The notes under the pieces are model-generated. The model saw nothing but the letters and a program-made list of their open reading frames with translations. It made no database searches and was not told the DNA's origin. DNA of 38,091 nucleotides from Marine Group II euryarchaeote MED-G35 (GTDB lineage: Archaea > Thermoplasmatota > Poseidoniia > Poseidoniales > Thalassarchaeaceae), in assembly GCA_002457155.1 (NCBI GenBank), contig NTJS01000013.1, positions 1 through 38,091 on the forward strand. Direction: 5' to 3'. Positions 1-38,091 of the stretch are shown here, in pieces. Position 1 is the stretch's first letter; each line of letters starts with the position of its first letter. The position numbers were made by a program, and so were the translations under genes.

Positions 1-1816
1 CCTCCTGGATAATCGTCCTTGCATAGGGGTGGTTGGAGCGAGCCTCCAATCCTGCTGCAATTCTCAGAACTCTGGATTCTTCCTCCCCCTCAGCGACTGA
101 GATTCCTGAGATTGTGGGTCTTCCACTAGTAAGAGTCCCAGTCTTGTCCAATAATGCGATTTGTACCTCTGCTGCTGATTCTAGAACATCGCCACCCCTA
201 GCTATCAATCCGAAACCCGAGGCAGCAGTAAGTGCGGCTGCGTGAGGAACCGGGGAAGCGAGTAGGAGGGAGCATGGACATGAGACTACCCAGAGGAGCA
301 AGGTTGTCAGAATTGCCTGTTCAGTAGAGTTGGTGAACAAGAATCCGATAATGGGGGCTGCGATTACGACAAGAGGAGTCCAAACCAGAGTGAATCTCTC
401 AATTACACTCTGTGTCCTTGTTGGTTGGTCCTTGTAATGTCTAACTAGGTCTATCAAACTGGAAAGTCTGGTGCCATCACCAGTAGCCTCTGACTTGATG
501 ACGAGGGGTCCGCGAGCCAAAACTAGGCCGGCCTCTACCCTATCTCCTACCTTTACTGGAATAGGGATTGGTTCTCCAGTCAGAGGTGCCCTGTCTATTG
601 CACCAGTTCCTTCTACGATTACTCCGTCTACAGGTACCGTCTCTCCAGATCTTACCTCGATCATCTCTCCTACTTCGAGTGCCTCGACGGGAACTAGGTC
701 GTTGTCACAGTCTCTGGCAGAGGATGGATCCAAAGAAGCGGTATTGATCACATTGAGAGATCTGGTCCCTCCCATCTCCATTGGTTTGTCATTGGAGACT
801 ACTCTTGCTCTCCTTGGGAGTCTGTCAAGACCACCTTGCATTGATTGCCTAGCTCTAATCAATGCCCTGTTCTCGAGATGGGAAGCGAATGCGACTAGTG
901 AGACGACCATCAGAGCCTCTATCAACTCACCAAGTGCAATTGCACCTAATACTGCCAGAGATGTTAGAACCTGGAATCCAACAACACGATTTTTCAGACC
1001 GGCTATGGCTTCCTGGAACATTTGGTTTCCTGCAAAGGCGACGCCTCCGAGGGCTAGGGCCCAAGTCACTGCTGAGGGAATCTGATCGGATGACTCTATG
1101 ACGGCTACGAGCATTATTAGGGGGATTGTCAGAACTGCTGCGAGGAGTTGGATCTGGTCCTTCCTGAACCCGGATTCCATGACTGGTGACAGTCGATGCC
1201 CTTCTCCCAGTAACTCAGACGTCTTCTGCTCGGATGCTGCTCTTAGTTCCGGATCGGAAATCCAAACCCGCTGAACGTCGACGTGGCCTTTGTCGGTTCT
1301 TGCGTCTAAGGTCCCAGGGATGCTTAGTATAGAGTTCCTCAAGCCCCTGTTGTCTACTCCTAGGCGCAGAGCAATTCTTTCTGGATTCGCTCCAACCGCC
1401 CTCAGCCAACCTATATCTGGTTCATGGCCTAGGCTAGTGAGGACTGAGGAGGCCCTTGAAACCGTGCCATCAGATATATCCTGGAAAATCTCAACCGTAC
1501 CCTCAGCGACTGAAATCCTACAAGACTGGATACCTGGTAGACGATTGACTGCTCGGGATGCCTTCATTGCACAATCGGGACAGTCCATACCCCTGATTCC
1601 CCAGTCGAACTGGAAAATGCCATCCAATGAAATCTCAATTCCATCGGAGGCTGAATCATCTGCAACCTGTGGGTTGGAGGAGTGGTCATTTCTTGCCGGC
1701 TTCCTCTTCGGGATTGCTAGCTTGGGGAGTGAGATTTTCCTAGATTCAGACTTTTTCGAAGAGATATCTCCTTCCTCGTCATCGAGGTAAAGGAAATCCT
1801 CGGAGTCTTCCACCAT
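1..1816 (-). CDS. Heavy-metal-translocating P1B-type ATPase (3' end outside window)
   Basis: Membrane pump exporting a soft metal cation (Cu+, or Zn2+/Cd2+) with ATP. About 605 residues are visible. An acidic/basic N-terminal tail is followed near residue 75 by a heavy-metal-associated domain with the GMDCPDC metal-binding motif, then hydrophobic membrane segments, the actuator loop with the TGEP-like motif LTGEPIPIPV, the transmembrane metal site SCPCSLLLASP, the phosphorylation motif DKTGTLT and the HP motif SNHPYA of the nucleotide-binding domain. The final GDGxNDxP part lies beyond base 1. The residues after CPC (SPVPH) resemble the Zn/Cd (P1B-2) branch more than CopA, but the ion cannot be decided without the last membrane helices. 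The ATG at 1816 has GGGAGG just upstream and a TTGAAGCG box about 27 bases before it. Divergent from the HAD gene. Confidence 0.9.
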   Translation of the reverse strand, partial: MVEDSEDFLYLDDEEGDISSKKSESRKISLPKLAIPKRKPARNDHSSNPQVADDSASDGIEISLDGIFQFDWGIRGMDCPDCAMKASRAVNRLPGIQSCRISVAEGTVEIFQDISDGTVSRASSVLTSLGHEPDIGWLRAVGANPERIALRLGVDNRGLRNSILSIPGTLDARTDKGHVDVQRVWISDPELRAASEQKTSELLGEGHRLSPVMESGFRKDQIQLLAAVLTIPLIMLVAVIESSDQIPSAVTWALALGGVAFAGNQMFQEAIAGLKNRVVGFQVLTSLAVLGAIALGELIEALMVVSLVAFASHLENRALIRARQSMQGGLDRLPRRARVVSNDKPMEMGGTRSLNVINTASLDPSSARDCDNDLVPVEALEVGEMIEVRSGETVPVDGVIVEGTGAIDRAPLTGEPIPIPVKVGDRVEAGLVLARGPLVIKSEATGDGTRLSSLIDLVRHYKDQPTRTQSVIERFTLVWTPLVVIAAPIIGFLFTNSTEQAILTTLLLWVVSCPCSLLLASPVPHAAALTAASGFGLIARGGDVLESAAEVQIALLDKTGTLTSGRPTISGISVAEGEEESRVLRIAAGLEARSNHPYARTIIQE

Positions 1817-1838
1817 GGACCTCCCAATATCTGGTATC

Positions 1839-1846
1839 GCTTCAAC
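1839..1846 (-). promoter_or_regulatory. TATA-like box TTGAAGCG of the P1B ATPase gene
   Basis: The octamer is centred about 26.5 bases upstream of the ATG at 1816, the spacing expected for an archaeal TATA element driving a leaderless or nearly leaderless mRNA. The same TTGAA core occurs at this distance before several other genes of the window. Confidence 0.45.
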
Positions 1847-1897
1847 ATGATGCAACCTTGTCGGTGGTATCTTGAATGTACGCCAATTCGAAGGAAC

Positions 1898-2611
1898 ATG
1901 GTAGAGGTCCCCAATCTTGGAGAATGGGACATGATTGTCTTCGATGTTGATGGGACACTGCTAGATAGAGATGGGTTTCATGACGAATTGGTGAGTCTGG
2001 CAAGAAGAGTTGACAGGGAGGTGATGCCTGTGTCACTTGCTTCCGGAAGGACTCTGCCGAACGTAACTCCGATTATGCAATCGATTGGCTCTTCGGGTTT
2101 TATTGTAGCCGAGAATGGAGGAATGGTCTGGGACAGCATAGAGGGACACGAAATTAGATCACTCTCAGATGGTTCCAGGGCGAAGGATGCTGCGGAATGG
2201 TTAGCGACCAAAATCGAAGGACTGGACCCTAGTGGGATAGAGTCGAACAGATGGAGGGAGACTGAGTGGTGTCTGAGTGAGACCGACTCATTTGAGTTGA
2301 TGAAGACGCTGATTGCAGATAGTGAGTGGTCGGATCTAGAAGTGGTCTCAACCGGGTTTGCAGTTCACATCGCCAGTCCAGGATTGAACAAGTCCCTAGG
2401 CCTGAGGATTGCCTTGGAGCAGAGAGGTGTCGATCCGAAGCGAGTAATTGCATGTGGCGATGCTCCCAACGACCTACCGATGTTCGACCTAGTGGGCTTC
2501 TCGGTTGCAGTGAGCGATATCTACCCAGAAGTTGTGTCCTCTGCCGACACAATCACTGAGGAAAAGGGGAAGAATGGTTCGATAGAGCTTCTCAAGGCGC
2601 TACTCGGTTAG
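1898..2611 (+). CDS. HAD-superfamily phosphatase, archaeal phosphoglycolate phosphatase/SPP-like (type IIB)
   Basis: Cytosolic phosphohydrolase of about 237 residues, the size of archaeal phosphoglycolate phosphatases. HAD motif I is FDVDGTLLD near the N-terminus, motif II is the Ser of ASGRTLP, motif III the Lys of LNKSLGLR, and motif IV is CGDAPNDLPMF. The cap lies between motifs II and III, the IIB arrangement. Substrate is inferred: phosphoglycolate or a sugar phosphate. The frame is open from an ATG at 1847. The ATG at 1898 is preferred because a TATCTTGA-type box lies about 27 bases upstream; an ATG at 1931, directly before the IVFDVDG strand and preceded by GGAG, is also possible. Divergent from the metal ATPase. 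Confidence 0.8.
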   Translation: MVEVPNLGEWDMIVFDVDGTLLDRDGFHDELVSLARRVDREVMPVSLASGRTLPNVTPIMQSIGSSGFIVAENGGMVWDSIEGHEIRSLSDGSRAKDAAEWLATKIEGLDPSGIESNRWRETEWCLSETDSFELMKTLIADSEWSDLEVVSTGFAVHIASPGLNKSLGLRIALEQRGVDPKRVIACGDAPNDLPMFDLVGFSVAVSDIYPEVVSSADTITEEKGKNGSIELLKALLG

Positions 2612-2619
2612 TCACTAGT

Positions 2620-2704
2620 TGGTGCAGGCGGCAGGATTCGAACCTGCGAAGCGCTATGCAGAGGATCTTGAGCCCTCCCCCTTTGACCACTCGGGTACAC
2701 CTGC
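2620..2704 (-). tRNA. tRNA-Leu (anticodon CAA), CCA encoded
   Basis: Class II cloverleaf of 85 nt including CCA. Acceptor GCAGGTG pairs with CGCCTGC (one G-T pair), followed by discriminator A and an encoded CCA. The D stem CCC/GGG encloses GAGTGGTCAAA. The anticodon stem GAGGG/TCCTC holds loop CTCAAGA, giving CAA. A 13-nt variable region precedes the T arm with loop TTCGAAT. No intron is seen. It decodes TTG. Confidence 0.93.
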
Positions 2705-2726
2705 ACCTTTCCGAAGGAAGGCTTAG

Positions 2727-2734
2727 ATTTTATT
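2727..2734 (-). promoter_or_regulatory. TATA box of tRNA-Leu
   Basis: AATAAAAT on the minus strand is centred about 27 bases upstream of the tRNA 5' end at 2704, the standard distance for an archaeal TATA box, within the only A+T-rich patch of this gap. Confidence 0.55.
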
Positions 2735-2814
2735 ATCGCGGATGGGGGGTCTTGTTACTTTGGCAAGGAATTGTTGATGTATCTCCTCTGTTGGATGCTG
2801 GATAGGTCGCGTTC

Positions 2815-3684
2815 ATGGCAGTCGGTTCTGATCCTCGTAGGCTTTCCAAGAACGAATTGGAGGCAGTGCATAAGACACTGATCGAAGTGACTCGGAAGCA
2901 GAAGAGCAGCGATACTCCAGTTGACGTCGCTATGGCTGAGGGAATGGTCTTCTGGGACGCAGTAGGGCAGTTATTGCAGAGCATGGAGACCGAGCTATCG
3001 GAGACAGTCAGGGACGAAGGGATGACGGCCAAGGCCCAATTGCTATCCAGGAGGCTTGGGGTTGCACGGACTTGCGTCAGAGATCTGACCAGGATTCGGC
3101 TTACCTCTTTCACTAGGCACGCGGTTTCATCAAATCTGCTCAACTCGGCGAACGGCGGTTCGGTTGGATTCCAAACCCTTGACTGGAGCAGGCACGACCC
3201 ATCCGAGAGAGTGTTCTACAATGGAATCAGGGATCTTGCTGAGAAGTACAAGGTTTCCACATCATGGTCTTCCATGCTCGGGTCTACTGAAGCTGAGTCA
3301 GTTACAGTAGTGAACGAGGTAATTGAGACGCTCAAGGATTTCTCTGGAGGGGATGACAAGGATGTCCCGGCGACCACCCCATCTCCTCCGAGGCAGGAGC
3401 CGGAGTGGGAAGAGCCAGACTTCGACGAGGAGGACAGGATCAGGGATATGGACGGGTTCCCAGAACACGCAGCATCCCCCTCGGAGTCGAGGACACTGGA
3501 TGAGGAGGTGAGCGAGGAGCCATCGGAACTTCTCAGAATAAGAGTCCTCAAGGATGTAGAGGACCCGATTCTCATGGCAGACGGGACCGAAGTGGCGCTA
3601 ACTGAGGGGGACATCGAGAACTGCCCTTCCCTGGTGGCTGAGATTCTCATCGCAGCCGGTCTCGCCGAAGCTGCTCCGATATAG
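2815..3684 (+). CDS. GINS-like DNA replication protein (Gins15/Gins51 type)
   Basis: A 289-residue, acidic, mainly helical protein. The first ~170 residues have the charged helical character of the GINS A domain. An acidic linker (about 185-235) follows, and then a compact C-terminal domain (about 238-285, LLRIRVLKDVEDPILMADG followed by EVALTEGDIENCPSLVAEILI) that resembles the small beta-rich B domain of archaeal Gins51, where a VRVLEDIPPFVG-like strand precedes GD and a final helix. GINS binds MCM and the RecJ/Cdc45-like nuclease in the replicative helicase. The assignment rests on domain order and the C-terminal pattern, so it is probable, not certain. No TTGAA box or strong ribosome-binding site is seen before this ATG. 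The next gene on the same strand starts 52 bases later. Confidence 0.55.
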   Translation: MAVGSDPRRLSKNELEAVHKTLIEVTRKQKSSDTPVDVAMAEGMVFWDAVGQLLQSMETELSETVRDEGMTAKAQLLSRRLGVARTCVRDLTRIRLTSFTRHAVSSNLLNSANGGSVGFQTLDWSRHDPSERVFYNGIRDLAEKYKVSTSWSSMLGSTEAESVTVVNEVIETLKDFSGGDDKDVPATTPSPPRQEPEWEEPDFDEEDRIRDMDGFPEHAASPSESRTLDEEVSEEPSELLRIRVLKDVEDPILMADGTEVALTEGDIENCPSLVAEILIAAGLAEAAPI

Positions 3685-3736
3685 TAGGGCAATTACTAAC
3701 TCTCTCCGGCGCCGCACGTGGATGGAGGGTTGAACG

Positions 3737-5083
3737 ATGGCAAAGGGAGTAACTGACGGACAGATAAAGAAATTCAGGAAGGCTTTCGGGTCCGATTCAT
3801 CCGCAAGGGTAGCGCAGAATGCTGTCAGCAATGCGGATCTGTCAACGCTCACCCTTCGTAGAGACCTAGTCCAGAACATGGATTTCTCGTTCAGCACGAA
3901 ATTAGATGAGTGGAGCGTCACCAACCAAAGGAGGAGCGGTCGGTGTTGGCTGTTCGCTACGTTGAATCTCTTCAGGGTAGGGGCAATGAAGAAAATGAAT
4001 GTGAAGGACTTCGAGTTCAGTCAGGCGCATATTCACTTCTGGGACAAGTTGGAGAGAGCCAATCACTTTCTGGAGGCCATCCTGGAGACGTCGGACCGAC
4101 CGGTGGACGACCGGACCATTCACTTCCTACTCAGTGACCCGATCGGAGATGGGGGCCAATGGAACATGGCGATGAATCTGATCAGGAAGCACGGGCTTGT
4201 CCCCATGTCTGCATATCCAGAGTCGCATAGCAGCAGCAGCACAAGATCGATGAACGGAATTCTGAAAGACGTCTTGAGGTCGACTGCCAGTGAGATAAGG
4301 GCGATATTGGACAATGGTGGCTCGGAGAAGGAGGCCAGGAGCCACAAGGACTCGAGGATGGGGGAGATATGGAGGATCCTGTGCATACACCTAGGGACCC
4401 CTCCGGAGAAGTTCGACTGGCAGTGGCGAGACAAGGATAACGAGTTCCACCGAAAGGGGGAGATGACTCCCTTGGAATTCGTGGACGAGTATGTGGATGT
4501 CGATTGGGAGAACTACGTATGCATTGTGAACGACCCTAGGAACGAGTACTACCAGACGTATACCGTCGATTTCCTTCAGAATGTTTCTGGAGGCCCTCCG
4601 GTCGTGTACCTCAATGTCCCCTCGGACGAGATGAAGGGAGTGACCCAGAGGCTCCTCGAGGACGGGACCCCTGTTTGGATGGGTTGCGACGTTGGCAAGC
4701 ACATGGCTCGGAAGAAGGGGCTCTGGGATGCTGAGCTTTTCGATTTCAAGGGCCTGTATGGGGTTGAGTTCGGGATGGAGAAGGCGGATCGTCTGAGATT
4801 CGGGCAGACGATGATGACGCATGCGATGCTGTTCACTGGGGTTGATGTCGTGGATGGCAGCCCCAGAAGGTGGAGAGTGGAGAACTCATGGGGCTCCGAC
4901 GAGAGCGGGGTCAAGGGATTCTACACGATGAACGACAACTGGTTCGACGAGCACATGTTCGAGATCGCAGCACCAAGGGACTACCTGACGGAAGAGATGA
5001 CAGCGGGCCTGGATGGTGATCCGGTGGTCCTTCCAGCATGGGACCCCATGGGATCCCTCGCCAGGGATGAGGCGCTCTTCTAG
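3737..5083 (+). CDS. pepC: Bleomycin hydrolase / aminopeptidase C family cysteine peptidase (C1B)
   Basis: Cytosolic papain-fold aminopeptidase of 448 residues, the usual size for the family. The catalytic Cys is C70 in QRRSGRCWLFATLN, the His is H362 in MTHAMLFTGVD, and the Asn is N383 in VENSWG. The oxyanion Gln lies at Q64. PVWMGCDVGK near 312-321 also matches the family. Family members form hexameric barrels trimming peptides; the sequence has no signal peptide, fitting an intracellular role in peptide recycling. The ATG follows GGAGGG by about nine bases. The family is typical of bacteria and eukaryotes, so an archaeal copy suggests transfer. It converges on the Old Yellow Enzyme gene with an 11-base gap. 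Confidence 0.93.
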   Translation: MAKGVTDGQIKKFRKAFGSDSSARVAQNAVSNADLSTLTLRRDLVQNMDFSFSTKLDEWSVTNQRRSGRCWLFATLNLFRVGAMKKMNVKDFEFSQAHIHFWDKLERANHFLEAILETSDRPVDDRTIHFLLSDPIGDGGQWNMAMNLIRKHGLVPMSAYPESHSSSSTRSMNGILKDVLRSTASEIRAILDNGGSEKEARSHKDSRMGEIWRILCIHLGTPPEKFDWQWRDKDNEFHRKGEMTPLEFVDEYVDVDWENYVCIVNDPRNEYYQTYTVDFLQNVSGGPPVVYLNVPSDEMKGVTQRLLEDGTPVWMGCDVGKHMARKKGLWDAELFDFKGLYGVEFGMEKADRLRFGQTMMTHAMLFTGVDVVDGSPRRWRVENSWGSDESGVKGFYTMNDNWFDEHMFEIAAPRDYLTEEMTAGLDGDPVVLPAWDPMGSLARDEALF

Positions 5084-5094
5084 AGTTCTGTTAT

Positions 5095-6195
5095 CTACAG
5101 TCTACCATCGGTGACGAATCCCTTCCATCTTCTCATGTAGTCCACGAAGGTCTGGCTAAGGCCCTGTTCGATCAGGTGCTCTGGCGTGAAAGGGGGCCTT
5201 TCGGGGGAATATCCCTCTGCTCCCATCTCGGATGCCCAGCTGGAGTGCGCGATGGCGACCCTTGCTACGCCCACTAGGTCTGCCCCCTCGTCCAGCACGA
5301 ACTGGGCATCCTCGCCATCCCATACCGCGCCGGTGGAGATTATCGATACACCATCCCCCAGAGCCTCCCTGAATCTGCGTGTGATGGTCCTGGGGTCATC
5401 GGGATCCCCCTGTGCCCCAGTGAAGGCGTCCCAGCAGGATATGTGGAGCAAGTCCATGCCCCATTCACCCATCATTCCAGCGAGGTCGAGGCTATCGGCC
5501 ATGGTCACCCCAACGTCATGCTCGGGAGAGATTCTGACGGATACAAGAAATCCCTCGGAAGTCCTGCTCCTGATCTCACTCAGGACCTCCCTCAGGAAGA
5601 GGGAACGCCCTTCTAGCCCGCCCCCCCATCGGTCATCCCTGCGATTTGTCCTCGTACCCAGGAACTGGCAGATCAGGTATCCGTGCGCCCCATGGATCTC
5701 CACCCCGTCGAATCCCGCCTTCTCGCATCTCTCTGCGGCCTCTCCGAAGGAAACGACCAAAGCTCGAATCTCGGAGTCGGATAGTTCCCTGCATCCCTCC
5801 TCCACGCCCTTCTCCAAGTTGGTGCTGGCTGACACCGGTTGCTCCCCCGTCAGCGAACGAGGTGCCCTCAGGCCTCCGTGGAATACCTGTACGAGGCTTG
5901 CCGCCCCCCTCTCTCTGATTCCCTCGGCTAGCTCCTTCAGGCGAGGAATCTGGTGGTCCCCCCAGACTCCCATCTCGCCTTCCCAGGACTTCCCGCTCGG
6001 ATGGACGTGGCTGGCAGCCGTCGTGACGATGCCGAAGCCTCCCTCGGCACGTCTCAGGAGCCAGTTTATCTCGTCGTCAGAGAGAGTCCCGTCCTCTTGC
6101 GACTGCTTGTTGGTCATCGCAGCTAGGACGGTCCTATTGCGTACGCAGAACCCTGTTCCGGGCACGGTCCACTCGGTGGTTACCGAACCAGACAC
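5095..6195 (-). CDS. Old Yellow Enzyme family NADH:flavin oxidoreductase
   Basis: FMN-dependent TIM-barrel reductase that acts on activated C=C bonds of enones and similar compounds. Visible family blocks are VRNRTVLAAMTN, LVQVFHGGLRAP, GFDGVEIHGAHGYLICQFL with the paired His/His substrate-binding region, RTNRRDDRWGGGLEGRSLFL and the FMN-phosphate loop STGAVWDGEDAQFVLDEGADLVGVARVAI. At about 366 residues it is a one-domain enzyme without the C-terminal FeS/FAD part of the 2,4-dienoyl-CoA reductase type. The frame extends to a TTG at 6231, but that codon sits in the loop of a perfect hairpin. The GTG at 6195, preceded by AGGTGAG, places the start about 18 residues before VRNR, as in the family, so it was chosen. 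It lies just downstream of the giant surface-protein gene. Confidence 0.88.
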   Translation of the reverse strand: MSGSVTTEWTVPGTGFCVRNRTVLAAMTNKQSQEDGTLSDDEINWLLRRAEGGFGIVTTAASHVHPSGKSWEGEMGVWGDHQIPRLKELAEGIRERGAASLVQVFHGGLRAPRSLTGEQPVSASTNLEKGVEEGCRELSDSEIRALVVSFGEAAERCEKAGFDGVEIHGAHGYLICQFLGTRTNRRDDRWGGGLEGRSLFLREVLSEIRSRTSEGFLVSVRISPEHDVGVTMADSLDLAGMMGEWGMDLLHISCWDAFTGAQGDPDDPRTITRRFREALGDGVSIISTGAVWDGEDAQFVLDEGADLVGVARVAIAHSSWASEMGAEGYSPERPPFTPEHLIEQGLSQTFVDYMRRWKGFVTDGRL

Positions 6196-6222
6196 AGTCT
6201 CACCTGCATGGCCCTGGAGGGC

Positions 6223-6242
6223 CCTCGCCAAAACTGGCGAGG
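6223..6242 (-). terminator. Perfect 8-bp hairpin after the giant gene (possible terminator or mRNA end)
   Basis: CCTCGCCA and TGGCGAGG pair perfectly around a 4-base loop, starting six bases after the stop codon of the giant gene and before the preferred start of the reductase gene. There is no following T-run, so a processing or stability element is as likely as a terminator. Confidence 0.35.
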
Positions 6243-6247
6243 ACCAC

Positions 6248-9200
6248 TCAGTCCTTGCGTCTTCCGGCTACTAGTATAGCCGCGCCCAGCACTGATGCCA
6301 GGCCTGTGATTGCCGTGAACCCTGGTAGGATCCCTCCGCTGTCTGGTTCCCCGGGTTCTTCGACTCCGTCGTCAGGGATTCCATCGCCGTCAGCGTCGTC
6401 ATCTGCGTTGTCGCCGATTCCGTCTCCGTCGGTGTCCTTGGTCTCGCTGGGATCGGTTGGGAACGCGTCAGCGTTGTTGCCGACACCGTCGCCGTCCGAG
6501 TCAACCTTCTCGTTGGGGTCGTTAGGGGCCCAGTCCGCGTTGTCGCCGGTCCCGTCACCGTCCGAGTCCCTGCTCTCGTATGGGTCGGACATGAATGCGT
6601 CCGAGTTGTCGCCCACGCCGTCACCGTCGTAGTCGCTCCACTCACCTGCATCGTTGGGGAACACATCAGCCACGTCTCCGTAGCCGTCTCCGTCGGTGTC
6701 GCTAGACTCGTTCGGATCCAGTGGGAAGGCGTCTGAGGTGTCAGGCGTGCCGTCGTTGTCGTCGTCCGTGTCCGCGTTGTCCCCTGTTCCGTCTCCATCG
6801 GAGTCGATGTACTCGTTCGGGTTGTTAGGGAATGCGTCCTCCTCGTCGCCGACGCCGTCACCGTCGCTGTCCGTGGACTCACCGCTGTTCAGAGGGAAGT
6901 CGTCCAAGTCGTTCGGGGTCCCGTCTCCGTCAGCGTCTTCGTCCGAGTTGTCGCCGGTTCCGTCGCCGTCTGTGTCGGTGGTCTCGTTGGCGTCGTTCGG
7001 GAAGTCGTCTCCGTTGTCGCCCACTCCGTCACCATCGGTGTCCGTGGTCTCGTTGGCATCGAACGGGAAGTCGTCCTGGTCGTCGTTCACGCCGTCCCCG
7101 TCGCTGTCCTCGTCGGTGTCATCGGTTCCGTCTCCGTCAGCATCGGTGTCCGCGTTGTCGCCCACGCCGTCGCCGTCTGTGTCCACCCACTCGGTAGCAT
7201 CGTTGGGGAACGCATCGGAGTTGTCTCCCCATCCGTCTCCGTCCGAGTCCGCGCTTTCGCTTGCGTCCCATGGGAAGGCATCGCCGTTGTCGCCGACGCC
7301 GTCTCCGTCCGCGTCGTTCGTCTCGCTTGCGTCGTTCGGGAAGTCGTCACTGTTGTCTCCAACGCCGTCATCGTCCGAGTCGGCCCACTCCTCGGGGTCG
7401 TCTGGGAACCTGTCGTCGCTGTCGCTGTATCCGTCGCCGTCTGAGTCGACGTCAGCAGTGAAGACGATCTCCATGTAGGCGAAATGCTCGCCGGCATCCA
7501 GATCAACACACTCGTCGACGCCCAATTCGGTCTCGTCGTAGGTCCAGGACGAGACCACGTATCCAGAGATAGATCCGTCAGTATGTGCTCCACACAGGGT
7601 TGAATCAACTAGTAGGCCATCATCCTCTTCGGGGTCGTCTCCTTCGTAGCTGAGAGTCAACTCCGAGATATCCCCTATCGTCGATAGGTCGAATATCAGG
7701 TCGTAGGCAACCAATAGGCCGGCCGGTTCGGTTGGGTCCGTGGTTGTGAGGTGTACCTCCATGTAGACAATTATGCAATCTGGAGTGACTCCGTTCAGGT
7801 AGAATCCATCGGGACCCTCTCCTTCCTCGAGGCACTCTTCGGTGTTCCACCCTTCCATGAACATCTCCTCGAACTCCAACGCCTCGGAATCGTTCAGGAT
7901 CTCGTCGCCGTTGAAGTAGTCGTAGTCGATCTTAATCCTGATTTCGGGGTCCAGATCGCTCCATACGTCCAGGACCACCACAGACTGGTTCTCAGAGACA
8001 AGCACCAGATCAGCCGAGAATTCCTGATGGATTGTGAAGTCCTCGAAGGTCCAGTCAGGGCCGTCAGGGTCGTCAGGGCCATCGGGTCCGTCTTCCATGT
8101 CAGCGAGGCAGTCGGGGATTCCGTCTCCGTCGTCGTCCACGCTCATCATGGGGCCACCGATTATGGCGATGAACATGCCCATCATCGGGCCCTCCTCATC
8201 GTAGTCTTCCGTGGACACGCCGTGCACTCTGGCCTCAACCGCTACGAGGCAGGTGTCGTCGCTGAACTCAATATCGAAATCCTCGTGCATCACGTCGCTT
8301 GTAGCGGTGAACTCGATATCCTGCTCGTATTGGCCGCCGGCCTCGTCCTCTCCGTCGGGGCAGTCATCGTTCCCGTCGTTGACCTGGTATATCCAGACCT
8401 CTGACCCGTCGTTGCAGTCGAACCAGTTTATCGGGTCGCCGTTGTCGTCGTACTGCTGCTCGTCGGCTCCGTCCTCGCAGTCTTCGTACTCGTCGTTGAC
8501 GTAGTCGAAGGGGATCTCGTCACCGTTGCCGCAGACGAAGGTGCTGCCTCCTGTGTTCGGTAGGTCCACCCCTAACACCAGAGTGTAGTAGTCACCAGTC
8601 TCGAGGCCGTCTAGGGTCAGGTTCATCGCGTAGTTCCCTGCATCGTCGACTTGGTAGCCCATCCAGCCAAGTATCATCTCGACCTCGGAGCCCTCGTCCT
8701 CGTCCTCATCGCCTTCGCCTTCGGAGAAGAGTTCCGCCAGGTCAACGCCCTCGACGTCCTCCCACGTGCCGTCGTCCTCGATCTGCAGGGTGATTTCCAC
8801 CGGGAAAGACACCTCGCAGGGCCCGCTGAAGTCCCAGGAGTTGGAGTCAATGTACTTCCAGCCGTCCGTGATGTTGTCGTCATCCCAGTCTTCGGCCACG
8901 TGCAGCGAAGCGTGGATACCCAGCCCGCAGGTGGAGTTGTCCACCCAGTGAGTGTAGTCTACGGAGTGCTCATCCGAGGTCGCCGTGAAATTCTCCCCTT
9001 GGTGCGAATAATCGTATGACATCATCCCCATTGAGTACACAGTCCACTCGAGCCTGTATTCCATATTGGCGTCAAGATCGTCTATCTCGAAGGTCATGTC
9101 GAGGTCTCCCTCTGAGACCGTCGGAGTGCGGTATTCGATGCAGTACCAGATCGCGTCGTCAACGGAGAATTCGCAGGCATCGTGCGGGAACCAGAAGTAC

Positions 9201-12200
9201 CCGTAATCGTCGATGGTGCCGTCTCCGTCGTGGTCGTACGCCTGTTCGCACTCCCAGTCTCCGCCTGTGTCGGTGCAATCGTCGAACTCCATCCAATCCC
9301 CTTCCATCTCGTAGTCGACCATGGAGCCGTTTAGCTCGTAGGTCAGGTCGATGTTGGAGGGCGGCTGCTCGCATGGTCCTCCGAATCCGAAGTTGTCCCA
9401 GCCGATGTAGTCCCACCAGCCGTCATCGTTCATCGCATACAGGTTGACGCCGATGTGTATCGAGCAGGTGTGGTTGTCAGTCTCCAGGTAGAATGTCTCG
9501 GACATCTCCTCGGCGGTCGCGTTGAACTCGAACGAGTCCGAATCGTAGTCGCACCCAGTCATGGACTCACAGATCTGTGTGTTCCAATCAACTCTGTAGC
9601 TGGTTCCGACAATCAGGTCCCCCACCGTGAGCACCATCGTGTGGTTGCCCTCCTCGATGTGAGGTTGCATCTCACCGGTGATGCAGTACCACAGCATGTC
9701 GTCGTCGGACCACTCGCAGTCGTCATGTTCGAAGTGGTAGTACCCGTAGTCGTCGGTCTCGCCGTCGCCGTCCCAGTCGTACTCGACCTCGCACTCCCAC
9801 TGGTCACCGTTGTCGGTGCAGTCCTCGAACGACATGTAATGGTATTCCACCTCCCACTCCATACCGTCGTAGGTCAGGTTGAATGGGGATGGTTGCTCCT
9901 CGCAGGGTCCGGAGAATCCGAAGTGACCCCAGCCCATGTAGTTCCACGAGCCGTCATCGTCCACGCTCATGAGATCCGCATGGATGCCGAATCCGCAGGT
10001 GAAGTTGTCAGTCTCGACGTGGAACTCTATCGTCTCGTTCTCAGCTGTGGCCGTGAAGCTGTGGGCATCCGAGTCCCAGTCGCAGCCGCCCATCTTAATG
10101 CAAATCTCTAAGTCGATTCCAACCGAGTAGTTCTCGCCCACCTCGAGTCCCTCGACCAGGAGCTCCATCGTGTGGTTCCCCTCCTCGATGTGAGGTTGCA
10201 TCTCACCGATGATGCAGTACCAGACCATGTCGCTCTCGGACCACTCGCAGTCTTCATGTTCGAAGTGGTAGTACCCGTAGTCGTCGGTCTCGCCGTCGCC
10301 GTCCCAGTCGTACTCGACCTCGCACTCCCACTGGTCACCGTTGTCGGTGCAGTCCTCGAACGACATGTAATCGTAGTCCATCTCCCACTCCATACCGTCG
10401 TAGGTCAGGGTGAATGGGGATGGTGGCTGCTCGCAAGGGCCCCTGAATCCGAACCCCTCCCCGAAGATATGGTTCTGCGAGCTCTGCCCCAGGTGTGACA
10501 GTTCTGCATGCACATTGGCATAGCAGGTGAAGTTGCTCGTCTCCATGTGGAAAGTGACCGTCTCGTTCACGTCGGAAGCGGTGAAGTTGCTCACCATCTC
10601 CTCGTTGTCGCAACCCTGTTGTCCGCAGACATCCGTCTTCACATACACGGAGTAGTTCTCCCCAACCTCTAGGTCCTCGATGAGGAGCTCCATCGTGTGG
10701 TTCCCCTCCTCGATCGCCGGTCGCTCCATCCAGTCTATGCAGTACCAGACCATGTCGCTCTCGGACCACTCGCAGTCGTCGTACTCGTAGTAGTGGTAGT
10801 CGTACTCGTCGGTCACGCCGTCGCCGTCCCAGTCGTACTCGACCTCGCACTCCCAATGGTCCCCGGAGTCAGTGCAGTCGTCGTACTCCATGTAGTGGGG
10901 TTCCTCCTCCCACTCCACACCGTCATAGGTAAGAGTGAATGGCGATGGTTGCTGCTCGCAAGGGCCGAAGAATCCGAAGCGCTCCCAGAAGATATGGTTC
11001 TGCGAGCTCTGCCCCTGGTGTGAGTGAATCTCAGACAGTTCTGCATGCACACCGGCATAGCAGGTGAAGTTGCTCGTCTCCATGTGGAAAGTGACCGTCT
11101 CGTTCACGTCGGAAGCGGTGAAGTTGCTCACCATCTCCCCGTAGTCGCAACCGTGTTGTCCGCAGACCTCCGTCTCCACATACACGGAGTAGTTCTCCCC
11201 AACATCTAGGTCCTCGATGAGGAGCTCCATCGTGTGGTTCCCCTCCTCGATGTGAGGTTGCATCTCACCGATGATGCAGTACCAGACCATGTCGCTCTCG
11301 GACCACTCGCAGTCTTCATGTTCGAAGTAGTAGTACCCGTAGTCGTCGGTCTCGCCGTCGCCGTCCCAGTCGTACTCGACCTCGCACTCCCAATGGTCCC
11401 CGGAGTCAGTGCAGTCCTCGAACGCCATGTAATCGTAGTCCATCTCCCACTCCATACCGTCGTAGGTCAGGGTGAATGGGGAGACCGGTTCCTCGCACGG
11501 CCCCACGAACATGGCCCCATCGTGTATGGTTGGCCTCTCGTTGGGGAAGTTGCTGGGGTCATCCCAGACTCCGATGAAGATATCTCCTTCGCAGTCGTGA
11601 GGGAAAACCTCCAGCTCAGCCGTAATCGAGTAGTTCTCTGAGGTGCTGTTGAACTCCACGTATCCTGGGTCAAGTTGATCCATGACCACTGCGTAGTGAG
11701 TGCTCGTGTTGAGGGTGGTGATGTTCACCATTACGTCATAGACTCCCTCTTCCAACATGGTCGGGGTCAGGAGTGTGTTGTTCTCCGTGAACTCGTGATC
11801 CTCGCTCTGGCCAAACGAATCGGTGCACAACCACCCATCGTTGGTCTCCTCGCAGTAGTACCACCAATCTCCATCGTAGTCTAGCTCGCCGTCACCATCG
11901 TAATCATCGCCGCACAACCAGAAGGTGTCCTCATCGGACCAGTAGCAGAACGAATACCACTCGGCTTCGTTGTTGAAGCCACCGAGGTCCCTCCACTCTC
12001 CAGCGTCTTCGTCCCACACGGTCACCGTTATGGGGTCGATGCATGGACCCCCCATGAGAGCCACGAAGGCTCCGATTGCGTCTCCTGAGTCGTCCATCAG
12101 AACTGCTTGGATCCATATTTCGCAAGTCATAAGCAGTACGTCGAAGTCGAAGTCGAGCAGTGATCCGGGATCGGTGCCGCTCCAGTTGGCCATCGATTCA

Positions 12201-12871
12201 GAAAATTGTTCCTCTCCCGCCTCAACGATCCACATCAGAGAGTATGAGCCAGTGGATGTCAGATTTGCCACCGCGAAGTGTGCATCGTAGTTGCCTGCGT
12301 CGAGCGATATGTTCTGGTCGAAGTCGAAACCGTCGACGGTTTCATCCGATCCATCCCCGTCTAGGTCCATTACCAGGGTGATGTCACCGGTATTCCCACA
12401 GGGGCCGAAGATTTGCCATGAAAACCACCATTCGACAGCGGATGTCTCGTTCTCCAGGTTCGCGTTGATACCCACATCGCAATCCATTACTCCGAGGGTG
12501 AGGTTCCAATACTCGGCGCTGGAATCGCTCATCGCTGTCCAACTCCTGGTCTCGTCGACCGTTTCCGAGCAGTCGCCGCCAAACTCGCAGACTTCTGCAT
12601 TCCAATCCAAGGAGTAGTTTTCATTGGAGGTCAGGTTCATGGAGGTGAATCTGAACTCGTAGGTCCCGGCATCCATGAAGCCGTCCATCATGGGGTCCGA
12701 GTAATGCGGAACTCCAACCCATGTTCCATTGTCATTCATCTCCAGAATGAGTGGTTCTGCCTGAGGGGGGTTAGCAGACACCGGGGCCGCTAGGGGCGCA
12801 AGTGCAGATACCAACATTATCAGGCTGATACTCAGTGTTCTGGTCTTTCTTGTAACGCTATCGCTATACAT
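6248..12871 (-). CDS. Giant secreted surface protein: repeat modules, LDL-A-like motifs, thrombospondin-3-type Asp repeats, PGF-type C-terminal anchor
   Basis: Very acidic exported protein of about 2207 residues. It starts with a signal peptide (Arg/Lys, then LSISLIMLVSALAPLA, cleavage near PVSA). Residues ~25-460 hold three or more diverged modules with a YSLDW-type strand and many N-x-S/T sites. Residues ~460-1355 are five tandem ~177-residue modules, each with a DCTD...WECEVEYDWDGDG acidic Cys-rich part, a GNHTMELLIEDLEVGENYSV strand pair and a closing GPCE. Two LDL-receptor-A-like motifs lie at ~1444-1510. Residues ~1806-2168 are thrombospondin-3-type calcium-binding repeats (DSDGDGVGDNSDAFPND). 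The tail LPGFTAITGLASVLGAAI plus RRK fits a PGF-CTERM archaeosortase signal. The frame is open from 12961, but the ATG at 12871 gives a clean signal peptide, avoids overlap with ribD and has a TATA box at -28. Likely roles are S-layer-like coat or adhesion; substrate unknown. Confidence 0.9.
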   Translation of the reverse strand: MYSDSVTRKTRTLSISLIMLVSALAPLAAPVSANPPQAEPLILEMNDNGTWVGVPHYSDPMMDGFMDAGTYEFRFTSMNLTSNENYSLDWNAEVCEFGGDCSETVDETRSWTAMSDSSAEYWNLTLGVMDCDVGINANLENETSAVEWWFSWQIFGPCGNTGDITLVMDLDGDGSDETVDGFDFDQNISLDAGNYDAHFAVANLTSTGSYSLMWIVEAGEEQFSESMANWSGTDPGSLLDFDFDVLLMTCEIWIQAVLMDDSGDAIGAFVALMGGPCIDPITVTVWDEDAGEWRDLGGFNNEAEWYSFCYWSDEDTFWLCGDDYDGDGELDYDGDWWYYCEETNDGWLCTDSFGQSEDHEFTENNTLLTPTMLEEGVYDVMVNITTLNTSTHYAVVMDQLDPGYVEFNSTSENYSITAELEVFPHDCEGDIFIGVWDDPSNFPNERPTIHDGAMFVGPCEEPVSPFTLTYDGMEWEMDYDYMAFEDCTDSGDHWECEVEYDWDGDGETDDYGYYYFEHEDCEWSESDMVWYCIIGEMQPHIEEGNHTMELLIEDLDVGENYSVYVETEVCGQHGCDYGEMVSNFTASDVNETVTFHMETSNFTCYAGVHAELSEIHSHQGQSSQNHIFWERFGFFGPCEQQPSPFTLTYDGVEWEEEPHYMEYDDCTDSGDHWECEVEYDWDGDGVTDEYDYHYYEYDDCEWSESDMVWYCIDWMERPAIEEGNHTMELLIEDLEVGENYSVYVKTDVCGQQGCDNEEMVSNFTASDVNETVTFHMETSNFTCYANVHAELSHLGQSSQNHIFGEGFGFRGPCEQPPSPFTLTYDGMEWEMDYDYMSFEDCTDNGDQWECEVEYDWDGDGETDDYGYYHFEHEDCEWSESDMVWYCIIGEMQPHIEEGNHTMELLVEGLEVGENYSVGIDLEICIKMGGCDWDSDAHSFTATAENETIEFHVETDNFTCGFGIHADLMSVDDDGSWNYMGWGHFGFSGPCEEQPSPFNLTYDGMEWEVEYHYMSFEDCTDNGDQWECEVEYDWDGDGETDDYGYYHFEHDDCEWSDDDMLWYCITGEMQPHIEEGNHTMVLTVGDLIVGTSYRVDWNTQICESMTGCDYDSDSFEFNATAEEMSETFYLETDNHTCSIHIGVNLYAMNDDGWWDYIGWDNFGFGGPCEQPPSNIDLTYELNGSMVDYEMEGDWMEFDDCTDTGGDWECEQAYDHDGDGTIDDYGYFWFPHDACEFSVDDAIWYCIEYRTPTVSEGDLDMTFEIDDLDANMEYRLEWTVYSMGMMSYDYSHQGENFTATSDEHSVDYTHWVDNSTCGLGIHASLHVAEDWDDDNITDGWKYIDSNSWDFSGPCEVSFPVEITLQIEDDGTWEDVEGVDLAELFSEGEGDEDEDEGSEVEMILGWMGYQVDDAGNYAMNLTLDGLETGDYYTLVLGVDLPNTGGSTFVCGNGDEIPFDYVNDEYEDCEDGADEQQYDDNGDPINWFDCNDGSEVWIYQVNDGNDDCPDGEDEAGGQYEQDIEFTATSDVMHEDFDIEFSDDTCLVAVEARVHGVSTEDYDEEGPMMGMFIAIIGGPMMSVDDDGDGIPDCLADMEDGPDGPDDPDGPDWTFEDFTIHQEFSADLVLVSENQSVVVLDVWSDLDPEIRIKIDYDYFNGDEILNDSEALEFEEMFMEGWNTEECLEEGEGPDGFYLNGVTPDCIIVYMEVHLTTTDPTEPAGLLVAYDLIFDLSTIGDISELTLSYEGDDPEEDDGLLVDSTLCGAHTDGSISGYVVSSWTYDETELGVDECVDLDAGEHFAYMEIVFTADVDSDGDGYSDSDDRFPDDPEEWADSDDDGVGDNSDDFPNDASETNDADGDGVGDNGDAFPWDASESADSDGDGWGDNSDAFPNDATEWVDTDGDGVGDNADTDADGDGTDDTDEDSDGDGVNDDQDDFPFDANETTDTDGDGVGDNGDDFPNDANETTDTDGDGTGDNSDEDADGDGTPNDLDDFPLNSGESTDSDGDGVGDEEDAFPNNPNEYIDSDGDGTGDNADTDDDNDGTPDTSDAFPLDPNESSDTDGDGYGDVADVFPNDAGEWSDYDGDGVGDNSDAFMSDPYESRDSDGDGTGDNADWAPNDPNEKVDSDGDGVGNNADAFPTDPSETKDTDGDGIGDNADDDADGDGIPDDGVEEPGEPDSGGILPGFTAITGLASVLGAAILVAGRRKD
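6369..7457 (-). repeat. Coding tandem repeats of thrombospondin type-3 kind
   Basis: About 15 degenerate units of ~66-75 bases encode D(S/T)DGDGxGDNxDxFPxDxxE. Every second or third Asp forms a calcium-binding DxDxDG loop. The block accounts for the GTCGCC/CCGTC-rich periodicity seen on the plus strand. Confidence 0.85.
8810..11490 (-). repeat. Five tandem ~530-bp coding modules
   Basis: Modules begin near 11486, 10947, 10420, 9889 and 9360, a spacing of 527-539 bases. Modules 1-4 share long stretches of nearly identical DNA (for example the segments encoding WECEVEYDWDGDG and CEWSESDMVWYCI), which points to recent duplication or gene conversion; module 5 is diverged. Confidence 0.85.
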
Positions 12872-12895
12872 GTAAGTCGGTTGGCATAACCTGTC

Positions 12896-12903
12896 ATATT
12901 TAA
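12896..12903 (-). promoter_or_regulatory. TATA box TTAAATAT of the giant surface-protein gene
   Basis: Centred about 28 bases upstream of the ATG at 12871, in an A+T-rich gap between ribD and the signal peptide. The spacing predicts a leaderless mRNA and supports 12871 as the start. Confidence 0.6.
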
Positions 12904-12948
12904 CCGTAGACCCTACACAGTTTACCATTTTGAATAGTGAAAATATTG

Positions 12949-14028
12949 CTACTTCCACCACTGAATTATATCACCAGAGTCATTGCTCTCTGAGTATATC
13001 TCCATTCCATATTCGGTCAAATCTGTGTCGAACTTCTGTCCGCCCGAGGGAAGCTCTAGGGAAGAGATACATATTCTCGCCTTATCCACTAGTTCTGAAG
13101 AAAGGAACCTCCTCCAAGTCTCGACCCCTCCCTCTACCAAAAGAGACTGGATCCCCATATCGCCGAGCATATGCAGCAGGTTCGGTATGGGTATGTCGGG
13201 ACCTGGCAGGACTGCACGACTAACATGGGCCCCATCAGATGAGTTGTCGAAGATAGAAGACTGGACCAGCAGGGTCGGGGCTTCCTCATCCGATAGCAGC
13301 CTGCAGCCTTCTGGAATTCTGTTTCTTGGATCCAGAACAACCCTTAGCGGTTGGCTCCTAGGATTGATTTCCGGGCCTCTGACGGTCAAGCAAGGGTTGT
13401 CCCTGATCACAGTGCCCACGCCTACTAGTATTGCCATGGAGTCGGCTCTCAAAGCGTGAGACATCTCAAGTGACTCGGTCGAGCTGAATCTTCTCGCAGG
13501 TTCGGAGGGGTCCCCATCCACCCTTCCTCTGGAGTCAGTGGATGCCTTCAGAGTCACAAGAGGTCTTTTCTCCCTGCACCAATGTATGAATTCACCCATC
13601 TGCTCTTCGCAGGCTTCTCCGAGGAGTCCTGTGGTTACTTCAACGCCATTCTCCATTAGCATAATGGCGCCATCACCCCTGACAGTCGGATTGGGGTCCA
13701 TTGCCCCAATAACCACCTTCTCCACTCCTGCCCACAATAGTGACTCGGTGCAAGGAGGCGTCCTCCCGAAATGATTGCATGGCTCCAATGTCACGTAAGC
13801 GGTGGTTCCCTGCGTTATGACTCCCTTGGCCTCAGCGTCCGCGATCGCCATCTGCTCTGCATGGAGCCCGCCGATGTGATCGTGCCATCCCTCTGCCACC
13901 ACCTCCCCGTCCCTGACTAGGACGCATCCGACTAGGGGGTTGGGCATCACTCGGTGTCGGCCCCTCTCAGCCAGCTCTATCGCCCTCCGCATGTGAGACT
14001 CTCCCTCGGGCATGTAATCCCCCGTCAT
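12949..14028 (-). CDS. ribD: Bifunctional riboflavin biosynthesis deaminase/reductase RibD
   Basis: Two steps of riboflavin synthesis: deamination of diaminohydroxyphosphoribosylaminopyrimidine, then NADPH-dependent reduction of the ribosyl side chain. The N-terminal cytidine-deaminase-fold domain (about 1-145) shows MRRAIELAERGRHRVMPNP, zinc ligand HAE (HAEQMA) and PCNHFGRTPPC. The C-terminal reductase domain (about 155-355) shows PLVTLKASTDSRG, the GVGTVIRDNPCLTVR loop and LLVEGGVETWRRFL near the end. The 359-residue length is normal for the bacterial bifunctional form; many archaea instead use separate enzymes. The ATG at 14028 is used; an ATG 15 bases downstream is also plausible. Divergent from the kinase gene, upstream of the giant gene. 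Confidence 0.93.
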   Translation of the reverse strand: MTGDYMPEGESHMRRAIELAERGRHRVMPNPLVGCVLVRDGEVVAEGWHDHIGGLHAEQMAIADAEAKGVITQGTTAYVTLEPCNHFGRTPPCTESLLWAGVEKVVIGAMDPNPTVRGDGAIMLMENGVEVTTGLLGEACEEQMGEFIHWCREKRPLVTLKASTDSRGRVDGDPSEPARRFSSTESLEMSHALRADSMAILVGVGTVIRDNPCLTVRGPEINPRSQPLRVVLDPRNRIPEGCRLLSDEEAPTLLVQSSIFDNSSDGAHVSRAVLPGPDIPIPNLLHMLGDMGIQSLLVEGGVETWRRFLSSELVDKARICISSLELPSGGQKFDTDLTEYGMEIYSESNDSGDIIQWWK

Positions 14029-14061
14029 GGGGCCTACTCATGATTCCTCGCTTCGGCAGGA

Positions 14062-14069
14062 TTGAAGTC
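14062..14069 (+). promoter_or_regulatory. TATA-like box TTGAAGTC of the DAGK-like gene
   Basis: Centred 26.5 bases before the GTG at 14092. The TTG of this box could be misread as a start codon of the same frame; its position relative to GTG argues that it is the promoter element. Confidence 0.45.
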
Positions 14070-14091
14070 GGAGGGGGGGCTCTCGGGGTGC

Positions 14092-15105
14092 GTGACTCGC
14101 ATAGCCTGCATACTCAATCCCAATGCCCGCGATGGCCTCTCCGTGCGCCAGTGGGACAAGTTCGAACCAGCTCTAAAGGAGGCGGGCTTCGAAATCGACC
14201 TCCGCCGCACGGAGGGACCCGGGCACGCAATGGACATCGCAGAGAGTCTGATTAACGCAGACCACGAAATAATCGTAGCCGTAGGTGGAGATGGCACCGT
14301 TCACGAGGTTGCTTCGGGCCTACGTGGCTCGGACAAGGTCATGGGCATACTTCCCATGGGGACCGGCAACGACTACGCAAGAGCACACGGCATACCCGTC
14401 CCAAGAGGAAACAAATTTCCAGGCTTGCAAGGTGCGATTGATATTCTAGTCAGTGGAACCAATCGCAGAGTCGGTTCCCTCAGGATAGAGGGTCCACCTG
14501 CTCCCGATCATCCCTCCAAGGCGGCCCCTATTCCTCGTGAATGTAATGGAAATCCTGAGACCCCTGGGAATCTAGTTCGCTGGAGCTTCCTTGAATGCGA
14601 TGGCGGAGTTACGTCAGTAATCAACCGAATGAAAGATGAGGGTCAATTCAAGAGAATTAGAGGCCCTAGGAAGTACGACCTACTCGGCATTAAGGCAATT
14701 ATATCTTGGAAGAAGCAGAAAGGAAAACTCAGAATCGATGGAGGAGAGCCAATCGAAGTAGACCTCTCAGGCCTATTTTGCATGAGTCAATGCCAAACCT
14801 TTGGTGGTGGCTACAAGGTAGCTCCAGGAGCCAGACCTACCCAAGGCCACTGCTCTTTGGTTATGGCATGGGGTATGTCGAAGTTACAGATGCTGATGTT
14901 GATGGGCCCAGTAAAGAAGGGGAAACACGTTGGGAAGTGGGGAATAACCATGCAGAATGCCAAGAAGTTCGAATTCTCAACTTCTCCTAATTCTCCTCTA
15001 ATGATAGGGGTGGATGGAGAGGCGGTAATTACCACCCCAGCCACAATGCAGTACCACGACGACCAACTCACGGTCAGAGGGGCTGCCGCGATTCCGAACG
15101 AGTAG
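14092..15105 (+). CDS. Diacylglycerol/lipid kinase family protein (DAGK catalytic domain)
   Basis: ATP-dependent lipid kinase of the DagK/YegS family, about 337 residues. The first strand is TRIACILNPNARDG, the glycine-rich ATP loop is AVGGDGTVHEVASGL, and the second conserved loop is ILPMGTGNDYARAHG. The C-terminal half holds the beta-sandwich part ending in a VDGE motif (GVDGEAVI). Substrate is inferred; in archaea it could phosphorylate an isoprenoid alcohol, diacylglycerol-like or sphingoid-like lipid. The GTG at 14092 gives the family-typical start directly before the first strand and has the TTGAAGTC box at -27; an in-frame TTG at 14062 was rejected. An unusual ~45-residue insertion with prolines follows the RVGSLRIEG strand. 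Confidence 0.85.
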   Translation: MTRIACILNPNARDGLSVRQWDKFEPALKEAGFEIDLRRTEGPGHAMDIAESLINADHEIIVAVGGDGTVHEVASGLRGSDKVMGILPMGTGNDYARAHGIPVPRGNKFPGLQGAIDILVSGTNRRVGSLRIEGPPAPDHPSKAAPIPRECNGNPETPGNLVRWSFLECDGGVTSVINRMKDEGQFKRIRGPRKYDLLGIKAIISWKKQKGKLRIDGGEPIEVDLSGLFCMSQCQTFGGGYKVAPGARPTQGHCSLVMAWGMSKLQMLMLMGPVKKGKHVGKWGITMQNAKKFEFSTSPNSPLMIGVDGEAVITTPATMQYHDDQLTVRGAAAIPNE

Positions 15106-15145
15106 GGCTGCGCACATTCAAAGCACACTTCCAACACCGCTCCAC

Positions 15146-15991
15146 GTGGTCACCAAGGACAGGAAGAAATGGAAGGAACGTTCGACCCAGAAGTCGAAGT
15201 ACGGAACGACAGAGGCACCAGACCCGTTCCCAATCAGCCGTTCTAGGCTAGAGAAGTTCCACGCATGTCCCAGATGCTTCTGGCTTGACAGAGTCATGGG
15301 GGTGGACACCCCGGGAATCCCATCGTTCCTCCTCAACACGCTAGTCGACACCCTGCTGAAGAGGGAATTCGATATTCACAGGGAGGCGGGGACCCCACAC
15401 CCGTACATGACAGAGAATGAGTTGGGCCACATGGTCCCACTAGCTCACGATATGATGGACGAGTGGAGGGAGAACTTCAAGGGAGTCAGGGTGGAGAGGC
15501 ATGGATTGCAGGTTTTCGGAGCAATCGATGACATCTGGATTTCTAAGGACGGTGATTCTGAGGAGTGGTACGTGGTCGACTACAAGTCAACGGCGACAAA
15601 GGCAGAACTGACTGCAGATTTGTTCCTCGAAGACATATACAAGGGGTCTTACGTCCGTCAGATGGCAATCTACCAGTGGCTACTGAGGGAATTGGGGCAC
15701 CCGGTTTCCACTCGAGGCTTCTTCGTATACGAGAACGGCAACGTCTCCGAATCCTCGCTGCTTCGGGATGGTTCTGCGGTAAGCCCACGGGGAATCCCCC
15801 TGAAACCTGCGTTGGTGATCGAGATCGACACTGCCGACCCCAGTACTGTGATCGAGGGTGAGAGGATAGGCTTCGATTGGGTAGACGGTTTGGTCAGAGG
15901 TGCGAAGGAATGCCTGGATCTTGTCGAGCCCCCTGAAGCGGGCGAGTTCTGTCACCACTGTGCATACGTCTCCTCGGCATCTCAGTTCTAG
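15146..15991 (+). CDS. PD-(D/E)XK (RecB/Cas4-like) nuclease-family protein
   Basis: Putative DNA nuclease or DNA-end-processing protein of 281 residues. ISRSRLEKFHACPRCFWLDRVMG near residues 29-51 matches the entry helix of the PDDEXK_1 family. Catalytic signatures follow: GAIDDIW, then VVDYKST (D-x-K motif), then RQMAIYQWLL (motif IV Q-x3-Y). CxxC pairs occur at C40/C43 and near the end at about C269/C272; such a pairing may bind an FeS cluster or zinc, though spacing differs from classic Cas4/AddB. There are no cas genes or CRISPR repeats here, so a CRISPR role is not supported. GTG start at 15146; it lies 40 bases after the kinase gene and may share its transcript. Confidence 0.78.
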   Translation: MVTKDRKKWKERSTQKSKYGTTEAPDPFPISRSRLEKFHACPRCFWLDRVMGVDTPGIPSFLLNTLVDTLLKREFDIHREAGTPHPYMTENELGHMVPLAHDMMDEWRENFKGVRVERHGLQVFGAIDDIWISKDGDSEEWYVVDYKSTATKAELTADLFLEDIYKGSYVRQMAIYQWLLRELGHPVSTRGFFVYENGNVSESSLLRDGSAVSPRGIPLKPALVIEIDTADPSTVIEGERIGFDWVDGLVRGAKECLDLVEPPEAGEFCHHCAYVSSASQF

Positions 15992-16015
15992 CTCCCGCCC
16001 ATGAGACCTTATTTT

Positions 16016-16101
16016 TGGCGCAGACGGAGAGATTTGAACTCCCGAGTCACTAGGACACCGGATTTCAAATCCGGCGCAATACCAGGCTATGCGACGTCTG
16101 C
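16016..16101 (-). tRNA. tRNA-Ser (anticodon TGA), CCA encoded
   Basis: Class II tRNA of 86 nt with encoded CCA. Acceptor GCAGACG pairs perfectly with CGTCTGC and is followed by discriminator G, typical of tRNA-Ser. Anticodon stem CCGGA/TCCGG encloses TTTGAAA, giving TGA. A long variable arm precedes the T arm (GGGAG, loop TTCAAAT). It starts 41 bases after the stop codon of oxidase subunit IV on the same strand, with no clear TATA box of its own. Confidence 0.93.
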
Positions 16102-16142
16102 AGCGAGTATGCGTGGGGACTACCACGGATGAACCTTGCAGC

Positions 16143-16505
16143 CTAGAGTCCGTAGTTGCCCGGCCTGCACCAGTCCGGCAGGCTAGAGGGGGCGTCTGGG
16201 TGGGTAAGCCCGACGAACAGGACCATGATGAGGATGAAGAATGCAGGGAAGAGGGCGGTCATGGTCAGTACCCCCGAGTCCTCGTCACCATAGAGGTGCA
16301 TGAAAATCGCAGCGATCATGATGAACTTTGGAATCGCGATTATCGTCAGGATCCAGAGGGTAACCACCTTCTCCTCGGTCCCTAGGGAGTCTGCGACTGG
16401 GCCGAGGTCAGCGCCGACGGCGAGGACCTCGATCAGGGTCAGTATCATCAGTCCGTAGAAGTTCATCCAGTAGGGGTCTTGCCCCATAATCTTGTAATGC
16501 GCCAT
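16143..16505 (-). CDS. Cytochrome c oxidase subunit IV-like small membrane protein
   Basis: A 120-residue protein with three transmembrane helices (about 14-32, 48-71 and 82-104). The pattern of NFYGLMILTLIEVLAVG, then IPKFIMIAAIFMHLYGD, then LFPAFFILIMVLFVGL matches prokaryotic cytochrome oxidase subunit IV (CtaF/CoxD type), which helps assemble or stabilise the oxidase. It is the last protein gene of the II-I-III-IV cluster. GAGGTG overlapping the end of subunit III supplies its ribosome-binding site. The tRNA-Ser gene follows. Confidence 0.85.
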   Translation of the reverse strand: MAHYKIMGQDPYWMNFYGLMILTLIEVLAVGADLGPVADSLGTEEKVVTLWILTIIAIPKFIMIAAIFMHLYGDEDSGVLTMTALFPAFFILIMVLFVGLTHPDAPSSLPDWCRPGNYGL

Positions 16506-16516
16506 TTCATTTCACC

Positions 16517-17635
16517 TCAGTATAGATAGAAGAACGGGAAGACCAGGACCCACACAAGGTCCACGAAGTGCCAGTAGAGCCCGAAGTACTCTATGGAGAC
16601 CGCGTTGTCGGGGGTGTATCCTCCCTTGGCGGCCTTCAGGGTCATGTAGCTAAGGCCGATTATGCCACCGAAGACGTGGGCACCGTGGGTGCCCGTGGTG
16701 ACGTAGAAGGTGGTGGCGCTGACTTGGATGTCAGCCATCATGTGACCTCCTGGGTGAGTACCCGCCTCCATCATGGCGTATAGCTCCGAATCATGGTCAA
16801 GGCCATGCCCATGCGACTCCAGGTAGTGTGTGTCGTATGCATGGTGCTGGTAGTGGTCCGCGTTGATCAGGTAGCCCTCTGCATACAGGGACTTGATGGA
16901 GGAGTCACCGTGGTTGAACTCGTGCAAGAAATCGGGCAGGGGGAAGCCTAGGAACCACTCGATCATCTTCATGGTCAGGAAAAGTATGGCGAGGAACCAG
17001 GTAGTTCCCAGGTAACGAGTGATCTTCCTCCTCCTCACATCCTCTTCGATGTCCTTCATCTTCGCGTAGCGAAGTGCCTGCACTATGGTGAAGGAGGAGA
17101 TGATCAGGGCGAATGTGTTGATGGCCCCGGGAGCGATGTGGAACCAACTGGAGGCAATCAGATGGCTGGCTGGCTCGAAGCAGGTTACTGCAGTCCCCTC
17201 CACCCACTCACCGGATTCGAATACGGTCTGGCAGTTGGGGATCCCGAACCGGTACCTCATGTAGGTGCTGAACAAGGATGTGAAGACCATCATCTCGGAC
17301 ATCAGGAAAACCCACATCGCCACCTTCCTGATGTCTATGTTCTGGAACGGCGTCCCAGTCGACTTTGGCTCGAACACCTCTCCGTTCATTCCGAAGCTCA
17401 TGTCCTGCCTCCACCAGACAAGCAGGCTGAATCCTACCACACCAAGACCGACGAATATCAGTGGGACGCTGCCCCATCCTTGGAACTCGCCCCACTCGTA
17501 GGCCCCGGCGAGGGCGAATAGGAAGATGGCCACCCCCATGCTCAGGATGAATGGCGCCCATGAGTTGTGGGGAGCTCCATGGTTCCAGTCATGCGGTCCC
17601 CATGCGCTGGGATGGTGGTGGTCGTCTTGGCTCAA
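16517..17635 (-). CDS. coxC: Cytochrome c oxidase subunit III
   Basis: Seven-helix core subunit of the aa3 oxidase, 372 residues. Family blocks are RKVAMWVFLMSEMMVFTSLF, ASSWFHIAPGAINTFALIIS, the ATTFYVTTGTHGAHVFGGII helix and the C-terminal YWHFVDLVWVLVFPFFYLY. A His-rich stretch (about 265-295, HYQHHAYDTHYLESHGHGLDH) interrupts the usual sequence between helices and would lie outside the membrane. The start is TTG, overlapping the stop of subunit I as TTGA, with GAGGAGG seven bases upstream; this points to translational coupling and balanced synthesis of subunits I and III. Confidence 0.93.
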   Translation of the reverse strand: MSQDDHHHPSAWGPHDWNHGAPHNSWAPFILSMGVAIFLFALAGAYEWGEFQGWGSVPLIFVGLGVVGFSLLVWWRQDMSFGMNGEVFEPKSTGTPFQNIDIRKVAMWVFLMSEMMVFTSLFSTYMRYRFGIPNCQTVFESGEWVEGTAVTCFEPASHLIASSWFHIAPGAINTFALIISSFTIVQALRYAKMKDIEEDVRRRKITRYLGTTWFLAILFLTMKMIEWFLGFPLPDFLHEFNHGDSSIKSLYAEGYLINADHYQHHAYDTHYLESHGHGLDHDSELYAMMEAGTHPGGHMMADIQVSATTFYVTTGTHGAHVFGGIIGLSYMTLKAAKGGYTPDNAVSIEYFGLYWHFVDLVWVLVFPFFYLY

Positions 17636-19968
17636 TGTGCCGCCTCCTCTGTGTCGTCATCTGATACCAATAGCTTCCCGAACCACGTGGAAAGCCAACC
17701 AGGCTCGTTCGCGATGTGCTCGTTAGCATCCCTCAGCGTTGGTATTCCCCAGCTTCCGTCATCAAGCTTGTAGAGAGTGTGTGCCGGTGGTGGTGAACTG
17801 GTCATCCACTCGAAGGACCATCCGCCCCATGGGTCGTCAGGGGCATCCTCCCCCCTGATCGAGGAAGCTATCATGTTGAACACCATTATGAAGTTCGAGA
17901 AGAAGAAGAGGAATCCGGAGACAGTGATGAACATGTTCCAGCCCGCCGCTTCCATCGGCAACGAGCCGAGGGCCTCCTCCGTAGTCACGAAGTAGGTGTG
18001 GTGCCTGCGTGTCATGCCCCAGACTCCCAGTCTGTGCATTGGCCAGAAGAGGGCGTTGTAGGAGACGAAGGCCGTCAGGAAGTGGAGCACGCCTAGCTTC
18101 TCGCTCAGCATCTTCCCGGTTGCCTTGGGCCACCAGTAGTAGATCCCGGAGAAGAATCCGAAGACGGTTCCCCCAACTAGGACGTAGTGGAAGTGAGCCA
18201 CTACGAAGTAGGATTCGTGCAGGTGGGTGTCCATAGCTATCGAGGGGAAGAACATCCCCGAGATCCCCCCGAGTGTGAAGGTGACTAGGAATCCGAGAGC
18301 CCACAGAGTATGCGTCCTGTATACCAGGGATCCCCCATGCATCGTCATCAACCAGTTGAACACCTTGATTCCGGTTGGTACGGCAACCAGCATCGTCGTT
18401 AGCATCGTCACGAATCTGAGTGTCGGGCTCATCCCGCTGGTGAACATGTGGTGGCCGTAGACGATGAAGGCAACTATTCCAATGCCCGCCATCGCGTAAA
18501 CCATCGATCTGTATCCGAAGACTGATCTCCTGGAACTGGTGGCAATAACCTCTGATATAATACCGAATGAAGGAACCACGACCACGTAGACCTCCGGGTG
18601 ACCGAAGTACCAGAACAGGTGACTCCACAGCAATGGGTCACCCCCGGCCGCAATGTCGTAGAAGGCGGTCCCCACTACCCTATCCAGGTAGACCTGAATA
18701 AGCCCCACCCCGAAAGCAGGGATTGAGAGGAATAGCATCACGTTGGCAACCAGGATCGACCAGCTGAAGAGGGGCATCTGCATCCACCCCATCCCAGGAG
18801 CCCTCATCACGGCCATGGTGGTCAGGAAGTTGATCCCAGTTAGGGTCGATGACGCTACGAGCATGATCTGCCCCGCTGCCCACATGGTCGTACCATGGTG
18901 AGCTCCCTCGCTGACCACGTAGGGAGCATATCCCGTCCATCCCGTGTCCGCGCCGTGGCCCGAGAAGACGCCTGTGAATATCAGAAGGGCTGCGAATGGC
19001 TGTAACCAGAATGACATCGCGTTTATCCTGGGCAGAGCCAAGTCAGCTGCTCCCAACTGAAGTGGGATCATCCAGTTTGCGAAGCCGTTGATCATAGGCA
19101 TAGCGGCCAGGAAGATCATGGTCGTCCCGTGCAGAGTGAAGAACTGGTTGTACTGCTCCTGCGTTAGGAAGTCGTTACCGGGAACTGCGAGTTGGATCCT
19201 GATAATCATCGCCATAATCCCGCCCACCCCTAGGAAGAACAGTCCAGCGACGAAGTATAGGGTGCCTATCTTCTTGTGATCGGTGCTAGTCATCCAATCA
19301 GCGAGCCACGGTGCGAAGTTGTCCCAGTCGAAAGCATCGGGGTCCCTTCTGTAGAAGACGTATGCGAGGGTGATGGCAAGAAGTGACGCGGAGACGATGA
19401 TCAGAACCCCGAGAACGACGAACGGGTCGGCTGCCTCCAAGACCTCTATCGGCCCTCCTAGGGAAACTGTGGCTTTGCTCCACATGTCTCCTGTCGAACC
19501 CCCTGCAGCCCCGTCTTCGTTTCCGTTGACTGAGTTGACATGGAGAACGAAATCCACATTCTTATCCGTTGCGGGTGCGGTCCACGTCACTGTCCACGAA
19601 ACCTGGTCGTTGCCGGCATCCGTGTGCCCAACCTCGTTCTGATTGAATACCTGAGCGGTTGCATCGTTCACGGAAAGCGTCCCTTCGCTCGCCCATAGGT
19701 GGAAGCCGCCTTGGTTCACGTTACCCTCCTGAGTAGGCCCTCCTTGGAAGGAGACCGTTATCTCGTACTCTTCCGAGTAGTTGTAACTCTGCGGAAGGCC
19801 GTCTATCGATGCCACCACTGAATCTGAAGGAAGGTTACCGTGGCACATGCAACCTGATTCTTGTACTCCAGAGACCCCCTCTGGGCGAGACTGTGCCGAT
19901 GGCAATGCGAGCATGGCAGCTATTGCTACCAGAGTCATGATTGCCACCTTTGACCTTGCCTTCAACAT
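17632..19968 (-). CDS. coxA: Cytochrome c oxidase subunit I with an N-terminal secreted CxCH (Reeler/choice-of-anchor-like) domain
   Basis: Catalytic subunit of an aa3-type oxidase, 778 residues against about 530-600 normally. Residues 1-27 look like a signal peptide. Residues 28-175 form an exported beta-type domain with G-C-M-C-H-G at 39-44 and the pattern of Reeler-like 'choice-of-anchor' domains that usually carry CxxCH. A helix (181-204) follows, then the oxidase core: heme a ligand H279, CuB/active-site H456-P-E458-V-Y460 (A1 type: Glu of the D channel and cross-linked Tyr), H505/H506, K-channel K534, and H591/H593. D-channel Asp is in AADLALPR, while the second Asn of the usual NNMS is Ala (INAMS). 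Second gene of the cluster, 10 bases after subunit II; GAGGT overlaps that stop. Confidence 0.95.
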   Translation of the reverse strand: MLKARSKVAIMTLVAIAAMLALPSAQSRPEGVSGVQESGCMCHGNLPSDSVVASIDGLPQSYNYSEEYEITVSFQGGPTQEGNVNQGGFHLWASEGTLSVNDATAQVFNQNEVGHTDAGNDQVSWTVTWTAPATDKNVDFVLHVNSVNGNEDGAAGGSTGDMWSKATVSLGGPIEVLEAADPFVVLGVLIIVSASLLAITLAYVFYRRDPDAFDWDNFAPWLADWMTSTDHKKIGTLYFVAGLFFLGVGGIMAMIIRIQLAVPGNDFLTQEQYNQFFTLHGTTMIFLAAMPMINGFANWMIPLQLGAADLALPRINAMSFWLQPFAALLIFTGVFSGHGADTGWTGYAPYVVSEGAHHGTTMWAAGQIMLVASSTLTGINFLTTMAVMRAPGMGWMQMPLFSWSILVANVMLFLSIPAFGVGLIQVYLDRVVGTAFYDIAAGGDPLLWSHLFWYFGHPEVYVVVVPSFGIISEVIATSSRRSVFGYRSMVYAMAGIGIVAFIVYGHHMFTSGMSPTLRFVTMLTTMLVAVPTGIKVFNWLMTMHGGSLVYRTHTLWALGFLVTFTLGGISGMFFPSIAMDTHLHESYFVVAHFHYVLVGGTVFGFFSGIYYWWPKATGKMLSEKLGVLHFLTAFVSYNALFWPMHRLGVWGMTRRHHTYFVTTEEALGSLPMEAAGWNMFITVSGFLFFFSNFIMVFNMIASSIRGEDAPDDPWGGWSFEWMTSSPPPAHTLYKLDDGSWGIPTLRDANEHIANEPGWLSTWFGKLLVSDDDTEEAAH

Positions 19969-19978
19969 AATTCAAACC

Positions 19979-20713
19979 TCAGTTGTGCGCCACCAGCTTT
20001 GCCGCCATAATAGAGTGGGCATCCCCACAGTACTCTGCACAGAGGACCATTGACTCCTCGGTCATATCATCTGATATCGGGAGCCAAAGGGTGGTCTCCA
20101 TGCCCGGAACGGTGTCCTCCTTGGTGCCCAAGTGCTGGAACCAAGGGGCGTGAGTAACGTCGATGGAATCCATCACAGCCAGGTACGTCTCGCCCTTCTT
20201 CAGGCTCAGTACCGGGACGCTGCCGTAAACCTCCATCGTCTCGGTTCCGGTGTCGCAGAGGCTTTCGTTCAACTCTAGGCAGTCGAAGCTCCAGAACCAT
20301 TGCTGGCCTGTAATCTCGATCACGTGGTAGCAGTCCGACTTGATAATTCCAAGTGAGTTCATACTGTTGTTCGAACCGGTGTATTTCGGATCATCATAAT
20401 CGCACTCGTAACCGTGTACCCCTCCATCTGCCGATGTCCACATTGCATCCAAAGGCTCCCATGAGTAGTAGGTTAGCCATACTATCAGGAGGAAAGGCAG
20501 GATTGTCCAAGCGACCTCGAGGCGCATGTCGTCGTTGTGCTTGGGGAAAACCCCAACCTCGAGACCATCCACATTTGGTACCTTCTCCCCATCCTTAGAT
20601 GTAAACCAGAATGAGTGGTGATAGAGCCACCCGAAAGCAATCGCTCCCACGATTACTGACCACAAAATGTAGTGGTCCCACAGGCCTTCGAAGATGGGCG
20701 TCATCACTGACAT
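19979..20713 (-). CDS. coxB: Cytochrome c oxidase subunit II (CuA)
   Basis: Electron-entry subunit, 244 residues. Two transmembrane helices (about 15-33 and 66-83) anchor a cupredoxin domain on the cell exterior. The dinuclear CuA ligands are complete: H188 in VTHAPW, then C225, E227, C229, H233 and M236 in CAEYCGDAHSIM. GQQWFWSF (136-143) is the aromatic patch used for electron transfer to subunit I. No fused cytochrome c follows and no cytochrome c gene is in the window, so the electron donor is unknown; a copper protein is possible. First gene of the cluster, with a TTGAATTTA box at -28. Confidence 0.95.
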   Translation of the reverse strand: MSVMTPIFEGLWDHYILWSVIVGAIAFGWLYHHSFWFTSKDGEKVPNVDGLEVGVFPKHNDDMRLEVAWTILPFLLIVWLTYYSWEPLDAMWTSADGGVHGYECDYDDPKYTGSNNSMNSLGIIKSDCYHVIEITGQQWFWSFDCLELNESLCDTGTETMEVYGSVPVLSLKKGETYLAVMDSIDVTHAPWFQHLGTKEDTVPGMETTLWLPISDDMTEESMVLCAEYCGDAHSIMAAKLVAHN

Positions 20714-20730
20714 GGCTATCTCTAACCTTA

Positions 20731-20765
20731 CGCGGGTAAATTCAATTCATAAGGGTCGCGGGTAA
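20731..20765 (-). promoter_or_regulatory. Promoter of the cytochrome oxidase operon with flanking direct repeats
   Basis: The minus strand has TTGAATTTA (20737-20745) centred 28 bases before the ATG at 20713. A 9-base direct repeat TTACCCGCG occurs at 20757-20765 and again at 20731-20739, overlapping the edge of the box, 26 bases apart. The arrangement suits a regulator binding both sides of the TATA element; this is inference. Confidence 0.4.
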
Positions 20766-20855
20766 GTCTTCTGCTTGATGCCCTAACATTCTGGTCAGTT
20801 ATGCAATGAGGTGGATGAGCAAAAACGCTACTAATGGGTGCTTTGAGGGGTTAAG

Positions 20856-21380
20856 ATGTTGGACGAATTCAGGTTACCGAATTGGGAATCGAAGAGGGAG
20901 AGGGTAGGGGGTCCTGCAGACAGAGTCGTTAGGTTCGAGAAGGCATCGAGAGCGATTGCGGAAGCACTCGTCAGAAACAGGACAGTTGACCAAGGGGGAT
21001 CCGGGGTCCCCGTTGTAGTGGAGGGAAATCGGGACGAGGAGACCCTCCGGGAGTTTGGGTTTACAGGACCGATTGAGAAGGTAAACAGGGGATGGGATCG
21101 CCCTAGGATGGTAGCATACTTGCACTCCGAGTACTGTATCGGCCGAACCTCCGACGGAGGTCCACCTGTAATCCTGCTAATGGACTGGGATAGGACTGGT
21201 GGTAGGATCCAGACATCTCTCAGAGATCGACTGATGGCAATGGACTCACCTGTTGATGAGAACCTCAGAAACACTCTATTGAGGACAATGAAGCCGGAGG
21301 GTAGGACAGTCGAGTCCCTACTGCCACATGTACCATCACTGGGGCCGTTGGTGCAGCGTCTGGTGTCAGATCTGGATTGA
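20856..21380 (+). CDS. Small TOPRIM-domain protein
   Basis: A 174-residue protein with the TOPRIM fold found in primases, topoisomerases and RNase M5. The conserved Glu is in VPVVVEGNRDEETLREFGF (about 51-69) and the DxD motif is in ILLMDWDRTGG (about 105-115); both bind Mg2+. A short helical region lies before and after. Stand-alone archaeal TOPRIM proteins of this size have been tied only loosely to DNA or RNA processing, so no substrate is assigned. The ATG is preceded by GAGGGG at a good distance. It is divergent from the oxidase operon and converges on the Lrp gene with a 5-base gap. Confidence 0.75.
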   Translation: MLDEFRLPNWESKRERVGGPADRVVRFEKASRAIAEALVRNRTVDQGGSGVPVVVEGNRDEETLREFGFTGPIEKVNRGWDRPRMVAYLHSEYCIGRTSDGGPPVILLMDWDRTGGRIQTSLRDRLMAMDSPVDENLRNTLLRTMKPEGRTVESLLPHVPSLGPLVQRLVSDLD

Positions 21381-21385
21381 GGGGG

Positions 21386-21829
21386 TCATTCGGGGATCGA
21401 GGGGGGCATCTCCTTGACCGAGTTCAGGACAAGGTGGGTGAAGGAGCGCTCGATGCCCGACATGCTCATCACGCTCTTCGTGAGGTTGTCCAAGTCACCC
21501 CTGTCCCTGGCTCTAGCGAGAACCATCGAGTCGTAGTCTCCCGTGACATCGTAAACCCCGTAGACCCTGTTGTCCTTGGCAATCTTCTCTTGGACTTCGA
21601 TCAGCCTCCCCTTCTCTATCCGCAGCCCGATAACCACACTCAGCCCCCATCCAGCCTTGTCCGGGTCTAGCAGAACAGTGTACCCTCGGATAACCCCGAG
21701 CCTCTCAAGCCTCCTGACTCGGTTACTGACGGTTCCTAGGGCTACTCCGACTTCCTCGGCAATTTTCCTGAGAGATGTCCTAGCATCGGCCTCCAGAACT
21801 CTGAGTATCCTCCTGTCTACGTCGTCCAT
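21386..21829 (-). CDS. Lrp/AsnC family transcriptional regulator
   Basis: DNA-binding regulator of 147 residues. An N-terminal helix-turn-helix (about 1-50: DDVDRRILRVLEADARTSL, then EEVGVALGTVSNRVRRLERLGVI) is joined to a RAM ligand-binding domain (about 65-140; YGVYDVTGDYDSMVLARARD). Such proteins form octamers, sense amino acids or similar effectors and control metabolism. The target here is unknown; the nearest candidates are the flanking TOPRIM and methyltransferase genes. GGTGG precedes the ATG. Confidence 0.93.
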   Translation of the reverse strand: MDDVDRRILRVLEADARTSLRKIAEEVGVALGTVSNRVRRLERLGVIRGYTVLLDPDKAGWGLSVVIGLRIEKGRLIEVQEKIAKDNRVYGVYDVTGDYDSMVLARARDRGDLDNLTKSVMSMSGIERSFTHLVLNSVKEMPPSIPE

Positions 21830-21923
21830 ACTGCCACCGGGGCATCACGTTCTGCTTGCGCGGCCCATGAACATATGCTAGTCAAATGCCATCATCAATG
21901 CTCGTTTGAGCAGATTATTACAT

Positions 21924-23576
21924 TCATTCCTCTTCCAGCGAGTCGATTGACAAACCTCTGACTGCTCTCATTATTGTCTTCTCTGACTCGCTCACCATGG
22001 GAGTGACTCTGCTGCCCACCCACACCGCGAGGCAGTGTCCACCCGGGCCAACCAGAATCCGACTACCACGCTCTTCATCGCCAAGTGCCACCAAAGTATC
22101 CCGATGCGGCTCTGATCCTCGAAGGATGTCGTTGATCACTCTGTCTTCGACATCTAAGAATGGCCCGGAGACCTCCTCACGGAGTCTGTGGGATGCCTTG
22201 GAAACGACCCTGTCCAGATTCCCCTTTCGTAGCCTAGCCGCTATCAGGCCAAGGTGAATTACTTTCAGAGGCCTCCATCTTCCTCCGGGCACCAATTCTC
22301 TCCCGCTCTTTCGAGTTCTGTCCGATTCCCAAATCCTCCTCACTTCGTCAGTGGACCAGAGCAGGCTCTTCCCCCTGGACCACATGCTGCTTGGGGACGA
22401 GCCCCACTCATTCTCGAGTTCAGCTATCCGCTTCTGGCTAATCGGACGCGGGAACGAGTCCGGGTCAACGTACTGTTTTGACGATGGGACGGGGACTCGA
22501 GCCGATTCTGCACCCACTCCCGGCTCGGGAATCTTCTCTAGGACAGCGAGGAAGAACCCCCCGCCCCCAATAGCATCGTTCCAGACCCTGAGGCAGTTCC
22601 CCAACTGGGAGGCGGACCTCGCGTCTTGTGGGGGCATCAGGTTTTCCTCTAGGTGGTTCCATTCTGACAACTCGCCGGAATCATCCAGGCATGGCCAGTC
22701 GCTCACCCCATCCTCCGAGGGGACTCCTGGTAGCAGTTCTCTGGCGGGGACAACTCTAACCTTCCCGTCAGCCAATGCCCTGGCCACGACGGCTTCGTTC
22801 TCCACTGGGTCTAGTGAGCAGGTCGAGTAGACAATCCTACCACCGGTCTTGGTTACTGCTATCGCACGCCTGAGAATATCGAATTGAAGTGAGTGAAGGG
22901 ATCGCCCGGAAGAGGGTCGCCACTTGCTCCAAACATCCGGATTCTTCCTGGTGGTGCCCGAGCCGGTGCACGGAACGTCAACCAGGACTCCGGCGAAACC
23001 GTCCCCCGGGACTTTCGGAAAATGTCGGCCGTCATGTTGGACTACCACAGCTGATCTGGAACCATGTCGCTGAACATTTGTCACGAGGGTGTTGACCCTG
23101 CCACTGATTACTTCGTTCGCGATTACTGCGCCAGAGTCCCCAAGGTGCTCGCATATCTGAGTCGTTTTGGAACCAGGTGAGGCACAAAGGTCCAGTATGC
23201 ACTCTCCGGGAGAAGGGGCAAGACCGAGGACGGGGAGCATTGACACCGCCTCCTGTCGAGTAACCCTGCCAGTGTCGTGAAGAGCAGTCATTATCTTCTT
23301 GGTTTCACCGACCGCTGATCCTCTCTCGAATGGCATCTCCCACGCGCTTCCAGCACCGGAGAACCACGGAATCCTAATGGCCCCAATCTCATCCAGCCAC
23401 GACTCGACCCATTCCTTCTCCGGACTATGTGGATTGACTCGCAGAGTTTCTGGGAGCCTGTCGTAAGAACCCGCAAACCAAGACTTGGGGTCTTCCCGCC
23501 AGTGAGAAACGGCCTTCAGAAGGACGCTGTTTTCTGCCTCTTCCCTCCAACTCCTCTCTCTGCTCTCCACGACCAT
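21924..23576 (-). CDS. NSUN/RsmB-family RNA (cytosine-5) methyltransferase
   Basis: SAM-dependent enzyme that puts a methyl group on C5 of cytosine in tRNA or rRNA, about 550 residues. The SAM site is ILDLCASPGSKTTQICEHL; the base-binding motif IV is VDVPCTGSGTTRKNPDVW with the release Cys; motif VI is IVYSTCSLDPVENE with the nucleophile Cys. The long C-terminal region (about 360-550) is shared in outline with NSUN2-type tRNA methyltransferases and likely includes a PUA-like RNA-binding part. The open frame reaches a TTG at 23669, but the ATG at 23576, with GGAGGGG upstream and a charged family-like N-terminus, is preferred. Confidence 0.9.
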   Translation of the reverse strand: MVVESRERSWREEAENSVLLKAVSHWREDPKSWFAGSYDRLPETLRVNPHSPEKEWVESWLDEIGAIRIPWFSGAGSAWEMPFERGSAVGETKKIMTALHDTGRVTRQEAVSMLPVLGLAPSPGECILDLCASPGSKTTQICEHLGDSGAVIANEVISGRVNTLVTNVQRHGSRSAVVVQHDGRHFPKVPGDGFAGVLVDVPCTGSGTTRKNPDVWSKWRPSSGRSLHSLQFDILRRAIAVTKTGGRIVYSTCSLDPVENEAVVARALADGKVRVVPARELLPGVPSEDGVSDWPCLDDSGELSEWNHLEENLMPPQDARSASQLGNCLRVWNDAIGGGGFFLAVLEKIPEPGVGAESARVPVPSSKQYVDPDSFPRPISQKRIAELENEWGSSPSSMWSRGKSLLWSTDEVRRIWESDRTRKSGRELVPGGRWRPLKVIHLGLIAARLRKGNLDRVVSKASHRLREEVSGPFLDVEDRVINDILRGSEPHRDTLVALGDEERGSRILVGPGGHCLAVWVGSRVTPMVSESEKTIMRAVRGLSIDSLEEE

Positions 23577-23804
23577 GCGTCCGAATGCCCCTCCATCAAG
23601 TGCACGTTGAGACTTGGGATTCCAAAACAACCGGAATATTGCGTTCCTGAGGTTAGTAAGTACCAACAACGGTTAAACCTCGCTCGGCTCGCTCAAGTGT
23701 TGCGGCATTTGTCGCAAGGGATGCACATGACACGATTCGGATATAGAAGGAGGATCTCAAACGAGTCCTCAGAACCAACAAAGACAGATGAGATCGGTAC
23801 CAAG

Positions 23805-24089
23805 ATGAAGTTAGGAGATTTGGTAAAGAGGGCTCGAGACTTCGGCAAGGCAACAGGCCCGCTAAAGCCTATCGAGGCCCTGATGACGGTGGACCAGAAC
23901 GAGTGGACTTGGCAGGTTGTCGATAGAGATGTTCTGGACAAGCTCAGCCATCGGTTGGTCTTCCAGTCAGATGCAGGAATGAGGCGGGAGATTCTGATGA
24001 CTGAGGGACTTGAAACGGCCATGGGAGCAGCCTCCATGATCGTGGAGTTGGATGGTGGTTGCGTCCTCATTGAGACTCTAGAACCGTAG
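23805..24089 (+). CDS. Small unknown protein
   Basis: 94-residue soluble protein with no motif I recognise. It starts MKLGDLVKRARDFGKATGP and has a Trp-Gln pair (EWTWQVVDRD), two Met-rich segments and a hydrophobic end. No signal peptide or membrane helix is seen. The same frame runs upstream to 23427, but that part lies opposite the methyltransferase gene, so an internal ATG is needed: 23805 is chosen, 23721 and 23727 are alternatives. GATATAGAA at 23739-23748 may be its promoter. Sec61-beta follows 49 bases later on the same strand. Confidence 0.55.
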   Translation: MKLGDLVKRARDFGKATGPLKPIEALMTVDQNEWTWQVVDRDVLDKLSHRLVFQSDAGMRREILMTEGLETAMGAASMIVELDGGCVLIETLEP

Positions 24090-24107
24090 ATTTCCTCTCT
24101 CGTGGAC

Positions 24108-24115
24108 TTGAAATA
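24108..24115 (+). promoter_or_regulatory. TATA-like box TTGAAATA of the Sec61-beta gene
   Basis: Centred 27 bases upstream of the ATG at 24139, identical to the box before the S8e gene. Confidence 0.55.
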
Positions 24116-24138
24116 GGGATTGTAGGTGCGGTGCTCAG

Positions 24139-24345
24139 ATGGCTAAGGAGAAGAAGGGCAGCGGCATTCAGCAGGCTGCAGGTCTGATAAGGTACTTCGA
24201 CGAGGAGTCTGAAGATGCAATTCAGATCTCCAAGGGCAGTGTCTACTTCGTCTGCGTAGTCTTCAGCATAGTCGTTTATCTGGCCAACGAGCCAAGCCCC
24301 GAAAACAACGTCTGGAAGTGGATGTGGGATACTCTGGGACTCTAG
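24139..24345 (+). CDS. secG: Preprotein translocase subunit Sec61-beta (archaeal SecG)
   Basis: 68-residue tail-anchored subunit of the Sec61/SecY channel. The cytosolic N-terminus has the archaeal signature GIQQAAGLIRYFDEE, followed after a short acidic segment by one transmembrane helix (about 35-49, VYFVCVVFSIVVYLA). The ~18 residues after the helix, including WKWMWDTLGL, are longer than in many archaeal homologues. It helps the export channel that the large secreted proteins of this window would use. It overlaps the convergent unknown gene by four bases. Confidence 0.9.
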   Translation: MAKEKKGSGIQQAAGLIRYFDEESEDAIQISKGSVYFVCVVFSIVVYLANEPSPENNVWKWMWDTLGL

Positions 24346-25283
24346 TCGCCGAGAAGCTCTCTCTCCATGCTCCCCAAGTCAGAGTTAGGATCGGCTCTCA
24401 CTATTGCGCTGGAAGCTCTGCTCAGCGCTCTGTCGACGGCGGGGGCGTTTTTGTCGGACAGAGCCTCTCTTGCACGGTCCAGAGCCTCATCAGCGGAATC
24501 AAGGTGAGCGTCTCCAGCTTCATCCACCCCCCTCATTCGATGAACAGAGTCCTGAAGCCTAGTGATGTCATCGCTCATGCTCTCCCTCGCTAGTGAAATC
24601 AGGCCGTCCCAACTGGAGGTGTGCGCCGTCATCAATCCTGATGTGGCTCTCTCGAACGCCTTTACCCGAATAGGCTCCCAAGGGTTTCTGCCCAGGGAGG
24701 AAACGATGTCCATTGCGCATCTGGCCCTAGTCGGAAGCGAACCCTCCATGACGATCCTGTTTAGGAAGCATCTCGCGAAAAGACCGAAGCCCCAGTAGTG
24801 ACTGCTGGAAATCGTCATCTTGACCTCGTCCGTTTCACAGGATAGTTCCCAGTTCTGCTCGTCAACTCTCGGCATCCGAGTGAATATCGGTGAATCGTGA
24901 GTCCCAAGAGATCGCAATGATGCTCTGGCGACATCACCCAGGTACACCTTGCCAAATGATCCTCTGGTGCCGAACTGTTGCATCACCCCGTCTTCGTCGA
25001 AGGCCATCCTTGGATCCGAACTAGACACCTGTGCATACAGGACTGAACGCTGAGGATTCACTCCGACTGGCCCGGTAACCCCACCATCCTCCTCTCGCAT
25101 AAATCCGACAAATAGCACGAATGGTTCAACGTTCCGTGTACGGCAATCCCTAAGTCCCTCCCATTCTAGAACAATTGTATGCCACGCAGGAAGTACGGGA
25201 AGCTGCAGAAGGTCGTCGAGAGGCCACCATCCGACAATTGCAGCAGGTGCAGGGCAGGGAAGCACTGCCCGATCGAAGGACAT
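24342..25283 (-). CDS. Unknown protein, 313 residues
   Basis: Not recognised. Soluble, no signal peptide. The N-terminal half holds a cysteine/proline-rich start (RAVLPCPAPAAIVGWWPLDDLLQLP) and beta-like stretches; an acidic helical C-terminus (about 230-313) contains regularly spaced Ala/Asp/Ser helices (SADEALDRAREALSDKNAP) suggesting a coiled coil or helical hairpin. It converges on Sec61-beta (4-base overlap) and is divergent from the unknown gene at 25405. The amino-acid composition matches its neighbours, so there is no sign of foreign origin. Confidence 0.6.
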   Translation of the reverse strand: MSFDRAVLPCPAPAAIVGWWPLDDLLQLPVLPAWHTIVLEWEGLRDCRTRNVEPFVLFVGFMREEDGGVTGPVGVNPQRSVLYAQVSSSDPRMAFDEDGVMQQFGTRGSFGKVYLGDVARASLRSLGTHDSPIFTRMPRVDEQNWELSCETDEVKMTISSSHYWGFGLFARCFLNRIVMEGSLPTRARCAMDIVSSLGRNPWEPIRVKAFERATSGLMTAHTSSWDGLISLARESMSDDITRLQDSVHRMRGVDEAGDAHLDSADEALDRAREALSDKNAPAVDRALSRASSAIVRADPNSDLGSMERELLGD

Positions 25284-25404
25284 CCGGGGTATCAGGAAGG
25301 GGCCAATAGACAGTGGAAGGGGCCAGAATCGGTTGTAAAGAGAACCAATAAGAAGAATCCGGCCAGAAGGTGAGATTCAAGACCCACAGCCCCACCCCGA
25401 ATCG

Positions 25405-26493
25405 ATGGGTAATTCATCAGTGCCTGATGATTCAGGTAAGAATCTAGGGCGAATAAAATGCATCGTCGACGTCGGTGAGAACTCAATAGAGATCGACCCA
25501 TATGTGGCTGATTTCTTCTTCGAGCAGATTTTCCTCTCAGACAGATTCCCAGATTTGACCTGTACAGCACAGGTGATCGGACTGGAGGGAGGAGGAGCCC
25601 CCCTAGTGAACGTAGAAATTGTTTCCAAGAAGAGAGGAGAGCGGTACGATGCTCTGAGAATCACAAGTGAGGAGCTCTTCTCCAAGCCAAACAAGTTCTC
25701 CATAGTTTTCGGGTTCGATAGCGAGAGGCTCAAGTCGCCTATGCAATTGGAAGCGGATGTTGAGGTGAGGAATGCTGGAACTCCAATAATCGCTCGAATT
25801 AACGCTGGACTCATGAGCTCCTTTGATGGAAGTGTGAGCTCGAATCTATCTGGGGTAAGCACACCGGTTCAAATTGAGAGGTCAATGACATTCTGGGACT
25901 GGCCTCTAGATGATGCCATTCTCGAGATAAAGGCGGATGAGGATTGGATGAGTCAGTTCGGGGAAATCGAAGTACTCCATAATGGTGGGAAGGACGGTTT
26001 GCGAGAATACGTCCGACTAACTTCCGACTTCCAGGAGATCGACTTCAGTGCCATCCGTCCTCTGATGCTCCCGAAGGATGGTTTTCCGCATTCGCCATAT
26101 CACACATGCGCCTACATCATTCTGAGATTGGGTAGGGACGGATCGGAACTCCCTATCGTCAGTCACCTAGTGGATAGCCGGCCATCGAAAAGGGGTTCGT
26201 TCGGGAAGATTGCAGATCTTGAAGATCCGGATGGATGGCCATATTTTCTCTGGAGGGGAATGCACTTCAAAGAGCAGCCACCGAATGAGAAGTTCCTCAT
26301 CAAGAAAGGCAGGCTGTGGGAAGGCTTCAGATATCTCGACTCGGAGATATCTGACACGATTAAACGAGTTCAACATGAGCGCTATACTAGTATCGTGCCG
26401 ACTCGTGCATGGTTTGGATACAAGGACGATGAGTTCATCGTCAATTGGTTCCACTTGGACGAGTACGGTTGGAATGTGAGCTTCTCAGACTAG
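25405..26493 (+). CDS. Unknown protein, 362 residues
   Basis: Not recognised. Soluble, no signal peptide or membrane helix, acidic N-terminal 160 residues with alternating beta-type strands, then a Trp-rich C-terminal half (WPLDDAILEIKADEDWM, GWPYFLWRGMHFKEQP, RAWFGYKDDEFIVNWFHLD). No catalytic motif found. The ATG at 25405 is the only ATG, GTG or TTG after the in-frame stop at about 25348. Its 3' end overlaps the recombinase gene by four bases (convergent). Confidence 0.6.
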   Translation: MGNSSVPDDSGKNLGRIKCIVDVGENSIEIDPYVADFFFEQIFLSDRFPDLTCTAQVIGLEGGGAPLVNVEIVSKKRGERYDALRITSEELFSKPNKFSIVFGFDSERLKSPMQLEADVEVRNAGTPIIARINAGLMSSFDGSVSSNLSGVSTPVQIERSMTFWDWPLDDAILEIKADEDWMSQFGEIEVLHNGGKDGLREYVRLTSDFQEIDFSAIRPLMLPKDGFPHSPYHTCAYIILRLGRDGSELPIVSHLVDSRPSKRGSFGKIADLEDPDGWPYFLWRGMHFKEQPPNEKFLIKKGRLWEGFRYLDSEISDTIKRVQHERYTSIVPTRAWFGYKDDEFIVNWFHLDEYGWNVSFSD

Positions 26494-27617
26494 CGCTTGG
26501 TAACTGGACTCTCAACTATCTTCTCGCTCGGCTCGACAGAGGGATCCTGCCCCTCATCTTCCACTTGATGGTCTCCGGAAGCAGAGGGGTTTCTCTGAGC
26601 CCTATGGTATATCTCCCTGAGTGTCTGGTCCCCTATCTCAAGGTAAACTCTGGTGGTTGCTATGCTCGAATGCCCCAAGAGCCTCTGGATGGTAACCAGG
26701 TCTGCTCCCCTCTCCAATAGTCCTGTAGCGAACGTGTGCCTCAGTGTATGGGGGCTCAAACGACTCTTTGGAATATCAGCTGCATCGGCAAGTCTGTCCA
26801 TCATTTTCTGAATCGAACGGGGATTGATCCTCCTCCCTCTGCTGGATACGAACACTGCCCTGAGTCCACTGTCATCGACATCGCTGAGCCTTCTTTCCCT
26901 AATTGGCTCCCAAGATTCCAACACCTCGACAGAGGATTGCGTGAACAGGACGGTGCGATCCTTCTCCCCCTTTCCTCCAATAACTAATGCGGACAGGTCC
27001 TCCTTGTCTATGTCATCGATATCGAGTGCGCAAAGCTCTGAGACCCTCAGACCGGTGTCCAGCATCAGAGTAGAGACTGGCATGGCCAAGGGATCTTCTG
27101 ACTCACTTACGGCTTTTCTAAGTCTGGCCAACTCCCTCCTACCGAGGGTCTTCGGAAGAGAACGGCTCCTCGTTGGGCGTTGTATCCAATCTGGAACTGT
27201 GTGCCCTAACCACTTCAAAAGATGGGTTAGAGCCGCAATTTTTGCATTGATCGTGGAGGGTTTCAACTCTCCCAGAGTATTCATCCACGCATCCATCCTT
27301 CCATTGTTAGGGTCCACGAACGGATGGAAAGACCTGACAGGGGTGGCGGATGCTTCCTCCCAACTCAAGGAATCTTCACCGGGGAGAGATGTGGTGGAGA
27401 ATGACCTCACTGCAACATCGTATGCCCTAATGGTGTGGGAACTCTTCTTCTCAGAGCGCAACTGCTGCATCCAGCAATCGTGCCATTTCAGGTCTGCTAG
27501 CCTGTTCAACCTAGATGGAAGAGAGTCTGCAAGGCCAATCTCATCCGAGTCGAACCTCCTGCCAAAACGCCCACTAAGCGGATTGTCAATCTCTTTCCGG
27601 TCCCCTTCTCCAGTCAA
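26490..27617 (-). CDS. Tyrosine recombinase, XerC/XerD/XerA type
   Basis: Site-specific recombinase of about 375 residues; archaeal XerA resolves chromosome dimers at dif. The N-terminal core-binding domain (DLKWHDCWMQQLRSEKKSS to about 200) precedes the catalytic domain with all expected residues: Arg in DTGLRVSELCAL, Lys in IGGKGEKDRTVLF, H-x-x-R in LSPHTLRHTFATGLL, the His of RLLGHSSIATT and the nucleophile Tyr in TRVYLEI. The open frame reaches TTG at 27719. TTG at 27617 is preferred because GGGAGG lies nine bases upstream and the extra residues look like a shadow of another frame. Standing alone with no attachment sites or phage genes, it is probably a housekeeping enzyme; an integrase role is possible. 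Confidence 0.88.
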   Translation of the reverse strand: MTGEGDRKEIDNPLSGRFGRRFDSDEIGLADSLPSRLNRLADLKWHDCWMQQLRSEKKSSHTIRAYDVAVRSFSTTSLPGEDSLSWEEASATPVRSFHPFVDPNNGRMDAWMNTLGELKPSTINAKIAALTHLLKWLGHTVPDWIQRPTRSRSLPKTLGRRELARLRKAVSESEDPLAMPVSTLMLDTGLRVSELCALDIDDIDKEDLSALVIGGKGEKDRTVLFTQSSVEVLESWEPIRERRLSDVDDSGLRAVFVSSRGRRINPRSIQKMMDRLADAADIPKSRLSPHTLRHTFATGLLERGADLVTIQRLLGHSSIATTRVYLEIGDQTLREIYHRAQRNPSASGDHQVEDEGQDPSVEPSEKIVESPVTKR

Positions 27618-27760
27618 CCCATCTCGCCTCCCGCCACTAACGGCGTGTGCATCCCTGTCCCGTAGGACGATGGCAACGAGGCGTATCGGGACTTGAATGC
27701 TTCTCCGCACCTCGGGCAACTGAAGCAGGTTAGCCGGGTGTTGGTTCTTCGCCGAAGTGC

Positions 27761-28711
27761 TCAGAAAGCCCGCTCAGACTGGCTTTCGTTGGAACCGCGG
27801 GTCTCCTCAACTTCGCTCGAATCCACTATTACGCCCTCATACAATTTGTTCATTCGTGTCGCAACCTTCTCTGCTACGTTTTTCTTCGTCGCTCCCTCTA
27901 TTCCTTCCAGACCGGGACTGGAATTGACCTCCAGGACCAGAGGACCTCGATCTGACTCTAGCATATCGACACCAGCCACCTCGAGTCCCATTGTTTCAGT
28001 AGAGCGAATCGCAATCTCTCTCTGCTCCGCGGACAATTCTACATTGCTAACAGAACCCCCAAGGTGGAAGTTGGAACGGAACTCGCTACCATGGGCCTTC
28101 CTACGCATCGAAGCCACGACTTCCCCTCCAACGACAAGTGCACGGATGTCGCTGCCATGGGATTCCTTGACGTATTCCTGAACCAATGGCCTCATTCCCC
28201 TCTCAAGCATCTGGAAGACTAGTTGCCTTGCCTGCTGTGCCGAGTTAACCAAGAAGACCCCGGATCCATGGGTTCCCTCCGTGGACTTGACCACGCAAGG
28301 AGCGCCCCCGACCCTTCTGACTGCACGATCGGTGTCTTCCCATGCTCCAACGTGAGCAGTGATTGGAACAGGTACGCGAGCCTCGGCCATCATTTGGCAT
28401 GCAACAAGCTTGTCCCTACTCCGGAGGATGCCCTGGCTCGAGTTTAGAACGATGACTCCAGATTGCTCAAATTGCCTCACTATGGCGACACCTCTCCTAG
28501 TGATGGAGTAACCAATCCTCGGGAGCACCGCCTCACATTCCACAGGCCAACCCTTGTGAAAGACCCTGCCTCCATCCTCGTCGACCACTATGGTTAGTGC
28601 AAGAGGGTCGATTATGTCGACCAGCCAGCCAACCTTCTCGGCCTCGGTTGCAAGCCTCCTAGTGCTATACAGCTCGGGCCCTCTCGAAAGTAGTACGACC
28701 CTGGGATTCAT
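27761..28711 (-). CDS. RimK-family ATP-grasp ligase (alpha-L-glutamate ligase type)
   Basis: ATP-dependent ligase of 316 residues that attaches glutamate or another amino acid to a carboxylate; relatives modify ribosomal protein S6 (RimK), coenzyme F420 (CofF) or tetrahydromethanopterin (MptN). Visible blocks are VLPRIGYSITRRGVAIVRQFE, SRDKLVACQMMAEARVPVP, the ATP loop VVKSTEGTHGSGVFLV, LVQEYVKESHGSDIRALVVGG, and the Mg-binding GPLVLEVNSSPGLEGIE. The open frame reaches 28861; the ATG at 28711 is chosen because the protein then starts like the family (NPRVVLLSRG) and a TTGAAGAC box sits 27 bases upstream. A zinc-ribbon-like reading frame continues past its stop codon. Confidence 0.88.
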   Translation of the reverse strand: MNPRVVLLSRGPELYSTRRLATEAEKVGWLVDIIDPLALTIVVDEDGGRVFHKGWPVECEAVLPRIGYSITRRGVAIVRQFEQSGVIVLNSSQGILRSRDKLVACQMMAEARVPVPITAHVGAWEDTDRAVRRVGGAPCVVKSTEGTHGSGVFLVNSAQQARQLVFQMLERGMRPLVQEYVKESHGSDIRALVVGGEVVASMRRKAHGSEFRSNFHLGGSVSNVELSAEQREIAIRSTETMGLEVAGVDMLESDRGPLVLEVNSSPGLEGIEGATKKNVAEKVATRMNKLYEGVIVDSSEVEETRGSNESQSERAF

Positions 28712-28733
28712 GGTCTGCGCCGCCCAAGAGCGC

Positions 28734-28741
28734 GTCTTCAA
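28734..28741 (-). promoter_or_regulatory. TATA-like box TTGAAGAC of the rimK-like gene
   Basis: Centred about 27 bases before the ATG at 28711 in the 131-base gap between divergent genes. Confidence 0.4.
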
Positions 28742-28842
28742 CCCTTTCCCTCGGGAATTCATAGCAACGCGAGGAGTAAGCCCCCGGAGGTCCACGAAGT
28801 CGGAGAGATTGAAAGCCTCAGGGCCGGACTGAGTCTCAGAGC

Positions 28843-30933
28843 ATGTCCGAAGATGTTTCAATTGACCGAGAGTCGCTTACCTCAAACACAGTAGCGAAGC
28901 TAAGGGCGATTTGCAAGGATAGAGGACTCCTGGTATCGGGAAAGAAGTCCGTACTAGTCGATAGGATTCTTGAGGATGCAGGAATCCTCGATGACCCAAC
29001 CAAGGCTCCAGAAGAGGAAACTTGGGAGGAAGATGCTCTTGTCGTTGATGACGATCCCCCCGATACCCGAGAGAAAGTGGACGATGTCCTATCCAGGATA
29101 GGGGAGGTCATAGAGGCCGAGGTCGTAGTGGCCGAGGTCGTTACTCCCGAACCAGAGGAAGCCCCCGTCACCCTAGAACCAGTAATCCTTGGCGAGGACG
29201 ATCAGCCATCACTGGTCATCTCAATGCCTACCCTTTCCTCTCTGGGTGATCGGTGGAAGGCGGTCGTTGCTGTCCTACTCGTTACAATCCTCGTCGGCGC
29301 CGCTGCTACAGTTTTCCTCCAGAGGAGCTCTGGTTTCACAGTCTCAAAACTGAGATTCGGAGAGAGCATGGACTTCCAGGTAATCGATTCTAGCGTCAGC
29401 ATCAATGGTGAGGAGATGCTCAGCATAGTTAGAGACTCGGCTGGCGGGATCCTAGATCCGTCCTGCGGAGAGTTCTCAATGGATATGGATGGAACTGGGA
29501 CTGTTCTGGTCACAGATGGCCCCGAATCGGGCGCAGTAGAAACTACCGATAGCCTAGGGAGGTCAGGTTTTCTATCAGTTGAGAAGATGATTAGCATGGA
29601 TCTTGACGTTGACTTCGAGGGAAGGACCTGGAGAGACGATGCTGAAACCGATTGTGGGAACATCAGATGGGTAATGTCGGGTAACGACCTGACGGTAGAA
29701 TCGACCAGTTGGGTGGAGATAGAGAAGACCGAGGTCAAGAGGACCCACACAGCGGTCTCTTTCAGCGACGTTGACTCCGTGACCACCAACCTCAGAGCCG
29801 TAACCTATGGTGCTGGGGGTCTCGGAGGGTTGGCGGAACTTCTCCCAATCCTATCATTCCCCATGACCCCGATAGAGCTTCACGACTTCTTTGGTGACGT
29901 TGTTATCAAGGAGGGAGCGAGGTCATCAGACCCCGACATCAATTGGAACTCAGACTGGAACTGGGAGGTCAAGAAGGAGTTCAGAGACGATACCCACGGG
30001 CTCGTCTACCCGGTTTTTCTCGAACAGGAGGAAATCGGAAGATGCTTCGGGCATGCAACGATCCAAATCTACGTTCAGAGCGGTAGCGCTTGGCCAGTAA
30101 AGCAGATGTCTGATATTCTTCTAGACAAGGACTTGGAGACAAAAGACTGCGATTTCCTAGTTAGTTCACTGTCCGACGAGATCCTACCCGAAGGCACGCT
30201 CTCCATAACCACAACATTCTCTCGGACTGATTCTTCACCTGGAAGCAGACCAATAGACTGGAACCGGGACTACATAACAAGCCCCGCCGATGGAGATGAT
30301 AGGCCCGGGACCTCAACCAAGAGAAACTGGGTTGATTCCATGTGGGACGAATCCGACATCAGGCAGTTCGACCTCGAAGAGGCCGTCACCTGTCTGAAGT
30401 CAAGTCATCCGAACAACCAAGCAACCCAGGCCCTAGATTCTGGGGGATACATCTGGAAGGCATCATGGTCCAAACCCACTGGCGAAGGAGAGTGGAATAT
30501 GTCATGGGTGGATGAAGACGATGCCTCTGGCTGGCTGGTATTACGTCGGTCTCCAGAGGGTTGCGAGGTCATCTCCTCAGGTTCAAACAATAGGGGCGAT
30601 GTTTCATGGAACCGAGACTCTATCCCTAGCACACAGACGTTGTCTCTGTTGGAACAGCGAATCCTAAGCCCCGATCGATACCCAGACATATCCCAGTTCA
30701 TTCAATCCGGGAGCTCCTGGAACCCAGAAGCAGAGGTCGGATACAGGCTTTCTGTCACAGAGGACAATGAAATCCTTAGCTTCCTTCCTGGAGATCTTGG
30801 AGATGGCAAGGTGACAATGACCGCAACAAGGAATTGGGAAGAAAACGGGAGAGACAAGTCACTAGACCTGGCAATGGATGCCGAGACTGGTGAGATGCTC
30901 CTATGGTACCTCATCGACCGTTCCACGGGCTAA
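28843..30933 (+). CDS. SAP-domain membrane-anchored protein with large exterior domain
   Basis: 696 residues in three parts. Residues 10-45 (LTSNTVAKLRAICKDRGLL and GKKSVLVDRILE) form a SAP helix-extension-helix motif, known for binding DNA or RNA. An acidic linker (46-135, including EAEVVVAEVV repeats) leads to one transmembrane helix (138-159). Residues 160-696 are predicted outside the cell: Trp-rich, acidic, with paired cysteines, a repeated S(W)NxDWNW/WNRD type segment and no enzyme motif I recognise. With no cleavable signal, the SAP part should stay in the cytoplasm (inside-negative topology by charge). Role unknown; it could link nucleic acid to the envelope. A TTGAAAGC box lies about 30 bases upstream. 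ParA follows 69 bases later. Confidence 0.8.
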   Translation: MSEDVSIDRESLTSNTVAKLRAICKDRGLLVSGKKSVLVDRILEDAGILDDPTKAPEEETWEEDALVVDDDPPDTREKVDDVLSRIGEVIEAEVVVAEVVTPEPEEAPVTLEPVILGEDDQPSLVISMPTLSSLGDRWKAVVAVLLVTILVGAAATVFLQRSSGFTVSKLRFGESMDFQVIDSSVSINGEEMLSIVRDSAGGILDPSCGEFSMDMDGTGTVLVTDGPESGAVETTDSLGRSGFLSVEKMISMDLDVDFEGRTWRDDAETDCGNIRWVMSGNDLTVESTSWVEIEKTEVKRTHTAVSFSDVDSVTTNLRAVTYGAGGLGGLAELLPILSFPMTPIELHDFFGDVVIKEGARSSDPDINWNSDWNWEVKKEFRDDTHGLVYPVFLEQEEIGRCFGHATIQIYVQSGSAWPVKQMSDILLDKDLETKDCDFLVSSLSDEILPEGTLSITTTFSRTDSSPGSRPIDWNRDYITSPADGDDRPGTSTKRNWVDSMWDESDIRQFDLEEAVTCLKSSHPNNQATQALDSGGYIWKASWSKPTGEGEWNMSWVDEDDASGWLVLRRSPEGCEVISSGSNNRGDVSWNRDSIPSTQTLSLLEQRILSPDRYPDISQFIQSGSSWNPEAEVGYRLSVTEDNEILSFLPGDLGDGKVTMTATRNWEENGRDKSLDLAMDAETGEMLLWYLIDRSTG

Positions 30934-31002
30934 AGCAAACACGCATTTCCATCCCCCAAGCAAGCGTCATGTTCAACACGGCTCCTAGCGCCGTTGCCTC
31001 AG

Positions 31003-31956
31003 ATGAACTCCTCGGATGGCGACGAAGAACTGCCAGAAGTAGGTGATGCTCCATTAATTATCGACGTAGAATTCTTGGAGGAGGAAGACGAAAACCTCGC
31101 ACAACCTCTCGATTCGACGGAGGAGATTAGAGCAAATAGGTCGCGAAGCCCGATGGATCTCCCGCTTTCATTGCCCACTCCGGAAGGTAGGGCAAGGGTA
31201 GTGACCGTCATCAACCAAAAGGGAGGGGTTGGGAAGACAACCACAGTGATCAACATCGCAGCCCAACTTGCACTGAGGGGTTTCCGAGTGCTTGTGATTG
31301 ACTCGGATTCCCAGGGAAACTGCGCAACCGGTCTGGGAGTGGATAAGAGCAGGGTCAGGACGACTACACGAGACCTAATCCTAAACCCGGAGACCGCGGT
31401 CGACTCGAGACACGCAACAGCGGTGGATAATCTGCATATCATAGTCGGGGACAAGAGCCTAATCGGATTGGAGCAGGAGATGATGAGGCAACTCGGGAGG
31501 GAGAAGAGGATGAAGGAGGCACTCGAACCCCTGCTAGCTCATTACGACCTAGTTCTGATCGACACCCCCCCTTCATTGGGTCTGGTGACGATCAACGCAT
31601 TGGTGGCCTCCGATGGGATACTAGTCCCGGTTCAGACTGAATACTTCGCATTGGAGGGATTGGCCCTATTGGCTGGAACAATTCGGGAAGTCAGGAGTCT
31701 GCTGAACGATAGATTGGGAGTGGACGGAGTCCTTCTGACCATGCACGGGCAGACACTGCTGAACAAACAGGTTGCAGGAGAGGTCCTGGAAAACTTCCCT
31801 GACTTAGTCGTCAGGCCCGCGATAAGGAGGAACGTGAGGCTGGCAGAGGCCCCAAGCCACGGAGTCCCAATTCACCTCCACGACCCCTCCAGTGCCGGGG
31901 GCAAGGACTACCAGGCAATTACCACGGAATTGCAACGTCGTTGGGGTCTGTCTTAA
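31003..31956 (+). CDS. parA: ParA/Soj-family partition ATPase
   Basis: Deviant Walker ATPase of about 317 residues that forms ATP-dependent dimers on DNA and moves cargo bound through a partner. An acidic N-terminal extension of about 60 residues precedes the core: VVTVINQKGGVGKTTTVINIA (Walker A with the signature Lys), VLVIDSDSQGNCATGLG (A'), and DLVLIDTPPSLGLVTINAL (Walker B). The end RPAIRRNVRLAEAPSHGVPI is typical of chromosomal Soj/ParA, not MinD (no amphipathic C-terminal helix). TTG at 30994 is in frame but the ATG at 31003 is preferred. There is no parB after it; the next gene, two bases on, carries a ParB-like N-terminal motif. Confidence 0.93.
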   Translation: MNSSDGDEELPEVGDAPLIIDVEFLEEEDENLAQPLDSTEEIRANRSRSPMDLPLSLPTPEGRARVVTVINQKGGVGKTTTVINIAAQLALRGFRVLVIDSDSQGNCATGLGVDKSRVRTTTRDLILNPETAVDSRHATAVDNLHIIVGDKSLIGLEQEMMRQLGREKRMKEALEPLLAHYDLVLIDTPPSLGLVTINALVASDGILVPVQTEYFALEGLALLAGTIREVRSLLNDRLGVDGVLLTMHGQTLLNKQVAGEVLENFPDLVVRPAIRRNVRLAEAPSHGVPIHLHDPSSAGGKDYQAITTELQRRWGLS

Positions 31957-31957
31957 G

Positions 31958-32935
31958 ATGGCAAAGAGTGGACTGGGCAGAGGCCTGGAGGAAATATACT
32001 CCAGCACAGAAGGCCCCGACCTTTCCTCATTCGTAACCGAGGAAGAGATGCCAGACTCACCTAGGGCAGCCGTCCTCTGGATGATTTTCGGAAGCGTCTG
32101 CTTTGGAACGATGAATGCGCTGGTAAAGTGGACGAGCGACCATGCTGATGTGTGGATGATCATCATGGTTAGATCTGCAGTGATTGCATTCGCAGTGGCT
32201 GCTTTCGCCGCATCCCGGGGAATCAGCTTGAGGGTCAATGACAAGAAGACAATGCTGCTCAGATGCTCAGTAGGACTTCTGGCGATGATTCTCTACTTCA
32301 CCGCACTCGGAAGGATCCCCATAGGCCAAGCTGTCACTCTCCAGTACACAGGCCCGCTTTTCGTAGCGCTGCTTTCGGGCAGGATTCTGGCAGAACGCGT
32401 CTCATCTGGCGTTGCCATGCTCGTCATTACTGCATTTGTTGGAATCATCCTGATTATCTCACCTGAACTGGGAAGCATCGAGCCAGATGCACTCTTGGCA
32501 TTAGGATCCGGATTCTTCGCTGCTCTAGCATACATGTACGTAAGGGAACTCAGGAAGACCGACTCTCCTGCTACTGTAGTGTTCTGGTTCGCAGCCTTCT
32601 CTGTTTGTGGAAGCATCATCCAAGCCGCTCCCGATGTCCCATCTCTAGATTACACAACAATCGCTTCTCTGGTTGGAGTAGGGATTGGGGCAGGAGGTGG
32701 GCAGATTGGAATCACAATGGCATACCACAAGGCGAATGCTGCATGGGTCAGCGCCTTCTCCTACCTCACTGTAATAGTAGCAACTTTCTACGGATTTGCT
32801 ATTTTCGGAGAGACTCTCGATCCTGCGGACTGGATGGGCGGACTGCTCATCATTGGGTCGGGAGTGGCATTGGTGTTTGCCGTACCTCCGGAAGATGCCT
32901 CACGACAGGGGCAGAGCTCACGAGACGCTTCCTAG
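31958..32935 (+). CDS. DMT/EamA-family 10-TM transporter with ParB-like N-terminal motif
   Basis: About 325 residues. The first ~40 residues (MAKSGLGRGLEEIYSS and an acidic stretch) are cytosolic and match the N-terminal consensus of chromosomal ParB proteins (GLGRGL followed by a short helix), the peptide by which ParB stimulates ParA ATP hydrolysis. The rest is a drug/metabolite transporter with two EamA repeats of five helices each: first from AAVLWMIFGSVCFGTMNALV to about VGIILIISP, second from about LLALGSGFFAALAYMYVREL to the end. Substrate unknown. The ATG lies one base after the parA stop, so the two are surely co-transcribed. An upstream ATG at 31892 would overlap parA and lose the family-like start. 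The 3' end overlaps the convergent lipoprotein gene by 18 bases. Confidence 0.88.
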   Translation: MAKSGLGRGLEEIYSSTEGPDLSSFVTEEEMPDSPRAAVLWMIFGSVCFGTMNALVKWTSDHADVWMIIMVRSAVIAFAVAAFAASRGISLRVNDKKTMLLRCSVGLLAMILYFTALGRIPIGQAVTLQYTGPLFVALLSGRILAERVSSGVAMLVITAFVGIILIISPELGSIEPDALLALGSGFFAALAYMYVRELRKTDSPATVVFWFAAFSVCGSIIQAAPDVPSLDYTTIASLVGVGIGAGGGQIGITMAYHKANAAWVSAFSYLTVIVATFYGFAIFGETLDPADWMGGLLIIGSGVALVFAVPPEDASRQGQSSRDAS

Positions 32936-33928
32936 GGATTGTATAGAAATCTCTCCCCCCATGTTTCCATGGTTCTGACAATAGTAGTACAGTGTGTCTG
33001 GAGCATCCAAAGGAACAGTGAATGTCAGCAGGCCGTTCGAGCCCTGGTTACCTGTGTATGTCACCCCATCAGTATACTGGGACCCTCCCCCGTGCGTTCC
33101 ATCACTGGTGGTGGATAGCCTAAGCGGATGGGGGGAGTTGCTAGATGCAGACTGATCGAAGGTGTATGTGAAGCCCCTGTAGAGAGTTACGTCCGCTTGC
33201 AGTATGGAGTCAATGTAGAATTTCATCCCTGTGACTGTGACGTCCATCTCCATCACCACGGGCATCGAACCAGCAGCCCCATCCTCTCCAGCAGGACCCT
33301 CTGGTCCGGTCGGACCCGCCTCACCATCTGCTCCCGCCGAGCCCGCAACACCATCTGCTCCAGGAGGTCCCTGTGACCCAGTAGTGCCCTCTGGTCCTGA
33401 GATATTCCCGAGATCAATCCACTCAGAGCCACTCCAAACGTGGATGTGTACGGTCGAGTTAACCATGAAAGCGTCCCCTGAGTCGCCTATGTATATCTCT
33501 CCGAGGTCAGAAGTGTCCTCCACGGTTCCGATAATAGAGAACGAGGTCCCATCTTCTCCTGCTTGGCCTGCTGGGCCCTCTTCTCCGTCTGCCCCCGCTG
33601 GGCCTGCTGGGCCCGCTTCTCCGTCTGCCCCCGCTGGGCCTGCTGGGCCCTGTTCCCCATTCGGGCCAGTTAGGTCAATCGAATGCCACGAACCGTTCGA
33701 GCAGGCTTGGAATCCCGACTCAGAAGACACATAGTAGAGTCTTCCTTCTGTTGCTGAATCGCATGAAGGAAGGTCGGAAGAGCCCTGCACCAGGAAAACG
33801 TCCCAGTCCTCGAGATCCTTGGGATCATCATCCACATCGTCATCGGTGCCGGAGCAACCCGAAAGGGCAGAGGCAGTCATCAGTAGGGCTAGTAGAATCG
33901 CCAAGGCGTTCTTTCTGGTACTCTTCAT
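32918..33928 (-). CDS. Lipoprotein with collagen-like repeats and type-1 copper (cupredoxin) domain
   Basis: 336-residue exported lipoprotein. The signal peptide ends in lipobox ALSGC, with lipidated Cys25, followed by an Asp-rich spacer. A small domain (about 40-87) precedes 13 G-x-y triplets (88-127). A beta-type segment (128-177) separates these from 14 further triplets (178-220). The C-terminal domain (222-336) has cupredoxin ligands H267 (SPHPLR), C317, H320 and M323 (YYCQNHGNMGG), i.e. a plastocyanin/azurin-like blue-copper site. The collagen stretches probably hold the copper domain away from the membrane. It may donate electrons to the CuA oxidase of this organism; that link is inference. 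A GATTAAGT box lies 27 bases before the ATG. Confidence 0.9.
   Translation of the reverse strand: MKSTRKNALAILLALLMTASALSGCSGTDDDVDDDPKDLEDWDVFLVQGSSDLPSCDSATEGRLYYVSSESGFQACSNGSWHSIDLTGPNGEQGPAGPAGADGEAGPAGPAGADGEEGPAGQAGEDGTSFSIIGTVEDTSDLGEIYIGDSGDAFMVNSTVHIHVWSGSEWIDLGNISGPEGTTGSQGPPGADGVAGSAGADGEAGPTGPEGPAGEDGAAGSMPVVMEMDVTVTGMKFYIDSILQADVTLYRGFTYTFDQSASSNSPHPLRLSTTSDGTHGGGSQYTDGVTYTGNQGSNGLLTFTVPLDAPDTLYYYCQNHGNMGGEISIQSLGSVS
33581..33652 (-). repeat. 36-bp direct repeat encoding collagen triplets
   Basis: Two adjacent, almost identical 36-base units (33581-33616 and 33617-33652) encode four G-x-y triplets each within the first collagen-like stretch; a site for length change by slippage. 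Confidence 0.8.
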
Positions 33929-33956
33929 GGTATTCGGGAATCTCTGCGATACTTAA

Positions 33957-34643
33957 TCAATCTCGGAAAACCGAGACCTCTTCCAACGCCTTTCTCGACA
34001 AATCGGGAACTTTGGCACCCTCTGCAGGATAACCGACGGGGAGTAGCAGCATTGCGTGTTCGTGCTTGGGCCTCTGGAGTATTTCCCTCAGGAAACCCAT
34101 CGGAGAGGGCGTGTGAGGGAGGGTCGCAAGACCCATGTTGTGGATCGCTGATATGAACAGGCCAGCTGCAATTCCACAAGACTCCTGTGAGTAGTATGTG
34201 GGTGCTAAACCATCTCCCCTTTCCCTCTTTGAGTGTCTGAACAGGACAATAACCCATGGAGCTTCAGTGATGTGTTCCTTCACATGATCGGTACCAAGTG
34301 GTGCTAGTACTTCCTCCCACTCCTCGGGAATCCTCTCCTCGTAGAACCTAGACTCTTCCTTCTCCGCCTCCTCCCGGATCACCTCCTTCAAGTCCTTGTT
34401 CGAGATTGCCACGAATGTCCATGGCTGGAGATGGGCCCCGGAGGGTGCAGTGCTTGCTGTCCTAATTGCAAGCTCAATCAATTCACGGGGGACCTCTCGA
34501 TTGGAGAAGTGCCGGGTGGTCCTCCGACGGTCCATCTGCTCGTAGAATGAACGTGCCTTGGAAAGCATGGTTTCGCTTTCAACCTCGATGAACTCCAAGT
34601 CAATGAAGCCTGGCTCCTCGGCGTCCGTCATGTTCCTACTCAC
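33957..34643 (-). CDS. Nitroreductase-fold flavoprotein, iodotyrosine-deiodinase (IYD)-like
   Basis: FMN-dependent oxidoreductase of 228 residues. RRRTTRHFSNREVP (about 39-52) and APSGAHLQPWTFVAIS are the FMN-phosphate and flavin-binding blocks. The lid and dimer parts match the iodotyrosine deiodinase branch: IPEEWEEVLAPLGTD, ITEAPWVIVLF, YYSQESCGIAAGLFISAIHNMGLA, then HTPSPMGFL and LLPVGYPAE. The IYD branch reductively removes halogens from halotyrosines; in microbes the true substrate is often unknown. No signal peptide, so it is cytosolic. Its start overlaps the upstream PGF-tailed gene by four bases (ATGA), so the two are co-translated. Confidence 0.88.
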   Translation of the reverse strand: MSRNMTDAEEPGFIDLEFIEVESETMLSKARSFYEQMDRRRTTRHFSNREVPRELIELAIRTASTAPSGAHLQPWTFVAISNKDLKEVIREEAEKEESRFYEERIPEEWEEVLAPLGTDHVKEHITEAPWVIVLFRHSKRERGDGLAPTYYSQESCGIAAGLFISAIHNMGLATLPHTPSPMGFLREILQRPKHEHAMLLLPVGYPAEGAKVPDLSRKALEEVSVFRD

Positions 34644-35188
34644 TCACGCCGAATCACCAGGGTCGCCAGGAATATGGAAGCAATTGTCAGAGAAGTTGCG
34701 AAGCCAGGGGTGAAGCTCGAGTCATCAGACTGACAGCCGGTCGAATCGCCCCCCCAAGTGCCATTGTCATACCAGCAGTCAGACCAGACCTTCCAGCCGA
34801 ATCCGTTCTCCGGAATGCTGGTTGTGTTTCCATCCTCCCATTCAATCTCGATTTTCCAGTTTACGTAGGTCACTGTCTCCTCTGGCACAATTGCGCCCTC
34901 CCAAACATCACCCTCATCAGTCATTGAATGTGTCTCAGGTGGGTAGCAGATGCCTGAGTTAATGCATACCTGAGTTACCCAGGTAACTGTCGAAACGTTG
35001 CTCGCTGATTCCTCATTTAACCATACACTAACTTCGAAAATATCCCCTGCAGATGCGGCACTGGGATGCAAAACACTCTCGACTCCGGTTCCCTCTATCG
35101 AAGCCTCCTCATTGAGGCCTCCCTGAGATGCTGCAGCTGCAGATGCCATCGAGACCAGTAGGACTAGTGACATCAAGACCGCTCGCAC
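34640..35188 (-). CDS. Small secreted protein with PGF-CTERM-like anchor
   Basis: 182 residues. A signal peptide (MRAVLMSLVLLVSMASAAAA) precedes a beta-sandwich-like domain (about 35-150) with four Cys (VCINSGICY and SDCWYDN...GCQSDD), Trp-rich, with several N-x-S/T sites. The C-terminus TPGFATSLTIASIFLATLVI plus RRE has the PGF motif, helix and basic end of archaeosortase substrates, as does the giant protein. The domain itself is not assigned. A TTGATGAG box lies about 26 bases before the ATG. First gene of a two-gene unit with the nitroreductase. Confidence 0.75.
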   Translation of the reverse strand: MRAVLMSLVLLVSMASAAAASQGGLNEEASIEGTGVESVLHPSAASAGDIFEVSVWLNEESASNVSTVTWVTQVCINSGICYPPETHSMTDEGDVWEGAIVPEETVTYVNWKIEIEWEDGNTTSIPENGFGWKVWSDCWYDNGTWGGDSTGCQSDDSSFTPGFATSLTIASIFLATLVIRRE

Positions 35189-35227
35189 GTATGGTCGTGG
35201 AAACCATCACTCATCAATGGTGAGGCA

Positions 35228-35728
35228 CTATGTCTCAAGATTCCAAAGGTCGTCACCTATCCAGTGAATCGTGGAAATCGCCTTCCCCTTTGTCATCGAC
35301 ATCATCTCCTCGCCATCGTGCAATGCTGTCCCCGATGCAATTGGCTCACCAGTCTCCTGATTCCTGATCCAGACGAAATCGCCTTTCTGAAGTGATGGAT
35401 CTGCAATATGTATTCCAGCGCCCATGCAATCGGCCCCGTTTTCCAGAAATGATATGGCACCCCCGTCAACAGCTACCCATGAGTTCTCTACATTCCACTC
35501 GGAAATTCCCTTTAGCGTAGGGTACCAACCCATTTCACCACCAACCTCAATCTTCATCGCAAGAGGGACTCTATCAACCAGGATAAGGTCAGTTTCCTGA
35601 TAATGCGCCTGCTCGAGAAAACCATCGAGGCTCACCTCCTGTCCTATCCAAGATGTCAACTCATCAGCAACGCCCCTGATCTGCTTGATTCGTACCGGAG
35701 TCCTCCTCCTGAGCCTCTTGTCCACCAT
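35228..35728 (-). CDS. PUA-domain protein of the MCT-1/Tma20 type
   Basis: RNA-binding protein of 166 residues. A basic N-terminus (MVDKRLRRRTPVRIKQIRGVADEL) and a pre-PUA domain (to about 80, with MGWYPTLKGI like the YPTLR segment of MCTS1) lead to a PUA domain (about 85-165) with VAVDGGAISFLENGADCMGAGI and the ending STIHWIGDDLWNLE, which parallels the IHYLNDGLWHM end of human MCTS1. In eukaryotes MCT-1/Tma20 acts with DENR in 40S recycling and reinitiation; an archaeal role in translation is inferred. No signal peptide. Confidence 0.82.
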   Translation of the reverse strand: MVDKRLRRRTPVRIKQIRGVADELTSWIGQEVSLDGFLEQAHYQETDLILVDRVPLAMKIEVGGEMGWYPTLKGISEWNVENSWVAVDGGAISFLENGADCMGAGIHIADPSLQKGDFVWIRNQETGEPIASGTALHDGEEMMSMTKGKAISTIHWIGDDLWNLET

Positions 35729-35775
35729 GATTGCTCACATGCAGTGAGGCGCAAGAACATGCCGAAAGCGCACAC

Positions 35776-35783
35776 TTGAAGCG
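35776..35783 (+). promoter_or_regulatory. TATA-like box TTGAAGCG of the thrH gene
   Basis: Centred about 25.5 bases upstream of the ATG at 35805; same octamer as before the P1B ATPase gene. Confidence 0.4.
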
Positions 35784-35804
35784 CAGAGCCCTCAGCGCTG
35801 CTCG

Positions 35805-36428
35805 ATGCTTGCCGTGTGCCTCGACCTCGAGGGCGTGCTGATACCCGAGATTTGGATCAATGTCGCAGAGAGAACGGGGGTCGAAGCACTCAGGAGGACA
35901 ACCAGGGACGAACCGGACTACGATCGTCTAATGAGCTACAGGATTGGAATCTTAGATCAGCATGACATCAAGATCGAGGATATCACCTCGACAATCGGCT
36001 CCATGGAGCCTATGGACGGAGCGCTCGAGTTTCTCCAATCACTAGAGACGAAATGGCCGACATTAATCCTCTCAGATACATTCTCCCAGTTTGCCAAGCC
36101 GATGATGGCAAAGTTGGGACACCCGACCCTATTGTGCCACGCTTTGGTTATCGATGACAGCGGGAGGATAGAGGACTGGGAGATTAGGTACGAGGACCAC
36201 AAGCGCAAGACGGTGGAGTCCCTAATGGGGATGAACTACCACGTAATCGCTGCTGGTGATTCCTACAACGACACCTCCATGCTATCGGCTGCGAGTGCAG
36301 GAATCCTATTCAGGCCTCCAGATAATGTGGTCGATGAGTTTCCACAATTCCCCGTAGCTATGAACTATGCAGAGCTCACAGAAGCAATTGAGTCTGCTGC
36401 TTCGGACCTAGGTGAGCATTGGAAGTAG
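35805..36428 (+). CDS. thrH: Phosphoserine phosphatase / homoserine phosphotransferase ThrH
   Basis: HAD-family enzyme of 207 residues that removes phosphate from phosphoserine and can pass it to homoserine, linking serine and threonine synthesis. The sequence follows Pseudomonas ThrH along its whole length: CLDLEGVLIPEIWINVAERTG (motif I DLEGV, Glu in place of the usual second-position residue, as in ThrH), TLILSDTFSQFAKPMMAKLG (motif II Ser), HKRKTVESL (motif III Lys), AAGDSYNDTSMLSAASAGILF (motif IV) and EFPQFP. Best known in bacteria, so transfer is likely. Placed 51 bases upstream of the S8e gene, with its own box. Confidence 0.93.
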   Translation: MLAVCLDLEGVLIPEIWINVAERTGVEALRRTTRDEPDYDRLMSYRIGILDQHDIKIEDITSTIGSMEPMDGALEFLQSLETKWPTLILSDTFSQFAKPMMAKLGHPTLLCHALVIDDSGRIEDWEIRYEDHKRKTVESLMGMNYHVIAAGDSYNDTSMLSAASAGILFRPPDNVVDEFPQFPVAMNYAELTEAIESAASDLGEHWK

Positions 36429-36448
36429 AAATCTCGACCTCCAATCGT

Positions 36449-36456
36449 TTGAAATA
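36449..36456 (+). promoter_or_regulatory. TATA-like box TTGAAATA of the S8e gene
   Basis: Centred about 27 bases upstream of the ATG at 36480; identical to the Sec61-beta box. Confidence 0.55.
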
Positions 36457-36479
36457 AGGCAGGCAGGTCGGCGGGACGC

Positions 36480-36872
36480 ATGGCGAAGTGGCACGGCATT
36501 TCCCGCAGGAAGCCCTCGGGCGGACGTCTGAAGCGTCCGAACCGCTACAGGGGCAAGCGCAAGACCGAGGTCGCCAGCGAGGAGCAACTCGCTTATGTGG
36601 GTGAGGTCGATGCCCGCAAGAACTACCGGAAGAGGGCGGGCTTGCAGACAGTCAGACTCCTCGCAGTAAATCAGGTAAACGTCAACACGAAGGATGGGGA
36701 GACAGTCAGAGCCACTGTAAAGAACGTAGTCGGAAACGATGCGGATCCCAACTACGTGAGAAGGAATATCGTGACCAAGGGAGCGGTTCTGGAAACGGAC
36801 AAAGGTCTGGTCAGGGTGACAAGCAGGCCTGGCATGCACGGCGTAGTCAGCGGCGTACTCGTGGAAGAATGA
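36480..36872 (+). CDS. rps8e: 30S ribosomal protein S8e
   Basis: Archaeal/eukaryotic small-subunit protein of 130 residues, normal for archaea. The N-terminus MAKWHGISRRKPSGGRLK and the basic KKR-type stretch, the central NYRKRAGLQTVRLLAVNQVNV, and the end IVTKGAVLETDKGLVRVTSR followed by GVLVEE match the family. The protein binds 16S rRNA in the body of the subunit. Likely leaderless, from the box at -27. SRP19 follows 47 bases later. Confidence 0.96.
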   Translation: MAKWHGISRRKPSGGRLKRPNRYRGKRKTEVASEEQLAYVGEVDARKNYRKRAGLQTVRLLAVNQVNVNTKDGETVRATVKNVVGNDADPNYVRRNIVTKGAVLETDKGLVRVTSRPGMHGVVSGVLVEE

Positions 36873-36919
36873 GGCACGAAGCCCTCAAGTCACACACCAC
36901 TCAGGGATAGGGCGATAGC

Positions 36920-37360
36920 ATGGCGGCTAAGAGGGAGGAGATGATCCTGTGGACTGGATACTTCGACTCTAGACTTAGCCGTTCCGACGGTCGAAGGGTC
37001 CCGAAGGAAGCCAGCATTCCAAAGCCAACCCTGGAATCAGTCGTATGGGCTGCTCGCAGTGCTGGGATCAGGAAGATGAGGCAGGAGCCAGAGGCCAGCC
37101 ACCCCTCCAGGCCACACGCAAAGGAGGGGAGGTTGGTTATGCCTCCGGGGCACGTCTTCGAAGTGACTGAAACTAGCAGCAAAGAAGGAGTGATGAAGGC
37201 AATCGGAACTGCTCTCAGGAAGAGGTCCCAGGATGCAAAGGAGCAGGGGAAGGATGCAACAAGAGGACCTGCCAAGGGCGATCGGAGGGGGCGTTCTCAG
37301 CGTAAGTCGTTCAAGCACCGCAAAAGCGGTCAGAGGAAGAAGAGGTTCGGCCGGAAGTGA
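36920..37360 (+). CDS. srp19: Signal recognition particle protein SRP19
   Basis: Binds 7S RNA and readies it for SRP54, so that signal sequences are delivered to the Sec translocon. The conserved core is residues 8-50 (ILWTGYFDSRLSRSDGRRVP, then SIPKPTLESVVWAARSAGI) followed by the second strand region VMPPGHVFEV. 146 residues: the C-terminal ~45 form a very basic, Gly/Lys/Arg-rich tail (KSFKHRKSGQRKKRFGRK) longer than in most archaea, probably an RNA-binding extension. The ATG follows S8e by 47 bases. Confidence 0.92.
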   Translation: MAAKREEMILWTGYFDSRLSRSDGRRVPKEASIPKPTLESVVWAARSAGIRKMRQEPEASHPSRPHAKEGRLVMPPGHVFEVTETSSKEGVMKAIGTALRKRSQDAKEQGKDATRGPAKGDRRGRSQRKSFKHRKSGQRKKRFGRK

Positions 37361-37364
37361 GTTC

Positions 37365-37766
37365 TTGTTCAGGGTGGAAGAGGGGGTTCCCGATACCGAG
37401 ACCTTCCTTGGCCTCAGGGCCGGAGCAGGTATGCGTCCGCGCTCACAGGAAGGTGCGACAAGGGGCCTGGGACAGGAGCTTTTCTCAGTGCTTCTGCGAC
37501 TCGAGGATTCGGATGACATCGTGGGAATGGGTCGAGTCATAGGAGACGGGGGGACGATTTTCGTGATCTGCGATATGCTGGTTATCGAGGAATTCCAGAG
37601 AAAGGGTGGCGGCACTATAATCATGAACGCACTGATGGAATACTTACTCAGAGAAGCATCCCCCAAGTCATACATCAATCTCATGGCAGACGTGGACGGA
37701 TTCTACGAGAAGTGGGGCTTCGTCCCTTCCCTCCCAAATTCGAGAGGAATGGTCCTGAGAATCTAG
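37365..37766 (+). CDS. GNAT-family N-acetyltransferase
   Basis: Acetyl-CoA-dependent transferase of about 133 residues. The first strand FRVEEGVPDTETFLGLRAGAG, then VGMGRVIGDGGTIFVICDMLV (strands 2-4), the acetyl-CoA loop VIEEFQRKGGGTIIMNALMEYL (motif A Q/RxxGxG/A) and the end DGFYEKWGFVPS are the usual GNAT order. Substrate unknown. In-frame possible starts are TTG 37365 and GTG 37374; TTG, five bases after the SRP19 stop, is chosen because it gives a complete first strand. The frame upstream overlaps the SRP19 gene and is not needed. It converges on ilvE with one base between. Confidence 0.85.
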   Translation: MFRVEEGVPDTETFLGLRAGAGMRPRSQEGATRGLGQELFSVLLRLEDSDDIVGMGRVIGDGGTIFVICDMLVIEEFQRKGGGTIIMNALMEYLLREASPKSYINLMADVDGFYEKWGFVPSLPNSRGMVLRI

Positions 37767-37767
37767 T

Positions 37768-38091
37768 TTATTCCACTGAGACGGTCCAGCCGAACTCGTC
37801 CGGTGCACGCCTCTGTTGGATTGCCGTCAGGGCATCGTACATTTCCATGGCTACAGGCCCGACATCCCCTCCACAGTACTCTACCACCCTATCTCCGTGC
37901 TCTATCGTTCCGATTGCGGAAATTACGGCTGCGGTTCCGACGCAGAAGCACTCGTCCGCGTCAAGCGCGTACTCGACATCGACCTTCACCTCCCTAACCT
38001 CGTAGCCCCTGGACTGCGCGAGCTCCATGACAGATGCCCTCGTTACGCCTGGAAGGATTGTTCCCGTCAGCTCTGGGGTTGAAATGACTCC
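37768..38091 (-). CDS. ilvE: Branched-chain amino acid aminotransferase, C-terminal part (5' end outside window)
   Basis: PLP-dependent class IV aminotransferase that makes Val, Leu and Ile from their 2-keto acids. The 107 visible residues begin with GVISTPELTGTILPGVTRAS, then ELAQSRGYEVREVKVDVE, ADECFCVGTAAVISAIGTIE and the ending GPVAMEMYDALTAIQ...EFGWTV. ECFCVGTAAV is the family block contacting PLP phosphate. The catalytic Lys and N-terminus lie past base 38091. Confidence 0.93.
   Translation of the reverse strand, partial: GVISTPELTGTILPGVTRASVMELAQSRGYEVREVKVDVEYALDADECFCVGTAAVISAIGTIEHGDRVVEYCGGDVGPVAMEMYDALTAIQQRRAPDEFGWTVSVE

Follow-up and report, generated by a model that had tools for sequence, protein, structure and literature searches.

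Halocyanin has been singled out in a metatranscriptome study as a highly transcribed copper carrier of Thalassarchaeaceae (PMC9723583), and adhesion has been proposed as a distinguishing, lineage-specific trait of Poseidoniales (PMC6461757). Among marine phages, the structural operons of pelagimyophages encode domains with a link to host recognition, including collagen repeats (PMC7029224).

We analysed a stretch of 38,091 nucleotides, referred to here as the window (contig NTJS01000013.1, positions 1 to 38,091 of the forward strand), from Marine Group II euryarchaeote MED-G35, a member of the Thalassarchaeaceae whose genome assembly (GCA_002457155.1) measures 1.2 Mb and is 68% complete. The initial annotation had read one of its genes as encoding a blue-copper lipoprotein on a collagen-like stalk that may carry electrons to the aa3 oxidase. 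The head, the stalk and the anchor of that reading are supported and the electron-carrier role is not; the likeness of two of the domains to phage tail modules had been overlooked.

Layout of the lipoprotein

The gene lies on the reverse strand at 33928–32918 including the stop codon (coding part 33928–32921) and its translation has 336 residues. Residues 1–24 (33857–33928) are a signal peptide, conserved in orthologues, which ends in the lipobox ALSG and is followed by Cys25 (33854–33856), the predicted lipidated residue. The lipobox ALSG|C25 was called by eye from the translation, and a similar lipobox is found in the archaeal orthologues; on this reading the protein has the signal peptide, lipobox and cysteine of a prokaryotic lipoprotein. 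A small N-terminal domain (residues 39–87, 33668–33814), in which C56 and C76 are conserved in the orthologue alignment, precedes a first collagen-like block of 13 G-x-y triplets (residues 88–126, 33551–33667), an inter-rod domain with a HVWSGSEWIDLG motif (residues 128–177, 33398–33547), a second block of 14 triplets (residues 178–219, 33272–33397) and a C-terminal cupredoxin-like head (residues 221–336, 32921–33268), all on the reverse strand. The initial annotation was right in every detail, namely the lipobox, the two blocks and the C-terminal residues H267, C317, H320 and M323; it had left the strand unstated. A structure model of residues 39–178 (pLDDT 62.8) is of moderate confidence and was used solely for the order of elements, which in the N-terminal domain appears to be the same as in the inter-rod domain. 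The matches of this model to viral structures, with their low TM-scores, offer supporting evidence at best.

Pfam Collagen recognized two stretches of the protein (E 1.6e-13, 50.6 bits against a cut-off of 27.2), which identifies them as collagen-like and, together with the lipobox, supports the anchored stalk claimed earlier. The longest G-x-y run, with edge triplets counted, is 15, compared with a maximum of 7 in 20,000 shuffles of the protein. The two blocks contain 15 Asp or Glu residues and neither Lys nor Arg. Rod length varies among complete orthologues, which have 25–44 triplets in all; at 0.286 nm per residue, this would correspond to rods of about 21–38 nm, long relative to a membrane oxidase. 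Collagen-like repeats trimerise. Scores against the Scl1, Scl2 and Lcl families of collagen-like adhesins fell far below their cut-offs. Four orthologues (L039, L041, L044 and L048) have an extra domain inside the second rod, with the motif NCPMGGNVVRIGMDDDGDG...VDQTLYVCNG.

Predicted fold and ligand set of the head

The AlphaFold2 model of the head is confident (pLDDT 93.9, pTM 0.86) and predicts a Greek-key beta sandwich. Its best Foldseek matches in the PDB were type-1 copper proteins: the cupredoxin domain of a three-domain nitrite reductase (NirK; 1.5e-4), rusticyanin and plastocyanin, with TMq 0.5–0.56. Immunoglobulin domains, which have the Greek-key plan in common with cupredoxins, appeared lower in the list, so the fold by itself is not conclusive, and we argue the cupredoxin assignment from the fold and the predicted ligand positions together. 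Cupredoxins have the Cys ligand at the end of the penultimate strand, and His and Met in the following loop. The predicted ligands of the head follow this order: H267 (33128–33130) lies just before strand 50–53 (model numbering), C317 (32978–32980) ends the penultimate strand 93–98, and H320 (32969–32971) and the predicted axial ligand M323 (32960–32962) are placed in the next loop, giving the set His...Cys-x-x-His-x(n)-Met. The spacing C-x2-H-x2-M is that of amicyanin.

The initial annotation had named the lack of a cupredoxin fold, or of conservation of the four ligands, as grounds for abandoning its proposal. The fold was found, and H267, C317, H320 and M323 are invariant in the alignment of all 19 archaeal orthologues. 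In an alignment of 58 sequences, 37 of the 42 non-orthologous copies (41 viral, one bacterial) keep all four residues; H267, C317 and H320 are each present in 38 of these copies and M323 in 39. His, Cys and His have been lost together in four of the five exceptions, as expected if the copper site works as a unit. The viral heads in which the three residues are missing (L069, L074, L139 and L141, and L084 in a separate alignment) would be natural copper-less variants. From the model and the alignments we infer a type-1-like site with one copper per head. A further histidine, H279, is not invariant and was discarded as a possible fifth ligand, being Asn in L005 and a gap or another residue elsewhere.

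No Pfam cupredoxin model scored above cut-off on the 336-residue protein, nor did NCBIfam give a cupredoxin call; Copper-bind (PF00127) gave sub-threshold matches in 7 of the 19 orthologues and none in the protein itself, which is thus not a PF00127 member. Alignment of the head with Poseidoniales halocyanins by hhalign gave E 6e-6, with C-x2-H aligned and His267 within one position of the halocyanin His. A sequence search of the PDB returned collagens and antibody chains only, and we dismissed the latter as a chance YYC..H similarity.

Kinship with marine phage tail proteins

Outside the archaea, the head is most closely related to marine phage virion proteins, with 304 phage records, nearly all from cyanophages and many of them gp9 baseplate/tail-fibre connectors. 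The head matched phrog_677 at 2.7e-20, and a search of BFVD with its model gave 70 matches with E ≤ 0.001 (best E 2e-15, TMq up to 0.90), the named ones being mostly cyanophage virion proteins. Both sequence and predicted fold therefore place it with the head domain of marine phage tail-fibre and baseplate proteins. H..C-x2-H-x2-M is kept in all eight of the cultured-phage copies that were read. The inter-rod domain, in turn, matched the tail-fibre family phrog_3904 (1.9e-6) and, by tblastn, tail-fibre and minor tail proteins of unrelated phages.

Of 102 ORFs, about 101 of them from virus contigs and one from a Flavobacteriaceae genome, 7 combine collagen runs and the head in a single chain. 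The C-terminal order in virus contig L130 is rod, inter-rod domain, rod and head, as in the archaeal protein. Collagen also adjoins the head in L137, L083, L064 and L071 and in Prochlorococcus phage P-SSM2, where the order is rod–head–rod (collagen–domain–collagen). The Flavobacteriaceae ORF (L061) is a lipoprotein that carries the head without collagen, so Poseidoniales archaea are not the only cells to use the domain.

In a tree of 89 heads, those of archaea cluster together at shallow depth, with deep viral branches around them. A transfer of the head domain from phage to archaeon is likely on this topology but weakly supported, because the archaeal grouping has a support of 51/79 and the root is a midpoint root.

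Distribution and genomic context

The lipoprotein gene is preceded on the same strand, 28 bases upstream, by a nitroreductase-family gene (33957–34643, reverse strand; PF00881), and its 3' end overlaps by 18 bases the convergent gene for an EamA-family transporter (31967–32935, forward strand; PF00892). Both neighbours are conserved in synteny. In genus g1, the conserved gene order is S8e, HAD hydrolase, nitroreductase, lipoprotein gene, EamA and ParA, and near-identical neighbourhoods occur in genomes named Ca. Thalassarchaeaceae or Marine Group II. Seventeen further archaeal loci, drawn from many assemblies, have S8e, nitroreductase, EamA or ParA beside the gene on at least one side. The gene therefore lies among conserved cellular neighbours and not in a phage structural region. 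Contig L038 carries the name of a bacterium, Acidiferrobacter sp., and the complete archaeal neighbourhood of the gene; it is misnamed or misbinned.

A search of the family found matches in 33 of 148 genomes, 17 of them in the genus of the window, its own genome included; a search of the phylum found matches in 12 of 390 genomes, mostly from the same genera. Several g3 contigs start inside the collagen repeat, at an assembly break, so absences are to be read with care. In genera g1, g3 and g5, the full-length orthologues have the complete layout; the neighbours of the gene in g3 and g5 differ from those in g1. The few weak matches in other genera (L031–L033) are long secreted or virus-like ORFs and not orthologues. 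A plasmid search for the gene gave no match.

The gene was not found in G121 (92% complete) or G141 (94% complete), both of which have COX2. In G141, the nitroreductase gene directly follows EamA, leaving the lipoprotein site empty, and in G121, G123, G136 and G147 an ORF that looks by eye like a glycosyltransferase adjoins EamA in place of the lipoprotein gene. The stretch between EamA and nitroreductase (L159–L163) is apparently a small variable site, occupied by the lipoprotein gene, a glycosyltransferase-like gene or nothing. The C-terminal domain has a dN/dS of 0.04–0.11 against its orthologues, as expected for a real gene under purifying selection. We conclude that the lipoprotein gene is chromosomal, selected and accessory in Ca. 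Thalassarchaeaceae.

Elsewhere in the window, positions 6248–12961 encode a very acidic secreted-type protein of 2237 residues with repeated blocks, a long DSDGDGVGDN-type (calcium-binding-like) repeat and no Pfam match.

Relationship to the aa3 oxidase and halocyanin

The proposal of an electron carrier had started from the absence of cytochrome c, a premise that our searches support: none scored above cut-off with PF00034 in the source genome or with PF13442 in the genus. Of 146 family genomes, 119 have a Copper-bind (PF00127) protein, as do at least 17 of the 28 congeners; no such protein was found in the source genome, which is 68% complete. Within the genus, nine genomes have both the lipoprotein and a Copper-bind protein, seven the lipoprotein only, eight a Copper-bind protein only and two neither, with two genomes undetermined. 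Because these counts reveal no clear exclusion, we rejected the idea that the lipoprotein replaces halocyanin. G137 (91% complete) has the lipoprotein and no Copper-bind protein.

COX2 was detected in 20 of 28 congeners, six of which have no detected lipoprotein (G121, G123, G126, G136, G141 and G147). The lipoprotein thus does not co-occur consistently with the oxidase, a statement that draws mainly on G121 and G141, the only two of the six with a completeness of 90% or more, and on the vacant locus in G141. Neither the lipoprotein nor a Copper-bind protein was found in G141.

Two features of the oxidase genes were seen in passing. At 17632–19968 of the window, COX1 is fused to an N-terminal choice-of-anchor V domain (NF041895, 1.3e-24, residues 25–167) with a C-x-C-H motif. 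A second, stronger COX2-type protein, possibly of a different oxidase, is encoded in three congeners with no detected Copper-bind protein (G132:C14:66612, L158; G137:C31:204304; G141:C44:66369).

Discussion

We favour, with a probability of about one half, the view that the protein forms a fibre on the archaeal surface, anchored by lipid and bearing copper-binding heads, which probably serves in attachment or recognition and does not act as a dedicated electron donor to the aa3 oxidase. Attachment or recognition is the most likely role because marine phage tail and baseplate proteins contain the same head and inter-rod domain; we prefer a fibre because phage fibres have both modules in this layout and because the gene has the character of an accessory trait of the cell surface. 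The architecture of L130, the conservation of the ligands with their concerted loss, the purifying selection, the fixed chromosomal locus in the genus, the accessory spread and the adhesion proposed as a trait of Poseidoniales (PMC6461757) are all in support. Three chains would trimerise through the collagen blocks, the rods would raise the heads some 20–30 nm above the membrane, and each head would hold its copper in the type-1-like site. By analogy with phage fibres, the assembly may contact particles, polymers or other cells, and the copper site may stabilize the head or act locally at the contact. Against the fibre, the head in many phage proteins belongs to the baseplate or a connector and is not a proven receptor-binding tip, and the strict conservation of the ligands could fit redox use equally. 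We regard as less likely the extended view that a functional type-1 copper head is common to phage virions and the archaeal fibre, that the copper is used at the contact, in redox chemistry or cross-linking, and that the archaeon took the tail-fibre design of head, inter-rod domain and rods for its envelope.

The same ligand set and fold would also suit a head that takes the place of halocyanin or cytochrome c, shuttling electrons at the surface to some acceptor, which may be the CuA centre of the aa3 oxidase. We regard this as doubtful, even with the lack of cytochrome c hits and of Copper-bind proteins in the source genome and six further lipoprotein carriers, G137 included. The gene is accessory and was not found in near-complete congeners that have COX2, one of which shows no Copper-bind protein either; the closest kin of the head are virion parts, not halocyanins or plastocyanins; nine congeners carry both proteins; long rods of variable length would argue against docking to a membrane oxidase; and the gene lies about 12 kb from the cox genes, with no shared operon. 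On this evidence we find no support for a dedicated donor role at the aa3 oxidase; some redox role may apply in this lineage, because the source genome and G137 show no Copper-bind protein. Surface heads might instead capture or buffer copper for supply or detoxification, for which the conserved ligands and a display on long rods, which would suit exposure to seawater, could be cited. This is unlikely, since the conserved neighbours include no copper transporter or chaperone gene and type-1 sites usually hold copper tightly.

Two further explanations take the phage-like modules as their starting point. A host-encoded copy of a fibre head could compete with virus fibres for a receptor, and the modules in common with phage fibres and the patchy presence at a site elsewhere empty or occupied by a glycosyltransferase-like gene would agree with such a decoy; we consider it improbable, because no virus of Poseidoniales archaea with a matching head was found and the archaeal head is less than 60% identical to viral heads. 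The modules could also betray a misbinned or prophage gene. We give this hardly any credence, since the cellular neighbours S8e, nitroreductase, EamA and ParA recur across many assemblies, refuting a prophage or contamination origin, and since the archaeal proteins have a lipobox and a low dN/dS.

Comparison with known systems

Each element of the lipoprotein is known. Our searches of the open-access literature turned up no account of an archaeal lipoprotein that unites them, or of a copper ligand set conserved in a domain of phage virions; they found no paper joining cupredoxin with tail fibre or cyanophage and none on collagen with this lipoprotein in Poseidoniales. The head domain of hundreds of marine phage structural proteins keeps the complete type-1 ligand set. 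Should these heads bind copper, the virions themselves would count as copper proteins, which would bear on their adsorption and stability and on marine copper. The archaeal protein offers a small version for direct tests of copper binding, and abundant uncultured archaea gain a candidate surface fibre of phage-like design.

A homologous head with H..C-x2-H-x2-M and a like predicted fold is found in the gp9 of marine T4-like cyanophages (baseplate wedge tail fibre connector, phrog_677), as well as in further virion proteins; unlike the lipoprotein, they are virion parts encoded in phage genomes, and the gp9 of S-ShM2 ends in the head and is not a lipoprotein. In the collagen-type tail fibres of P-SSM2 (ACY75904) and L130, collagen blocks adjoin the head, and L130 also has the inter-rod domain and a C-terminal head, whereas both are longer than the archaeal protein, with more repeats and no membrane anchor. 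The halocyanin/plastocyanin proteins of Poseidoniales (PF00127) have, like the lipoprotein, a cupredoxin fold with one His followed by Cys, His and Met. They differ in the His–Met spacing, four residues as against two in the lipoprotein, and the halocyanins that were read occur on fasciclin-repeat or C-terminally anchored proteins without collagen. The Flavobacteriaceae lipoprotein likewise has a C-terminal head, but in place of collagen it has two different beta domains, which by eye look like CHRD. The bacterial adhesins Scl1, Scl2 and Lcl likewise present collagen rods on a cell-surface protein, with other anchors and other heads.
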